64,000 nt of DNA, taken from Pseudomonas sp. p1(2021b). GTDB lineage: Bacteria; Pseudomonadota; Gammaproteobacteria; Pseudomonadales; Pseudomonadaceae. The notes under the pieces are model-generated. The model did no database searches. It was not told where the DNA came from and was given only the letters and a program-made list of their open reading frames with translations. The stretch covers positions 2,881,001 to 2,945,000 of the forward strand of contig NZ_CP083746.1 in the NCBI RefSeq assembly GCF_020151015.1, read 5' to 3'. Below, piece after piece: positions 1-64,000 of this stretch. Every line of letters starts with the position of its first letter. The first letter of the stretch is position 1. A program made the position numbers and the translations under genes.

Positions 1-1523
1 TTGCCCTGCTCAGCGGCCAACCGGTACCCGAGGGCGCCCAGGCGGCGGCCGAACCCCTGGCCCTGGCACCGGAGCCGCTCGATCGCTGGCAAGCCGTGCT
101 GGGCCGCCATCCCCGTATCAGCGAGAAGCAGAACCTGCTCGCCCAGGCCGACGCCCAGCGTGACAGCCCTTGGTACAACGCCATCGACTCGGATGTGATC
201 CTTGCCGGTAGCAAGGAGTACCGCAGCGGCTCGGACAAGTCCGGCAGCGGCCTGTTGGTGGCGTTGAACTTTTCCATGCCCTTCGACGTGGTCGGCAACA
301 GCCGTGCGCGCAAGCAGCTGGCCCAGGCTCGCTATGATGCGGCCAGCGAACGCCTCGAGGCAGAACGCCAGACCTTGGGCCTTGAGCTCAACAAGGCTCT
401 GCGTGCACAGCGCGCCGGGCAGCTCACCCTCGAGCAGCGGCGCCAGCAGCGCAGCGTCGTCGCCCAGGCCCTGGAAGAGGAAAAACGGCGCAACATCGGC
501 GGTGGCGATGATGGTTTCGACGGCCAGATGATGGCCCAGCGGCTCTACTACCAGAGCGGCCTGGACCTGATCGCGGCCTGGCACGCCGCCTGGTTGCGCC
601 AGGCCAACCTCGACCTGCTGCTCGAAGATGCGCCCCAGGCCGAACAACTGCTGGGGCGCGAGCGGCAGCAATGGACCGCCTTGAATGATACCGCGGCACC
701 GCTGACCCTGGCCGCGGCACCGCCGCTGCTGCCCATCTCCGCCGTGCGCGACACGACTACCCGCACTGACGGCTGGAACCAGGGCACCTATGTCTGGAAC
801 AGTGCTGCGCTGCTCGACCCACGCCGTCGCCCTGCCGAACTGCAAGCCTTGCAGCAGGCCGGCATGCAGAAGATCTACCTGGGCCTGGATGCGACGCAGG
901 TGCGCAACCTGTCTGCCACCCGCCAGGCCCTGGAGCAACTGCTGGCGCAAGCCTCGCGCCAAGGTCTTCAGGTAAGCCTGCTGCTCGGCGATCCTAGCTG
1001 GATCGAGCCGGCCCAACGCCATGAGCTGATCGAACTGGTCAAGAAACTCGACGGCCTGGCCTTCGACAGCCTGCACCTGGACCTTGAAGTCGAACAGCTC
1101 GGCTGGCCAGTGCCTGAGCAGCGCCTGCGCGATTGGCTGGGCACACTCACGGCCGCCGTACAGTCCAGCCCATGGCCGGTGGAAATCGCCAGCCACCCCC
1201 GCTGGTTCGAACCCGACCCGCCCGCCAAGACCTGCGTGCCCTGTGCCTTGCCCGGCCTCGGCGTACGCCAGGTGAGCGTGATGATCTACACCAGCAACAG
1301 CGAACGCGGCATCCAGCGGGCCAACGCCATTGCCAAGCGTTGGCCCGACCTGCGCTTCCGCCTGGCCCAGAGCATCGAGCCGCAGCTGCTCAAGAGCGAG
1401 AGCTGGGCCGGGCAGCCGCCGGCGCACTTGCAACAACAGGTCGCTACGTGGCGCAAACACTTATCCCCCCAGGGCATCGCCGGGATCGACTGGCAAGCCT
1501 GGGCTGACTATCCCAAACGGTGA
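1..1523 (+). CDS. TolC-family outer-membrane protein with C-terminal TIM-barrel-like domain (5' truncated)
   Basis: The reading frame is open from the window edge, so the N-terminus lies outside; about 506 codons are visible. The first ~225 visible residues are Gln/Ala/Arg-rich amphipathic helices and a short strand segment (SGLLVALNFSMPFD), as in outer-membrane efflux/TolC proteins. From about visible residue 260 to the end the sequence changes to alternating strands and helices (KIYLGLDA, VSLLLGDPSW, LHLDLEVEQLG, VEIASHPRWFEP, VSVMIYTS), which resembles a TIM-barrel glycosidase-like fold. The stop lies 7 bp before the HlyD-type gene, indicating one operon. I infer an envelope export channel, perhaps for a polysaccharide. 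The C-terminal domain's activity is unknown and no catalytic pair can be assigned safely. Confidence 0.75.
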   Translation, partial: ALLSGQPVPEGAQAAAEPLALAPEPLDRWQAVLGRHPRISEKQNLLAQADAQRDSPWYNAIDSDVILAGSKEYRSGSDKSGSGLLVALNFSMPFDVVGNSRARKQLAQARYDAASERLEAERQTLGLELNKALRAQRAGQLTLEQRRQQRSVVAQALEEEKRRNIGGGDDGFDGQMMAQRLYYQSGLDLIAAWHAAWLRQANLDLLLEDAPQAEQLLGRERQQWTALNDTAAPLTLAAAPPLLPISAVRDTTTRTDGWNQGTYVWNSAALLDPRRRPAELQALQQAGMQKIYLGLDATQVRNLSATRQALEQLLAQASRQGLQVSLLLGDPSWIEPAQRHELIELVKKLDGLAFDSLHLDLEVEQLGWPVPEQRLRDWLGTLTAAVQSSPWPVEIASHPRWFEPDPPAKTCVPCALPGLGVRQVSVMIYTSNSERGIQRANAIAKRWPDLRFRLAQSIEPQLLKSESWAGQPPAHLQQQVATWRKHLSPQGIAGIDWQAWADYPKR

Positions 1524-1530
1524 ACGGCCC

Positions 1531-2571
1531 ATGAACATTCGCTTTGACAGCCCCAAGGAACTGAACCCGACCCATGACCATGGCCTGAAGGTGCTCTACG
1601 CGCCGGGCAAGCGCATGGCGTTTCGCCTGCGCTGGTACCTGATCCTGTTCCTGGTCGCCAGCCCGCTGCTGTGGTTGCTGGGCAAGCTGTTGTTCAGCCT
1701 GGTCCTGATCGATGCCCCGGCGCAATTGCGCCTGCCCATCGAAGAAGTGCGCGCCCGTGATGCCGGCCGGGTCGAGCGGTTGCATGTGACAGCCGGCGAG
1801 CAGGTCCAGCCCGGCCAGTTGCTGGTGAACCTGGACAACCCGGAGTGGCGCGTACGCCTGCAACAACTGGCCGCCATGCCCACCGAGATGCCGACCGCTA
1901 CGGATTCCGAATGGGTGAGCCGCGAACGACAGTCGCTGCGGGCCAGCGCCGGGCGTGCGGGCCAGCGGGTACGAGAGCTATCTGCCCTGCTCGCCCAAGG
2001 CGCGGCCACCCGCGGTGAGTTGATGGCCGCGCAGGCGGAACAGGACCGACGCCAGGCCGAGCTGGCGGCCTTCGAGCGCCGCGAACAGCTGACCCGCCAA
2101 CCGCGCGAGTTCGACCGCCAGCTGATCGAGCAGAACGCCGAACGGCAATGGCTGCAGACCCGTTTGCAGGCGCTGTCGCTGGTCGCCCCCGAGCCTGGGC
2201 GTATCGCCGAGGTCCTGGTGACGCCCGGTGAGAATGTCGGCCCGGGCACTTTGCTGATGCGCCTGGAGCGCGTCGGCGATCCGCTGCTGTGGATCTACCT
2301 GGAGCCTCACAATATCGGCTACGCCGGGGTCGGCCAGCCGCTGCAGGTCCGTATGCCGGACGGCAACTGGCTCGATGCCCATGTAGTGCAGGCCGTGGAC
2401 AGCGCCGGCCGCACGCCAGTGGTGCTGCGCGGCCCGTTCGCCGCCAGCGAGATGGGCCTGCAGGTGGCAGCGCGCTTCGACCAGCCACTGTCGGCACGCT
2501 GGCGCATCGACCAGTTGCCATTGCATGTACGCTTCCCCACCAACTGGAAGCGCGCCCTGGGCTTCGACTGA
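1531..2571 (+). CDS. HlyD-family periplasmic adaptor / membrane-fusion protein
   Basis: 346 residues. The ATG 7 bp after the upstream stop is chosen; a longer frame start inside the upstream gene is rejected. One membrane segment near residues 30–58 (WYLILFLVASPLLWLLGKLL) is followed by a split biotinyl-lipoyl domain (DAGRVERLHVTAGEQVQPGQ and PGRIAEVLVTPGENVGPG) flanking an Arg/Gln/Glu-rich helical hairpin at roughly residues 120–215, then a beta-rich end. This is the layout of adaptors that connect an inner-membrane machine to a TolC channel, and it also resembles the periplasmic part of Alg44-type proteins. With the TolC-like gene before it and a sugar-nucleotide epimerase after it, a role in exopolysaccharide or similar export is inferred. 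The transported substrate is not shown by the sequence. Confidence 0.85.
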   Translation: MNIRFDSPKELNPTHDHGLKVLYAPGKRMAFRLRWYLILFLVASPLLWLLGKLLFSLVLIDAPAQLRLPIEEVRARDAGRVERLHVTAGEQVQPGQLLVNLDNPEWRVRLQQLAAMPTEMPTATDSEWVSRERQSLRASAGRAGQRVRELSALLAQGAATRGELMAAQAEQDRRQAELAAFERREQLTRQPREFDRQLIEQNAERQWLQTRLQALSLVAPEPGRIAEVLVTPGENVGPGTLLMRLERVGDPLLWIYLEPHNIGYAGVGQPLQVRMPDGNWLDAHVVQAVDSAGRTPVVLRGPFAASEMGLQVAARFDQPLSARWRIDQLPLHVRFPTNWKRALGFD

Positions 2572-2608
2572 TCCGGCAGGTCTCATCCAATCGTGGAGTA
2601 AGCATCAA

Positions 2609-3556
2609 ATGCCTTCCGAAAAAATCCTGGTTACCGGCGGGGCCGGCTTCATCGGCTCGCACCTGGTCGAAGCCCTGTTGGAAAAGGGTTACTGCGTACG
2701 GGTACTGGACGACCTGTCGACGGGCAAGCTGAGCAACCTGCCCGTCGACAACCCACGCCTGAGCGTGATCATCGGCGATGTCGCCGATGCCGAGACGGTG
2801 GCCCAGACCCTGAAGCACTGCACAGCGGTGGTCCACTTGGCAGCCGTGGCATCGGTGCAGGCGTCGGTGGACGACCCACTGCGCACCCACCAAAGCAACT
2901 TCATCGGTACCTTGAACCTGTGCGAGGCAATGCGTGAGCGAGCGATCAAGCGGGTAGTGTTCGCGTCCAGCGCGGCCATCTACGGCAGCAACGGCCAAGG
3001 CAGTGCCATCCATGAAGACACCCCCAAGATGCCGTTGACCCCTTACGCCTTCGACAAGCTCGCCAGCGAGCATTGCCTAGGGTTCTACCAGCGCCAGCAC
3101 GGGCTGGAGCCGGTGATCCTGCGCTTTTTCAACATCTTCGGCCCGCGCCAGGACCCAAGTTCGCCCTATTCCGGAGTCATCAGCATCTTCAGCGAGCGAG
3201 TGAACGCCGACAGCCCGATCACCATCTTCGGCGATGGCGAGCAGACCCGCGACTTCGTCTATGTCGCCGACTTGGTGCAGGTTCTGATCCAGGCTCTGGA
3301 AAGCCCTGCGCCCTGCCCGGAGCCGGTGAATGTCGGGCTCAACCGCGCCACCAGCCTCAACGACCTGGTCGCGGCCTTGAGCCAGGCCACCGGCAAGTCT
3401 CCCGAACTGCGCTACGATGCCGAGCGCCCGGGCGATATCCGTCATTCCCGTGCCGACAACAGCCGCCTGCTGGGCCAGTTCACCCTACCGACGGTCACGG
3501 GCCTGGAACAAGGGTTGACGCGCCTGTTGGCCAGCCTCAAGGGCCAGGGGCGCTGA
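2609..3556 (+). CDS. NAD-dependent sugar-nucleotide epimerase/dehydratase (extended SDR)
   Basis: 315 residues. The start is the ATG preceded by GGAG at 2595–2598. The N-terminal NAD-binding signature GGAGFIGSHL, the SSAAIYG strand and the YAFDK form of the YxxxK catalytic motif place it in the extended short-chain dehydrogenase family, close to UDP-glucose or UDP-GlcNAc 4-epimerases. RFFNIFGPRQDP and GDGEQTRDFVYVADL are the usual substrate-domain motifs. It most likely interconverts a nucleotide sugar in the cytoplasm for polymer synthesis. It follows the adaptor gene by 37 bp and appears to end the operon, because the next gene is convergent. The exact sugar cannot be read from sequence. 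Confidence 0.88.
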   Translation: MPSEKILVTGGAGFIGSHLVEALLEKGYCVRVLDDLSTGKLSNLPVDNPRLSVIIGDVADAETVAQTLKHCTAVVHLAAVASVQASVDDPLRTHQSNFIGTLNLCEAMRERAIKRVVFASSAAIYGSNGQGSAIHEDTPKMPLTPYAFDKLASEHCLGFYQRQHGLEPVILRFFNIFGPRQDPSSPYSGVISIFSERVNADSPITIFGDGEQTRDFVYVADLVQVLIQALESPAPCPEPVNVGLNRATSLNDLVAALSQATGKSPELRYDAERPGDIRHSRADNSRLLGQFTLPTVTGLEQGLTRLLASLKGQGR

Positions 3557-3607
3557 CCGTGACACTTCCATCAAAGCTGCTACGGCAAACACGCTGTTCT
3601 TTTGACC

Positions 3608-4933
3608 TCAGCGGATCTGGTGCTTGTGCAGCAGCCGGTAGAAGGTGGGCCGGGACACGCCGAGCACCTTGGCGGCGATACTGAGGTTGTCGCTGTGCCG
3701 ATCGAGCACATCACACAGCGCCTGGCGTTCGGCGCGGTGCTTGTAGTCCTCCAGGGTACCCAGGGGCTGATCTTCCTGCTCGGTACCCTGTAACCCCAGG
3801 TCCTGCGCCTCGATCTGCCGCCCTTCGGCCAGCACCAGGCCGCGCCGTACCCGGTTGGCCAGCTCGCGAACGTTTCCGGGCCAGTCGTGGCGGCCCATGA
3901 CTGCCAATGCATGGTCACTGAACGAGCGTGGGCGCCTGCCGGTCTCCACGCTGTAGAACTGGGCGAAGTGGCTGGCCAGCATCGACAGGTCGCCATGCCG
4001 GTCACGCAGTGGCGCGGTGACCACCTGCAACACATTCAGCCGGTAGTAGAGGTCTTCTCGAAAGCGCCCCTGGAGGATCGCCTTCTCCAGGTCCACATGG
4101 GTTGCGGCCAGTACCCGGACATCCACGGGGATAGGTTGGTCCCCGCCGACCCGCTCGATGTGTTTTTCCTGCAGGAACCGCAGCAGGTTGGCCTGCAGCT
4201 CCAAAGGCAGGTCGCCGATCTCGTCGAGAAACAGCGTACCGCCGTTGGCCGCCTCGATACGCCCCACCTTGCGCTGGTGGGCACCGGTAAAGGCGCCTTT
4301 TTCATGGCCGAACAGTTCCGACTGGATCAGGTGCTCGGGGATGGCGCCGCAATTGATGGCAATGAACGGTTTGTCGCTACGGTGCGACTGGCGATGCAGC
4401 GTACGGGCCACCAGCTCCTTGCCCGTACCACTCTCTCCCCGGATCAGCACTGGCGACTCGGTGGGCGCCAGTTTGCCGAGCAACCGGCGCAGCTCGCGGA
4501 TAGGCCGGCTGTCGCCGAGCAGTTCGTGCTCAGGCTCGTCGACCCGCACCGAGCCCTTGCCACGCAGGCGCGCCATGCCAAAGGCCCGTCCGAGGGTGAT
4601 CTGGACCCGCGATACGTCGAACGGCAAGGTGTGAAAATCGAAAAACCACTCGCAAACGAAATCACCGATGTTCTGCGTACGCAGCTCTTCGGCGCTGAGC
4701 ACAGCGATCCATTCGGTGTTGCTGCGGGTGATGAGGTCCTTGACCGCCTCGGGATGGCGCAGGTGCGAAGGCTGCAGGCGCAGCAGGCCGACATCGCACG
4801 GCTGGTCCAGGGCCGAGGCCAGGGTACAGCTGTGGACATCCCAACCGACGCTGCGCAGGCCCGGTAGTAGACGGTGGCAATCGTCGCATGGGTCGACGAT
4901 CAGCAGGCGGCGTTGAGCGGTCGGTTCGGGCAT
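3608..4933 (-). CDS. VpsR-like sigma-54 enhancer-binding regulator
   Basis: 441 residues; the ATG at 4933 has a good AAGGAACA ribosome-binding site, and the 40 extra upstream codons are rejected. Residues 1–125 form a receiver-like domain (LLIVDPCDDCHRLLPGL) that lacks an obvious phospho-acceptor motif, similar to Vibrio VpsR. The AAA+ domain has Walker A GESGTGKE, GAFTGA (sigma-54 contact loop) and Walker [13 protein letters not shown] Fis-type helix-turn-helix ends the protein (LGVSRPTFYRLLHKH). VpsR-type regulators control exopolysaccharide genes and can respond to c-di-GMP. The position facing the export/epimerase operon suggests it controls that operon. The intact GAFTGA suggests true sigma-54 dependence. 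Confidence 0.88.
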   Translation of the reverse strand: MPEPTAQRRLLIVDPCDDCHRLLPGLRSVGWDVHSCTLASALDQPCDVGLLRLQPSHLRHPEAVKDLITRSNTEWIAVLSAEELRTQNIGDFVCEWFFDFHTLPFDVSRVQITLGRAFGMARLRGKGSVRVDEPEHELLGDSRPIRELRRLLGKLAPTESPVLIRGESGTGKELVARTLHRQSHRSDKPFIAINCGAIPEHLIQSELFGHEKGAFTGAHQRKVGRIEAANGGTLFLDEIGDLPLELQANLLRFLQEKHIERVGGDQPIPVDVRVLAATHVDLEKAILQGRFREDLYYRLNVLQVVTAPLRDRHGDLSMLASHFAQFYSVETGRRPRSFSDHALAVMGRHDWPGNVRELANRVRRGLVLAEGRQIEAQDLGLQGTEQEDQPLGTLEDYKHRAERQALCDVLDRHSDNLSIAAKVLGVSRPTFYRLLHKHQIR

Positions 4934-5265
4934 GACTGTTCCTTGGCGCCAGAAAGTGTTTTTTAAGTAGAAACAGTAAGTTGCAACGTCCGAATTAACA
5001 GTAGCAATGAACGTCGACAAACCCACGACCGTTTGTCCGCCAGTGGTGATCACCTGCCGGTCATCTGGGAATCTTTGGAAGTTTCGGGCGTCACAGGCGC
5101 ACAGGTTGCGCTACTTATCGCGCACCCTTTGAAAAAATTTTTAATGGCTGTGTGACTTCAACCCCAACTTGGAGCATCAGTACGAATAACCCCGCGCTGC
5201 GCAGCTCTGACTATCAAGCAACGCGGACATCACTTCGCTGTTTGGGACCATAGAGAGACCGAACC
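4934..5265. other. Intergenic region between the VpsR-like regulator and the small gene at 5,266
   Basis: This 332-bp gap separates two divergent genes and must hold both promoters. It has A/T-rich patches (4,968–5,010 and 5,130–5,150) in otherwise GC-rich DNA. I could not identify a convincing sigma-54 element or palindromic operator, nor an additional gene. Confidence 0.4.
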
Positions 5266-5532
5266 ATGAACGCCCCGCTCCGTGTCAACGAAGCACTGCT
5301 GATCGCCGACCACGCCTTCGAACCCTTCCAGTGCGTAGCCTGGGATGCACCCAACGGTACTGGTGAGCTGAGCCTGGCAGTGATCGACCGGACCAGTACG
5401 CGTATCGGCAGCAAACAAGTATCCTCGCGTATCTATTCCGACCCTGCGCAATGGGCCAGCTTGATCGAGGAAGTGCGTGCCGAACTTTGCGAACAAGGTT
5501 ATGACCTGCAACCCTGGTCGATGCCTGAATAA
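5266..5532 (+). CDS. Small conserved-looking protein of unknown function
   Basis: 88 residues, ATG preceded by GAGAGACC. No signal peptide or membrane segment is visible. The protein is mildly acidic, with a compact alpha/beta pattern (SLAVIDRTSTRIGSKQVSSR, then a helix around SLIEEVRAELCEQGYDL) and ends with QPWSMPE. Codon use and GC match neighbours, and a divergent regulator lies upstream. I do not recognise the family and assign no function. It is not obviously part of the cobalamin operon, which ends on the opposite strand at 5,650. Confidence 0.65.
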   Translation: MNAPLRVNEALLIADHAFEPFQCVAWDAPNGTGELSLAVIDRTSTRIGSKQVSSRIYSDPAQWASLIEEVRAELCEQGYDLQPWSMPE

Positions 5533-5649
5533 TATCGACGCCCCACACAGGTGCGTGGCCCGCTCACGCACTTGTGCAACTTTCCCTCTGCCCTGTCGGC
5601 AACTTTTTATTTGCGGCTTATTGTCGCAGCCCGCACGTCTTCAGCACGT

Positions 5650-6291
5650 TCAAGCCAACGGCTTGAACTGCTCGATGTGCCGATAATCGGCCTGCAGTTG
5701 CGCCGCCAGTTGCTGCCCCCGCCCCACACGCACCGCCGCCCGTTCGATGTCCACCAGTACCGTCGCGCACGGCATCGGCTGCAGTGGGCTCCAACGCTGC
5801 AGGCGACCATCGGTGACGACCAGGCAGCGCCGGGTTTCCTGGGGGTGTCGCTTTTCGCGTGCCAGCAACCAGCGGCGCGCTTCTTCCAATGCCGCGATCA
5901 ATGGCGTACCGCCGCCTGCACCGAGTGCCTGCAACCACGGCTGCAGCGCCGCCGATGCCTTGAGCCCATGACGCTGCCAGCGCGGCGCACCACCGCTGGC
6001 CGTCAGCAGGGCCAGGCGGGCACGCTGGCGGTAGGCCTGGTCGAACAGCTCGGCCAGCAGGCCCTTGGCCTGGGCCAGCGCCTGGTTGCGCCGGGTGGAC
6101 GCCGAGGCGTCGACGATCACCAGCCACAGCTCCGGCGCCTTGGCCTGGCGCTGTTGCCAGCACAGGTCCTGGCGTTGCCGCGGTCGCCCTTTGAGCAAGG
6201 TGGGCAGCCAGGCGACCCGCGTCGAACCAACACTCCGGACCCGGCCTCGGGTGGCACCGGCGAGCGCTCCTGCCTGGGGCCTGGCATCCAC
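5650..6291 (-). CDS. VWA-domain protein, ChlD-like subunit of the cobalt/magnesium chelatase
   Basis: About 213 residues from a GTG at 6291; translation could instead start from codons overlapping the chlI stop, so the start is uncertain. The von Willebrand A domain shows the MIDAS motif in VIVDASAST and a later TDGR acidic site. A short basic N-terminal leader precedes it (TLLKGRPRQRQDL). It is far shorter than full ChlD/CobT proteins and represents only their C-terminal VWA part. It follows chlI with almost no gap in the cobW-cobN-chlI unit. By analogy with Pseudomonas clusters, ChlI plus this VWA protein would replace CobS/CobT as the ATP-driven partner of CobN for cobalt insertion into hydrogenobyrinic acid a,c-diamide. 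Confidence 0.8.
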   Translation of the reverse strand: MDARPQAGALAGATRGRVRSVGSTRVAWLPTLLKGRPRQRQDLCWQQRQAKAPELWLVIVDASASTRRNQALAQAKGLLAELFDQAYRQRARLALLTASGGAPRWQRHGLKASAALQPWLQALGAGGGTPLIAALEEARRWLLAREKRHPQETRRCLVVTDGRLQRWSPLQPMPCATVLVDIERAAVRVGRGQQLAAQLQADYRHIEQFKPLA

Positions 6292-6317
6292 CGCCTGTGC
6301 AGCGGGCGGGCGGATGC

Positions 6318-7331
6318 TCAGGGCTTTTTTGCCCAGTTCGGCACCTCGCGCCGGACACCGCTGGCGACCGCCTGCGGTGCCAACGCGCCCCAGTCGCCCT
6401 CGCCGCCCTGAGGGCCTGCATGGCCACCGCTCGGCGCCGGCGCTGTGGCCGGGGCATCGGCCGTCGGCAGTTCGCGGCGCCGATGGCGCAAGGCGAATTC
6501 AGCCACGGCCTGCACGTCGCCCTGTTCGATCGTCTCCCCCCCTCGCCAGGCGGCGTGGGCCCGAGCCGCGCGTAACCAGACCAGGTCGGCACGCAGGCCG
6601 TCGACACCTGCGCTGAAGCAGCCTTCGGTGATCCAGGCCAGGGCCTGGTCATCCAGCGGGATCTGTGCCAAACGCTGGCGTGCAGCCTGGCAGCGTTCGC
6701 GCAGCTGCGCCTGGGCATCGGCCCACTGCGTGCAGAACGCCTGCGGGTCGCTGTCGAAGGCCAGCCGGCGGCGAATGATCTGCTGCCGGGCCTCTGGCGG
6801 CGGCAGGCCTTCGAGGGCGACATTCAGGCCGAAGCGGTCGAGCAGCTGCGGGCGCAGCTCGCCTTCCTCAGGGTTCATGGTGCCGATGAGCACGAAGCGG
6901 GCGTCGTGACGGTGCGAGATGCCATCGCGCTCGATGCGGTTGGTGCCACTGGCAGCTACGTCCAGCAGCAGGTCTACCAGTGGGTCGGGCAACAGATTGA
7001 CCTCATCGACGTAGAGCACGCCGCCATCGGCCTGGGCCAAGACACCGGGAGAAAACTGCGCCTTGCCCTGCCCCAGCGCGGCATCCAGGTCCAGGGTGCC
7101 GACCAAGCGTTCCTCGGTGGCGCCCAGTGGCAAGGTCACGAACGGCGGTGTGTGCCCGGGCGCTTGCAGCAGGTCGGCCAGGCCGCGGGCCAGCGTGCTC
7201 TTGGCCATGCCCCGGGGGCCTTCGATCAGCACACCGCCGATCTTGGGGTCGATGGCGGTCAGGCACAGGGCCAGCTTGAGGTCGTCGGCCCCAACTACGG
7301 CGGCCAGCGGGAATTGCAAGGGTTCATTCAT
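6318..7331 (-). CDS. chlI: ChlI/BchI-like AAA+ ATPase chelatase subunit
   Basis: 337 residues. The ATG at 7331 starts one base after the cobN stop (TGAAATG), so the two are translationally coupled; longer upstream starts are shadows. The AAA+ core shows a Walker A-like GPRGMAKST, Walker B VLYVDEVNLLPD and sensor GTMNPEEGELRPQLLDRFGL, diagnostic for the magnesium-chelatase ChlI/BchI family. A Pro/Ala/Gly-rich tail (TADAPATAPAPSGGHAG) ends the protein. In pseudomonads this protein is thought to act with CobN in aerobic cobaltochelatase. It sits in the B12-riboswitch-controlled minus-strand unit. Confidence 0.9.
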   Translation of the reverse strand: MNEPLQFPLAAVVGADDLKLALCLTAIDPKIGGVLIEGPRGMAKSTLARGLADLLQAPGHTPPFVTLPLGATEERLVGTLDLDAALGQGKAQFSPGVLAQADGGVLYVDEVNLLPDPLVDLLLDVAASGTNRIERDGISHRHDARFVLIGTMNPEEGELRPQLLDRFGLNVALEGLPPPEARQQIIRRRLAFDSDPQAFCTQWADAQAQLRERCQAARQRLAQIPLDDQALAWITEGCFSAGVDGLRADLVWLRAARAHAAWRGGETIEQGDVQAVAEFALRHRRRELPTADAPATAPAPSGGHAGPQGGEGDWGALAPQAVASGVRREVPNWAKKP

Positions 7332-7332
7332 T

Positions 7333-10300
7333 TCAGGCTTGTTCCTCGCCATCGAGCAATTGCTCTTCGAGCGCTTGGCGGTAGTCACCCGGCGTTTCCC
7401 ACAAGCCGCGCTGCTGGGCTTCGAGCAAGCGCTCGGTGAGGTCGCGCAGGGCCTCGGGGTTGTGCTGGCGCATGAAGTCACGGGTCGCGGGGTCGAGCAC
7501 ATAGGCATCGGCCAGGGACTGGTAATGGTGGTCGTCGATCAGGTGCGTGGTGGCGTCGAAGGCGAACAGGTTGTCGACCGTCGCCGCCAGCTCGAAAGCA
7601 CCCTTGTAGCCGTGGCGCTTGGCGCCGTCGATCCACTTGGGATTCAGGGCCCGGGCGCGGATCACCCGGTTCAGTTCTTCCTTGAGGGTCCGGATGCGCG
7701 GGCGGTCGGCCTGGCTGTGGTCGCCGTGGTAGCTGGCCAGGGTTCTGCCGGCCAGGGTTTCGGAGGCTGCGAGCATGCCGCCCTGGAACTGGTAGTAGTC
7801 GTTGGAATCGAGCAGGTCGTGTTCGTGGTTGTCCTGGTTGTGCAGAACCGCCTGCACTTGGCCCAGGCGCCGGGCGAACTCAGCACGCGCTGGGGTGCCT
7901 TCGTCGGCGGCGCCATAGGCGTAACCGCCATGGTTGAGGTAGACCTCGGCCAGGTCGTCACGGGTATGCCAGAGCCGACCATCGATGGCGTTCTGCACGC
8001 CGGCGCCATAGCTGCCGGGTTTGGCGCCGAAGACCCGCCAGCCAGCCTGCCGCGCTGCCTGCTCGGGCTCGACGCCTTCAGCCAGCAATATTTCGCGTTC
8101 GCGTCGCACGCGGGCGGCCAGGGGGTTGAGGTCCTCGGGCTCGTCCAAGGCTGCCACCGCCTGTACCGCGGCGTCGAACAGGCGGATCAGGTTGCCGAAG
8201 GCATCGCGGAAAAAGCCCGATACGCGCAGGGTCACGTCTACCCGTGGGCGGTCGAGGAGGCTCAAGGGCAGGATCTCGAAATCGTCGACCCGCTGGCTGC
8301 CGCTGGCCCACACCGGGCGCACGCCCATCAAGGCCATGGCTTGAGCGATGTCGTCGCCACCGGTGCGCATGGTCGCGGTGCCCCACACCGACAGGCCGAG
8401 CTGTCGCAAATGGTCACCATGGTCCTGCAGGTGACGCTCGAGGATCAGGTTGGCCGAGGCGAAGCCCAGGCGCCAGGCCGTGGTGGTGGGCAGGTTGCGT
8501 ACGTCCACGGTATAGAAGTTGCGGCCCGTGGGCAGCACGTCCACGCGCCCACGGCTGGGCGCGCCGCTCGGGCCTGCCGGAACGAAGCGCCCGCTCAGCG
8601 CCGCCAGCAGGCCGTCGATTTCCGCTGCGCCACAGCCATCCAGGGTCGGCGCCAGCGTGTCGACCAATGCCTGGAGTACTGTCGCGACCGGTTGCCAGGC
8701 GGGCTCGCCAGGCAATTGCAAGTGCCCCGCCAAGGCCTGCTCGATCAGCACCAGCGCCAGGAGCTCGAGGCGTTCGCGGGTATCACCGCAGGTGCGCCAG
8801 ATCGCGTCGTCGAGTGCCTGCAAACGTTGCGGGCGCGGCCCCTGCCACGGTTGGCCGAGGTCACAGTCCAGCGGATCGAAGCCCAGGGCCATGGCCTTGG
8901 CCAGGGCGCGGACAAGGCTGGCGTTGGCGCCTTTGCCATCGCCGCGCTCGACACGCAGCAGCGCCAGCAAGGTGTCGCGGCGCAAACGCCCTTGCGGCGA
9001 CTGCCCGAACACATGCAGGCCATCGCGGATCTGCGACTCCTTGAGGTCGCACAGGTAGGTATCCAACCGTGGCAGCCACAGTGCGGCATCGTCCAATTGC
9101 CCCTCGAGCTGAAGTTCGCGGTCGATATGGTTGGCCTTGACCAGTTCGAGGATATCGCCCTGCAGTTCGCGAGCCCGGCGCGGGTCGAGCAACTGCGCCT
9201 CGTAGAATTCGTCGGCCAGACGCTCCAGGTGGCGCAGCGGGCCGTAGGTTTCGGCGCGGGTCAGCGGCGGCATGAGGTGGTCGATGATCACCGCCTGGGT
9301 CCGGCGCTTGGCCTGGGCCCCCTCGCCCGGGTCGTTGACGATGAACGGATAGATATTCGGCAGCGGGCCGAGCAATGCGTCCGGCCAGCACTCGGCAGAC
9401 AAGCCGACGCCCTTGCCGGGCAGCCATTCGAGGTTGCCGTGCTTGCCGACATGAATCACGGCGTCGGCGGCATAGCCGTTGCGCAGCCAGAAATGGAACG
9501 CCAGGTAGCCATGCGGCGGCACCAGGTCCGGGTCGTGGTAGACCGCGCTGGGGTCCACCTGGTAGCCCCGGGCGGGCTGGATGCCGACAAAGGTCAGGCC
9601 ATAGCGCAGGCCGGCGATCATCATCCGGCCGCTGCGGAACATCGGATCCTGCTCCGGCGGCCCCCAACGCTCCAGCACGGCCTGCTGGTTGGCCTGTGGC
9701 AGCGAGGTGAAGGCCTGCTGGTAGTCGGCCAGGCTCAGGCTCTGGGCACAAGGGCGCTGGTCGAGGTGGTCCAGGTCGTTGGTCACACCGCCCAGCAATT
9801 GGTGGATCAAGGCGGTGCCGCTCGGCGGCAGGCCCTCTACCGGGTAGCCCTGCCCCTGCAGGGCCTGGAGGATATTCAGCGCGGCGCCTGGAGTATCCAG
9901 GCCAACGCCGTTGCCGATGCGCCCGTCGCGGGTCGGGTAGTTGGCCAGCACCAGGGCCACACGCTTCTGCGCGTTGGGCAGGCGCGCCAGCATCACCCAG
10001 CGACGTGCCAGTTCGGCGATGAAGTCCATGCGCTCGGGGTGGGCGCGGTAGCAGACCACGTCCGACTGGCTGCGCTCGCTGCGCCAGGCCAGGTCTTTGA
10101 AGCTGACCGGCCGGGTGATGATACGCCCATCCAGCTCCGGCAAGACGATGTGCATGGCCAGGTCACGGGCGCCCAGGCCCTGTTCGCTGGCCTCCCAGGC
10201 CGGCTGGTTGTCCTGGGCGCAGATCGCCTGGAGCACCGGGATGTCGCGCCGCAGCGGGCGCAGGTTGGGCTGCTCCGGGCTAGACAGGGCAAAACCGGTG

Positions 10301-11094
10301 GTATTGATCACCACTTCAGCGCCGGCCTCGTCCAGCCAGGCCTCGACCTGCGCCAGGCAGGCGGCCTCCTTGAGGCTGGCCACGGCGATCGGCAGTGGGT
10401 TGAGCCCTGCGGCGTGCAGGCGCTGGCAGAACACATCGACGAACGAGGTGTTGGCCGCCTGCAGGTGCGATCGATAGAACAGCACCGGCGCCACAGGTTG
10501 GTCGGGGTGCCAGTGGGCGTACCAATCCTGGAGGGTCGCGCTGGGCTTGCCGGGGTGGTACACGCTGGTACGCGGCAAGGGCTGCGGTTCTTGCCAGGCG
10601 TAGTCGCGCTCCAGCCACAGGCTGGCCAGGCAGTTGAACAGGTTCAGGGCGTTGGCCTTGCCGCCCTGGCGCAGGTAATGCCACAGGCGTTCGGCCTGTG
10701 CGCCAGTCACCGTGCCCAGACCAGTCAGTTCCGGGTCCGGACGGTCGTCACCGGGCACCAGGATCAGCTGGATGCCACGGGCGGCCAACGCCACCAGCTG
10801 CTCGACACCATAGCGCCAATAGCCGACGCCACCGTGCAACGACACCAGGATCACCTTCGCATGGCGCAGCACCTGGTCCACATAAAGGTCGACCGAGGCG
10901 TGGTTCTGCACCTGCATGGGGTTGGCCAGGCGCAGGCTGGGGAAGCCCTCCGGCAGCTGCTCGGCGGTTTCGGCGAGCAACGCCAGGTGCGAGTCGCCGC
11001 TGCAGAGAATCACCAGTTCGGCCGGCGTCTGGCCGAGGTCGGCGATGCTGTCGTCCGGCACGAAGCCGCCGGGCTGGGTCCGCAGCAGGTGCAT
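7333..11094 (-). CDS. cobN: Cobaltochelatase large subunit CobN
   Basis: 1,253 residues, the normal size of CobN/ChlH-type chelatase subunits. The sequence shows family hallmarks such as SLHGGVGYWRYGVEQL near the N-terminus, ANYPTRDGRIGNGVGLDTP, HVGKHGNLEWLPGKG in the middle and KHGYKGAFELAATVDNLF near the C-terminus. CobN binds the corrin ring intermediate and inserts cobalt in the aerobic pathway, using ATP hydrolysis by its AAA+/VWA partners. It starts 3 bp after the cobW stop and is followed immediately by chlI, so all three are co-transcribed. No frameshift or internal stop is seen. A very long antisense open frame over this gene is a codon-bias artefact. Confidence 0.95.
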   Translation of the reverse strand: MHLLRTQPGGFVPDDSIADLGQTPAELVILCSGDSHLALLAETAEQLPEGFPSLRLANPMQVQNHASVDLYVDQVLRHAKVILVSLHGGVGYWRYGVEQLVALAARGIQLILVPGDDRPDPELTGLGTVTGAQAERLWHYLRQGGKANALNLFNCLASLWLERDYAWQEPQPLPRTSVYHPGKPSATLQDWYAHWHPDQPVAPVLFYRSHLQAANTSFVDVFCQRLHAAGLNPLPIAVASLKEAACLAQVEAWLDEAGAEVVINTTGFALSSPEQPNLRPLRRDIPVLQAICAQDNQPAWEASEQGLGARDLAMHIVLPELDGRIITRPVSFKDLAWRSERSQSDVVCYRAHPERMDFIAELARRWVMLARLPNAQKRVALVLANYPTRDGRIGNGVGLDTPGAALNILQALQGQGYPVEGLPPSGTALIHQLLGGVTNDLDHLDQRPCAQSLSLADYQQAFTSLPQANQQAVLERWGPPEQDPMFRSGRMMIAGLRYGLTFVGIQPARGYQVDPSAVYHDPDLVPPHGYLAFHFWLRNGYAADAVIHVGKHGNLEWLPGKGVGLSAECWPDALLGPLPNIYPFIVNDPGEGAQAKRRTQAVIIDHLMPPLTRAETYGPLRHLERLADEFYEAQLLDPRRARELQGDILELVKANHIDRELQLEGQLDDAALWLPRLDTYLCDLKESQIRDGLHVFGQSPQGRLRRDTLLALLRVERGDGKGANASLVRALAKAMALGFDPLDCDLGQPWQGPRPQRLQALDDAIWRTCGDTRERLELLALVLIEQALAGHLQLPGEPAWQPVATVLQALVDTLAPTLDGCGAAEIDGLLAALSGRFVPAGPSGAPSRGRVDVLPTGRNFYTVDVRNLPTTTAWRLGFASANLILERHLQDHGDHLRQLGLSVWGTATMRTGGDDIAQAMALMGVRPVWASGSQRVDDFEILPLSLLDRPRVDVTLRVSGFFRDAFGNLIRLFDAAVQAVAALDEPEDLNPLAARVRREREILLAEGVEPEQAARQAGWRVFGAKPGSYGAGVQNAIDGRLWHTRDDLAEVYLNHGGYAYGAADEGTPARAEFARRLGQVQAVLHNQDNHEHDLLDSNDYYQFQGGMLAASETLAGRTLASYHGDHSQADRPRIRTLKEELNRVIRARALNPKWIDGAKRHGYKGAFELAATVDNLFAFDATTHLIDDHHYQSLADAYVLDPATRDFMRQHNPEALRDLTERLLEAQQRGLWETPGDYRQALEEQLLDGEEQA

Positions 11095-11097
11095 GGG

Positions 11098-12165
11098 TCA
11101 GGCGCCCAGGGCCTGGCGCAGGCGCGCTTCCAGCTGCGCGGCGTCCAGGTCCTGGCCGATCAGCACCAGGCGCGTGACGCGTGGCTCGTCAGCGCGCCAG
11201 GCACGGTCGAAGTGCTTGTCGAAGCGGGTGCCGACGCCCTGGATCAGCAAGCGCATGGGCTTGCCGGGGATGGCGGCGAAGCCCTTGGCGCGCAGGATGC
11301 CGAACTCCACCACCAGTTGGGTCAGGGCGTCGAGCAGCAGGCTCTCGTCCGCCTCCGGCAGGTCGATGGAAATGGAGTCGAAGGCATCGTGGTCGTGATC
11401 GTCGTGGTCATCGCCGTCGTGATGGGCATCATGGTGGGTACGGCGACCGTCGATGTGCGCCTCGGCCTCGGCCCCCACGCCAAGCAGCACCTCAAGCGGC
11501 AGGCGGCCGCTGCTGGCCTCGATGACCTTGACCGCCGGCGGCAGCTCCTCCAGCACCTCGGCACGGACCTTGGCCAGGCCTGTAGCATCGATCAGGTCAG
11601 CCTTGTTGAGCACCACCAGGTCGGCGCTGGCCAGCTGGTCGGCGAACAGCTCGTGCAGGGGCGACTCATGGTCCAGGTTGGGGTCGAGCTTGCGCTGGGC
11701 ATCCACCTGATCGGGATAGGCCGCGAAGGTGCCGGCGGCCACGGCCGGGCTGTCGACCACGGTGATCACGGCGTCGACGGTGCAGGCGTTGCGGATTTCC
11801 GGCCACTGGAAGGCCTGTACCAGTGGCTTGGGCAAGGCCAGGCCGCTGGTTTCGATGAGAATGTGGTCCAGGTCACCGCGGCGTGCCACCAGTTCACGCA
11901 TGACCGGGAAGAACTCCTCCTGCACGGTGCAGCACAGGCAACCGTTGGCCAGTTCGTAGACACGGCCACTGGCCTCCTCCTCGGTGCAACCGATGCTGCA
12001 TTGCTTGAGAATTTCGCCATCGATGCCCAGTTCGCCGAACTCGTTGACGATGACCGCGATACGCCGGCCCTGGGCGTTATCGAGCATGTGCCGAAGCAAG
12101 GTGGTCTTGCCCGAGCCGAGGAAGCCGGTGACGATGGTGACGGGGAGCTTGGCCAGTGTTTTCAT
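11098..12165 (-). CDS. cobW: CobW GTPase, metal chaperone
   Basis: 355 residues; the ATG giving MKTLAKLPVTIVTGFLGSGKTT is chosen over an upstream start. The P-loop GFLGSGKTT and the CLCC metal-binding motif (ANGCLCCTVQEE) define the COG0523 family. A His/Asp-rich stretch near residues 235–265 (HHDAHHDGDDHDDHDHD) likely buffers metal. CobW is linked to cobalt delivery to the CobN chelatase. This is the first gene of the minus-strand cobalamin operon, and its ~110-nt leader follows the riboswitch at 12,275–12,470. Confidence 0.95.
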   Translation of the reverse strand: MKTLAKLPVTIVTGFLGSGKTTLLRHMLDNAQGRRIAVIVNEFGELGIDGEILKQCSIGCTEEEASGRVYELANGCLCCTVQEEFFPVMRELVARRGDLDHILIETSGLALPKPLVQAFQWPEIRNACTVDAVITVVDSPAVAAGTFAAYPDQVDAQRKLDPNLDHESPLHELFADQLASADLVVLNKADLIDATGLAKVRAEVLEELPPAVKVIEASSGRLPLEVLLGVGAEAEAHIDGRRTHHDAHHDGDDHDDHDHDAFDSISIDLPEADESLLLDALTQLVVEFGILRAKGFAAIPGKPMRLLIQGVGTRFDKHFDRAWRADEPRVTRLVLIGQDLDAAQLEARLRQALGA

Positions 12166-12274
12166 GTCGCGATGCCCTTGGCAGGATGGCGCGGGCATGC
12201 AGGACGAAAGCCTCGGCCTTGTCGGTCGGGCTCGTTCGCCACCGGATCACCCCGCCCGGTTGAAAGTCGAAAAC

Positions 12275-12470
12275 GTCACGAGGCAGGTCTCCTGGCTTGC
12301 ACCGTACCGGCCGGAGCCGGTGGAGCGACGCCTTCCCGCGCAGGGCGCAGTGGCTGTGTCGATCCTGTTCAGTGCCTACAGTTGCGGGGGCAGCCGCGGC
12401 TTGGACCGCGTTCCCGTCTTAGCTGCGGCCGACGCCGCAGAACCTCGAAGCGGCAAGGCTACGCAGTGGT
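12275..12470 (-). promoter_or_regulatory. Cobalamin riboswitch for cobW-cobN-chlI-VWA
   Basis: Read on the minus strand, the region contains GGGAA, a GGCTGCCCCCGCAACTGTA element matching the conserved B12-box core, and the conserved 3' end AGCCAGGAGACCTGCCT at 12,281–12,297. These are the signature elements of the AdoCbl riboswitch. It lies in the leader of cobW, so cobalamin should repress the downstream chelatase operon. Ends are approximate. Whether it acts by termination or by occluding translation is not evident. Confidence 0.9.
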
Positions 12471-12674
12471 GGGTAGGCGGTCAACCATCAGCGCAGTATT
12501 CCCTCCATCTCCATAGAGAATGGATTTTGTGGGGGCGGCGCACTCTCGATGGGAGCTGGCGATAGCCTGCGATGGGCTGCAAAGCAGCCCCAAGCCCTCA
12601 AACGCTGGAACCCCTCCAGACTCAGCGCCTTCGACACCAATTGACGGAGCATCGGCCGCATGCTTTGCTTGCAC
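12471..12674. other. Spacer between divergent B12 riboswitches, with REP-like hairpin
   Basis: This stretch must contain both divergent promoters for the cobalamin operons. It also has a perfect 7-bp hairpin GGGCTGCaaaGCAGCCC at 12,574–12,590, preceded by TGCGAT, which resembles one half of a Pseudomonas REP element. No gene is supported here. Confidence 0.4.
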
Positions 12675-12880
12675 CTTGCGTTCAGGTGCCCCCTCGGGGG
12701 TGAAACGGGAAACCGGTGCGTCGCAGGCCCCAAGGGGCCAGACAAGGCCGGTGCTGCCCCCGCAACGGTAAGCGAGTGCGCGTCTTGACCACTGTGCCGC
12801 GTCGTATGGCATGGGAAGGTGACGCTGTCCAGGGAGCCTGCCTCCTCCTCGCCAGCCCGGAGACCGGCCTGACGACGAAT
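12675..12880 (+). promoter_or_regulatory. Cobalamin riboswitch for cbtB-cbtA-cobE-cobM
   Basis: The plus strand shows CAGGTGCC, GGGTGAAACGGGAA, CCGGTG, CTGCCCCCGCAACGGTAAG and the 3' element GCCAGCCCGGAGACCGGCCTG (12,851–12,871, written here as consecutive conserved blocks). This is a textbook AdoCbl riboswitch. The leader continues about 100 nt to cbtB and includes a further perfect 7-bp stem at 12,915–12,935, which could be the expression platform. It pairs head-to-head with the minus-strand riboswitch. Confidence 0.95.
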
Positions 12881-12981
12881 GAACACCCCGCGGTGGGCGG
12901 GTGCTGTCGTGTGCCCTGGGCAAACCCTGCCCAGGCGTGACGCCCGTGCCCGTCGCCCCTAAAAAAGCAGAGGAACGCGTC

Positions 12982-13167
12982 ATGTCCGTCACCAGTGCCA
13001 AACACAGCATCGCCACTCCCGTCAGCCTCAGCCAGCGCGTGCTGCTCGCCATCGGCGCCAGCCTGCTGGGCCTGTGCCTGGTCTACTTCGCCGGCTTCTC
13101 GCACATCGAGGCCGTGCACAACGCCGCCCACGATACCCGCCACAGCGCCGCCTTCCCTTGCCACTGA
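12982..13167 (+). CDS. cbtB: CbtB cobalt transporter accessory subunit
   Basis: 61 residues; the ATG has an AGAGGAACG ribosome-binding site. One transmembrane helix (VLLAIGASLLGLCLVYFAGF) is followed by a His-rich tail (HIEAVHNAAHDTRHSAAFPCH) that could bind cobalt. This matches CbtB, which is always found with CbtA under B12 riboswitch control. The cbtA start follows after 10 bp. Function as a cobalt uptake component in the inner membrane is inferred from family knowledge. Confidence 0.92.
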   Translation: MSVTSAKHSIATPVSLSQRVLLAIGASLLGLCLVYFAGFSHIEAVHNAAHDTRHSAAFPCH

Positions 13168-13177
13168 GTACGCCTGC

Positions 13178-13867
13178 ATGATCAAGCGCATTGCCCGCAC
13201 CGCCGGCTTCAGCGGGTTGCTCGCTGCCCTGCTGCTTACGCTGTTGCAGAGCCTCTGGGTCACGCCGCTGATTCTCCAGGCGGAAACCTACGAGAACAAC
13301 GCCCCGAGCGCCGAGCACCACGCGCATGACGATGGCGTGGCCGCCCACACCCACGACGCCGAAGCCTGGGCCCCTGAGGACGGCTGGCAACGCCTGGGGT
13401 CCACGACCGGTAGCAACCTGGTGGTGGCCGTCGGCTTCGCCCTGGTCCTTGTCGCGCTGTACAGCTTGCGCGAACCCCGCACGTTGGGCACCGGAGCCTT
13501 GTGGGGGCTGGCCGGCTTTGCGGTGTTCTGCCTGGCGCCCACCCTCGGGCTGCCGCCGGAACTGCCAGGCACTGTTGCGGCCGACCTGGGCCAACGCCAG
13601 GTCTGGTGGATCAGCACGGCGGCTGCCACCGCCGTGGGCTTGGCGCTGGCAGTGTTCGCCCGGCATTGGCTGTTCAAGGCGCTCGGTGTGGCCTTGCTTA
13701 CAGCCCCCCATCTGGTAGGCGCCCCTCAGCCAACCGTCCATGAGAGCCTGGCCCCCGAGGCCCTGGAAACCCAATTCAAGCTTGCCTCCTGGTTGACCAA
13801 TGCGGCCTTCTGGCTCGCGCTCGGCCTGCTCAGCGCCTGGCTTTATCGTCGTTCCAGCCAGGCCTGA
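13178..13867 (+). CDS. cbtA: CbtA predicted cobalt transporter
   Basis: 229 residues with five predicted membrane helices, the first near residues 8–30. A His/Asp/Glu-rich loop follows the first helix (SAEHHAHDDGVAAHTHDAEAW), a plausible metal-binding site. Downstream are conserved-looking segments such as GLAGFAVFCLAPTLGLPPELPG. The start is the ATG 10 bp after the cbtB stop; an earlier start in this frame would overlap cbtB. The stop overlaps the cobE start (TGATG), so the genes are translationally coupled. Likely an inner-membrane cobalt importer serving B12 synthesis. Confidence 0.92.
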   Translation: MIKRIARTAGFSGLLAALLLTLLQSLWVTPLILQAETYENNAPSAEHHAHDDGVAAHTHDAEAWAPEDGWQRLGSTTGSNLVVAVGFALVLVALYSLREPRTLGTGALWGLAGFAVFCLAPTLGLPPELPGTVAADLGQRQVWWISTAAATAVGLALAVFARHWLFKALGVALLTAPHLVGAPQPTVHESLAPEALETQFKLASWLTNAAFWLALGLLSAWLYRRSSQA

Positions 13868-14277
13868 TGACTCGCCCTCCCGTGTTGCCGGCGTTCTACG
13901 CCGGCTTCGGCTGTCGCAAAGGCTGCCCGGCCGACCACCTCGAGCGGCTCCTGCGTGACGCACTGGCTGCCCATGGCCTGCAACTGGCGCAATTGCGCGG
14001 CATCGCCAGCATCGACCTCAAGGCCGAAGAAGCCGGGTTGCAGGCACTGGCCAGCCGCCTCGGGCTCGCCCTGACGCTGTTTCCGTCCGTACAATTGCAC
14101 GCCTTCGAACCATTGCTCAGCCATCGCTCTGCCGCCGCATTCAACCACAGTGGCTGCTGGGGGGTCGCCGAAAGTGCAGCATTGGCGCTGGCCGCACAAA
14201 AACAAGGGACGCCCCGGTTGCTGGTGCCACGCCAGGTAGGCGACCGGGCTACCGTTGCCCTGGCGTGCAGCCGATAA
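13867..14277 (+). CDS. cobE: CobE / CbiG C-terminal-type protein
   Basis: 136 residues; ATG overlaps the cbtA stop by one base. The sequence begins with the characteristic YAGFGCRKGCPADHLERLL and has the conserved IASIDLKAEEAGL and GVAESAALALA segments of the CobE/CbiG C-terminal domain. These proteins are needed in the ring-contraction part of cobalamin synthesis (cobalt-precorrin-5A hydrolase-related fold), though the role of stand-alone CobE is less defined. Next gene is cobM, 36 bp downstream. Confidence 0.9.
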   Translation: MTRPPVLPAFYAGFGCRKGCPADHLERLLRDALAAHGLQLAQLRGIASIDLKAEEAGLQALASRLGLALTLFPSVQLHAFEPLLSHRSAAAFNHSGCWGVAESAALALAAQKQGTPRLLVPRQVGDRATVALACSR

Positions 14278-14313
14278 TCGCTGCTCCTTATTGCCCTACT
14301 GCAAGGACTTCCC

Positions 14314-15066
14314 ATGACGGTCTTCTTCATCGGTGCCGGCCCCGGCGATCCGGAATTGATCACGATCAAGGGCCAGCGCCTGATCCGTCAGTGCCCGGTG
14401 ATCATCTATGCCGGCTCACTGGTGCCCGCAGCCGTCCTGCAGGGCCATAATGCCCATACGGTGATCAACAGCGCCGAACTGCACCTCGACCAGATCATCG
14501 CAGCCATGCGCAACGCCCATGAACAAGGCCAGGATGTCGCCCGCGTGCACAGTGGCGACCCGAGCCTCTACGGGGCGATCGGCGAGCAGATCCGCCACCT
14601 GCGCGAGCTGGGTATCGACTACCAGGTCATCCCAGGCGTCACGGCCACCGCCGCCAGCGCCGCCCTGCTCGGCTGCGAGCTGACTTTGCCGCAAGTGGCG
14701 CAGACGGTGATCCTCACCCGCTACGGGGACAGCTCGCCCATGCCCGCGGGCGAGCAACTGGCCGACCTGGCCCGGCACCGCAGCACCCTGGCGATCCATC
14801 TGGGTGTCAAGCACCTTGAACGTATCGTCGCCGAGCTGTTACCCCACTACGGCCCGGATTGCCCGGTTGCCGTGGTGCACCGCGCCACCTGGCCGGACCA
14901 GGACTGGGTGCGTGGGACCTTGCAGGATATCGTCGCGCTCACGGCAGCCAAAGGCTTCCGGCGCACGGCATTGATCTTGGTGGGCCATGTGCTGGGCGAC
15001 ACTCCATTCGCCGAGTCGGCCTTGTACCGGGCCGGGCACGCTCACCTCTATCGACCCTTGGGCTGA
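14314..15066 (+). CDS. cobM: Precorrin-4 C11-methyltransferase CobM
   Basis: 250 residues. The N-terminal VFFIGAGPGDPELITIKG motif and the later VHSGDPSLYGAIGEQ and YQVIPGVTATAASAALLG segments define the SAM-dependent tetrapyrrole methylases, and the overall length fits CobM/CbiF. It methylates C-11 of precorrin-4 in the cytoplasm, giving precorrin-5. It is the last cobalamin gene of the plus-strand unit. An 8-bp palindrome CTTGGGCTgaAGCCCAAG at 15,057–15,074 spans its stop codon and might fold as a weak end-of-transcript hairpin, but no U-tract follows. Confidence 0.95.
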   Translation: MTVFFIGAGPGDPELITIKGQRLIRQCPVIIYAGSLVPAAVLQGHNAHTVINSAELHLDQIIAAMRNAHEQGQDVARVHSGDPSLYGAIGEQIRHLRELGIDYQVIPGVTATAASAALLGCELTLPQVAQTVILTRYGDSSPMPAGEQLADLARHRSTLAIHLGVKHLERIVAELLPHYGPDCPVAVVHRATWPDQDWVRGTLQDIVALTAAKGFRRTALILVGHVLGDTPFAESALYRAGHAHLYRPLG

Positions 15067-15109
15067 AGCCCAAGATCATTCCTACAAAAAACAATATGAG
15101 GTTACACAG

Positions 15110-15364
15110 ATGCTCGAACTGCGCCCCAACTGCGAATGCTGCGACATCGACCTGCCAGGCGACAGCCCGGACGCAAGGATCTGTTCCTTCGAATGCACCT
15201 TCTGCCGGGCCTGCGACGAGGCGCATTTCCAGGGACGTTGCCCGAATTGCGGTGGCCAACTGGCCCCCCGGCCACCTCGAGTCGGCACCGCCCTGCTGAA
15301 CAACCCGGCCTCAGGCCAGCGCGTCATCAAGCCCCATAGCCGATGCACCCGGGCCGGCGGATAG
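15110..15364 (+). CDS. DUF1272-family cysteine-rich small protein
   Basis: 84 residues; the ATG has a usable AGGTTACAC leader. Eight cysteines occur in the first 55 residues as Cx2C pairs and near-pairs (CECC, CSFECTFC, RAC, CPNCGG), typical of DUF1272 proteins that likely bind zinc. The starting pattern MLELRPNCECCDIDLP is characteristic of that family. Function is unknown. It follows cobM by 43 bp on the same strand but shows no evident link to cobalamin. Confidence 0.85.
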   Translation: MLELRPNCECCDIDLPGDSPDARICSFECTFCRACDEAHFQGRCPNCGGQLAPRPPRVGTALLNNPASGQRVIKPHSRCTRAGG

Positions 15365-15574
15365 GGACCGCGGGTTGACGATGACTGTCCAGCCTGTACC
15401 ATTGCCATGCCGTTTGTAGGAATTTTCAACAAACACACTTCGTTTATTCAACGACCCTACGCTTCCCATTACTATGCCCCCCGAATAAACGTATCTTGCG
15501 CGCTCCGCGCAGGTCCCAGAGGGTATTCCTGCGGGATTTCAGGAAACGGACCACATTCCTACAGGAGTTATCCA

Positions 15575-16189
15575 ATGACAGCCGTTCTGATGGTTGACGA
15601 CCATCCAACCGTTCGACTCGCGGTACGCATGTTGCTCGAACGCGAACGTTTTCGCGTCATCGGTGAATCAGGAGACGGTATCGATGCCGTGCAGCAGGCC
15701 CGCGCACTGCGCCCCGACGTGGTGATCCTCGACATCGGCCTACCTGGCCTTGACGGCATGGAAGTGATCAAGCGACTGCAATTGCTTGAGCCTGCACCGA
15801 AGATCATGGTGCTCACCGGCCAACCTGCCGACCTTTATGTACGTCGCTGCCTGGATGCCGGGATCGCCGCCTTCGTCAATAAAGATGAGGACCTCGACGC
15901 CCTGGTGTTCGCCTTGAAGGCGCTGGTCAAGGGTTACTCGACCTTTCCACAGATGTCGGTCAACAGCAGTTCGCTGGAGAGCGAGTGCGAACGTCTAGGG
16001 AGCCTTTCGAACCGTGAAATGGAAGTGCTGCGTCGCCTCAGCCGTGGGGAGAACAACAAATTCATCGGCGAATGCATGAACCTCAGCGCCAAGACCATCA
16101 GCACCTACCGGGGTCGTATCATGGACAAGCTCAAGACCGAGTCGCTGGTCGAGATGGTTGACCTGGCCAAACGCAACCAGGTCGCTTGA
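15575..16189 (+). CDS. BvgA/EvgA-type response regulator (REC + LuxR HTH)
   Basis: 204 residues; the ATG at 15,575 is preceded by CAGGAGTT and the 56 upstream codons are rejected. The receiver domain has the acidic pair VDDH, phospho-acceptor Asp53 in [13 protein letters not shown], and a conserved Lys in FVNKDE. The C-terminal LuxR-type helix-turn-helix shows [21 protein letters not shown] and [17 protein letters not shown]. It directly precedes, and its stop overlaps, the BvgS-like kinase, its evident partner. Target genes are not indicated by the sequence. Confidence 0.92.
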
Positions 16190-19100
16190 ACGCACTCTGT
16201 ATGAGAGGGGCACTGGGCGTTCTGCTATTGGGCTTATGCCTGGTAGCCACCTCGCCTGCGGCAAGCACGGACAGCGAGGCCCGCCACTTGCTGGCCCGGT
16301 CCCTGAGCGTCGCACCACCCTTGCCGTTGGACCCGGTCGATCGGCAATGGCTGGAGCGGCGCAAGGCCTTGGTGCTTGGGAGTTCGAAGCCGGACTACCC
16401 ACCGTTCGAGATCAACACCAGCCTCACCGATTACGAAGGGATCAGCGCCGACTATGCCGGCCTGATCGCCGAACAGTTGGGTGTGGCGATCGAAGTCCGG
16501 CGCTTCCCCGATCGCCAGGCAGCCATCGAGGCACTCCACGCAGGCAGTATCGACCTGCTGGGCAGCTCGAATGCGTTCGAGGCCGCCGATGCCCAATTGG
16601 TGCTCAGCCAACCTTATGCCGATGACCTGCCGGTGATCGTCAGCCGGCAAGACCGGATGCTCGCCCGGCACGCCAAGGACCTGGCCGGCTTGCGCCTGGC
16701 GATGGTTGATCACTACCTGCCGGAGTCGGAGGTCCGCAAACAGTATCCCCAGGCGCAGCTACGCCTGTATCGCTCGACCCTGGCTGGGCTCTCCGCCGTG
16801 GCGCTGGGCGAGGTGGATGCCTACCTGGGCGATGCCATCAGCACCGACTACCTGGTTGGCAAGAGTCTGCAGGGCCTGGTGAAGATCGACCATTTCAGCC
16901 CGCTGGCAACGGATGTCTTCGCCTTTGCCCTGGCTCGCGACAACCCTCGCCTGCAGCGACTGGTCGATAGCGCCCTCGCCAGGATCAGTGACAGTGAACG
17001 GCTGGACATATTGCGCCGCTGGAGCACTGGCAACACCAGCCTGCTATTGAAAAACCACACTGGGGCCCTGACTGCCGAAGAGCAGGACTGGATCAAGCAA
17101 ACCCCGAAAATTCGCGTACTGGTAAACAGTTCACTCGCCCCCCTGACCTTCAATGATGCCGCACATCACCCCAGCGGTATCACGATCGACCTGCTCAAGC
17201 AGATCCGCCTGTTGACCGGCCTGCGCTTCGAAATCGTCGAACGCGACTCGATCCAGGAAATGGTCGACCAGGTGGCCGAGGGCAAAGCCGAGATGATCGG
17301 CGCCCTGGGCTATGGCCCCGAGCGGGCGGCACGCCTGCGCTATACCCGCCCTTATCTGGTGAGCCCGAGGGTCCTGGTCACCCGCAGCGATGCTTACTGG
17401 GCCGGCGGCCCCACCGCCTTGGACGGGCGCCGGGTCGCGCTGCTGCGCGGCGCCCCACAGCGGGAGGCGCTGCGGCAGAAATACCCTCGGGCACGCCTGG
17501 TCGAGGTGGACACCCACCTGGAACTGATGGAAGCAGTGGCCAATGGCGAGGCGGATGTCGCGCTCAGTTCGCACATCAATGCCAGCTATTACATCGCCCA
17601 TGTGTTCAAGAACACCTTGCGCATCGCCGGCCTGCAGAGTGACGAACCGGCGGTGGCGGCCTTCGCGGTGGCGCCCAACCAGCCACTGTTGCAATCGATC
17701 CTGAACAAGACACTGTTGAGCATACCGCCCGAGGAGCTGGATCAGGTGGTCAATCGCTGGCGCACCACCACCGTGGTCAGCGACAGCCCGTGGCGCAATT
17801 ACCGCACCCTGGTCTTGCAAATCGTCGTGCTGGCCGTCCTGCTGCTGGCCGGCGTGGTGTTCTGGAACACCTACCTGCGCAAGCTCATTCACCAGCGCAC
17901 CGAGGCCGAACGTGCCCTGCAGGCCCAGCTGGCCCTGAGCCGGAGCTTGCTGGAGCAATTGCGCCAGGCCAAAGACGACGCCGAGCAGGCCAGCCAGGCC
18001 AAGAGCACCTTCCTGGCGATCATGAGCCATGAAATCCGCACGCCCATGAATGCCGTGATAGGCCTGCTCGAACTGGCGCTGGAAGACAGCCGTCACGGCC
18101 GCAGCGACACACAGGCGCTACAAACCGCACACGGCTCGGCGGTAGGCCTGCTTGAGCTGATCGGCGACATCCTCGACATTTCGCGCATCGAGTCCGGCCA
18201 TCTGACCCTGCAACCGGCGCCCACGGACCTGGTCGAGCTGGTCCGCTCGACCTTGCGTGTGTTCGAGGGCAATGCCCGCATCAAAGGCCTGCTTCTGCAC
18301 GCCGAACTGCCCCAGGCTCCGGCCTGGCTGCAAGCCGATCCGGTGCGCCTGAAGCAGATTCTCTCCAACCTGATCAGCAATGCCATCAAGTTCACCGACC
18401 ACGGCAGCGTGAAGGTCAGCCTGAGGCTTGCGCCGGATACGTCCGGGGCAACGGTTCGCGTGGCATTGGCCGTACAGGACACGGGTATCGGCATAAGCCC
18501 TGAGAACCAGGCGAGGCTATTCAATACCTTCGCCCAGGTAAACGGGACCCAGGCCCACCAGGGCGCAGGCTTGGGGCTGGTGATCAGCCGCACCCTGGCC
18601 GAGCTCATGGGTGGCCAGTTGCACCTGCAAAGCGTGGAAGGCATGGGCACCCGGATCGAAGTGGAGCTTTCCCTGCCGCCTGCCACGCCACTGCCCCGGC
18701 ACGAACACCCCGAAGCCCCCCCATCACAGGCGAGCAGACCATTGAATATCCTGGTGGTCGACGACTATCCGGCCAACCTCCTGCTGCTGGACAAGCAGTT
18801 GACGACCCTGGGACATCGGGTCACCCTGGCCGAACACGGTGCGGCAGCCTTGGCGCTATGGGAAGCCGGCAGCTTCGATGTGGTGTTGACCGACTGCAGC
18901 ATGCCCGTGATGGATGGCCATGAGCTGAGCCGGCGGATCCGCGCCCTGGAACGTGAGCGCAATTTGCCGCCTTGCCGGTTGCTTGGCATCACGGCCAATG
19001 CCCAGGCCGAGGAAAAGGCCCGGTGCCTGGCCAGCGGGATGGACGATTGCTTGTTCAAGCCCATCGGCCTGCAGGCACTCAAGGCCCACCTGCCCCAGGC

Positions 19101-19515
19101 GCGACCGCAGCCGTTGCCGACCTCCGAACCGCCAGCGCCTGAGGAACCCAGCCCGGTCGACGTCCCGACCACCGGCTTCAACCTCAATGAGCTGCGTCAC
19201 CTGACCCAGGATGACGAGACACTCATTCGTCGCCTGCTGGATCAGCTTGCTCATAGCGCCAGCGAAGACCTCGCCGCGCTGCGGGCCCTGGGCGACACGC
19301 CCGAAGACGAAGCGACCCGCGCCCTGGCCCACCGTATCAAAGGGGGTGCCAAGATGCTCAAGGTCCGTGGCGTGGTAGGTGACTGCGAAGCGGTCGAGCA
19401 CGCCATCGCCCAAGGCCAGCCAAGCGGGGCCGCGTTGCACCGCCTGGAAGCCAGCCTGGAAATCCTGCTGCAGGAGTTGCGGGAAAGTCTCGCCAGGCTC
19501 GATAGGTCGGCGTGA
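16186..19515 (+). CDS. BvgS-type unorthodox hybrid sensor kinase
   Basis: 1,109 residues from a TTG that overlaps the regulator's stop; an ATG five codons later (16,201) is an equally good start. Domain order: signal peptide, two tandem periplasmic SBP_bac_3 (Venus-flytrap) domains at about 50–270 and 285–510, a membrane helix near 540–562, a coiled linker, HisKA with the phospho-His in [11 protein letters not shown] (~613), HATPase ([24 protein letters not shown]), REC with Asp ~901 in [13 protein letters not shown], and Hpt with His ~1048 in [11 protein letters not shown]. No PAS domain is apparent between the membrane helix and HisKA, unlike B. pertussis BvgS. Flytrap domains suggest sensing of a small solute such as an amino acid. 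Confidence 0.92.
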
Positions 19516-19534
19516 TCCCTCGGCCTGCCCAACC

Positions 19535-20554
19535 TCAGGTGCTTTCGCGAACCATCAGCTCGAACCCCAGGTCCTGCTGCTCGGTCGCCACCCGCTTGCC
19601 GTCGAGCAGGGCCAGCAACGCCTGGGCCGCACCACGGCCGACAGCGGCCCTCGGCGTGCGGATCGAGGTCAGGCGCGGCACCATGTGTGCCGAGGCCGGC
19701 AGGTCGTTGAAGCCAACCATCGCCACCTGGTGCGGCACCTGAATCCCTTGGCGCAGCGCCTGCAGCACCGCGCCCTGGGCGAGGTCGTCGTTACAGAAGA
19801 AGATGCCATCCACGTCCGGCGACTGCGCAAGCAAGCGGCTGAATAGCTCGCTGCCAAGGGCGATGGATGAGGGCTGCGGCGCCAGCAGCTCCAGCTCCGG
19901 CGCGTGCAGGCCGGCTTCGGCCAGGGCCTGGCGAAAGCCCTCGGCGCGCTGCATCACCCGCGGGTCGAGCTGGGCGGCGATGAACGCCAGGCGCCGCCGG
20001 CCTCGCTCGATCAAGTGGCGTGCCGCTGCACGCCCGGCCTGCTGCTGGGAGAACCCCACCGACAGCTGGCCCGCCTCGCCGCCCAGCTCCATCATGTGCA
20101 CGCAGGGCACACCGCTGGCCATCAGCATCTGCCGCGCGGCGTCGCTGCGCTCGAAGCCGGTGAGCAACATGCCGCAGGGCTGATAGGCCAGGTAGTTGCG
20201 GATAAGGTTTTCTTCTTCGGCAATGTCGTAGTGATAGTTGCCGATCAGCACTTCCAGCCCGCGCGGGCGCATCACCTCGTGGATCGCTTCGAGGGTATCG
20301 ATGAACAGCTGGTTGGACAGCGATGGGATCAGCACCACCACCGATTGGCTGCGCGCCGACGCCAGTGCTCGCGCAGCCGGGTTGGCCACATAGCCAAGGC
20401 TGGCAGCGGCGAGCATGACTTTCTCGACCAGCTCCGGGGCGACGGTACTGACGCCGCGCAAGGCGCGCGACGCGGTGATGGGGGAAACGCCGGAGAGCCT
20501 GGCGACTTCTGCCAGAGTGGGGCGACCGGTGGTACGCGAGCCTGTGCGGGACAT
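19535..20554 (-). CDS. gntR: GntR-type LacI-family gluconate repressor
   Basis: 339 residues. The N-terminal LacI helix-turn-helix is clear (PTLAEVARLSGVSPITASRALRG, hinge VANPAARALAS), followed by a periplasmic-binding-protein-like ligand domain (VVVLIPSLSNQLFIDTLEAI, GIFFCNDDLAQGAVLQAL, MVGFNDLPASAHMVPRLTSI). Divergent placement next to gluconokinase and gluconate permease identifies it as the gluconate repressor rather than another LacI member. Three AGCGCT-centred palindromes at 20,601, 20,731 and 21,330 are its probable operators. The genes would be induced by gluconate or its 6-phosphate. Confidence 0.92.
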   Translation of the reverse strand: MSRTGSRTTGRPTLAEVARLSGVSPITASRALRGVSTVAPELVEKVMLAAASLGYVANPAARALASARSQSVVVLIPSLSNQLFIDTLEAIHEVMRPRGLEVLIGNYHYDIAEEENLIRNYLAYQPCGMLLTGFERSDAARQMLMASGVPCVHMMELGGEAGQLSVGFSQQQAGRAAARHLIERGRRRLAFIAAQLDPRVMQRAEGFRQALAEAGLHAPELELLAPQPSSIALGSELFSRLLAQSPDVDGIFFCNDDLAQGAVLQALRQGIQVPHQVAMVGFNDLPASAHMVPRLTSIRTPRAAVGRGAAQALLALLDGKRVATEQQDLGFELMVREST

Positions 20555-20600
20555 GGGAGTTGTAATTTTACTACTTGCCAGAAAGGGGAACGGCCACTAA

Positions 20601-20612
20601 GGTAGCGCTGTC
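20601..20612. promoter_or_regulatory. Putative GntR operator O1
   Basis: GGTAGCGCTGTC is a near match to the palindrome GACAGCGCTGTC that recurs at 20,731 and 21,330. It lies 46 bp upstream of the gntR start, suitable for autoregulation. Confidence 0.65.
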
Positions 20613-20730
20613 TCAGGACACAGGCAACGTAAAACTTTAGCGGCTATGTGCCCAGCGTCCATACTGCGTGAAGACAAGACCAATAACACCCGGGAGGGTG
20701 GCGCTTGCAACCTCGTTTCGTCGTCAGCGA

Positions 20731-20742
20731 GACAGCGCTATC
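20731..20742. promoter_or_regulatory. Putative GntR operator O2 (gntK promoter)
   Basis: GACAGCGCTATC differs by one base from the perfect palindrome at 21,330. It sits 20 bp before the gntK start codon and just upstream of the CAGGAGGT ribosome-binding site, so repressor binding would block gntK expression. Confidence 0.7.
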
Positions 20743-20762
20743 TTACCCCGCAGGAGGTACTG

Positions 20763-21302
20763 ATGAACTCTCCCCTGTCTGCAATAGTGGTGATGGGTGT
20801 GGCTGGCTGCGGCAAGAGCTGCATCGGTTCGGCCATTGCCAGCACCAGCGGCGGTCGCCTGATCGAAGGCGATGCCTTTCACCCTGCCGAGAACATTCGC
20901 AAGATGAGCGCCGGCATTCCCCTGGACGACGATGACCGTGCTGGCTGGCTGGTGCGCCTGGGCCAGGAATTGCAAGCCACGCTCCAGGCCGGCGAACGCC
21001 CCATCCTCACCTGCTCGGCGCTCAAGCGCCGCTACCGCGAAACCCTACGTCAGGCCGTGCCGGGTCTTGGTTTCGTATTCCTCGAGCTGACCCCGGCCGA
21101 AGCCGAAAAACGCGTGCTCGCCCGCCCTGGCCACTTCATGCCGGCCAGCCTGATCGACAGCCAGTTCGCCGCCCTCGAGCCGCCCCATGGCGAACCGCTG
21201 ACCCTGACGCTGGACGCCACCCAGCCGATCGAGACCCTGGCCCAAGCCGTAGACACCTGGCTAAAGCCCTGCGGTGACCGGAGACTGGCGCGAACTGCCT
21301 GA
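20763..21302 (+). CDS. gntK: Gluconokinase
   Basis: 179 residues; the ATG follows a strong CAGGAGGT site, so the longer frame start is rejected. P-loop GVAGCGKS at residues 12–19, LIEGDAFHP and KMSAGIPLDDDDRAGWL are the signatures of thermoresistant-type gluconokinase, as are TCSALKRRYR and FLELTPAEAEKRVLARPGHFM. It phosphorylates gluconate to 6-phosphogluconate, which enters the Entner–Doudoroff route central to pseudomonads. It is followed by the gluconate permease 100 bp downstream and is controlled by an operator just upstream. Confidence 0.95.
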   Translation: MNSPLSAIVVMGVAGCGKSCIGSAIASTSGGRLIEGDAFHPAENIRKMSAGIPLDDDDRAGWLVRLGQELQATLQAGERPILTCSALKRRYRETLRQAVPGLGFVFLELTPAEAEKRVLARPGHFMPASLIDSQFAALEPPHGEPLTLTLDATQPIETLAQAVDTWLKPCGDRRLARTA

Positions 21303-21329
21303 TGCCGGCGGTTTTTCCGGCTCACCAAA

Positions 21330-21341
21330 GACAGCGCTGTC
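21330..21341. promoter_or_regulatory. Putative GntR operator O3 (gntT promoter)
   Basis: GACAGCGCTGTC is a perfect 12-bp palindrome lying between gntK and gntT, 61 bp before the permease start. It suggests the permease has its own GntR-controlled promoter in addition to read-through from gntK. Confidence 0.75.
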
Positions 21342-21402
21342 TCGACACCTGAGCGTGTCGAACGTTCCGCCAAAACAACGATAAGATCGAGGCACTTCAA
21401 CC

Positions 21403-22755
21403 ATGTTCGGACTGGCTACTGATACCTTCCTGCTGCTCGACGCCCTGGTGACCATCGTCGGGCTCATCCTGCTGATCACCCATTTCAAGGTCCACCCCTT
21501 CGTCGCCCTGACCCTGGCCGCGGGCTTTCTCGGCCTGACCTCCGGCATGCCGGTGGCCAAGGTCATGAAGTCGTTCCAGGACGGCTTCGGCGGCGTGCTC
21601 GGCTTCGTCGGCATCGTCCTGGCGCTGGGCACCATGCTCGGCAAGCTGATGGCCGATTCCGGCGGTGCCGACCAGATCGCCCAGACACTGATTCGCGCCT
21701 TCGGCAAGCAGAAGGTGCACTGGGCCATGATGTTCGCCGCCTTCCTGGTGGGGATCCCGCTGTTCTTCGAGATCGGCTTCGTGCTGCTCATCCCGCTGGT
21801 GTTCATCGTCGCCCGCCGCTCCGGGGTGTCCCTGGTGAAGATCGGCATCCCGCTGCTGGCCGGCCTGTCCGTGGTCCATGGCCTGGTACCGCCGCACCCG
21901 GGCCCGCTGTTGGCGATCGGTATTTTCCATGCCGATATCGGCAAGACCATCTTCTACGGCCTGCTGGTCGCGCTGCCGACCGCCGTGATCGCCGGCCCGC
22001 TGTTCGGTAATTTCATCTCTCGCTACATCCCCGGCAACCCGTCCCAGGAACTGATGGACCAGATCGCCCGGGAAACCGACCAGAAGAACCTGCCAAGCTT
22101 CGGCATCACCCTACTCACCGTGCTGTTGCCGGTGGCGCTGATGTTGCTCAAGACCTTTGCCGATGTGGTACTGCCGGCCGAACATATCGTGCGCCAGTGG
22201 ATGGACCTGATCGGCCACCCGATCACTGCCCTGCTCGCTGCCCTGCTGCTGGCGTTCTACACCTTCGGTTCTGCCCGCGGCTTCTCGCGCCAGCAGATCA
22301 TGAAGATGCTCGACCAGAGCTTGGCGCCCACCGCCGCCATCGTACTGATCGTCGGTGCCGGCGGCGGCTTCAAGCAGATGCTGGTGGACACCGGTGTCGG
22401 CAACGTGATCGGGCAGATGGCGGTACAGGCCGAGATCTCGCCGATCCTCCTGGCATGGCTGGTGGCGGCGGTGATCCGTATCGCCACCGGTTCGGCCACC
22501 GTGGCGACCATCACCGGCGCCGGCATCGTCGCTCCGGTGGTGGACCTGGTTCCCGGCGTGAACCGCGAACTGCTGGTGCTCGCCACCGGCGCGGGGTCGT
22601 TGATCCTGTCCCACGTCAACGACGCGGGTTTCTGGCTGGTCAAGCAGTACTTCAACATGACCGTGGCCGAAACGTTCAAGACCTGGAGCATGATGGAAAC
22701 CATCCTTTCGGTGGTGGGCATCATCTTCATCATGCTGCTTTCGACGGTGGTCTGA
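21403..22755 (+). CDS. gntT: Gluconate:H+ symporter, GntP family
   Basis: 450 residues with about 12–14 hydrophobic helices. Diagnostic GntP-family segments are GLSVVHGLVPPHPGPL, GFVLLIPLVFIVARR, GAGGGFKQMLVDTGVG, RIATGSATVATITGAGI and LSHVNDAGFWLVKQYF. It imports gluconate across the inner membrane using the proton gradient. It follows gluconokinase and has an operator-like palindrome in its leader, which suggests inducible expression. The short leader also contains an A-rich run (AAAACAACGATAAG) that approaches, but does not match, the Hfq/Crc recognition motif. Confidence 0.95.
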   Translation: MFGLATDTFLLLDALVTIVGLILLITHFKVHPFVALTLAAGFLGLTSGMPVAKVMKSFQDGFGGVLGFVGIVLALGTMLGKLMADSGGADQIAQTLIRAFGKQKVHWAMMFAAFLVGIPLFFEIGFVLLIPLVFIVARRSGVSLVKIGIPLLAGLSVVHGLVPPHPGPLLAIGIFHADIGKTIFYGLLVALPTAVIAGPLFGNFISRYIPGNPSQELMDQIARETDQKNLPSFGITLLTVLLPVALMLLKTFADVVLPAEHIVRQWMDLIGHPITALLAALLLAFYTFGSARGFSRQQIMKMLDQSLAPTAAIVLIVGAGGGFKQMLVDTGVGNVIGQMAVQAEISPILLAWLVAAVIRIATGSATVATITGAGIVAPVVDLVPGVNRELLVLATGAGSLILSHVNDAGFWLVKQYFNMTVAETFKTWSMMETILSVVGIIFIMLLSTVV

Positions 22756-22831
22756 CCGTTCATCGTGGTGATGGCACCTTGCTGCAGGCCTGTAGCCCAA
22801 ACCGGTACAGGTCATTTGCAAGGAGCCCCAC

Positions 22832-23149
22832 ATGAAACTGCACCACACCTGCCTGCTCGCCGCCCTGCTGGCCTCTCCCCTGGCCCTGGCGGCGGGCACT
22901 GGGCCGACCCACCCGGACGACCCGCACAGCCCCGCGCCCCAGCCCGGCGCCGACAGCACGCTCAACCCGATCGAAAAGCCCATGCCGCGCGACACCGACC
23001 CGCGGATCCAGGGCAATGACCCGGACAGCCCGCCCGCCGAACAGAACGACAATCGCGACCTGCCCGGGATGGATGGTGGCGGGTCGGAAGGGATGCGCGG
23101 GCATGGCGATGGCAGCGGGACGCGCGGTGGCGATAGCGGCCAGCCCTGA
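22832..23149 (+). CDS. Small exported Pro/Asp/Gly-rich protein, function unknown
   Basis: 105 residues with an AAGGAG ribosome-binding site. A signal peptide is clear (MKLHHTCLLAALLASPLALAA), and the mature part of about 85 residues is low-complexity and hydrophilic, rich in Pro, Asp, Gly and Ser, ending in Gly-rich repeats (GGGSEGMRGHGDGSGTRGGD). It is probably intrinsically disordered in the periplasm. It lies 76 bp after the gluconate permease on the same strand. I recognise no family. Confidence 0.75.
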   Translation: MKLHHTCLLAALLASPLALAAGTGPTHPDDPHSPAPQPGADSTLNPIEKPMPRDTDPRIQGNDPDSPPAEQNDNRDLPGMDGGGSEGMRGHGDGSGTRGGDSGQP

Positions 23150-23167
23150 GGCGTGCGCACGGAACAA

Positions 23168-23188
23168 CGCAAAACTGCTGGTTTTGCG
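23168..23188. terminator. Hairpin between convergent genes
   Basis: CGCAAAAC-tgctg-GTTTTGCG forms a perfect 8-bp stem between the exported protein gene and the convergent response regulator. It has no long U-tract on either side, so terminator function is tentative. Confidence 0.4.
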
Positions 23189-23211
23189 GCGTCTATATCA
23201 CGTGCCAAGCC

Positions 23212-24636
<1,425 letters not shown>

Positions 24637-26098
24637 GGTCCCCTCCCGCTGCGATATTGAAAACAAGGCTGACGCGGGTTCCTTCCTCTTCGCGGCTGCT
24701 CAAGCTGACCGAGCCGCCAAAGCGTTCCATGATGCGCTTGACCAGGGCCAGGCCAACACCGAGGCCGCCCTGCTTGGTGGTGAAGAACGGCTTGAAGACC
24801 ATTCGCTCCTGTTGCTGGCTCATGCCTTTGCCGGTATCGCTGAGCACCAGCTTCACCTGCTGACCCTCCAGGTTGCTGACCTCGGCGCACAACAGGCCGC
24901 CCTTGGGCATGGCCTCCAGGGCATTGGCGAACAGGCTGTTGAGGATCTGGGTCAACTGCAACGGCTGGCTGGCCACCCAAAGCTGGGTGGGCCCTTCGAA
25001 GCTGAACTGCACGCCGTTGCGTTCGATCTGCTGCAGGAACGCCAGCCGGGTGTCCTCGATTGCCGCTACCAGGTCCACCGCCTCGGGCTCGTCGCTGGTC
25101 GGGCGCAGCGACACCAGCAGGTCACGCACCCAGCGCGACATGCGGTCGACCTGGCTGATGATGTCGGCGATGTTCTTGCGCGCCGGCTCGCTGGCGATTT
25201 CCTGGGCCAGTTCGGCACTGGAGCGGATATTGGCCAGCGGGTTGCGCAGGCTGTGAGCCACCGCCGAGGACATCTCGCCAAGGGCGACATAGGTCTCGCT
25301 GGCCACCAGACAGTCCTGCTGGTGGCGGAGCATGCCGGCGGCGCGGCGCACGATCCAGAACAGGCCAAAATAGACCAGCGCCCCGCCCAGCAAGGTCGAC
25401 ACCCAGATCAGCACGTAGCCGCGCTGGATACGCCGGACCAGGTCCTGGGGCTCTTTGTAGATCTCGACCATCGACAACACCTGCTCGCCCTGGCTGTCGA
25501 ACAGCGGGATGTAGTTCTCGATGAACAGGTACTGCGGCTCACGCTGGAACTTCTGCTCCTCGCGGTCCTCGTCGGCCTTGTGGTAGCTGGCCGACACCGG
25601 TTTGCGCGAATGGAAGGCGTGGTCCAGGTCGTCGTCCTCGGCGATGCGCTTGCCTAGCAATGCCGGGTTGGTCGACCAGACGATCGTGCGATCGTGGGCA
25701 TAGACATTGGCCAGCAACGTATCAGGCAGGTGCTCGACATGGTCGAGGAATTCCACCCGGGTCGACTTGACCAGCGCCGGCGCGATCTGCAAGTGCTGCG
25801 CGTCCAGCCGCGGGTCGAGCAACTCACCCATGGTGGTGCCGGGCGGCAATTGCGAATGACGGACCTCGGCCTGGGCCATGGCCTGGATGAACTGGGCAGT
25901 GAGCATCGCGTCGCGCTCGACGCTGTCGCGCACCACGAAGCGGGTGGAGAAGTAACCCAGCCCACCGGCCACGGCGGCGATCACCAGCAGACTGATCACC
26001 GAAAACCAACGTAGCAAGTTGAATTCACGCAGCGGCGCGGCCAACCCGCTCGAGCCAGGCGCCGTCTTGTCGGGAACATCATGATCCAGCGTCTGCAT

Positions 26099-26379
26099 GG
26101 TGGGGTTCCCGCTCTGAGGTCTTCATCAACGGCGTCGCTACCGCCCGTAGCAAGGTGATAGCACTTTGCCTATTGCGCTGCCGCCGCCGTCTGTCGCCAA
26201 AGGGCTCAGCAAGAAATCGGCCAATCCAGTTCGAAAACTAAATATTCATATAAAACAGTAGGTTATGAAATATTTATAACCCTGACTCGAGGTCGGTGAC
26301 CCACAATTGGGTATTCTTCACCCAAAAAACAAAACACATTAAAAAACAATTGGTTATATAAACTAAATGCCGCTTTGCT
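26099..26379. other. A/T-rich gap between paralogous kinases with inverted repeats
   Basis: The 281-bp spacer is strikingly A/T-rich from about 26,235 to 26,365. It contains a 21-bp imperfect palindrome with arms GGTTAT (26,261–26,266) and ATAACC (26,276–26,281), and an ACCCA/TGGGT/ACCCA trio at 26,299–26,324 that can form alternative hairpins. It may carry a terminator for the upstream kinase and a promoter for the downstream kinase-regulator pair. No gene is supported. Confidence 0.5.
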
Positions 26380-27834
26380 TTAACTCTTGATCAGCCGAAA
26401 GCTCAAGGAAACGTTCGTACCCACGCCCTCCCGGCTGCTCAGCCGGACCGAGCCACCGAAGCGCTCCATGATCCGCTTGACCAACACCAGCCCAACCCCA
26501 AGCCCACCTTGCTTGGTGGTGAAGAAAGGCCGGAAGGCCATGCGCTGCTGTTGTTCGCTCATGCCTCTGCCGGTGTCCGAAACCCGCAAGGTCAGGCTGC
26601 GACGGTCCTGGCGTACCACCTCCACTCGCAACTGGCCGCCTTGCTCCATCGACTCCAGGGCATTGGCGATCAGGCTGTTGAAGATCTGCCCCAGCAACAC
26701 CGGATGCCCGAGCACCTGGAGCGGCGGCAAGGGCTTGAGATCCAGGCTCACACCATTGCGCCCCAGCGGCACGGCGAAGGCCTGCAAGCTGTCCTGGAGC
26801 GTTTGCGACAGGTCCACGGGGACCGCATCGTCGTTGAGCGGGCGCAGCGATTGCAGCAGTTGGCGCACCCACTGGGACATTCGATCGACCTGGCTGATGA
26901 TGTCGTTGATGTTCTTCTGCGCCGGCCCTTCGTCGAACGCCTGGGCCAGTTCGGCGCTGGAACGGATGCTGGCCAGCGGGTTGCGCAGGCTGTGAGCGAC
27001 CGCCGAGGACATCTCCCCCAGCGCCACGAAGGTCTCGTTGCTGATCAGCCGCTTCTGCTGCACCGCCATCACTCGGGCGGCACGCCGCATGATGCCGTAC
27101 AGGCCCAGGTAGACCAGGCTCGCCCCGATGGCGATGGCCAGCCAGATCAGCAGCAGGCCGTGTTCGATGCGCACGATCAGGTCATGGGGTTCCTTGTAGA
27201 TCTCGACCATGGCCGCGACCCGCTGGCCGTCGGCGTCGAACAGCGGAATATAGTTCTCGATGAACAGCTGCTTGGGTGGGGTCACGAATTTCTGCTCGCT
27301 GCGTGCATCGTCGAAATCGTGGTAGCTGGCCGACACCTGCATCTTGTATTCGAAGGCACGCTCAAGGTCGTCATCGGACTCGATCATCTTGCCGATCAAC
27401 GCCGGGTTGCTCGACCAGATCACCGTACGGTCGGGCGCATAGATATTGGCCAGCAGCACATCCGGCAAATGGGCGATATGGTCAAGGAACTCGCCACGGG
27501 CGCGGCGCCGTGCATCCGGGTCGACATCGGGCATGGCCAGGTCCATGCGCGAATCGAGCAGTTCGCCCATGGTGCGCACATTGGGGATGGACACGTGGCG
27601 CACTTCGGCGTCGGCGATGGCTTGGATGAACTGCGCGGAGAGCAGCGCATCGCGTTCGACGCTCTCATTGATGATGAAACGGCTGGAAATCAGGCCCAAA
27701 CCCACAGCCACCGAGACGATGATCGCCAGGCTGACCCAGGCATACCAGCGCAACAGGTCGAACGGCTTATGGGCCGTACCGCCATCACCACTTGCGGGCA
27801 CTTCGAGTGTGTCGGAACGTGGGGCGAGGTCCAT
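26380..27834 (-). CDS. Membrane sensor histidine kinase B, paralogue of kinase A
   Basis: 484 residues from the ATG at 27,834, which has a GGAG site; an ATG eight codons upstream is less likely. It has the same architecture as kinase A: two membrane helices bounding a periplasmic domain, H-box GEMSSAVAHSLRNPLASIRSSAEL, and ATPase boxes FNSLIANALESME, VSDTGRGMS and GGLGVGLVLVKRIMERFGG. The periplasmic domain is related to that of kinase A but diverged. No dedicated regulator lies next to it, so it probably also signals through the GAFTDA regulator. This looks like a tandem duplication. Confidence 0.92.
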   Translation of the reverse strand: MDLAPRSDTLEVPASGDGGTAHKPFDLLRWYAWVSLAIIVSVAVGLGLISSRFIINESVERDALLSAQFIQAIADAEVRHVSIPNVRTMGELLDSRMDLAMPDVDPDARRRARGEFLDHIAHLPDVLLANIYAPDRTVIWSSNPALIGKMIESDDDLERAFEYKMQVSASYHDFDDARSEQKFVTPPKQLFIENYIPLFDADGQRVAAMVEIYKEPHDLIVRIEHGLLLIWLAIAIGASLVYLGLYGIMRRAARVMAVQQKRLISNETFVALGEMSSAVAHSLRNPLASIRSSAELAQAFDEGPAQKNINDIISQVDRMSQWVRQLLQSLRPLNDDAVPVDLSQTLQDSLQAFAVPLGRNGVSLDLKPLPPLQVLGHPVLLGQIFNSLIANALESMEQGGQLRVEVVRQDRRSLTLRVSDTGRGMSEQQQRMAFRPFFTTKQGGLGVGLVLVKRIMERFGGSVRLSSREGVGTNVSLSFRLIKS

Positions 27835-27941
27835 GACGGACTCCAACGGCTGGGGCACCTTCTGAAGGTTATAGCCCAGAGTTGGGGGTTCGCCCGCTGC
27901 TCACCGAACAGGTTCCTGGCAAAAAGCCACACGCCTCGCCT

Positions 27942-28550
27942 TCACCACCCGCTGTAGAGCGGCGCATCCTCGGCCAGCCCCTGCAAGCGGCGGTAGTCAC
28001 GCAGTACATTGGGCACGTACTTCTGCGTCTCGGCGAACGGCGGCACCACCCGCCCCCGGCTGAGCACAGCTTCCGGGCCGGCATTGTAGGCGGCCACGGC
28101 CAGCGTTATGTCGTTGTCGAACAACGTGAGCATGCGCTTGAGGTAACGCGCACCGCCTTGCAGGTTGGCCGCGGGGTCGAGCACATCCTTGACGCCCATT
28201 TCCTTCGCCGTGCCGGGCATCAGTTGCATGAGCCCAGCCGCGCCCTGGGGCGAGCGCGCCTTGGGGTTGTAGCCGGACTCGGCCTTGATCAGCGCATGCA
28301 GCAGCGCTTGGGGCACGCCATGGGTACGCGCGGCGGCGGCCACCAGGTCAGCATAGGGGCGCCCGGTGATCAGTTGCGCATCGACAGGCCCAGGGTGGGC
28401 CTGGGGTTCGCTGATGATCTTTTCATAGTGCCGCCCTGGTCGATGCACGTTGGACAGCACATAGCCGCCCTTGGCATCGATGGCGATGTACATGTCGGCC
28501 TGGGCAGCACCTGCCGCCAACCAGACCAACACCAGGATGATTCCACGCAT
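27942..28550 (-). CDS. Lytic transglycosylase, SLT family
   Basis: 202 residues. The ATG (MRGIILVLVWLAAGAAQA) gives a clean signal peptide; the longer frame is rejected. The SLT domain has the catalytic Glu in HALIKAESGYNPKA, followed by GAAGLMQLMPGTAKEMGV, NLQGGARYLKRML and LAVAAYNAGPEAV. A short region before it (MYIAIDAKGGYVLSNVHRPG) resembles the DUF4124-like N-terminus seen in similar proteins. It cleaves peptidoglycan in the periplasm. It is divergent from gspG and might open the wall for a secretion assembly, which is an inference from position. Confidence 0.93.
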   Translation of the reverse strand: MRGIILVLVWLAAGAAQADMYIAIDAKGGYVLSNVHRPGRHYEKIISEPQAHPGPVDAQLITGRPYADLVAAAARTHGVPQALLHALIKAESGYNPKARSPQGAAGLMQLMPGTAKEMGVKDVLDPAANLQGGARYLKRMLTLFDNDITLAVAAYNAGPEAVLSRGRVVPPFAETQKYVPNVLRDYRRLQGLAEDAPLYSGW

Positions 28551-28733
28551 GTCGGCTGCCTCCCCGTCGTGGCCCCCGATGTGGGGGAAATGCCCCGGAA
28601 AACCCGAGGTTTCCAGCTGCGACGCAAGCACTGTGCCGCTTGCCATGGCCCATGGCGCAAGGGCCCGAGCCAGACGTGCACGGCTGTTGCATGGCGAAGG
28701 CGAACCTGCCCGAACGCACTGGAGGGTTTCACC

Positions 28734-29159
28734 ATGCAGCGCAGATCCATCACCCAACGCGGCTTCACCCTGCTCGAACTGTTGGTGGTCCTGGTGGTGC
28801 TCGGCCTTCTGGCCGGCATCGTCGCCCCTAAGTACTTCAGCCAGCTCGGCCGCTCGGAGGCCAAGGTCGCCCGGGCGCAGATCGAAGGCCTGGGCAAGGC
28901 ACTGGACCTGTACCGCCTGGAGGTCGGCCATTACCCCAGCAGCGAGCAGGGCTTGCAGGCATTGGTAACTGCACCGAGCGGCGAACAACGCTGGTCGGGC
29001 CCCTACTTGCAGAAGGCCGTGCCTCAGGACCCCTGGGGGCGCCCCTATATCTACCGTCAACCCGGTGAGAACGGCGGCGAGTACGACCTGCTCTCGATGG
29101 GCAAGGATGGCCAGCCCGGCGGAGACGGAGAAAATGCCGAAATCACCAGCTGGCAATGA
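28734..29159 (+). CDS. gspG: Type II secretion major pseudopilin GspG-like
   Basis: 141 residues with GGAGG before the ATG. The prepilin-peptidase site is ITQRG/FTLLELLVVLVVLGLLAG, with Glu at +5 and a hydrophobic N-terminal helix. The downstream GspG-specific pattern is intact: KALDLYRLEVGHYPSSEQGL, WSGPYLQKAVPQDPWGRPYIY and a calcium-site-like tail (EYDLLSMGKDGQPGGDGENA). It begins a two-gene unit with gspF 11 bp after its stop. None of the other secretion genes are in the window, so partners must come from elsewhere in the genome. Confidence 0.93.
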   Translation: MQRRSITQRGFTLLELLVVLVVLGLLAGIVAPKYFSQLGRSEAKVARAQIEGLGKALDLYRLEVGHYPSSEQGLQALVTAPSGEQRWSGPYLQKAVPQDPWGRPYIYRQPGENGGEYDLLSMGKDGQPGGDGENAEITSWQ

Positions 29160-29170
29160 GGAGAGCCGCC

Positions 29171-30361
29171 ATGCGCTACAGCCTCAAGGCCCTGGGCCGG
29201 CAGGGCATCGTCCAATTGCAGGTCGAGGCCGAGGATGCCGGCCAGGCGCGGCGTCACGCCGAGGCCCAAGGCCTGCGGGTGGTCAGCCTGCGCAGCCAGG
29301 GCGGCGGCTTGCACTCGCTGCCTTGGCGCCGCACGGCACGTTTCGACCTGGTGTTGTTCAGCCAGGAACTGGGCACCTTGCTCAGTGCCGGCCTGCCACT
29401 GATAGAAGCTCTGGAGAGCCTGGCCGAAAAGGCCCCCACCCCTTCGGCGCGCCAGGTCCTGGAAGCCTTGGTACGCCAGCTCTACGAGGGCCACTCGCTA
29501 TCCCAGGCCCTCGGCCAGCAGGCGAAGATATTCCCCGCCCTGTATGTAGCACTGGTGCAGTCGAGCGAGCGCACCGGCGCGCTGGGCGATGCGTTGGCAC
29601 GCTATATCGGTTACCGGCAACGCCTGGACCTGGTTCGGCAGAAGCTGGTCGGAGCCTCGGTCTATCCGTTGCTGCTGTTGCTGGTGGGCGGCGGTGTGGT
29701 GTTGTTCCTGCTCGGCTACGTGGTGCCTCGCTTCAGCCTGGTATTCGAGGGCATGGGCAGCGAGCTGCCTTGGCTGTCGCGCCTCTTGATGCAGGTCGGC
29801 CTGTTCCTGCATGCGCAGCAGCTGCCCCTGGCATCGGCGGCACTGGGTGGCCTTTGCGCCTTGGCGCTGCTGCGACGCCACCCTGCCGTACGCCGCTGGG
29901 CCAGCCGCCAGTTGCGGCGCCTGCCGGCCTTGCACCAGCGCCTGGTGATGTATGAGCTTGCCCGCTTCTATCGCTCGCTGGGCATTCTCTTGCAAGGCGG
30001 CATCCCCATCCTCACCGCCATGGGCATGGCCCGAGGCCTGCTCGGCAGCGCCGCTGCACAAGGCCTGGAACAGGCGTGCCGACGCGTGGGCGAAGGCCTG
30101 CCGCTGTCCGATGCGCTGGAGGGGGGGCAGCTGGTGACGCCGGTGTCGCTACGCCTGCTGCGGGCGGGCGAGCGCTCAGGCAACCTGGGCGAGATGCTCG
30201 AGCGCTGCGCCGACTTCCATGACCAGGAGATCGGCCGCTGGGTGGAATGGTTCGTGCGCCTGTTCGAGCCGTTGCTGATGACCTTCATCGGGCTGCTGAT
30301 CGGCCTGATCGTGATCCTCATGTACATGCCGATCTTCGAGCTGGCTTCAAGTATTCATTGA
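29171..30361 (+). CDS. gspF: Type II secretion inner-membrane platform protein GspF-like
   Basis: 396 residues; the ATG at 29,171 gives MRYSLKALGRQG. Two GspF domains are seen: the first with FSQELGTLLSAGLPLIEALE and LVQSSERTGALGDALARYIGY, the second with FYRSLGILLQGGIPILTAM and LLRAGERSGNLGEMLERCADFHDQEI. Three membrane helices are present, near residues 165–190 and 215–235 and at the C-terminus (LMTFIGLLIGLIVILMYMPIF). It is the inner-membrane platform of a type II secretion or pilus-like machine. It is paired with gspG only. Confidence 0.93.
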   Translation: MRYSLKALGRQGIVQLQVEAEDAGQARRHAEAQGLRVVSLRSQGGGLHSLPWRRTARFDLVLFSQELGTLLSAGLPLIEALESLAEKAPTPSARQVLEALVRQLYEGHSLSQALGQQAKIFPALYVALVQSSERTGALGDALARYIGYRQRLDLVRQKLVGASVYPLLLLLVGGGVVLFLLGYVVPRFSLVFEGMGSELPWLSRLLMQVGLFLHAQQLPLASAALGGLCALALLRRHPAVRRWASRQLRRLPALHQRLVMYELARFYRSLGILLQGGIPILTAMGMARGLLGSAAAQGLEQACRRVGEGLPLSDALEGGQLVTPVSLRLLRAGERSGNLGEMLERCADFHDQEIGRWVEWFVRLFEPLLMTFIGLLIGLIVILMYMPIFELASSIH

Positions 30362-30414
30362 AACCCACGCCGGCCCTGAAGACCGGGCTCGCCCGGCTTG
30401 CCGCCGCTGCACAC

Positions 30415-30475
30415 CCGATCGCGGGACAAGCCCGCAGAGGGTCATGCCGAGCTCAACAGTGTGGGAGCAGCCCGG
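30415..30475. repeat. REP-like element
   Basis: GCGGGacaagCCCGC at 30,421–30,435, preceded by CGATC, and GTGGGAGCAG at 30,460–30,469 resemble the halves of intergenic palindromic repeats common in P. putida. The identification rests on memory of the family and not on copies elsewhere in the window. Confidence 0.4.
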
Positions 30476-31444
30476 TCAGTAGTCGAAGCGGTCCACCGCC
30501 CGACGCCGCTCGTTGTCGTCACGCCGGTCATAGCTGGCGGTGGTCTGGATATTGGCGTGGTGCGCCAGCTTCTGAGCAATCGACAGGTCATGCTCCTCGA
30601 TCACCCGGGTAATGAATGCCCGGCGGAAATCGTGGGGCATGATCTTCACCCCCACCTGAGACCCACGCTGGCGAGCGATGTAGTAGATCGCATGCTTGGT
30701 GATGCGCGCCCGGGTAATGTGGCTGCCGCGCCGGATACGGTTGAACAGGAACGCATCATCGGCCTCGCCCGCCGGCAGGTGCGCGCGGCGCAGGTCCAGC
30801 CAGGCCTGCAGCTTCTCAAAGGCCCAGGCCGGTGCGTACTTGATCAGCTGCCGGTTGCCCTTGCCCACTACCTGCAGGCTGCGTGCCTGGAAGTCCACCT
30901 GGGCCAGGTCGATGTCCACCGATTCGGACTTGCGCATGCCCGTGCCATACAACAGCGCGATGATCGCGGCATCGCGCACGCCCTGTGGGCGCGGGTCGGC
31001 CGCGCACACGTCCATCAGCTCGCGGATCAGGCTGCGGCGCAGGTTGCGCCCCGGCGGCAGGCGGCTGCCGCTGGCCGGTTTGACCTCGCGGATGTGCAGC
31101 AGCTTTTCATGGTCTATCAGCCCCTGGCGCCACGCTTCGTTCATCACGCCACGTACCGCGTTCACATACAACGACGAGGTATTGGGCGCATAGCCATCGG
31201 CGCGCAGCGCCGCCACCAGGGCGACCACATGGCCAGGCTCGAGCAGGTGCCACGGCACTTCGGTGATATCGCAGTCGACGAAACCCAGGCGGTCGGCCGC
31301 GTCCTGGAGGATATAGCGCATGGTCAGCTGGCTGGAGGGGGCCAGGCGGGCCAGGTACTGCAGCAGAGGATTGTGCAGGTGATCGGACAAAACGTGGATC
31401 CTGTAGCGGGAGCTTCGAGCAGGGTATGACATGAAGCGAGTCAT
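30476..31444 (-). CDS. Tyrosine recombinase / phage-integrase family protein
   Basis: 322 residues from the ATG at 31,444, or MSYPARS at 31,432; neither has a good ribosome-binding site. The N-terminal SAM-like core-binding domain is followed by a catalytic domain with Arg in LLYGTGMRKSE, Lys in VVGKGNRQL, HDFRR (HxxR), His in LAHHANIQ and Tyr in TASYDRR, so all active-site residues appear present. It faces the GspF gene and is not next to a tRNA gene. It might be a stand-alone chromosomal recombinase or a remnant of the event that brought in the accessory genes to its right. Confidence 0.9.
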   Translation of the reverse strand: MTRFMSYPARSSRYRIHVLSDHLHNPLLQYLARLAPSSQLTMRYILQDAADRLGFVDCDITEVPWHLLEPGHVVALVAALRADGYAPNTSSLYVNAVRGVMNEAWRQGLIDHEKLLHIREVKPASGSRLPPGRNLRRSLIRELMDVCAADPRPQGVRDAAIIALLYGTGMRKSESVDIDLAQVDFQARSLQVVGKGNRQLIKYAPAWAFEKLQAWLDLRRAHLPAGEADDAFLFNRIRRGSHITRARITKHAIYYIARQRGSQVGVKIMPHDFRRAFITRVIEEHDLSIAQKLAHHANIQTTASYDRRDDNERRRAVDRFDY

Positions 31445-31907
31445 TACGACTGGGTTAATAAATCAGCGCGACAACAAAAATGGACAGGTCGTTGAGACCC
31501 AGGCCGTGCCATCACCCCCGATATTCAGGGGCTGCCGGCGGCACGGTTGGTGATGGTACCCCATTAGCCGCCCACTGTTCGAACCGAGGATCGCCCCATG
31601 CTCATCCCGTCGGATTGCTGTACCTGATGCGGGTGGCGACCTGCCAGGTGGACCGCTGGTCTGAAAGTGCAGCATTTCTCGATCAATGGCCGGAACCTCC
31701 AGACCGGCCGGTTTTGCCCCGAAAAAACGTTTGCCCCAGCGGCTTGCGCCGCGCGGCCAGCCACCGCTCGCCTGTGACGTACGTCAAGCAATGGCATTTT
31801 TGTCATGTTCGGCGCGAGACACTGGCGATACAGGTGCTATGGTTAGATTCCCACCGGCCGAGTGAGCGGCCGATCACCGGGTTCAGGATCAGAACAAGGA
31901 GGCTGGC
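31445..31907. other. Long intergenic region between the recombinase and the DUF1652 gene
   Basis: These 463 bp separate divergent genes. Open frames here are poor in codon usage and are not called. A CCATCACC/GGTGATGG inverted repeat lies at about 31,508–31,557 and an extended -10-like TGCTATGGT near 31,835–31,843, which could drive the downstream small gene. No attachment site could be recognised. Confidence 0.35.
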
Positions 31908-32168
31908 ATGAACAAGATGACGTTCCCCAACGCCTGCCAGGTGATGCGCTGGCATTTTCACCCATTGGGCTTCGAGGCCAGTATGGATGCCCCCCGCAGC
32001 ATGGTGGCACGGCTGTTCGACCGCGCGACCGGCGAGACCCTGCTGGCCATTGCCGGCATCCCCTGCGCCGCGATCATGCCCGCAGCGGATGTGGAACGTA
32101 TCATCGAAGCCGTCGAGGCCGAGATGGAAGCGTTCGAACCTTCCTATGTCCTGCGGGACGCGGTCTAG
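31908..32168 (+). CDS. DUF1652-family small protein
   Basis: 86 residues with a strong AAGGAGG site 8 bp before the ATG. The sequence matches the Pseudomonas DUF1652 pattern: NACQVMRWHFHPLGFEASMD, a beta-hairpin with GETLLAIAGIPCAAI, and a terminal helix DVERIIEAVEAEMEAFEP. Function is unknown. Its stop overlaps the 3' end of the convergent MHYT-GGDEF-EAL gene by 4 bp. Confidence 0.8.
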   Translation: MNKMTFPNACQVMRWHFHPLGFEASMDAPRSMVARLFDRATGETLLAIAGIPCAAIMPAADVERIIEAVEAEMEAFEPSYVLRDAV

Positions 32169-34258
32169 CCAGCCCGAACCTCGTCGCCAGGCTGGCCCAT
32201 GGCATCTAGCCGTGCCATGAACTGCTCGGCCGGCACGGGCTGGCCGAGCAGGTACCCCTGCAACGAATCGCAACCCAGCCGGGTGAGGAACTCCTGCTGG
32301 CGATTGGTCTCCACGCCTTCGGCGACGATGCGCAGGTCCAGGGCTTGGCCCAGGGCGACGATGGCCGAGACGATCGCCGCATCGTCGCTATCCTGCTCCA
32401 GGTCGCGGACGAACCCGCGGTCGATCTTCAGCTCGTTGGCCGGCAGGCGCTTGAGGTACATCAGGCTGGAATAGCCCGTGCCGAAGTCGTCGATGGACAG
32501 ATCCACTCCCATGCCGGACAGTTTCTGCAGTACCGCCAGGCTGGCATCGGCGTCGCGCATGGCGGTGGTCTCGGTGATCTCCAGGGTCAGGCGATTGGCC
32601 GGCAAGTTGTTGTCCTGCAGCGCGCGGGCCACGCTGTCGACCAGCCCGATATGACAGAACTGAATGGGCGACAGGTTCACCGCAATGCGCCAGTCGCTGC
32701 GCCCTTGGTCAAGCCACACCCGCATCTGCCGGCAGGCTTCGTCGAGCACCCAGTCACCGATCGGGATGATCAACCCGGTCTTTTCCGCAAGGCCGATGAA
32801 ACGGTCCGGCAATAGCAGGCCATGTTGCGGGTGCTCCCAGCGCAGCAGCGCCTCGGCACCGATCGGCTGGCGGGCAACAGCATCGAACTTGGGCTGGTAG
32901 TGCAGGCGGAACTGGCCGTGCTGCAGGGCCGCACGCAGGTCCTGCAACAGCTGCAGTTGCTGGCGTGCATTGGTGTTCATGGAAACATCGAAGAAACTGT
33001 AGCCGTTCTTGCCGGCGCTCTTGGCGTGGTACATGGCAGCATCGGCGTTGCGCAGCAGTTCGTGCTGGTCTTGCCCGTTGCCGGGGTACAGGACGATGCC
33101 CACGCTCGCCGACAGCTGCAGGTCATGCTCGGCCACCCGGTAGGGCCGGGCGACCAGGTCGACCTGCTTGGCTGCCACGTCCATGGCATCGGCCGGTTCG
33201 TCCAGCGCCACCAGCAGGACGAACTCGTCGCCACCGATACGCGCCAGGGTGTCCTGGCTGTGCAAATGACCACGCAGGCGCGCCGCCACGGCCTTGAGCA
33301 GTTGGTCGCCGACATGGTGGCCAAAGGCATCGTTGACCGGCTTGAAGCCATCCAGGTCGATGAACATCAGGGCGAAACAGCCGCCCTGCTCCGCGACCTT
33401 GCTGATCGCCTGCTCGATGCGCTCGGCCAACAGGGTGCGGTTGGGCAGGCCGGTCAGGGTGTCGTGCAGGGCCAGCTGGGTCAGCTCCTGGTTGGCCAGG
33501 GTCAGCGAATGCGCCAGTGCCGAGGTACGCGCCTCCAGGCGCGCATCCAGCACCGAGGTGAGCAGCGCCACCGCCAGCACCGCCAAGGTGGTGATCAATA
33601 CCAGGTAGGCCAGGCCGTCGCCGCGCAGGCCACCGGCCAGCGCGCCACAGAAACTGCCTTCCGGGAAACTGGCTGCCGCCATGCCGGTATAGTGCATGCC
33701 CACGATGGCGATGCCCATCACCACCGCTGCGGCACCTCGGATATGACGCACGTAGGGCGTATGCTGACGCAGACGGAAGGCGATCCACAGCGCCGCCGCC
33801 GAAGCCCCGACGGCGATGCCCAGGGACACGCCGAACAACGTCGGGTCGTAGTCGATGCCTGGCAGCATGCGCAGGGCCGCCATGCCGGTGTAATGCATGC
33901 TGGCGATCCCGCCGCCCATGATCACGGCACCCAGGCCCAACTGCAGCCAGGGCAGGTGCGGCTGGCTCACCAACCACAGGGCGAAGGCCGATGACAGCAC
34001 GGCGATCAGCAACGACAACGCGGTCAGGGTCAGGTCATACCCAAGTTCGATGGGCAGGCTGAAGGCGAGCATGCCGATGAAGTGCATCGACCAGATGCCG
34101 ACGCCCAGGGCGAAAGCCCCTCCTCCCATCCACAGGTAGGCCGCACGGCCCTTGGCCGTGGCGATGCGACCGGTGAGGTCCAGGGCGGTGTAGGACGCCA
34201 GGATGGCCACACACAACGAGATCAACACAAGGGAAGAGGAGTAGCTACCGATCAGCAT
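32165..34258 (-). CDS. MHYT-GGDEF-EAL c-di-GMP enzyme (MucR-like)
   Basis: 697 residues; the ATG giving MLIGSYSSSLVLISL is chosen over an upstream frame start. An N-terminal MHYT sensor with seven predicted helices has repeats SMHFIGM, SMHYTGM and GMHYTGM. The GGDEF domain is intact (RIGGDEF), but the inhibitory I-site position reads HSQD instead of RxxD. The EAL domain has EALLRW, ETTAM, DDFGTGYSSL, KIDRGF and AEGVE, so phosphodiesterase activity is plausible. Architecture matches P. aeruginosa MucR/NbdA. MHYT domains are proposed to sense diatomic gases. It would turn over c-di-GMP at the inner membrane. Confidence 0.92.
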   Translation of the reverse strand: MLIGSYSSSLVLISLCVAILASYTALDLTGRIATAKGRAAYLWMGGGAFALGVGIWSMHFIGMLAFSLPIELGYDLTLTALSLLIAVLSSAFALWLVSQPHLPWLQLGLGAVIMGGGIASMHYTGMAALRMLPGIDYDPTLFGVSLGIAVGASAAALWIAFRLRQHTPYVRHIRGAAAVVMGIAIVGMHYTGMAAASFPEGSFCGALAGGLRGDGLAYLVLITTLAVLAVALLTSVLDARLEARTSALAHSLTLANQELTQLALHDTLTGLPNRTLLAERIEQAISKVAEQGGCFALMFIDLDGFKPVNDAFGHHVGDQLLKAVAARLRGHLHSQDTLARIGGDEFVLLVALDEPADAMDVAAKQVDLVARPYRVAEHDLQLSASVGIVLYPGNGQDQHELLRNADAAMYHAKSAGKNGYSFFDVSMNTNARQQLQLLQDLRAALQHGQFRLHYQPKFDAVARQPIGAEALLRWEHPQHGLLLPDRFIGLAEKTGLIIPIGDWVLDEACRQMRVWLDQGRSDWRIAVNLSPIQFCHIGLVDSVARALQDNNLPANRLTLEITETTAMRDADASLAVLQKLSGMGVDLSIDDFGTGYSSLMYLKRLPANELKIDRGFVRDLEQDSDDAAIVSAIVALGQALDLRIVAEGVETNRQQEFLTRLGCDSLQGYLLGQPVPAEQFMARLDAMGQPGDEVRAG

Positions 34259-34360
34259 TCGAATCCCAGCCAGCGCTGTACATGAGTCCGGAAAAAGCCG
34301 CTCATTGTACTGGAGCGCGGGTGAAACGCACGGGCTTTCGAGAAGAGGGATAGCTGGACG

Positions 34361-34392
34361 AAAAGGCCGCGCAGCCCATCGGATTGCGCGGC
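34361..34392 (-). terminator. Rho-independent terminator for the TcA gene
   Basis: On the minus strand an 8-bp stem GCCGCGCA/TGCGCGGC (34,392–34,385 with 34,373–34,366) is followed by CTTTTCG. It lies about 65 bp past the toxin gene stop. A second stem GGGAGGGG/CCCCTCCC at 34,430–34,448 sits nearer the stop. Confidence 0.65.
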
Positions 34393-34456
34393 ATCGCACC
34401 ACGAACGCGCCGTGGTTGCAGGAGAGCAAGGGAGGGGTTGCCCCTCCCCGCCTTGT

Positions 34457-37400
34457 TCAGCGCACGGTGAATTGCACGTGCACGATGATGTCGCTCAGGC
34501 TTTCCAGCAGGCTTTGCTGGTCGCCTTGGGCCTCGGTAAAGCTCAAGGTCATCACGGTATCGGCACCTGGTTGGTTGTCATCGGCGCCAGCTTCTGCAAT
34601 GTGCAACCCTTCGAAAGGCAGCCACTGGGCGCCCCACCGCGGGTGGGAGTCACCACCATCCGGCGAGAACAACCCCTTGTCCTGCATGCCATGGGAGATC
34701 ACGGTCTCCTCGCAGCCATTCGGCAGCCCCTGGGCATTCGTGCGCAAGCGCGCCCGCACATCCTGGTAGGGGCCGAGCAGTGCCGGCAGGGAGACGGCGA
34801 TGCTGCGCACCCTGCGCACTTTGCCGGCGAAATCGCCTGCCAGGCCCAGCTCCTTGAGGCCGAAATGGACAGCCAAGGCACCGGTACTGGCCATTTCCAG
34901 CTTGCTCAATGGCAGATCCTTGACCGGAATGTCCGACTCACCCTCATTATCGATCAGCGTGCGCAGGGCGCCATTGAGCGTCCGGGGACGTTCGTCCTGA
35001 TCCGTGCCGAGCCGGCCTTCGAAGAGCTGAGCCAACGACACCGTACGGGTCACCTCCAACTCTCGCTTCTGCCATTTCACCCAGGCATTTTCCATCTGGC
35101 CCAGGGCCAACATCAGCCCTTCGCCACACAGCAGCCCGGCCCAGGCGCCATTCCAGGTGCCGGTGCGCAGGTAGCGTGTGTTGTCACCCATTTCCCATTG
35201 CAGCGCCTTCTGCGCCATCATGCAGCGCGACGCGGTCAGGTCGTAGTAGGTATAGAAAATCGTCGCCAGACGCGAGCGCAGCCAGCTGTACATCTTCTTG
35301 CCGGTGAACTTGCCACGCAGCAACTCCAGCTGTGCCTGGGCATGGGCCGCCTGGGTCTGCATATGAGCAATCTGCATGTTGGCCGAGGTCTCGCGCACGT
35401 CCAAAGCGTCGAGCTGGGCCTGGATGACGTTCATTTCCTGCTCTGCTGCCTTGTACTGGATCTCCCAGTCCTGGCGCCGACGGCGGTACATCTCCTCCTG
35501 GCCGACCCGCCACGAGGCAGTCTCAAGCGCATCGGACGCCAGGTCTGAGGCAATGGCCGCGGCCTTGAATGCAGCCCCCCAGTGGCTACCACCGTTGGCC
35601 AGACCAAAGATATTCGGCGCCGATTCTGCGAGCGAGGCCGCCATATGCAACCCCTTGGTAGCGGCTCTGATGGTCTGGGACGAGGTGGACATATCCAACA
35701 CCATGCGTTCGCGAGCATTGATGTCTTCTTCGTAAAGCCGATGGTAGTGGCTATAACGCAAGCTGGCGGTTACGTAGGAAGCCGTTAACACGTCACGCTC
35801 GGCTGCCAGTTCATTCACGGTTTGCTGCTGCAGCTTCACACTGCTTTGCGCCAGCTCCACACCTTGGGTATTGAGCAGTTCTGCCAATGCCTCGGCATCC
35901 TGGCGCTCCAAGATGTTCTGCATGGTGCTGCCGAATTGGATGAGCTGGGAGGCCATGGTCCGCGCCCCTTCCATCAGCGGAATGAAACGCAACGCCGGCA
36001 CGTTGTCGATGGGCGGCAAGGCATTGGCCCCGCCCGCCTCGGCAGCCACCGCGTCGGCCCACAAGGCCTTCGGGTCCGCCGGCGTGGCGTACAGCGCCAG
36101 GTTCAGTGGCTGGCCATCCAGCGTCAGGTTGTGCCGCAGGTTATACAGGCGGATGCGCAGCGCTTCCCAGTATTCCAGCAGCATGCGGTTGGCCTCGGGC
36201 AGGAACAGCGTCCTGCCGGCCTCGGCGCGTGCCGGCCCCGCAGCGCGCAGCTTCACCACGTCCTCGGCGCGTATGCCTTCGGCCATCATCGCCAAGGCGT
36301 CCATGCGATCGTCCAGTACCTGTTGCGAGGCCGCATCGCCCAGCTGCGGGTCGTCCCAGTCGGTGCTCGGCTCGATCCATGGTTCGTCGCCCAGCAGGCG
36401 CAAGGCGCGCTGGTACCACACCTTCGCTTCGCTCAGGGTGTCGCGTTCGAGCTTGCGATACGCCGCATCGCCGCGCCCCAGGGTGATGTCCAGCAAGCGC
36501 ATGAAGGCGTTGAGCTTGTAGTGCATCGGGTCGTTCTGTGCCACGGCGTCCGGGTCCAGCACCGCCAGCGGCTCGTCGTTCCAGGCGGTGTCTTCCTCCA
36601 GTGGGCGCACATTCCACAGTCGTGGCGTGTAATGGCCATTCACCGTGTAGCCAGCCGGGTTGAAGATGTACTTGAGCCATTGCTCGGCCAGGTCGAAGCG
36701 CTCTTCCTGCAGGAAGCGCTGCATCACCATCATCGGCGTGTAGTAGAACAGTTCCCAGAAATACAGGGCGTTGGCACCCCCGAAGTCCATCATCGGGCTG
36801 GCATCGCTGCCCTCGATGACCGGTTCCGGCATCTGCTGGGTGTCGTAGCTGAGGATGGTGTCGATGCCTAAAGCCGCACGCTCGGTGAGCTTGCGGGCGA
36901 ACAGCGTGTTGAGCCGGGTGACCGAGGTACCGCGCTTGAAGTACTGGGCCCCTTCGGCGGTTTCGCCGATGATGGGGCTTTTCACCGAGGTGACCGCTGC
37001 GAGCCTCGCTCCCCATTCGGCCGGACGGGTCTCGGTACCGGGTTGCTTGTACAGATTGATCCGCCAGTGGCGTTGCACTTCGCCGACCGTCAGGGTCATC
37101 GTGTGCGAAACTTGATCCTTACCAGACCACTCCGACATCCGACCAATGTCCAGAACGCTGGAGAACTTAGCCTGCTGCGCACCCAGGGCCAGATCGAAAT
37201 CGACCTTCGCGGTCTCACTGACAGATCTTGTTTCATCGACGCCATAGACGATACGGCGAATATCCGACTTGCCGACCTTGCCCGGCGGATTCAAATAGCG
37301 GCTAGGCGTTACCAGCTCTCGGCTCATCCCGCTGTATTCGAGCAACTTCGCGACATTGACTTCGTGACTGACAAAGCTGCTGCCATATCGGAACTTTATA

Positions 37401-40400
37401 TTTATCGCAGACAGCGGATAGTTAGCGGTGTTTATCTTGAATCTGCAAAGAATGTAGCCCGATTCGTGACGGACCCCAGTCCCCACCCCCACGGGCACAT
37501 CATAAACATCGGCAATGGTCGAAAAAAAGACGCCAAAATTGCTGAGCTGCGCAAAACTGACGCACAGGTACCCCCAGTCCTCTGCATTCTCATGGCGGAC
37601 CAGGAAGGCGCCCTCCTGAGTCAGCGCCAACGCTCTGACTGGGGTGGTTTGCATGGCAAGCCCCTCGAAGCCCTTGACCAGCTTGGTGATCCAGGGGTTG
37701 GCGACCTCCGGACGCACGGCCTCCACCGACAGCGTGGTATCCAGGCGCAGGCTATAAGTACCCTCTTGGGTAGCGGAGGTGTCGATGACCCTCACGCTCG
37801 CATCGGACAGGTCGAACGACACGAAATCCGTCGGTTTTCCAGACGCAGGCGTGATGTCCTTCGCCACGGGCCGGTCTTGGCGATCGAACACGCTGCACAG
37901 CCCCGTATGCAGGGCCGTGTCCAGCCAATGCGGGACTTGCTGCAGGTCATTCAATAGCGCAATCGACGTGCTGGTGAAATCCTCCCGGATCTCGATGCCG
38001 CCGTACTCCTTGGCCTCGTCACCGGCGCCGACGCCCCGATCATAGATACCGGCCACCAGGGCGTTCAGCCCTGACAGGTTGACCAGGAACAGCGAGAGGT
38101 TTTCACGGGACTCGACCGACTCCAGTTCTTTCACGTTCTCGGCCGACATCGGGTAGCTCAGCGGCGCACTCCAGGTCCCGTCATAGCGCAGCCATGCCAG
38201 CTTGTAGGCCCACACATGTTCCTTCTGGTCTGGCTGGCCCTGTTCGTTGCGGGTCAGGATATGCTCCTGCCGCTCCACCCACATCAGATACAAGCGCTCG
38301 TTGTAGATCACCGGCCGGATCAGCCGGCCCACCACCTGGGGCGCCAGATCGATCTTGGTCCAGCCGCGCCAGGCGTTGGCCGGCAGCGCGCCGGTGTCCT
38401 TGTCACGCTTGCTCTCGTCCACCGTCCGCCACCAGTACTCGCGCGGCTCGCCGCGGCTGCGGCCGATGAACCAGGTCTTGTCCAGCGCCGAGTCGGCCTC
38501 CTGCGGCTCCCGGCCGTTGTAGTAGCCGCTGATCGTCTCCAGGTTGGCCACTTCCTCGAAAGCACTGAGGTAGCCGTGGAAGGCATCGCCCACCGTATCG
38601 CCGTTGATCTGTGCCTGCCCCAGCACTTGCAGCATGTCGTCCATCGCCTTGGTCTGGCCCAGGCGTACGGTCGGGTCGATGTAGTTCTCCGGGTAGTACA
38701 TCAGCATCTGCCCCGCCGACCAGGTGGCGTAGCGGGCGTTCCAGCGGGTCCAGTCTCGGAAGAACGGACGGTCCAGCGCGGCGCTGTTGAGGCCGTGCTT
38801 GTCCTCAGGCTCCGACAAGGTGCGGTGGATGAACAGTTGCAGCGCCGCCATCGCCTCGGCGATACGCGAGGTCGTCACCTGGGCACTGTTCAGGCTGTCG
38901 AGCAACAGGTGCTGGTTCAGGCGCTCCACACCCAGGTTGCCGCGCGCGGCCAGCACACCGGCCAGCGCCTTGCTCAGCGGCGCCTCGGTCGCGGCCTGCG
39001 CACGCTTGACCTGCGACGGGCTCAGCCCCGCTTCGACACTGTTCGCCAGGGCTTGCCACTGAGCCCACGCCTCTGGGGACACCAGTAACGTCGCCAGGGT
39101 CTCGGGTCGCACGCCCAGCGTTGTCGCCAGGTCGGTCCATTGCCGGACCACGGCGATCTCCTGCCAATTGGCCAGGGCCGAGGCGTTTTCGACATCCCGT
39201 TTCAGGGCTGCCTGCCTGGCGGCCTCGGCGACCACCCCTTCTGCCTGGCCGGTGGCCGTGGCCAGCAGCGCTGGCGTTACGCCTTCGGCCACCAGCGCAG
39301 CCATCAGCGCGCTCGCCGACTCTGGCCGTGCTTTCAGCCAGGTGCTGAAGTCCGTCAGGGCCTCGACCGTGGCCACGCTGCGCTTCAGGGTCGCGTTGCC
39401 CCCTGCGCCTTCCACGGCCTCGGCGCCCAACACATGGGGTTGCGTCACCAGCACAGCCAGGACGTCGGCGGTCACGCCGCTGGCGTGCACGATCAGGGCC
39501 ATCTGGGCCAGGCCGTAGGTGAAGGCGATTATCTGGGGATCGGCTACCGGGTCGGAAGGCTCTTCTGGCTCTTCCGACGCTTCTGGATCTTCCGATTTCA
39601 GGCGCTCGCCCACCTCTTGCAGCGAAAGCCCACCGGGCTTGCCACGGTCCGCCCAGATCAGCAGGGCCCGGGCCGCGGTTTCACCGCTCAGGCCAAAGGT
39701 CGAGGCGATCAGCGGAGTCAGTGCGCGCAGGTAGTCTTCCATGACGGGCTCGCCAGGCAGTTCAGCATTGGCGAGCGCCGCTTGCATTTCCTTGATCAGG
39801 TTGGTGATCTCGGGGCTCGGAGGAATATCGCCCACGTCCCGGGTCATCAGCACCAGGTCAGAGACCGTCCAGCCACGAGCCTGCAGCCAACTGGCCAGGT
39901 GCTCCACGCAGCCCAGCAAACGCAACCACTCGGCAGTGTCCGCCTGGCGCAGGTACCGCGGCGCGCCGAAGGTCTCCAGCAGCAGCCCCAGCTCGCCAGG
40001 CGCCAGACCATGCAGGCGCGCCCACAGGCTCAGGGTGTAGAGGCCGGACAAGTCCTCGTGCGTGGTGGCGAAGCGCACCTCATCGTCTTCTGCATCGCTG
40101 GCCTGCGCCTCCAGCGCCAGGAAGCGGCCCAGCTGGTACAGCCCTTCGTCGTCCACCTGACAGGCGCGCTTGAGTGTGGCCTTGATGTCGGCCTGCTCCG
40201 CGGCCTGGTCGGGACGCAGGTCGATCACGACGTAGTCGGCCGGGTCCAGCCCCCCTTCGACCAGCGCGGGGTCGTTGAACAGCCGGTCGTATTGGCTCAG
40301 CTCGCCGCCCCGGGCGGTCACGGCGATCAGTTGCCGGCCCATGACCAGCGCCTGTTCATGAGGGATGGCGTAACGTTTGGCCAAACGCACGGTCTGCGTC

Positions 40401-41803
40401 AGCACCGCCAGCGATCGCTCGCTGATGGCCAGCGGGTCCACGCTGTGGAGGATGCGCGCCAGCGCCTCGGCCCCAAGGCCGGTGGCCTTGTGCAGCCTGA
40501 TCACCTTGTTGAGCCTGAGCAGGAACTGTGCCGGCGCAAGCTTCGGCGTGGTGAAACGGGCGCTCAGCACACGGCCCTGGTCGGTGGCGTGGGTGAACTT
40601 GATCCGGTAGCTGGCATAGGAGCGATCTTCGTTCGGTCCCTTCCATTCGAATGCATAGCGGTAGTCGGTGTCCGGCACGAAGGCCTCGACCTCGAGCATC
40701 TGGGGCGACACCCTCAGGTGGTGCACTTCTTCCAGGATGAACTCGATCGCCCCGGCCTGCTTGAGGCTGAAGCTCAACTCCCAGCGATCGCCGCCCAGGA
40801 AGAACAGGTAGGCGTAATGGATCGCCGTGCTGGCCGAGCCCACGCCCAACTGGTAGGTCACGCCCTCGCGATTGAGCAGCTCGGAGACATGCGTTTGCGG
40901 CCCCAGGCGCTCGTCCTCGACCTGGGCGCCGCCGTCGATGAAGGCCTTCAGTTCCGGGTCGCTCAAACCAAACCAATCGCGGAGACGGGCCGGGCGCAGC
41001 ATGTCCTGGGGCACGGTGCCGGGGAAATAGGTCGCGAACTTTTCGTCGGCGTTTTCATCGGTGATCTCATCGGTCAACAGCCCGTACAGCGCGGGTGGGA
41101 TATCGTGGCAGAGCCCGGCCAGCGACGGCGCCGCGAAGTGCTTGGCGACGTCGGTTGCTGCCCATAGGTGCTTGAAGTCCGGGTCTTTCAGGCGGTAAGC
41201 CTGGCGCAGGCGAGTGTGCTGATGGTGATAAGGCGTGGCGCCGAAGCCTACCTGGCTCGACAAGCCTTCGAGGGTGTCGCCGTGCTCGCCCAGCCGCTCC
41301 ATCAGGATAGCGTTGGACAGGCTCAGGGCGCTGACCGGTGTGTCCAGGTTCACCTGGCTCAGCACCAAGTGCTTCAAGTCAGGACGACGTGTGTCGATAT
41401 GCCATGGATTGCCTTCGGGGTAGAGCTTTTTCGCTTCCCGGTACAGGGTTGTCAGGTAGGCCGCTGGCGAGAACATCGAGGCGACGCTGCCTGGGGCGGC
41501 AAACTTCGCTGCGCGGCCCCCGAACCATTCTTTGTAGTCATCCAACGAAACGTCCGGATGCTGGATGCCGCGCTTGATCGCCTGGGGCAACAGCGGCGAG
41601 GCACGGGTGAGGATTTTCTTTTCCAGCAGTACCGCATCCTGGTTGGCCTTGATCGCGGCCGCGTGCAGCGCCTGCACGTCGCTCGACGTCAGTGTATCGT
41701 CCAACTCGCGCAACTGCGCACAACTAAGAAGACCAACAGGTGCCAATGAACGAACACCGGTTTTCGCACATATCGCAACCGGCGGCTGAGTATTTTGCGG
41801 CAT
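34457..41803 (-). CDS. Tc insecticidal toxin complex subunit A (TcdA/TcaAB-like, full length)
   Basis: 2,448 residues; the ATG has a GGAAAGGA leader and the 49 extra upstream codons are rejected. N-terminal sequence (SMFSPAAYLTTLYREAKKLYPEGNPWHIDTRRPDL) is typical of the VRP1-containing TcA shell. The middle contains the neuraminidase-like region near residues 1,090–1,170 (WFIGRSRGEPREYWWR, YNERLYLMWVERQEH). The C-terminal ~430 residues form a long coiled-coil, a hydrophobic pore tip (NIFGLANGGSHWGAAFKA) and the TcB-binding domain ending SDIIVHVQFTVR. TcA pentamers form the translocation channel. No TcB or TcC gene is adjacent. Parts (about 37,140–37,560) are more A/T-rich, hinting at transfer. 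Confidence 0.93.
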   Translation of the reverse strand: MPQNTQPPVAICAKTGVRSLAPVGLLSCAQLRELDDTLTSSDVQALHAAAIKANQDAVLLEKKILTRASPLLPQAIKRGIQHPDVSLDDYKEWFGGRAAKFAAPGSVASMFSPAAYLTTLYREAKKLYPEGNPWHIDTRRPDLKHLVLSQVNLDTPVSALSLSNAILMERLGEHGDTLEGLSSQVGFGATPYHHQHTRLRQAYRLKDPDFKHLWAATDVAKHFAAPSLAGLCHDIPPALYGLLTDEITDENADEKFATYFPGTVPQDMLRPARLRDWFGLSDPELKAFIDGGAQVEDERLGPQTHVSELLNREGVTYQLGVGSASTAIHYAYLFFLGGDRWELSFSLKQAGAIEFILEEVHHLRVSPQMLEVEAFVPDTDYRYAFEWKGPNEDRSYASYRIKFTHATDQGRVLSARFTTPKLAPAQFLLRLNKVIRLHKATGLGAEALARILHSVDPLAISERSLAVLTQTVRLAKRYAIPHEQALVMGRQLIAVTARGGELSQYDRLFNDPALVEGGLDPADYVVIDLRPDQAAEQADIKATLKRACQVDDEGLYQLGRFLALEAQASDAEDDEVRFATTHEDLSGLYTLSLWARLHGLAPGELGLLLETFGAPRYLRQADTAEWLRLLGCVEHLASWLQARGWTVSDLVLMTRDVGDIPPSPEITNLIKEMQAALANAELPGEPVMEDYLRALTPLIASTFGLSGETAARALLIWADRGKPGGLSLQEVGERLKSEDPEASEEPEEPSDPVADPQIIAFTYGLAQMALIVHASGVTADVLAVLVTQPHVLGAEAVEGAGGNATLKRSVATVEALTDFSTWLKARPESASALMAALVAEGVTPALLATATGQAEGVVAEAARQAALKRDVENASALANWQEIAVVRQWTDLATTLGVRPETLATLLVSPEAWAQWQALANSVEAGLSPSQVKRAQAATEAPLSKALAGVLAARGNLGVERLNQHLLLDSLNSAQVTTSRIAEAMAALQLFIHRTLSEPEDKHGLNSAALDRPFFRDWTRWNARYATWSAGQMLMYYPENYIDPTVRLGQTKAMDDMLQVLGQAQINGDTVGDAFHGYLSAFEEVANLETISGYYNGREPQEADSALDKTWFIGRSRGEPREYWWRTVDESKRDKDTGALPANAWRGWTKIDLAPQVVGRLIRPVIYNERLYLMWVERQEHILTRNEQGQPDQKEHVWAYKLAWLRYDGTWSAPLSYPMSAENVKELESVESRENLSLFLVNLSGLNALVAGIYDRGVGAGDEAKEYGGIEIREDFTSTSIALLNDLQQVPHWLDTALHTGLCSVFDRQDRPVAKDITPASGKPTDFVSFDLSDASVRVIDTSATQEGTYSLRLDTTLSVEAVRPEVANPWITKLVKGFEGLAMQTTPVRALALTQEGAFLVRHENAEDWGYLCVSFAQLSNFGVFFSTIADVYDVPVGVGTGVRHESGYILCRFKINTANYPLSAINIKFRYGSSFVSHEVNVAKLLEYSGMSRELVTPSRYLNPPGKVGKSDIRRIVYGVDETRSVSETAKVDFDLALGAQQAKFSSVLDIGRMSEWSGKDQVSHTMTLTVGEVQRHWRINLYKQPGTETRPAEWGARLAAVTSVKSPIIGETAEGAQYFKRGTSVTRLNTLFARKLTERAALGIDTILSYDTQQMPEPVIEGSDASPMMDFGGANALYFWELFYYTPMMVMQRFLQEERFDLAEQWLKYIFNPAGYTVNGHYTPRLWNVRPLEEDTAWNDEPLAVLDPDAVAQNDPMHYKLNAFMRLLDITLGRGDAAYRKLERDTLSEAKVWYQRALRLLGDEPWIEPSTDWDDPQLGDAASQQVLDDRMDALAMMAEGIRAEDVVKLRAAGPARAEAGRTLFLPEANRMLLEYWEALRIRLYNLRHNLTLDGQPLNLALYATPADPKALWADAVAAEAGGANALPPIDNVPALRFIPLMEGARTMASQLIQFGSTMQNILERQDAEALAELLNTQGVELAQSSVKLQQQTVNELAAERDVLTASYVTASLRYSHYHRLYEEDINARERMVLDMSTSSQTIRAATKGLHMAASLAESAPNIFGLANGGSHWGAAFKAAAIASDLASDALETASWRVGQEEMYRRRRQDWEIQYKAAEQEMNVIQAQLDALDVRETSANMQIAHMQTQAAHAQAQLELLRGKFTGKKMYSWLRSRLATIFYTYYDLTASRCMMAQKALQWEMGDNTRYLRTGTWNGAWAGLLCGEGLMLALGQMENAWVKWQKRELEVTRTVSLAQLFEGRLGTDQDERPRTLNGALRTLIDNEGESDIPVKDLPLSKLEMASTGALAVHFGLKELGLAGDFAGKVRRVRSIAVSLPALLGPYQDVRARLRTNAQGLPNGCEETVISHGMQDKGLFSPDGGDSHPRWGAQWLPFEGLHIAEAGADDNQPGADTVMTLSFTEAQGDQQSLLESLSDIIVHVQFTVR

Positions 41804-42122
41804 CAATCTATATCCTTTCCATATATGGCCTTGCGACTTGTTCAAACCAAGCAACCTCACGCCCCCAGTCGGTGCGCGGAAAGTTATTTGGTTTAAAGAA
41901 TGCACCCGACTTCGTGGCCGCTTGCGGGTTGTAAAACCGCACAACGCCATACATCACGGATGCATGTATATGGAAAGCTTAGAGCCACACCTCCCCTGCC
42001 ATAACCAGCAACCCTACGAGGTTATTGATTGTTTAACTTCCTGTACCCTGCCCACTCATTTCAATCCGTATGAAATGAATACGATCTTTATTAATTGTTG
42101 AAGTAGCTGCCGAACACTACCG
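41804..42122. promoter_or_regulatory. Repeat-rich leader of the TcA gene
   Basis: The 319-bp gap is more A/T-rich than its surroundings. CTTTCCATATA (41,815–41,825) and TATATGGAAAG (41,967–41,977) are an 11-bp perfect inverted repeat around 141 bp. A separate 8-bp-arm palindrome TCATTTCA/TGAAATGA lies at 42,056–42,078. It must contain the toxin promoter and may contain regulator sites; no gene is supported. Confidence 0.55.
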
Positions 42123-43619
42123 TCAGTACCCTTGACCAGCCTCGGCCAGGGCCTGCTTGGCATCCCAGCCTCCCCCCAACGCGGCGATCAGCTGTACGCT
42201 GGCAACCAACCTGCCCTGGAGCAAGCTCAGCACGCTGCGCTCATTGCTCAGCGCGGTGGTCTGCACATTGACCACATCCAGGTAGCTGATCAGGCCGGCA
42301 CGATACTGGTTCTCGGTCAGGCGCAACGATTCGCGGGCCGCCTCCAGCGCCTCCTGGCGCACCACCGCTTCGTCGCTGTATACCTTCAGCTGTACCAGGT
42401 AGTTTTCCACTTCCTTGAACCCATCGAGCACGGTTTGTCGGTACTGGGCCACGGTCTGGTCGTATACCGCGACGGTGCGGTCGACCTCGGCACTGCGCCT
42501 GCCAGCATCGAACAGGGTCATGGCCAGTGACGGCCCTACCGACCAGTAGCGGTTGGGCAGCTCGATCCAATTGCTGAAACTGCTGCTGGAATAGCCACCG
42601 CTCATGCTCAGGCTCAGGTCCGGGAAATAAGCCGCGCGGGCCACGCCGATGTTGGCGTTGGCGGCCATCACGTTGCGCTCGGCCGCTGCGATGTCGGGGC
42701 GGCGTTCCAGTAATTGCGAAGGCAGCGACAGCGGAATCTGTGGCAATGCCGGAATGGCCTTGCTGTCGGCCAGAGCAAAGTCCGCCGGCGCCTTGCCCAG
42801 CAAAACGGCAATGGCATTCTCGTACTGGGCACGCTGCCAAGCCAGGTCGATCAGGTCCGCCTGGGTGCTCTTGAGCTGGGTTCGCGCCTGGGCGACCGCG
42901 TCAGGCCCGGCGACACCTGCCCGGTACTGGTTCTGGTTCATCCGCAACGAGCGCTCGTAGGCCGCCACGGTGGCTTCCAGCAGGCGCTTGTGTTCATCGA
43001 TGACGCGCAATTGCAGGTAGTTCTGCACCAGTTCCGACTGCAGGCTCAGGCGAATGCCGGCCAGGTCAGCCAGACTAGCCTGGGCACTGGCTTCGTTGGC
43101 ATTCAAGGTTTCGCGTAGCTTGCCCCACAGGTCTATCTCCCAACTCACGCCAAGCTGGGCGTTGTAGGTGTTGCGAATACCGCTGCTGTTATTGGACAAG
43201 CTCGAACTGCTGCTGCCGGTGCCCTGGGCCGAACGGGTCTTGCCCACCGACAGGTCGAGGCTGGGGAACAGTGCGCCCCGGCTGCTGCGCACCAGAGCCT
43301 GGGCCTGGCGGTACTGGGCCTCGTACTGGGCAACGGTCTGGTTGCTGCGGTTGAGCTCATCGACCAGCGCGTTCAGCTCGCTGTCACCGTAGATTTCCCA
43401 CCAAGCCCCTCGGGCGATGGCGTCGGAGGGGTTGGCCTGGGTCCAGCCTTCGGCCTGCTTGAACTGTGCCGGGGTCGCAAGCGCTGGGCGGTGATAGTCC
43501 GGGCTCAAGGTACAGGCACTGAGCAGTACTGCGCACAGGCCAGCGCCGACCAGGCGCGAGCCGCGCCCGCGGGTCAGCATCTGCAGGGCGCGGTGAAGTG
43601 GGGTCTGGGCGAAATTCAT
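42123..43619 (-). CDS. opmB: RND outer-membrane factor lipoprotein, OpmB/OprM-like
   Basis: 498 residues; the ATG overlaps the preceding permease stop (ATGA). A lipoprotein signal ends in LLSACTLSPDYHRP. Two TolC/OEP repeats are apparent, with WEIYGDSELNALV, GALFPSLDLSVG and WEIDLWGKLRETL in the first half and AAERNVMAANANIGVARAAYFPDLSLS in the second. It is the outer-membrane exit duct of the tripartite pump and is the last gene of a four-gene operon. Symbol by analogy to MuxABC-OpmB. Confidence 0.9.
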   Translation of the reverse strand: MNFAQTPLHRALQMLTRGRGSRLVGAGLCAVLLSACTLSPDYHRPALATPAQFKQAEGWTQANPSDAIARGAWWEIYGDSELNALVDELNRSNQTVAQYEAQYRQAQALVRSSRGALFPSLDLSVGKTRSAQGTGSSSSSLSNNSSGIRNTYNAQLGVSWEIDLWGKLRETLNANEASAQASLADLAGIRLSLQSELVQNYLQLRVIDEHKRLLEATVAAYERSLRMNQNQYRAGVAGPDAVAQARTQLKSTQADLIDLAWQRAQYENAIAVLLGKAPADFALADSKAIPALPQIPLSLPSQLLERRPDIAAAERNVMAANANIGVARAAYFPDLSLSMSGGYSSSSFSNWIELPNRYWSVGPSLAMTLFDAGRRSAEVDRTVAVYDQTVAQYRQTVLDGFKEVENYLVQLKVYSDEAVVRQEALEAARESLRLTENQYRAGLISYLDVVNVQTTALSNERSVLSLLQGRLVASVQLIAALGGGWDAKQALAEAGQGY

Positions 43620-46600
43620 AGCGGGGTATCCAGTGCGGCGTCGGTGCGCACGCCGCGCCAACGGTTGAAACGGTGGCGCAGGCGGTCGAGGTACAGGTAG
43701 ACCACAGGCGTGGTGTAGAGGGTCAGGACCTGGCTGAATACCAGGCCGCCGATGATGGTCAAGCCCAATGGCTGGCGCATCTCGGCACCTTCGGCACGGC
43801 TGAGCAACAGCGGCAGCGCGCCAAGAATGGCTGCCAGGGTGGTCATCAGGATCGGACGCAGGCGCAGCAGGCACGCCCGACGGATGGACTCCTCCGGGCT
43901 CAGGCCATCATGGCGCTCCAGCTGCAAGGCCAGGTCGATCATCAGGATGGCATTCTTCTTCACCACCCCGATCAGCAGGAACAGCCCCAGCAGCGAGATC
44001 AGGCTGAACTCACCGCCGGTTGCGTACAGTGCGAGCAAGGCGCCGACGCCAGCCGAAGGCAAGGTGGAAAGAATGGTCAGCGGATGGATATAGCTCTCGT
44101 AGAGGATCCCCAGCACCAGGTACACCAACACCAGGGCGCCGAGGATCATCAGTGGCTGGCCCTGGGTAGTCTTGGCGAACACATCGGCTGTACCACCGAG
44201 CTTGGCAATCACTTCTTCCGGCAGGCCGAGCGTGGCCACCGCGCGCTCCACCGCCGCCATCGCCTGGTCCGGGCTGTAGCCTTCGGCAACGTCGAAGGCA
44301 ATGTTCTCGGAGGCGAACTGGCCCTCATGGCTGACGCGGTCATTGGCCAGGCTGTTCTCGTAATGGGCGAAGGTGGACAACGGCACGCGGGCACCCTCGG
44401 CAGTGATCACCTGCACCTGTTCCAGGGTCTTGGGGTCCCAGGCATACCTGGGGTTGATCTCCAACACCACCTGGTACTGGTTGAGGCTGTCGTAGATGGT
44501 CGAGATCTGCCGCTGGCTGTAGGCGTTGTTCAACACCGTGGTGACCATGTCCATGTCGATGCCCAGGCGCTTGGCCTGGTCGCGATCGACCACCAGCGTC
44601 ACCTGCTGGGTGCCGGCGCCATCACGGGCATCGATGGCGGTCAGCTGCGGCAAGGCGCGCAAGGCAGCGACCACCTTGGGGAACCATTCGCGCAGTGCCG
44701 CCAGGTCACCGCTCTGCAGGGTATAGAGGTACTGCGATGTGGACTGGTCGCGCCCGGCGCTGCCCAATTGCAGGTCCTGGTCAGCCATCAGGAACAAACG
44801 CCCGCCGGGTACCTTGGGCATTTCCTTGCGCAGGCGCTCGATCACCTGCTGAGCCGACAGCTTGCGCTCGCCGATCGGCTTGAGGCGCACCAGCACGAAG
44901 GCATTGTTGGTGCCGCTGTTGCCACCGATGAAACCGGCCACGCTCTGCACCGCAGGGTCTGCCAGCAGGGCCCGGCGGTAGATTTCCATCTTCGGCTGCA
45001 TCACGCTGAACGACAGGCCATCGTCGCCCCGGATGAACCCCTGCAGTTGACCGGTGTCCTGTTGCGGCATGAGGGTCTTGGGCACCACCACGTACAAGGC
45101 GATATTGACGCCGATGGTCACCAGCAGGCTGAGCAGGGTCAGGCGCTTGTGCCGCAGGGCCCAGCCCAAGCTGCGGTCATAGGCCGCCACCATGCGTTGG
45201 TGCACGCGGTCGCTCCACTGCTGCAGGCGGTTCTGCTCCTGGGCGTGGGGCTTGAGCCAGCGCGAGCACAGCATTGGCGTCAGTGTCAACGACACCAGCA
45301 GCGAAACCAGGATGGCGGCTGCCAGGGTGATGGAAAACTCCAGGAACAAGCCGCGGACGATGCCCCCCATGAACAGGATCGAGACGAACACCGCCACCAG
45401 CGAGACGTTCATCGACAACAGCGTGAACCCCACCTCCTTGGCCCCCAGGAAAGCCGCACGCATGGGCGGTTGGCCTTCTTCGATGTGTCGGGAGATGTTC
45501 TCCAGCACGACGATGGCATCGTCGACCACCAGACCTGTGGCGAGGATCAACGCCATCAGCGACAAGTTGTTCAGGGAAAAGCCGCACAGGTACATGACCG
45601 CGAAGGTGCCGACCAGCGACACCGGCACGGCCAGGCTCGGGATCAGCGACGCACGCAGGTTACCGAGGAACAGGTAGACCACCAGGATCACCAGCACCAC
45701 GGCGATCAGCAAGGTGTGCTCGGCTTCCTTCAGGGTGGCCTTGATCACCGGCGAGCGGTCCATGGCCACATCCAGCTTGACGCTGGCCGGCAGCAGCGAC
45801 TGCAAGGCGGGTAGCTGGGTCTTGATCTGCTCGACCGTCTGGATGATGTTGGCGCCGGACTGGCGGTTGACCACCAGCAACACCGCGCTCTGGTCGTTGA
45901 AGAAGCCGCTGTTGTAGCGGTTCTCCACGCCATCGGTGATGGTGGCCACGTCGGCCAGGCGCAGGATCGAACCGTCCTGCTGGCGGATCACCACCGGCTT
46001 GTAGTCGTCGGCTTTTTCCAGCTGGTCGTTAGCCCGCACCTGCCAGTTGCGCTCGGCGTCCTCGACGAACCCCATGGGCCGGCGCTGGTTGGCGTTGGCC
46101 ACCGCCGTGCGCACCTCGTCCAGGGACAGGCCGTACTGGTTGAGCAACTGTGGCTCCACGGCGATGCGCACCGCCGGCAGCGAACTGCCGCCGATCTGCA
46201 CTTCCCCTACCCCACTGACCTGGGACAGGCTCTGGGCCAGGATGGTATCGGCCAGGTCGTACAGCTGGCCTTTCTGCAGCACATCGGAGGTCAGCGACAG
46301 CACCATGATCGGCGCCTGTGACGGGTTGATCTTGCGGTAGGTAGGCATGCTGCGCATGCCGCTGGGCAACAGGTTGCGCGTGGCATTGATCGCCGCCTGC
46401 ACCTCGCGCGCCGCACCATCGATATCGCGGCCCATCTCGAAGCCGATGATCACGCGGGTCGAGCCCTGGTTGGAGCTGCTGGTCAGCGTGGTGACGCCGG
46501 CGATACTGCCCAGCTTGCGCTCCAGCGGCGTGGCCACCGTCGCGGCCATGACTTCGGGGCTGGCACCCGGCAGGTTGGCCTGCACCACGATCACCGGGAA

Positions 46601-46723
46601 ATCCATCTGCGGCAAGGGCGACACCGGTAGCAGGCCGAAGCTCACGCCACCGAGCAGCATGATCGCCAGGCTCAGCAGCATGGTCGCCACCGGCCGGCGG
46701 ATGAAAGGCCCGGAGAGATTCAT
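43616..46723 (-). CDS. muxC: RND efflux permease, MuxC/MdtC-type
   Basis: 1,035 residues and about 12 membrane helices. The N-terminus [27 protein letters not shown] and the proton-relay Asp pair in [21 protein letters not shown] are standard for HAE1 RND pumps. Overall resemblance is to MdtC/MuxC. It overlaps the upstream permease by 4 bp (ATGA) and the downstream outer-membrane gene likewise. MuxB/MuxC-type proteins form a heteromeric trimer in the inner membrane. Confidence 0.92.
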
Positions 46724-49700
46724 GCCTCGGCCTGCTGCGTGTCGGTGGCCGGGCGCCTGCGGCGTGCCAGGCGGTCGAAGTACAGGTAGATCACCGGCGT
46801 GGTGAACAGCGTCAGCACCTGGCTGACCAGCAGGCCGCCGACCATCACCAGCCCCAGCGGCTGGCGCAGCTCGGCGCCGGAGCCGGTGGCGAGCATCAGC
46901 GGCACAGCACCGAACAATGCTGCCAGGGTGGTCATCAGGATCGGCCGGAAGCGCAGCAGCGCAGCCTGGTAGATCGCCTCGCGTGGGGACATGCCCTGGT
47001 GGCGCTCAGCCTCCAGGGCGAAGTCGATCATCATGATGGCGTTCTTCTTGACGATGCCGATCAGCAGGATGATGCCGATGATGGCGATCATGCCCAGGTC
47101 ATTGCCGCTCAACAGCAAGGCGAGCAACGCGCCGACCGCTGCCGACGGCAATGTCGAGAGGATGGTCACGGGATGGATGTAACTCTCATAGAGCACGCCC
47201 AGCACGATGTACATGGTCACCACCGCCGCCAGGATCAGCAGCAAGGTGCTCGACAACGAGGCCTGGAACGCTTCGGCGGCGCCCTGGAAGCGCGTCTGCA
47301 CACCCAGCGGCATACCGATCTGCTGCTGTACCTGCTCGATGACCTTGACCGCCTCGCCCAGGGACGCGCCGTGGGCCAGGTTGAACGACATCATCACCGC
47401 TGGAAACTGGCCGATATGGGAAATCGCCAGCTGCGCCTGGCGCTGCTCGATGCGGGCGAGCGCCGAGAGACGCACCTGGCCCCCGTCGCTGGCCTTGACG
47501 TGGATCGACTCCAGCGCCTGCGGGCCGATGCTCGAGGCGGTCTGCGACTGCAGCACCACGCGGTACTGGCTGGCCTGGGTGTAGATGGTGGAGATCTGCC
47601 GCTGGCCGAAGGCGTCGTACAAGGCATTGGTGATCTGCGACACGCTGATGCCCAGGCGGCTGGCCATGTCACGGTCGATCACCAGGTATACCTGCAGGCC
47701 CTTGTCCTGCAGATCGCTGGCCACGTCCTGGAGTTCGGGGCGTTGCTGCAGGGCCTGGACCAGCTTGCCGCTCCATTCGGCGAGCAGGTCGGCGTCCGGG
47801 GACGACAGGCTGAACTGGTACTGGGTACGGCTGACCCGGTCCTCGATGCTCAGGTCCTGCACCGGTTGCATGAACAGGCGAATACCCACCAGTGTGTCGA
47901 GCTGCGGTTGCAGGCGCTCGATCACCCCGCTGGCGGTGACATCGCGCTCGCCGTGGGGCTTGAGGTTGATCAGCAAGCGGCCACTGTTGAGGGTGGCGTT
48001 GTCACCGTCCACGCCGATATAGGACGACAGGCTCTGCACAGCCGGGTCCTGCAGGATCACCTTGCTCAGGGCCTGCTGGCGTTCGCTCATGGCGGCGAAC
48101 GAGGTGGCTTGCGGTGCTTCGGAAATGCCCTGGATCACCCCGGTGTCCTGCACCGGGAAGAAACCCTTGGGCACGATGATGTAGAGGAACACCGTCAGCG
48201 CCAAGCTGGCGACAGCGACCAGCAAGGTCAACGGCTGGTGCTTGAGGACCCACTGCAGGCCACGGCCATAGCGCTCGATCAGCCAGTCGATCCAGGCGCC
48301 GCTGGCACGGTAGAAGCGCCCCTGCTCCTCTTCCCTGGGCTCGCGCTTGAGCAGACGTGCGCACATCATCGGCGTGAGGGTCAGCGACACCACCAGGGAG
48401 ATCAGGATCGCCACCGCCAGGGTGATGGCGAACTCGCGGAACAGGCGGCCGACCACATCGGCCATGAACAGCAGCGGGATCAGCACCGCGATCAACGAGA
48501 AGGTCAGCGAAACCAAGGTGAAACCGATCTGCCGGGCGCCCTTGAGCGCCGCCTGCAGCGGCGTCTCACCCTCCTCGATGTGCCGCGAGATGTTCTCCAG
48601 CATGACGATGGCGTCGTCCACCACGAAGCCGGTGGCGATGGTCAGGGCCATCAGGGTCAGGTTGTTGACCGAGAAGCCGGCCAGGTACATCACGCCGAAG
48701 GTACCGATCAGCGACAGCGGCACGGCGATCGACGGGATGATGGTGGCGCTGAAGCGGCGCAGGAAGACGAAGGTGACCATGACCACCAGGGCGATAGCGA
48801 TCAGCAGCTCGTGCTGCACGTCCTTGACCGCGGCACGGATGGTCTGGGTACGGTCGGTCAGGACCATCACGTCCAGGCCGGCCGGCAGGTTGTCGGTGAT
48901 CGACGGGAGCATGGCCTTGATCAGGTCGACCACTTCGATGACGTTGGCCCCGGGCTGGCGCTGGATGTTCAGCAGCACCGCCTGGTTTTCGTTGGCCCAG
49001 GCCGCCAGGCGCTCGTTCTCGGCGCCATCGACGATCTCGGCGACATCCTTCAGGCGCAGCGGTGCCCCATTGTTGTAGGCCAGGATCAGGTTGGCGTATT
49101 CCTCAGGCGAGCGCAGCTGGTCGTTGGCGTCGAGCATCGACACACGGGTCGGGCCATCGAAGTTGCCCTTGGGCTGGTTGACGTTGGATGCCCCGATCAG
49201 GGTGCGCACGTCCTCGAGGTTCAGGCCGTTGGCCGCCAGGGCGTCGACGTTGACCTTGATGCGCACCGCCTGGCGCTGGCCACCGGCGATGCTGACCATG
49301 CCCACGCCGCTGATCTGCGCAAGCTTCTGCGCCACGCGGGTATCGACCAAGTCGTTGAGCTTGGGCAGTGGCATGGTTTTGGACGAGATGGCCAGGGTCA
49401 GCACCGGGGTGTCGGCCGGGTTGACCTTGTTGTACACCGGCGGTGCCGGCAGGTCGCTGGGCAGCAGGTTGGTAGCGGCATTGATCGCAGCCTGCACCTG
49501 CTGTTCGGCGACATCCATGTTCATGTCGAGGTTGAAGCGCAGGGTCAGTACCGAGGCGCCGCCGGAGCTGGTCGAGGCCATCTGGGTCAGGCCGGGCATC
49601 TGGCCGAACTGGCGTTCCAGCGGGGCGGTGACCGCGCTGGTCATGACCTGTGGGCTGGCGCCGGGGTACAGGGTCATGACGCGGATGGTCGGGTAGTCGA

Positions 49701-49818
49701 CCTGGGGCAACGCCGAGACCGGCAGCAGCTTGTAGGCGATCAGGCCGGCCAGGACGATGGCCAGCATGCTCAGCGTGGTGGCGACCGGCCGCAGGATGAA
49801 CAGGCGCGAGAGGTTCAT
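46720..49818 (-). CDS. muxB: RND efflux permease, MuxB/MdtB-type
   Basis: 1,032 residues with about 12 helices. N-terminus [21 protein letters not shown], proton-relay motif [21 protein letters not shown] and C-terminal [20 protein letters not shown] are RND hallmarks, and the sequence is closer to MdtB/MuxB than to its neighbour MuxC. It overlaps muxA by 4 bp. Two different permeases in one operon are the diagnostic feature of the MuxABC/MdtABC type. Confidence 0.92.
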
Positions 49819-51104
49819 GCGCCCGCCTTGCCCGACTCACCGGCCTGGGCCGAGCCCTTGGCATCCTGGCCCTGCAGGTGCTGGCCGGGAGTGGTCGGTA
49901 CTTGCGAGCTGTCCTCCACCACTTCGACCTTGCTGCCTTCGCGCAGGCGGTCGGTGCCTTCGAGCACCAGACGATCACCTGCGGCCAAGCCTTCCAGGAT
50001 CACGCTCTGTTCACCATCGCTGGCACCGACCTTGACCTTGCGGATATTGACGTTGCTTTCGGCATTGACCACGTAGGCGAAGGTACCGTCGTTACCAAAC
50101 TGGATCGCTGCGGCCGGGGCCAATACCACTTGCTTGAGCGTGTCGGCCAGCAGGCGCACATTGACGAACTGGTTGGGGAACAGAGCCTGGTCCTGGTTAT
50201 CGAACCGGGCCTTGAACTTCAGGGTACCGGTGGTGGTGTCGATCTGGTTGTCGAGGCTGCCCAGCACACCGGTGGATTGCAGTTTGCTGTCTGCGCGGTC
50301 CCACGCTTCGACCGGCAGGCTGGCACCGCTGCGGTAGCGCGTAAGCACCGTGGAGAGTTCGGTTTCCGGCAGGGTGAAGGCGACGCTGATCGGCTCGGTC
50401 TGGGTGATGACCACCAGGGCAGTGGTGTCGTTGGCTGCCACCAGGTTGCCCAGGTCGAGCTGACGCAGGCCGACGCGGCCGCTGATCGGGGCGCGGATCT
50501 GGGTGAAGTCCAGGTTCAGGCGAGCGTCGGCGACCGCGGCCTGGTTGGTCTTGACCAGCCCCTGGAACTGCGCCACCTGGGCCTCGGCAGTGTCGAGGGT
50601 CTGCTTGGCGATGCTGTCCTCGGCATACAAGCCCTTGTAGCGCGCCAGGTCGACCTGGGCGTTCTTCAACTGGGCCTGGTTCTGCGCCAGGGTACCTTCG
50701 GCCTGTTGCAAGGCGATGCGGTACGGGCGTGGGTCGATCTCGGCGAGCAGCTCGCCAGCCTTGACCTGCTGGCCCTCCTTGAAGTGGATCTTGACCAGTT
50801 CACCGGCCACGCGGCTGCGTACGTTGACGGTGTTGGTCGCGGTAACGGTACCCAGGGCCTTGTAGTACAGCGGGAAGTCACCGACATGCACCGGCGCCAC
50901 ACGCACCGGCACCGGGTCACTGGAGGCGCCAAAGCCTGGACGCCCGCCCATTCCCATGCCCATGCCCTTCCCCGGCCGGCCGCTGGGCTGCGCCTGGTGG
51001 GGCGGCGTCGCGGGCCACAGCCACCAGGCCAGCAAGGCCACCAGCAGCAGGATCAGCAGGCCGAAAAGCCAGCGACGAGGGGAGCGAGAGACAGAAGCTT
51101 GCAT
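49815..51104 (-). CDS. muxA: RND membrane-fusion protein, MuxA/MdtA-type
   Basis: 429 residues. A single N-terminal membrane anchor ([20 protein letters not shown]) is followed by a Gly/Met-rich linker ([15 protein letters not shown]), then the lipoyl domain ([32 protein letters not shown]), the helical hairpin and beta-barrel. The C-terminus is low-complexity ([28 protein letters not shown]). It bridges permease and outer-membrane factor. It is the first gene of the operon, and the promoter must lie in 51,105–51,230; no regulator gene is adjacent. Confidence 0.92.
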
Positions 51105-51239
51105 GGGTTGAACGAACCTTGTTCGGTGATGACGACTTGGGGAGGTTGAACGATAAGCACTGGGGCGGTGTTAGCAAAGCACCTTTACCAGGCATTTACC
51201 TTCGCCTTACGTTGCCAAGATGCTGAACTTTAAATGAAA

Positions 51240-51265
51240 ACGGCCTGGAAATCGTTCCAGGCCGT
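51240..51265 (-). terminator. Terminator downstream of tpx
   Basis: ACGGCCTGGAA-atcg-TTCCAGGCCGT is a perfect 11-bp stem with a tetraloop. Read on the minus strand it is followed by TTTCATTT, so it should terminate tpx transcription before the RND operon. Confidence 0.85.
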
Positions 51266-51367
51266 CATGTTGATCTCGTAGGACTCTGTGGGAGCGACGG
51301 TCCGACCTGCCCCGCGATCAAGGGCAAAGCCCAGATCAACGATGGGGCGCGAAGCGCCCCGGTACGC

Positions 51368-51868
51368 TTACTTCAGGACAGCCAGCGCCGCGTCGTAGTT
51401 CGGCTCGTCGGCGATCTCGCCAACCAGCTCGCTGTGCAGGACCTTGTCGTTCTCGTCCAGCACCACCACCGCGCGGGCAGCCAGGCCAGCCAGCGGGCCG
51501 TCGGCGATGGCCACGCCGTAGTTCTCCAGGAACTCGCGACCACGCAGGGTAGACAGGTTCTGCACGTTCTCCAGGCCTTCGGCACCGCAGAAGCGGGCCT
51601 GGGCGAATGGCAAGTCGGCGGAAATGCACAGCACCACGGTGTTGGTCACCTCGTTGGCCTGGGCATTGAATTTGCGTACGGACGTCGCGCAGGTCGGGGT
51701 GTCGACGCTTGGGAAGATGTTCAACACCTTGCGCTTGCCGGCGTAGTCCTTCAGCGACTTGTCGGCCAGGCCTTCACCGACCAAGGTGAAAGCTGGGGCC
51801 TGGGTGCCCACCTGAGGGAGGCTGCCGCTGACTTGAACCGGGTTACCTTGCAAAGTTACTTGAGCCAT
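51368..51868 (-). CDS. tpx: Thiol peroxidase Tpx
   Basis: 166 residues; the ATG giving [15 protein letters not shown] is chosen. The peroxidatic Cys is in [15 protein letters not shown] and the resolving Cys in [15 protein letters not shown], as in atypical two-Cys peroxiredoxins of the Tpx group. It reduces hydrogen and organic peroxides, using thioredoxin. It is monocistronic, with a strong terminator at 51,240–51,265 and a further GGGGCGC/GCGCCCC stem at 51,344–51,360 just past the stop. Confidence 0.95.
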
Positions 51869-51974
51869 TACGAAAATCCTAGCAATTGAAAAGGAGGGCT
51901 GAGTTAACCATGAAGGTGCGGTGGTGCCTATGAGAAATGCGAAATTGTTGAATTGTCCGACAACAATTGTGAAC

Positions 51975-52014
51975 AAAAAAAAGCCCGAGTGGCGACAGTG
52001 CCCTCGGGCTTTTT
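51975..52014. terminator. Bidirectional-type terminator after the amino-acid permease
   Basis: AAAAAGCCCGAG (51,978–51,989) pairs with CTCGGGCTTTTT (52,003–52,014). The run of A before the stem gives a U-tract on the minus-strand transcript of the permease, whose stop is at 52,027. Confidence 0.85.
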
Positions 52015-52026
52015 CGCTGCGATAGA

Positions 52027-53316
52027 TCAGCCCAGCAGACTATCGACCACCGAATAGACCACCGAAGACATGGCGACCAGGCCAAGCACCACGACGAAGA
52101 CGTTGGACATCGCGCCGCTGTACTTACGCATCGACGGCACGCGACGGATGGCGTACATCGGCATCAGGAACAGCAGCGCCGCGATGATCGGGCCGCCCAG
52201 GGACTCGATCATGCCCAGGATGCTCGGGTTCAGGGTAGCGACGACCCAGCACACCACCAGCATCAGCGCGGCGACCACGCGGTCCAGGGCCTTGGCGCCG
52301 GGGCGCAGGCCAGCCTTGGCGATGATGCCCTTGAGGCCTTCGCTGGCACCGATGTAATGGCCCAGGAACGACTTGGCGATGGCGATGAAAGCAATCAGCG
52401 GCGCCGCAAAGGCAATGGCCGGGTTGCTGAAGTGGTTGGCCAGGTAAGACAGGATCGACAGGTTCTGCGCCTTGGCCTCGGCCAGTTGCGCGCTGCTGAG
52501 GGTCAGCACGCAGCTGAAGACGAAGAACAGCACCATGGCCACCATCAGCAGGTGGGCACGGGCCAGGATCTGGCCACTGCGCTGGTCGGCATGCTCACCG
52601 TAACGGCGCTTTTGGTCGACCGCGAAGGCCGAAATGATCGGCGAATGGTTGAAGGAGAACACCATCACCGGAATCGCCAGCCACAGGGTATGCAGGAAGG
52701 CCGAACCGGTCGGCAGCGTGGTGGCGCTGTCCAGGATGCCGCCGTTCCAGTGCGGCACCAGGTACAGGGCCAGCAAGGCCAGGGCAACGATGAACGGATA
52801 CACCAGCAGGCTCATGACCTTGACCGTGGCCTGCTCGCCGCAACGCACGATCGCCAACAGCCCCAGAATCAGCACGAACGACAGGATCGCTCGCGGTGGC
52901 GGGGTCATGTGCAGTTGGTGCTCCATGAAGCTGCTGACGGTGTTGGTCAGGGCAACGCTATAGATCAGCAGGATCGGGAAGATGGCGAAGAAATACAGCA
53001 CGGTGATCAAGGCACCGGCCTTGAGCCCGAAGTGTTCTTCCACTACGTCGGTGATGTCGCCACTGTGCCCGGAAAGGACGAAACGGGTCAGGCCACGGTG
53101 GGCATAGTAGGTCATCGGGAAGGCCAGCACGGCCAGGATCAGCAGTGGCCAGAAACCGCCAAGGCCGGCGTTGATCGGCAGGAACAAGGTCCCGGCACCG
53201 ATCGCCGTGCCAAACAGGCCCAGCATCCAGGTGGTGTCTTGTCGCGACCAGCTGCCAAGGGTGGCGGGGGTCGATTCTTCGAAGCGCTGTTCGACGCTTG
53301 GGGCCTGCTCATTCAT
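52027..53316 (-). CDS. HAAAP-family serine/threonine-type amino-acid permease
   Basis: 429 residues with about 11 hydrophobic helices; the ATG giving [14 protein letters not shown] is chosen. The SdaC/HAAAP signature is near the N-terminus ([29 protein letters not shown]), and [21 protein letters not shown] is typical of the SdaC/TdcC branch. It likely imports serine, threonine or a related amino acid with protons. A LysR gene lies upstream on the same strand and might regulate it. The substrate cannot be fixed by reading alone. Confidence 0.9.
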
Positions 53317-53519
53317 TCCGGGTGCAACTCCACTCGCAAGACTGCAACAGGCTGAGAGTGGCGAAACACGGGGCCTCGCGCACCTCAACCGAAAAAGAGG
53401 GGCGCGATTGTGCGCTGATCGGGTTGCACTTGCATAGCCCCGCCCGAGGAGCGGTTGCACCTTTTGTGTAGGAATTACCTTAAAAAATCACCACCGAACA
53501 ACAGAGAGAGTTGCACCCA

Positions 53520-54401
53520 TCAGATTTCATGGGCAGCGAGAAGCTCCGTGAGTACGTCGGCCAGCGCCCGCACCATGGCGTCCGCGGTGGGCCGGTGCAC
53601 GACCACGATCTCGTAGCTGTCCACCTCCGGCAGCCCTTGCCCTGCGCCCAGTACCCTGTGCTCGGCAGTCGCTGCGCGCGGCGGCAACAGGCTGATGCCC
53701 ATGCCGTCGGCCACCGCAGCCTGTATCCCGCTCAGGCTGGAGCTGGTGAAACTGATGCGCCAGCGCCGGCCCATCCCCTCGATGGCGGTGATCATGTCGT
53801 CCCGGTATAGCCCCCGGGGCGGAAAGGTCACCAAGGGAATGGGGTCCAGTTCGAACGCCGGGGTCCGCACGCTGTCGATCCACTGCAGGCGCTCCGGCCA
53901 GCAGGCCACGCCCTCGCGTGCATTGCGGCGCTGCTTGAGCAGCACCAAGTCCAGCTCGCCATTGTCGTAGGCCTGGCTGAGGTCGCGGCACAACCCGCTG
54001 GTCACTTCCAGCTTGACCTCGGGGTGGCGCCGGCTGAACGCCGACAAGGCATTGGTGGTGCGCCCGCCAACGAAATCCTCGGGGACCCCGAGGCGTACGG
54101 TCACGCCCACCATGGCACCGGCCAGGGCTTCGAGCATCTGGTCATTGAGCGCGAGCATGTGTCGGGCATAACCGAGCAGCGTCTGCCCCGCATCGGTGGG
54201 CAACACGTCGCGGTTGCCTCGCACCAGCAAGCGATGGCCGACCATATCTTCCAGCCGGCGCACCTTCTGGCTGATGGTGGACTGGGTCGAGTGCAGGCGT
54301 GTCGCGGCGGTGGTGAAACTGCCGCAGTCAGCCACCACGACAATGGCACGCAACAAGTCCAGGTCAAAAAGAGCCCTATTCGATTTAACGCTGATAGACA
54401 T
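53520..54401 (-). CDS. LysR-family transcriptional regulator
   Basis: 293 residues; the ATG at 54,401 gives MSISVKSNRALFDLDLLRAI. The LysR helix-turn-helix is clear (LLRAIVVVADCGSFTTAATRLHSTQSTISQ, then KVRRLEDMVGHRLLVRG; shown as adjacent blocks), followed by a substrate-binding domain (VTVRLGVPEDFVGGRTTNAL, ELDLVLLKQ, GISLLPPRA). Its stop is 203 bp upstream of the permease start, and it follows the gamma-glutamyltransferase gene by 75 bp. Either neighbour could be its target. Confidence 0.9.
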   Translation of the reverse strand: MSISVKSNRALFDLDLLRAIVVVADCGSFTTAATRLHSTQSTISQKVRRLEDMVGHRLLVRGNRDVLPTDAGQTLLGYARHMLALNDQMLEALAGAMVGVTVRLGVPEDFVGGRTTNALSAFSRRHPEVKLEVTSGLCRDLSQAYDNGELDLVLLKQRRNAREGVACWPERLQWIDSVRTPAFELDPIPLVTFPPRGLYRDDMITAIEGMGRRWRISFTSSSLSGIQAAVADGMGISLLPPRAATAEHRVLGAGQGLPEVDSYEIVVVHRPTADAMVRALADVLTELLAAHEI

Positions 54402-54476
54402 GGAACTATTCAACTTTTGAATGGCAGGCTCGACTTCTAGCACGCCTGCCCATGGCGGGCAACAGCGCCCAAGGAA

Positions 54477-56285
54477 TCAGTCGCCCAGCGCCACCCCTTC
54501 GCGGCGCGGGTCGGCACCGGCCGACCAGCCATCAGCCGTGCGCTGGATGACCTGGGTACCGCTGGTCATCGTCATGGGCGTTACCTCATGGCCCAGCGCC
54601 TGGAGCTCATGCACCAGCTTCGGGCTGACCAGGCCCGCTTCCACTTCGGTGCCGACATTGCGGCTGCCGAAATTGGGCAGATTGATGGCCTGCTGAGGGT
54701 CGAGCTGCCAATCCAGCAGCCCGATCAGCGCCTTGTTCACGTAGCCGATGATCTGCGAGCCACCGGGCGAACCGAGGCTGGCCACCAGCTCACCGCTCTG
54801 GCGGGAAAACACCAACGTCGGCGACATGGACGACAGCGGCCGCTTGCCCGCCTCGACGCGGTTGGCGACCAAACGGCCACCTTCGCTCGGCACGAAGGAG
54901 AAGTCGGTAAGGTGATTGTTCAGGACGAACCCCTTGACGAACAGGTGCGAGCCGAACGCGGCTTCCACCGAGGTGGTCATGGCGATGGCCCCGCCCTGCT
55001 CGTCGACCGCCGAGACATGGGATGTGGCGATTCGCAACGGCGAGCGGTCCGGGGCCAGCGACAGGTCGGCGCCAGGTGGGGACCCGGCCTGCGCGTGCTT
55101 CATGCTCCGCGCACCGATCAGCCTGGCGCGCTCGGCCAGGTAGGCCTTGTCGAGCAGGCCCTGGGTATTGACCGGGACATAGTCGCTGTCGCCCAGGTAC
55201 TGGGCGCGATCGGCATAGGCCAGGCGCTCGGCCTCGGCAATCAGGTGAACCGCCGTGGGTGTCGGCTCCAGGCCCGCCAGGGACGGTACCGGCACGGGCG
55301 GCATGCGTGCGAGGTCCAGCCGGGGCGTCGCCGTTTGCAGCGCTTCGAGAATGCCCAGTGTCTGCAGCACGGCAACCGCGCCGGAAGACGGCGGCGGCAT
55401 GCCGCATATACGCCAGGCCTTGTAGGGGCCACACAAGGCGGTGCGGGGTTTGGCCCGGTACTGGCGCAGGTCCTCGAGTGACAAGACACCAGGGTTGGCG
55501 TGGCCACGCACGGCGGCCACCATCGCCTCGGCAACCTCTCCGGTGTAGAACCCATCCGGGCCCTGGTCGGCGATCAGTTCCAGGGTATGGGCAAGCTCGG
55601 GGTTTTTCAGCAACGCGCCAACCGCCAGAGGCTTGCCCTGGGCATCGAGGAAATAGCGAGCCATGCTCGGCGAACCGGCAATGAAGGCGTCGGAGGCCAG
55701 CAATGTATGCAGGCGGCTGGAAACCGGGAAGCCCTCGCGCGCCAATTCGATGGCCGGCGCGAAGAGGTCGCGCCACGGCAACCTGCCATGCTGCTCATGG
55801 GCCAGTTTCAGCGCCCGCAGCACGCCAGGCACCGCGACCGAGCGACCGCCGATCTGGGCATCCCTGAAGGCCATGGGTGTGCCGTCTGGCTTGAGGAACA
55901 GGTCTGGAGTCACACCGCTGGGGGCGCTTTCGCGACCATCGAAGGCCTGCACGTTCCGGTCGTCCCAATACAGGATGAATGCCCCACCACCAATGCCGCT
56001 GGACTGCGGCTCGACCAAGGTGAGCACCGCCTGCATGGCGATTGCCGCATCGATGGCGCTGCCACCGGCACGCAACATGGCCCGTCCCGCCTCGCTGGCC
56101 AGCGGGTTGGCTGCAGCGGCCATATAGCGGCTGGCCTGAGTAGGTACCAGGCCTGCACGATAGCCGGACGCAAGTTCCGGTGCAGGTGGCAGGGAAGGCG
56201 ACCCTGCCCGCCCGCCCCAGCCGCAACTGGTCAGGGCCAGGAGGCAGCAGAGGACAAGCGGCAGTGTGTGCGAAGGCCTTTTCAA
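54477..56285 (-). CDS. ggt: Gamma-glutamyltransferase, lipoprotein type
   Basis: About 602 residues from a TTG at 56,285 that follows AGGACG; another TTG nine codons upstream is possible. The leader ends with lipobox LLALTSC, so the mature protein is membrane-anchored facing the periplasm. Family motifs are AAANPLASEAGRAMLRAGGSAIDAAIAMQ (given as the consecutive segments ANPLAS and GGSAIDAAIA), SSGIGGGAFILYW, and the autocleavage/nucleophile Thr in IATSHVSAVDEQGGAIAMT. GMPPPSSGAV and SLGSPGGSQII complete the active site. It hydrolyses or transfers gamma-glutamyl groups, for example from glutathione. Confidence 0.92.
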   Translation of the reverse strand: MKRPSHTLPLVLCCLLALTSCGWGGRAGSPSLPPAPELASGYRAGLVPTQASRYMAAAANPLASEAGRAMLRAGGSAIDAAIAMQAVLTLVEPQSSGIGGGAFILYWDDRNVQAFDGRESAPSGVTPDLFLKPDGTPMAFRDAQIGGRSVAVPGVLRALKLAHEQHGRLPWRDLFAPAIELAREGFPVSSRLHTLLASDAFIAGSPSMARYFLDAQGKPLAVGALLKNPELAHTLELIADQGPDGFYTGEVAEAMVAAVRGHANPGVLSLEDLRQYRAKPRTALCGPYKAWRICGMPPPSSGAVAVLQTLGILEALQTATPRLDLARMPPVPVPSLAGLEPTPTAVHLIAEAERLAYADRAQYLGDSDYVPVNTQGLLDKAYLAERARLIGARSMKHAQAGSPPGADLSLAPDRSPLRIATSHVSAVDEQGGAIAMTTSVEAAFGSHLFVKGFVLNNHLTDFSFVPSEGGRLVANRVEAGKRPLSSMSPTLVFSRQSGELVASLGSPGGSQIIGYVNKALIGLLDWQLDPQQAINLPNFGSRNVGTEVEAGLVSPKLVHELQALGHEVTPMTMTSGTQVIQRTADGWSAGADPRREGVALGD

Positions 56286-56466
56286 GCGTGACGTCCTGTA
56301 ATCGAGGGGCAATAGGTGCCAAAAACAGCGATTTTAGCCGAACCTGCGTGAAAAGCCGCAAAGCGTCTCGTATCAAGAAATGCACTGCATGCCATGCGGA
56401 TAATTAACTTCCAAGCCAGCCTGTGGTTTTCCTAGGATGAAAGCCGGTCAATCAGGAGCCCAGCCC

Positions 56467-57117
56467 ATGCGCTTGCCGTTCGCCACTGCCCTTTTCGCCT
56501 TGTTCACAAGCTTCGCTGCCCACGCCGAGACCTCTGCCATGGATACCCAGTTACTCGATGCCGCCCAACGTGGCGATGCCACAGCCATACGCCACCTGCT
56601 CGACCAGGGGGCCACAGTGGATGCCCGCGACAGCCAGGACCGTACGGCGCTGCTGGTCGCCACCCACGCCAACCGCGTGGAAGTGGCCAAGGTGCTGATC
56701 GAGGCCGGTGCCGACGTCAACGCCAAGGACACTATCCAAGACAGCCCCTACCTGTATGCCGGCGCCCGCGGCCTGAACGACATCCTGCGCCTGACCCTGG
56801 ATCACGGGGCCGACCTCAAGAGCACCAACCGCTACGGCGGCACGGCATTGATCCCCGCTGCCGAGCGCGGGCATGTCGAGACCGTGCAGCTGCTGATCGA
56901 TGCCGGCGTCGACGTGAACCACCTCAACCGGCTGCACTGGACCGCCCTGCTCGAAGCGGTGATCCTCGGCGACGGCGGCCCACGTCATGTGGAGATCGTG
57001 CGTCGTCTGCTGGCGGCCGGTGCGGACCCGATGATCACCGACAAGGATGGCGTGACGGCCCTGGAACATGCGCGCCAGCGTGGTTATCGGGAGATGGTGT
57101 CGCTATTGGAAAAGTAG
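56467..57117 (+). CDS. Periplasmic ankyrin-repeat protein
   Basis: 216 residues; ATG preceded by CAGGAGCC. A signal peptide (MRLPFATALFALFTSFAAHA) is followed by about five ankyrin repeats, seen as LLDAAQRGDATAIRHLLDQG, ALLVATHANRVEVAKVLIEAG, LYAGARGLNDILRLTLDHG, LIPAAERGHVETVQLLIDAG and HVEIVRRLLAAG. Such small exported ankyrin proteins accompany catalase or other systems in bacteria, but no such partner is adjacent. It probably mediates protein contact in the periplasm. Confidence 0.9.
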   Translation: MRLPFATALFALFTSFAAHAETSAMDTQLLDAAQRGDATAIRHLLDQGATVDARDSQDRTALLVATHANRVEVAKVLIEAGADVNAKDTIQDSPYLYAGARGLNDILRLTLDHGADLKSTNRYGGTALIPAAERGHVETVQLLIDAGVDVNHLNRLHWTALLEAVILGDGGPRHVEIVRRLLAAGADPMITDKDGVTALEHARQRGYREMVSLLEK

Positions 57118-57208
57118 GATCCCCCACTGCTCCCACAGTGCTCGTGCGAACCGCTGCTCTTTACGATGTTCCGCCTTCCCTGTCGGAACATGGCCCGGAA
57201 CGGCCTGC

Positions 57209-57224
57209 TTGACGTAAACGTCAA
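57209..57224. promoter_or_regulatory. Palindromic operator and promoter of the MerR gene
   Basis: TTGACGTAAACGTCAA is a perfect 16-bp palindrome that also supplies a TTGACG -35 element. A TAGCTT -10-like hexamer lies 18 bp further on (57,233–57,238). The spacing is typical of MerR-controlled promoters, and the motif resembles the ACGT-centred sites of LiuR-type regulators. Confidence 0.65.
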
Positions 57225-57266
57225 CCTGCCTTTAGCTTACGGCTATCCACTCTTCCGAGCCCGAGC

Positions 57267-57674
57267 ATGAGCACCCAGACCTACAGCATTTCCGACCTGT
57301 CCCGTGAGCTGGACATCACCACTCGCGCGATCCGCTTCTATGAGGAACAAGGCCTGCTCAGCCCTGAGCGCCGGGGGTTGGAGCGCATCTATTCAGCGCG
57401 TGACAAGGTCACCCTGAAACTGATCCTGCGGGGCAAACGCATTGGTTTTTCATTGGCCGAGTGCCGTGAGCTGATCGAGCTGTACGACCCCAGCGGCGGC
57501 AACCTCAAGCAGCTGACCAGCATGCTCGCCAAGATCGCCGAACGTCGCGCTCAGCTGGAGCAGCAGATGCTCGACATCCAGCAGATGCACCTGGAGCTGG
57601 ACACCGCCCAGGAGCGCTGTGAACAGGCCCTGGCCGCCACCTTGAACAAGCAGCACCACAACAATAGCCATTGA
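57267..57674 (+). CDS. MerR-family regulator, LiuR-like
   Basis: 135 residues. The MerR helix-turn-helix is YSISDLSRELDITTRAIRFYEEQGLL, seen as SISDLSREL and TTRAIRFYE, followed by the RIYSARDKVTLKLILRGKRIGFSL recognition wing (segment RIYSARDK) and a coiled-coil dimer helix rich in Gln and Glu. No metal-binding Cys cluster is present, so it is an organic-effector type. It lies 20 bp before the HMG-CoA lyase gene, which suggests control of leucine/isovalerate catabolism. Confidence 0.9.
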   Translation: MSTQTYSISDLSRELDITTRAIRFYEEQGLLSPERRGLERIYSARDKVTLKLILRGKRIGFSLAECRELIELYDPSGGNLKQLTSMLAKIAERRAQLEQQMLDIQQMHLELDTAQERCEQALAATLNKQHHNNSH

Positions 57675-57694
57675 TCCGCCACAGGAATCCCGCC

Positions 57695-58594
57695 ATGTCA
57701 TTGCCTCAGAATGTCCGCCTGGTCGAGGTCGGCCCACGCGACGGCCTGCAGAACGAAGCCCAGCCCATCAGCGTCGCCGACAAGGTCCGGCTGGTGGATG
57801 ATTTGACCGATGCTGGGCTGTCCTATATCGAAGTGGGCAGTTTCGTCTCGCCCAAGTGGGTGCCGCAGATGGCGGGCTCGGCCGAGGTGTTCGCGGCGAT
57901 CAGGCAACGTGCAGGCGTGACCTATGCCGCATTGGCGCCCAACCTGCGCGGCTTCGAAGATGCCCTGGCAGCGGGCGTGAAGGAGGTGGCGGTATTCGCG
58001 GCCGCCTCCGAGGCGTTTTCCCAGCGCAACATCAACTGCTCGATCAATGACAGCCTCAAGCGCTTCGAGCCGATCATGGACGCAGCGCGCAACCATGGCG
58101 TACGCGTGCGTGGCTATGTCTCCTGCGTGCTGGGCTGCCCCTATGAAGGCAAGGTCAGTGCCGAGCAGGTCGCGCCAGTGGCCCGTGCACTGCACGAGAT
58201 GGGCTGCTACGAAGTCTCCCTGGGCGACACCATCGGCACCGGTACCGCAGGCGACACCCGCCGGTTGTTCGAGGTGGTTTCGGCCCATGTGCCGCGCGAG
58301 CGGTTGGCCGGGCATTTCCATGACACCTACGGCCAGGCCCTGGCCAATGTCTATGCCAGCCTGCTCGAAGGCATCCAGGTGTTCGACAGTTCGGTCGCAG
58401 GCCTGGGCGGCTGCCCCTATGCCAAGGGTGCTACCGGCAACATCGCGACCGAGGACGTGATCTACCTGATGCAGGGCTTGGGCATCGAGACTGGCATCGA
58501 CCTTGCGCGACTGATCGCCGCTGGCCAGCGCATCAGCACGGTGCTGGGCCGCGACAATGGGTCGCGGGTCGCACGGGCCTATAGCGCACGATAA
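57695..58594 (+). CDS. mvaB: Hydroxymethylglutaryl-CoA lyase
   Basis: 299 residues; ATG with ACAGGAAT upstream. The catalytic-site motif VEVGPRDGLQNE, AALAPNLRGFEDAL, the metal-binding HFHDTYGQALANV and the signature VAGLGGCPYAKGATGNIATEDV are all present. It cleaves HMG-CoA to acetyl-CoA and acetoacetate, the last step of leucine degradation. The regulator gene lies immediately upstream. The other leucine-pathway (liu) genes are not in the window. Confidence 0.95.
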   Translation: MSLPQNVRLVEVGPRDGLQNEAQPISVADKVRLVDDLTDAGLSYIEVGSFVSPKWVPQMAGSAEVFAAIRQRAGVTYAALAPNLRGFEDALAAGVKEVAVFAAASEAFSQRNINCSINDSLKRFEPIMDAARNHGVRVRGYVSCVLGCPYEGKVSAEQVAPVARALHEMGCYEVSLGDTIGTGTAGDTRRLFEVVSAHVPRERLAGHFHDTYGQALANVYASLLEGIQVFDSSVAGLGGCPYAKGATGNIATEDVIYLMQGLGIETGIDLARLIAAGQRISTVLGRDNGSRVARAYSAR

Positions 58595-58626
58595 ATCATC
58601 GAGGTGTCACATTCGTGTGGGTGGAG

Positions 58627-58667
58627 TGTTACCTCCCCCACGTTTGCCAGCGAAAAATCGGGTAACA
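58627..58667 (+). promoter_or_regulatory. Inverted repeat upstream of the sigma-54 promoter (possible CbrB site)
   Basis: TGTTACC (58,627–58,633) and GGTAACA (58,661–58,667) form a perfect 7-bp inverted repeat about 85 bp before the -24 element. The distance suits an enhancer for a sigma-54 activator; CbrB is the expected one for Crc-sequestering RNAs. The assignment is inferred. Confidence 0.55.
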
Positions 58668-58749
58668 GGGAAACAAATCGGCAGATTTTCAGGCCCTCAG
58701 ATTTTTTCGATTGCGCTCAACCAATTGATTTTAAAGGGTTTTTAAAAGT

Positions 58750-58764
58750 TGGCACGGCACCTGC
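58750..58764 (+). promoter_or_regulatory. Sigma-54 -24/-12 promoter of the CrcY-like RNA
   Basis: TGGCACGGCACCTGC has the invariant GG (58,751–58,752) and GC (58,763–58,764) separated by exactly 10 bases, as required for sigma-54. Transcription would start near 58,776. Confidence 0.8.
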
Positions 58765-58775
58765 TTTATCTCTGG

Positions 58776-59140
58776 CATAACAAGAACAAAAACGCGATAC
58801 CCAATAAAAACAATAGGTAACGGCTCTGACATAACAAGAACAACACGGCAGAGGCGTAGCAAGCAGATTTTTTTGGAGTAAACACGCTTTTCAGGGGTTC
58901 GCCCCGCGGTCTGGCACAGAACAATAAAACTACCTCCAGGTAGCGGCAGCCAGGTTCGGATCAGCAATGATGGAAGCGGGTCGGCGCTCAAAAAAATACG
59001 TTTGCTCTTGTGCCCCGAATGGGGGCCACCCGCGGTACAGAGGCAAAGGCTGACAAAAACAACAACAGGCCAGTCTCCAATAATAAAAAAAGAGCAGGCA
59101 ACAAACGCTTATGAGGGGAGCTTCGGCTCCCCTCAGTGCT
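58776..59140 (+). ncRNA. crcY: CrcY-like Hfq/Crc-sequestering small RNA
   Basis: The region has no convincing ORF and is rich in A-rich CA motifs (AAnAAnAA type) on the plus strand: 58,779–58,793, 58,803–58,815, 58,833–58,843, 58,920–58,929, 59,055–59,067 and 59,079–59,092, six in all. The first and third share CTCTGxCATAACAAGAACAA. It is preceded by a sigma-54 promoter and ends at a 9-bp hairpin with a TTCG loop (59,113–59,134). From memory, P. putida CrcY is about 368 nt and lies between mvaB and mgtC, which fits exactly. It would titrate Hfq/Crc and relieve carbon catabolite repression, activated by CbrB. The end is approximate and overlaps the mgtC stop. Confidence 0.85.
59113..59134. terminator. 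Terminal hairpin of the CrcY-like RNA, shared with mgtC
   Basis: GAGGGGAGC-ttcg-GCTCCCCTC is a perfect 9-bp stem with a stable UUCG loop. It overlaps the mgtC stop codon from the other strand and likely ends transcripts from both sides, although a long U-tract is missing. Confidence 0.65.
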
Positions 59141-59657
59141 TCCTGTCATCCCCTTCCGGCCTCTCCTCCTCGCCCTCGATCTTCTCCACCAGCACCGGCA
59201 TGCTGCCCAGCACCAACAGCGCCAGCACCGTACTGATCACTGCCGTGGCCTCGCGACCCATGCCGGCGGCGGTACCGATGGCGGCGGTCATCCACAGCCC
59301 AGCAGCGGTGGTCAGGCCTTTCACGTGGCTGGTGTCCGTGCCGTTTCCCTTGAGAATGGTACCGGCACCGAGAAAGCCGATGCCCGCGACAATGCCCTGG
59401 ATCACTCGGCTCAATGCCTGTTCGTCCGCACCCGCCATGCTTGGCGCCAATACGAACAGCGCCGCGCCCAGGGATACCAGCATATGCGTGCGCACGCCCG
59501 CCGACTTGCCCTTGTGCTCGCGCTCGAAACCCAGCACCGCGCCGAGAAGCGCCGCCATGATCAGGCGTACGAGGACCTGGGTGACCTCGCGCACATCGGT
59601 GATGTCGGCGAACTCGGCCTGTATCGCCTGCCATATCGTGTACCACCAAGGATCCAT
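59133..59657 (-). CDS. mgtC: MgtC/SapB-family membrane protein
   Basis: 174 residues; the ATG (MDPWWYTIWQAI) with a GGGAGG site is chosen. The N-terminal conserved region has RLIMAALLGAVLGFEREHKGKSAGVRTHMLV, seen as LGAVLGFEREHKGKSAGVRT, then GIVAGIGFLGAGTILK and LTTAAGLWMTAAIGTAAGMG. Four to five helices are predicted. The protein is short and lacks the C-terminal ACT-like domain of virulence MgtC, as in the SapB subgroup. The tail is charged (EKIEGEEERPEGDDRKH). Function in Mg2+ limitation or membrane potential is only inferred. Confidence 0.92.
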   Translation of the reverse strand: MDPWWYTIWQAIQAEFADITDVREVTQVLVRLIMAALLGAVLGFEREHKGKSAGVRTHMLVSLGAALFVLAPSMAGADEQALSRVIQGIVAGIGFLGAGTILKGNGTDTSHVKGLTTAAGLWMTAAIGTAAGMGREATAVISTVLALLVLGSMPVLVEKIEGEEERPEGDDRKH

Positions 59658-59818
59658 GCTGTGCCTCCCAGGTTGTGCACCACCCTTGTATGCACCGTTC
59701 CCCTGTAGGTTGACCGTTGTGCCTGCCCGGAGTGCGATCGGCCCCGCCGAGCGGAACGATGCAGCAACCGCGAACCTGGTGCGGTCACAACCGATGACTG
59801 CCATAGGAGGAATTCGCC

Positions 59819-60058
59819 ATGCCCGTTGAAATCGATGAAACCACCCGCCGCTGCACGCTGATCGGCGAGGACCTGCGCCTCGAGGCCGAAGGCCCGGACA
59901 TCGAGATCGTCACCGATGAACAGCTGCGCATGTCCGTGGCACTGCTCGCAGGCCAGCGCGTCCCTATCACCGAGGCCGAAGCCGACGCGCTCACCGTGGC
60001 CGGCGCGCTGGACAGCCGCAGGCACCTGAAGTCCAGCGCACCGGGCTCCGTGATCTAA
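59819..60058 (+). CDS. DUF3203-family small protein
   Basis: 79 residues with a strong TAGGAGGA site. No membrane segment. The sequence (CTLIGEDLRLEA, a strand pair, AGQRVPITEAEADALTVAGALDSRRHLKSSAPGSVI) fits the Pseudomonas DUF3203 family as I remember it. The function is unknown. It is divergent from mgtC, with 161 bp between them. Confidence 0.75.
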   Translation: MPVEIDETTRRCTLIGEDLRLEAEGPDIEIVTDEQLRMSVALLAGQRVPITEAEADALTVAGALDSRRHLKSSAPGSVI

Positions 60059-60180
60059 GGGGTGCATGACAGTTGGAGTTGATCTGATACGTCATGCCCG
60101 CCGGGGTCCGACAGCCAGTTCGTCGTACCCCGCAGCCGCGGATCCCTTACACTGGCATGTCACTTGCCTGACGAGCCACG

Positions 60181-61590
60181 ATGAAACGCTACGAACGATT
60201 CGCCGACGACATTGCCGAACTGATCCGCTCCGGGGTGCTCGCCCCTGGCCAGCGCGTGCCCTCGGTGCGCTACGCGAGCCAGACCCATGGGGTCAGCCCG
60301 TCCACGGTGTTCCAAGCCTACTACCTGCTCGAGCGCCGTGGCCTGATCCGGGCCCGGCCGCGCTCGGGCTATTTCGTCAATGCCCATGCGCCACGCCAAT
60401 TCAGTGAACCTCTGGCCCAGGCACCGGCCAGTGAGTCCACCGACGTGGATGTCAGCGCCTTGGTGTTTTCCATCCTCGACTCGATCAAGGACCCGCACAC
60501 CGTGCCGTTCGGCTCGGCCTTCCCCAGCCCGGAACTGTTTCCGCTGCAACGTCTGTCGCGCTCACTGGCCAGTGCCAGCCGCGCCATGGACCCGCAGATG
60601 GTGGTCACCGACCTGTCGCCGGGCAATCCACAGCTACGGCGGCAAATCGCCCTGCGCTACATGGTTACAGGCCTGATGTTGCCGATGGAGGAACTGCTGA
60701 TCACCAATGGCGCGCTGGAAGCCCTGAATCTGTGCCTGCAGGCGGTCACCCAGCCCGGCGACCTGGTGGCGATCGAGGCACCGGCTTTCTATGCCTGCCT
60801 GCAGGTACTGGAACGGCTCAAGCTAAAGGCCGTGGAGGTTCCGGTCCATCCACGCGAAGGTATGGACCTGGGGGCGCTGGCCCAGACCCTGGAGAAACAC
60901 CCGATCAAGGCCGTGTGGTGCATGACGAATTTTCAGAACCCGGTAGGTGCCAGCATGCCGGAGGCGAAGAAACAGGAGCTGGTCGAACTGTTGCGCCGCC
61001 ACCAGGTGCCACTGATCGAAGACGATGTCTACGCGGAACTCTATTATTCGCAGCAAGCGCCCAAGCCGGCCAAAGCGTTCGATACCGATGGGCTGGTGAT
61101 GCATTGCAGCTCGTTCTCCAAGAGCCTGGCACCCGGCTACCGCATCGGCTGGGTGGCGGCCGGGCGCTTCGCCCAGAAGACCGAACGGCTCAAGCTGATG
61201 ACCTCGTTGTGCGCCTCGATGCCGGCCCAGGCAGCCATTGCCGACTATCTGCAGCACGGGGGCTACGACCGGCATCTGCGCAAACTGCGCTACGCCCTGG
61301 AGGGCCAGCAACTGAGCATGCTCGGCGCGATCGCCCGGCACTTTCCGGCCCAGACTCGGGTCAGCCACCCCACCGGGGGTTATTTCCTGTGGCTGGAGCT
61401 GCCCGAACAGATGGACGCCCTCAAGCTGTTCCACCTCGCCCTGGCCCAGGGCATCAGTATCGCACCGGGGCCGATCTTCTCGCCGACCCGACGCTTTGGC
61501 AATTGCATTCGCCTGAACTACGGCAGCCCTTGGCACGACACTGCGGAACAGGCCATGGAGACGTTGGGGAAGATCGTCAGGTCATTCTGA
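60181..61590 (+). CDS. MocR-type regulator: GntR DNA-binding plus PLP aminotransferase
   Basis: 469 residues. The N-terminal GntR winged helix (IRSGVLAPGQRVPSVRYASQ, GVSPSTVFQAYYLLERRGLI) is joined to a fold-type I aminotransferase domain with the PLP Lys in HCSSFSKSLAPGYRIGW and NFQNPVGASM. Such MocR/PdxR proteins are usually transcription factors that sense PLP or an amine. Alternatively it resembles 2-aminoadipate aminotransferase-like enzymes. The divergent or neighbouring SDR gene is convergent, so its target is not clear. Confidence 0.92.
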   Translation: MKRYERFADDIAELIRSGVLAPGQRVPSVRYASQTHGVSPSTVFQAYYLLERRGLIRARPRSGYFVNAHAPRQFSEPLAQAPASESTDVDVSALVFSILDSIKDPHTVPFGSAFPSPELFPLQRLSRSLASASRAMDPQMVVTDLSPGNPQLRRQIALRYMVTGLMLPMEELLITNGALEALNLCLQAVTQPGDLVAIEAPAFYACLQVLERLKLKAVEVPVHPREGMDLGALAQTLEKHPIKAVWCMTNFQNPVGASMPEAKKQELVELLRRHQVPLIEDDVYAELYYSQQAPKPAKAFDTDGLVMHCSSFSKSLAPGYRIGWVAAGRFAQKTERLKLMTSLCASMPAQAAIADYLQHGGYDRHLRKLRYALEGQQLSMLGAIARHFPAQTRVSHPTGGYFLWLELPEQMDALKLFHLALAQGISIAPGPIFSPTRRFGNCIRLNYGSPWHDTAEQAMETLGKIVRSF

Positions 61591-61620
61591 CAGACCTGCA
61601 TGCCAGCTACGGGAAGCGGC

Positions 61621-62367
61621 CTAGCGCCCGCCCCCCAGATCGATGAAGCTGCCTGTCGAATAGGATGCCTTGTCCGACAGCAGCCACATGATCGCCTCGG
61701 CCACCTCTTCAGGCCGCCCGCCCCGCCCCATCGGCAGGCCAGGCTCGAGCTTGGCCACACGGTCCGGGTCACCGCTGAGGGCATGAAAGCCGGTATGGAT
61801 ATAGCCGGGGCGTACGCCGTTGACCCGCACGCCCTCGCCGGCCACTTCCTTGGCCAGCCCCAGCGTGAAGGTATCCAGTGCGCCCTTGGAGGCGGCATAG
61901 TCGACGTATTCATTGGGCGAGCCAAGCCGTGCCGCCACCGACGACACGTTGACGATCGCCCCGCCCTGCCCGCCATGGCGGCGAGCCATGCGCAGCAAGG
62001 CGTGCTTGGCACACAGCATCGGCCCGACCACGTTGGTCTTCATCACCTTGAGCAGGCGGAATTCGGACATTTCCTCGACCCGGCTCTGCTGGCCGATGGT
62101 CCCGGCATTGTTGACCAGCGCAGTAACCGGGCCAAGCTCCTGGTCGACGCGGTGGAACAGCTGGGACACTTCATCCTCGACACTGGCATCGGCACGCACG
62201 GCAATGGCCGTGGCGCCCAACGCACGCACCTGGGCCAGTACCTGCTCGGCGGCCTGGTCGTCGGCATGGTAGTTGATGCAGATGCGGTAGCCCTGTTGTG
62301 CCGCCAACAGCGCCGTGGCAGCGCCGATGCCACGGCTGGCACCGGTGATGACGATGACCTTCTCCAT
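61621..62367 (-). CDS. Short-chain dehydrogenase/reductase
   Basis: 248 residues. NAD(P) motif ITGASRGIGAATA, NNAGTIG, catalytic Ser in VNVSSVAARLG, YAASKGALDTFT (YxxxK) and PGYIHTGFHA are complete. ADASVED suggests NADP or NAD use cannot be decided. It resembles 3-oxoacyl-ACP reductase-like SDRs but the substrate is unknown. It ends 31 bp past the convergent MocR gene. Confidence 0.92.
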   Translation of the reverse strand: MEKVIVITGASRGIGAATALLAAQQGYRICINYHADDQAAEQVLAQVRALGATAIAVRADASVEDEVSQLFHRVDQELGPVTALVNNAGTIGQQSRVEEMSEFRLLKVMKTNVVGPMLCAKHALLRMARRHGGQGGAIVNVSSVAARLGSPNEYVDYAASKGALDTFTLGLAKEVAGEGVRVNGVRPGYIHTGFHALSGDPDRVAKLEPGLPMGRGGRPEEVAEAIMWLLSDKASYSTGSFIDLGGGR

Positions 62368-62481
62368 GAATCCGCCAATTGCTCTGGGAATGGATTCCCG
62401 ACAATAGGGGAAAAGGCGATGCTTGTGAATGCCCTCGAAGGGCGTAGGGCGAAAGCGGCTTCCACAGGCTTCACACAGCTA

Positions 62482-64000
62482 TCAATGCCCAGCCGAAGCC
62501 GGCGCTGCCTTGGCGGTGAACGGCGGTCGCGCCAGCCACACCAGCAGGATCAGGCCGGCGAACACCCAGGTCATCAAGGTGAAATAGTCCACCGTCGACA
62601 TCATGTAGGCCTGGCCGTTGAGGATGCGCTCCAGTTGCGCATAGCTCTGTGGGTTGGCCCCGCCCAGCTGCCCCAGGGCATGCTGGGTCGCCGGGTCGTA
62701 CTCGCTGATGTGCTCGCTCAGGTAGGCGTGGTGCTGCTCGGCGCGGCGGATCCAGATCCAGGTAGTCAGGGAGGCGGCGAAACTGCCGCCCAGGGTACGC
62801 AGGAACGTCGCGAGCCCCGAGCCGTCTGCAATCTGGTGCGGCGGCAGGTCCGACAGCAGGATGCTCAAGGTCGGCATGAAGAACAGCGCCACGCCAATGC
62901 CCATGAATAGCTGCACCAGCGCCACGTGCTGGAAATCCACCTCGTTGGTGAAGCCTGCGCGCATGTAGCAGCTGGCACCGATCGCCAGGAAGGCCAGGCC
63001 CGCCAGCAGGCGCAGATCGACCCGATGCGCGTACTTGCCCACGAAGGGCGACAGGACCACCGGCAACAGGCCGATCGGCGCCACCGCAAGGCCCGCCCAG
63101 GTGGCGGTATAGCCCATCTGCGTCTGCAACCATTGCGGCAGGATCAGGTTGATGCCGAAGAAGCCGGCGTAGCCACCGACCATCACCAGGGTGCCCACGC
63201 GGAAGTTGCGGTGCACGAACAGCCGCAGGTTGACCACGGGATGGCGGTCGGTCAGCTCCCAGATCACGAAGATCGCCAGGAATACCACCGAGACCAGGCT
63301 GCCCACGACGATGAACGACGACTCGAACCAGTCCAGGTCGTTGCCCTTGTCCAGCACCACCTGCAATGCCCCGACACCGATGATCAAGGTCAGCAGGCCG
63401 ATGTAGTCCATCGGCTGACGGCTGGTGGTGACCGGCCGCGTACGCATCTGCTGGCGCACCACGGCGGCGGCGAACAGGCCGATCGGCACATTGATGAAGA
63501 AGATCCACGGCCAGCTGTAGCTGTCGGTGATCCAGCCGCCGAGAATCGGCCCGGCAATCGGCGCCACCACCGTGACCATGGCCAGCAAGGCCAGCGCCAT
63601 GCCTCGCTTGGCGGGTGGGTACACGGCGATCAGCAAGGTCTGGGTCATGGGGTACAGCGGCCCCGCGACCACGCCCTGGAGCACGCGAAAAGCCACCAGC
63701 TCCGGCATCGACTGGGCGATCCCGCACAGGAACGACGCCAGCACGAACAACAAGGTGGCCCAGATGAACAGCTTCACTTCGCCGAAGCGCCGGCTCAACC
63801 AGCCGGTCAGCGGCAAGGCGATCGCGTTGCTCACGGCGAACGAGGTGATCACCCAGGTGCCCTGCTCATAGCTCACGCCGAGGTTGCCGGAGATGGTCGG
63901 CAGGGCCACGTTGGCGATGGTGGTGTCGAGCACCTGCATGAAGGTGGCCAACGACAGGCCGATGGTGGTCAGCAGCAGGCTCGGCGGGGTGAACTGCGCG
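62482..64000 (-). CDS. EmrB-type DHA2 major facilitator exporter (N-terminus outside window)
   Basis: The frame is open to the window edge: residues AQFTPPSLLLTTIGLSLATFMQVLDTTIAN are encoded upstream of the first in-frame TTG, given here as LLLTTIGLSLATFMQ and VLDTTIAN, so the start lies beyond 64,000. LDTTIANVALPTISGNLGVS and GEVKLFIWATLLFVLASFLCG are typical of EmrB/QacA 14-helix drug exporters. GGWITDSYSWPWIFFINVPIG is the antiporter motif C. The C-terminus is a short basic tail. An EmrA-type adaptor would be expected further upstream on the minus strand. Confidence 0.92.
   Translation of the reverse strand, partial: AQFTPPSLLLTTIGLSLATFMQVLDTTIANVALPTISGNLGVSYEQGTWVITSFAVSNAIALPLTGWLSRRFGEVKLFIWATLLFVLASFLCGIAQSMPELVAFRVLQGVVAGPLYPMTQTLLIAVYPPAKRGMALALLAMVTVVAPIAGPILGGWITDSYSWPWIFFINVPIGLFAAAVVRQQMRTRPVTTSRQPMDYIGLLTLIIGVGALQVVLDKGNDLDWFESSFIVVGSLVSVVFLAIFVIWELTDRHPVVNLRLFVHRNFRVGTLVMVGGYAGFFGINLILPQWLQTQMGYTATWAGLAVAPIGLLPVVLSPFVGKYAHRVDLRLLAGLAFLAIGASCYMRAGFTNEVDFQHVALVQLFMGIGVALFFMPTLSILLSDLPPHQIADGSGLATFLRTLGGSFAASLTTWIWIRRAEQHHAYLSEHISEYDPATQHALGQLGGANPQSYAQLERILNGQAYMMSTVDYFTLMTWVFAGLILLVWLARPPFTAKAAPASAGH

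Follow-up and report, generated by a model that had tools for sequence, protein, structure and literature searches.

Region 58595-59140 of the window, the whole 64,000-nucleotide (64-kb) stretch of Pseudomonas DNA analyzed here, holds, with a probability of roughly 0.97, the gene for the CrcZ-family decoy RNA CrcY, as judged from the match to the Rfam model and to relatives, the synteny and a tree of related RNAs. Its family identity, its synteny, the presence of a separate crcZ, the number of its A-rich motifs, their predicted accessibility and the conservation of its promoter elements are established here. CrcY of this genome is most likely an ordinary, well-conserved copy of an RNA whose kind, place and mechanism have been described before, and its main use for the field is comparative, as crcY promoters can be set beside those of crcZ.

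Identity and genomic context

The Rfam scan of the 64-kb window returned a match to RF01675 (the CrcZ family, 'Pseudomonas sRNA CrcZ', with a gathering score of 95) at 58777-59167 on the plus strand, with 300.1 bits and an E-value of 4.5e-83. This match spans model positions 1-398, the full model length, and is the best of the three matches above gathering score in the whole window. The other two are cobalamin riboswitches (12265-12462, minus strand, and 12667-12886, plus strand), which lie one on each strand with about 200 bases between them and face away from each other. The interval 58595-59140 of the original prediction takes in the promoter region, and the RNA itself extends from about 58776 to about 59140 on the plus strand, with both ends approximate. 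It is located directly 3' of mvaB, on the same strand (57695-58594; hydroxymethylglutaryl-CoA lyase, NCBIfam PRK05692, 495.8 bits with a cut-off of 246), and is followed by a convergent MgtC-family gene on the minus strand (59133-59657, with a provisional start codon). The latter matches Pfam PF02308 with 126.2 bits (cut-off 31.4) and has two NCBIfam matches, both under cut-off. Upstream of mvaB, an open reading frame (ORF) for a MerR-type regulator is present at 57267-57674 (plus strand), with all of its MerR-type matches below the cut-offs. This gene may be the equivalent of PP3539 in the PP3539-mvaB-crcY co-transcript that is described in the available part of PMC6292655. The ORF list for the region contains 45 entries, most of which are not genes; two proteins are also encoded near the locus, an ankyrin-repeat protein that, as judged by eye, probably carries a signal peptide (56437-57117, plus strand) and a DUF3203 protein (59819-60058, plus strand).

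Separation of crcY from crcZ

A genome scan identified a single other RF01675 copy, located at G000:C1:687219-687618 and scoring 347.4 bits, which lies between a gene whose product carries the sigma-54 interaction domain PF00158, called cbrB, and a gene called pcnB. Both names are assigned by position, and hfq is present in the genome as well. Because of the family match, the flanks and this second genomic copy beside cbrB/pcnB, the window copy is assigned to CrcY and the other copy to CrcZ. The relationship was further followed in a set of 30 aligned RNAs (rows), which comprises the window RNA, all 20 mvaB-linked RNAs from 39 scanned mvaB loci, the genome's own crcZ and all eight cbrB-flanked RNAs among loci L003-L032; the other 22 of L003-L032, all mvaB-flanked, were excluded in favor of named loci. 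The window RNA shares 68.2-88.3% identity with the 20 other crcY rows, the highest value (88.3%) being reached with L033 (P. hunanensis), and 61.8-63.9% with the nine crcZ rows, including 61.8% with its own crcZ. In the tree of these 30 rows, the 21 mvaB-linked and the nine cbrB-linked RNAs are split at 100/100, with one label change needed per group, and it is this fully supported split that identifies the window RNA as CrcY. Since Rfam holds a single family for these RNAs, named CrcZ, the family match would also suit a further CrcZ copy or a CrcX instead of a CrcY orthologue. Such an assignment is very improbable, as crcZ occupies the separate locus at 687219-687618 and both the tree and the flanks group the window copy with mvaB-linked copies; a CrcZ identity is rejected on the basis of position and tree. 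The original prediction of a CrcY between mvaB and mgtC is hence upheld by the RF01675 match, the flanking genes, the separate crcZ and the grouping in the tree with the mvaB-linked RNAs of named Pseudomonas species, and no evidence for any other identity of the RNA was found in the analysis.

A-rich motifs

Six A-rich motifs had been proposed for the plus strand, and a search with the pattern AANAANAA confirmed exactly six clusters in the region. These putative Hfq/Crc motifs are found on the plus strand at 58779-58792, 58803-58813, 58833-58843, 58920-58927, 59055-59065 and 59079-59089, with mean unpaired probabilities of 0.98, 0.94, 1.00, 0.93, 1.00 and 1.00, respectively; the third motif is predicted to lie in a hairpin loop. 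The pattern occurs 25 times on both strands of the 64-kb window, compared with a mean of 4.2 and a maximum of 10 in 100 dinucleotide shuffles, and 12 of the 25 matches fall within the CrcY RNA. Outside this RNA, no 330-base stretch on either strand of the window contains more than two clusters. The predicted structural ensemble of 58776-59140 leaves the motifs unpaired with a probability of 0.98, as opposed to 0.35 for the remainder of the molecule and 0.58 for non-motif A bases.

The number of clusters is largely maintained among relatives. Among the 20 other crcY rows, 18 have six (L056 has five and L062 seven), and so do all nine crcZ rows. For a wider comparison, one hit per sequence was retained for 147 of 207 sequences (206 loci and the window), which after removal of exact duplicates left 143 sequences that form 93 clusters at 90% identity, used as non-redundant rows. 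Six A-rich clusters are found in 76 of these 93 rows, with three, four, five or seven in the remainder. Six A-rich Hfq motifs are likewise mentioned for CrcZ/Y of A. vinelandii in the accessible text of PMC6292655.

Secondary structure and 3' end

The RNA folds better than its shuffled versions (z-score of -3.97; none of 100 shuffles as good). Its likely 3' end is formed by a terminal UUCG hairpin of 9 bp, GAGGGGAGC-UUCG-GCUCCCCUC, at 59113-59134 (plus strand), with a predicted pairing probability of 1.0. Across the 93 non-redundant rows, 94.7% of the cells of this hairpin contain standard pairs and 67 cells are changed on both sides. No T-run follows and the hairpin is absent from the terminator scan list. 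The length of about 365 nt that the original prediction derived from this hairpin is therefore an estimate, as is the 3' end. Lengths of the P. putida RNAs were sought in PMC12533007 and not found there. The hairpin also covers the last two bases of the stop codon of the convergent mgtC, creating a tight tail-to-tail overlap.

Beyond the A-rich motifs, two conserved stretches, GATTTTTTTGG and AATACGTTTGC, are located in the two arms of a predicted central stem (58858-58876 pairing with 58988-59006, plus strand), with AATACGTTTGC in the 3' arm. This stem encloses A-rich motif 4, and part of its region is already paired in the Rfam consensus. In the 93 rows, standard pairs account for 86.9% of the cells in the outer seven pairs and for 94.2% in the inner 10 pairs, compared with 17-54% and 40-70%, respectively, in slid controls. 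Several pairs are invariant and some positions are often unpaired (position 58861-59003 deviates from a standard pair in 73 of the 93 rows, and 58870-58994 does so in 42), so that the covariation support for the stem is limited. Sliding the inner stem by one base yields more two-sided changes (37 versus 20) and fewer pairs (70.2% versus 94.2%). The predicted stem is thus supported by its pairing, and covariation by itself provides no proof; the conserved stem could conceivably do more than space the A-rich loops. A second, long-range helix, in which UGCUCUU (59003-59009) would pair with its complement AAGAGCA (59090-59096) in the window RNA, was chosen by RNAalifold on the 30 rows and has a 5' arm that overlaps the central stem. 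It is not claimed here, given a probability of just 0.02-0.03 in the window RNA and pairing in 76.4% of cells versus 67.1% in the slid control over the 93 rows, a count that may underestimate the helix as the alignment is gapped near its 3' arm.

The central stem also bears on a potential coding function. A 28-codon ATG frame is open at 58967-59053, and L034 and L041 share a short residue stretch with it, which would suit either a small mRNA or an RNA with a dual function. The frames of the relatives vary in start, length and end, several relatives have no frame, and the common residues coincide with conserved positions in the central stem. This small ORF was consequently rejected, and a coding role is highly unlikely.

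The crcY promoter

Upstream of the RNA, a sigma-54 -24/-12 element of the GG-N10-GC type, TGGCACGGCACCTGC, is found by pattern match at 58750-58764 (plus strand) and is conserved in relatives. Its GG-N10-GC spacing is compatible with a transcription start at about 58776. It is the sole match to TGGCAC-N6-TGC in the window, which means little by itself because the mean expected by chance is 2.1. Its position relative to the RNA is nearly fixed: 20 of 21 crcY rows and all nine crcZ rows have it beginning 27 bases 5' of the Rfam start, and in the remaining crcY row, L062, the distance is 30 bases. The element had been termed perfect, a description that fits GG-N10-GC and fails for the fuller consensus, which we take to have TTGC at -12 and to which TGGCACGGCACCTGC shows one mismatch. 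An IHF-like site, CAACCAATTGATT, is present on the minus strand at 58718-58730 and follows the pattern YAAN4TTGATW, which we assume to be the IHF consensus. It occurs in 18 of the 21 crcY rows (missing in L056, L059 and L062) and in none of the nine crcZ rows, for which about 183 upstream bases were searched with this strict pattern, so that a weaker crcZ site is possible. A search for sigma-70 promoters on the plus strand of 58400-59400 returned none.

CbrB subsites of the F (TGTTAC) and R (GTAACA) types are described for the P. putida crcY promoter in the available portion of PMC6296734. A putative F1 subsite, TGTTAC, is located at 58627-58632 (plus strand), centered at -146.5 from 58776, and a putative CbrB-type subsite R', GTAACA, is located at 58662-58667 (plus strand), centered at -111.5; both are present in 21 of 21 crcY rows. 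The same portion of that study places the center of R' in P. putida at -112, and the crcY promoter studied here agrees with the published P. putida dissection in its subsites and in this distance (PMC6296734). A candidate for R2, GAAACA, with one mismatch, lies at 58670-58675 (plus strand), and subsite R1 is not recognizable in the window promoter. The F, R and sigma-54 elements each occur in all 21 crcY rows and all nine crcZ rows. The two promoter classes differ in arrangement, with an F-to-R distance of 34-35 bases in 20 of 21 crcY rows (24 in L047) versus 19-21 in the nine crcZ rows, and R' begins 114-118 bases 5' of the RNA start in the crcY promoters compared.

These elements also weigh on the origin of the RNA. 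CrcY might mainly be a form (CrcY*) processed from a longer transcript that starts 5' of mvaB, to which the sigma-54 promoter only adds, and this is supported by published work (PMC6292655) and by the MerR-type gene and mvaB preceding crcY on the same strand. The presence and conservation of sigma-54, CbrB-type and IHF-like elements speak against it, and we regard it as quite unlikely to be the main route. Processing to CrcY* and initiation at the sigma-54 promoter are compatible and do not exclude each other.

The occurrence of R' in 21 of 21 crcY promoters contrasts with the published result for P. putida, where this subsite reportedly made no difference to crcY expression in any of the three media covered by the accessible sections of PMC6296734. 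It is a tentative and rather doubtful proposal that crcY promoters possess a control geometry of their own, in which R' may serve an untried condition or regulator; if true, the two decoy RNAs would receive different inputs. The differences between crcY and crcZ in subsite distance and in the IHF-like site could be a reason for keeping two copies.

Distribution among relatives

At least one RF01675 match over the cut-off is carried by each of the 199 genomes drawn from the genus, with one match in 22, two in 153, three in 22 and four in two genomes; some of these matches are possibly below the cut-off, as in the four-match genome G082, where two are fragments under it. A family-level draw of 99 genomes, which includes 10 of the genus and among them the own genome, contains a match in 94 and a match over the cut-off in 91, and RF01675 is found in none of 14 control genomes. 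Within the same family, the four genomes of genus g13 (G210, G226, G237 and G248) have no match, all 18 other genera sampled have one, and genus g10 reaches up to five (G269). In G051, an assembly listed with 9% contamination, two CrcZ-family RNAs (L186 and L178; G051:C1:6292288-6292664 and 6292825-6293200) form a tandem pair with a spacing of 160 bases, and a third copy lies at another site. Ten CrcZ-family copies from genomes with three or four matches (L121, L126, L127, L128, L130-L134 and L137) have neither mvaB nor cbrB within about 1.5 kb on each side and are perhaps CrcX-like. The RF01675 loci collected from these genome scans are, for the most part, those with the highest scores.

With respect to synteny, 39 of 80 fetched mvaB loci were scanned with Rfam. 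The RNA is located just 3' of mvaB on the same strand in 20 of the 39 loci, all titled Pseudomonas, and is not found there in 19, which include P. resinovorans, P. alcaligenes, P. otitidis, Halopseudomonas, Stutzerimonas, Halomonas and Colwellia. The mvaB-crcY linkage extends to loci titled P. fluorescens and P. viridiflava; a close mgtC is present in 10 of the 20 crcY-bearing loci, whose names belong mainly to what we take to be the putida group. The mvaB linkage is thus wider than the P. putida group and the mgtC linkage is a narrower trait. The suggestion that the match supports a P. putida-group assignment is qualified accordingly.

Proposed mechanism and comparison with known systems

Control by CbrB, sigma-54 and IHF, binding of Hfq/Crc and relief of catabolite repression are inferred from work on P. 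putida, P. aeruginosa and A. vinelandii. On this analogy, CbrB would bind the upstream subsites once good carbon sources are exhausted, IHF would bend the promoter DNA and sigma-54 RNA polymerase would initiate at about 58776. The resulting RNA of about 365 nt is predicted to present six single-stranded A-rich stretches between hairpins, which may take up several Hfq/Crc assemblies and thereby relieve the repression of mRNAs needed for less preferred carbon sources. The genome encodes a predicted two-RNA Hfq/Crc decoy circuit of CrcY and CrcZ, the recognition of which aids annotation.

CrcZ and its relatives are described as Hfq/Crc decoys under carbon limitation in the available parts of PMC6422490 and PMC8871633. 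CrcX of P. syringae is named in the latter among the CbrB-driven Hfq/Crc decoys and by this description belongs to the same group as CrcY (PMC8871633). P. putida CrcY resembles the window RNA in its RF01675 family, its mvaB-linked place, its F1 and R' CbrB subsites, its IHF-like site and its GG-N10-GC element; its sequence comes from another species or strain, and the comparison was made via the Rfam family and relatives. The genome's own CrcZ shares with CrcY the Rfam family, the six A-rich clusters and the promoter type, but differs in its cbrB/pcnB flanks, in an F-to-R subsite distance of 21 instead of 35 bases and in the absence of the strict IHF-like pattern from the 183 bases upstream. 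RsmX, RsmY and RsmZ bind another protein than CrcY through another motif. An analogy of the decoys with RsmX/RsmY/RsmZ is stated in the accessible text of PMC8871633 and, with no family relation claimed, these RNAs resemble CrcY in titrating a translational regulator.
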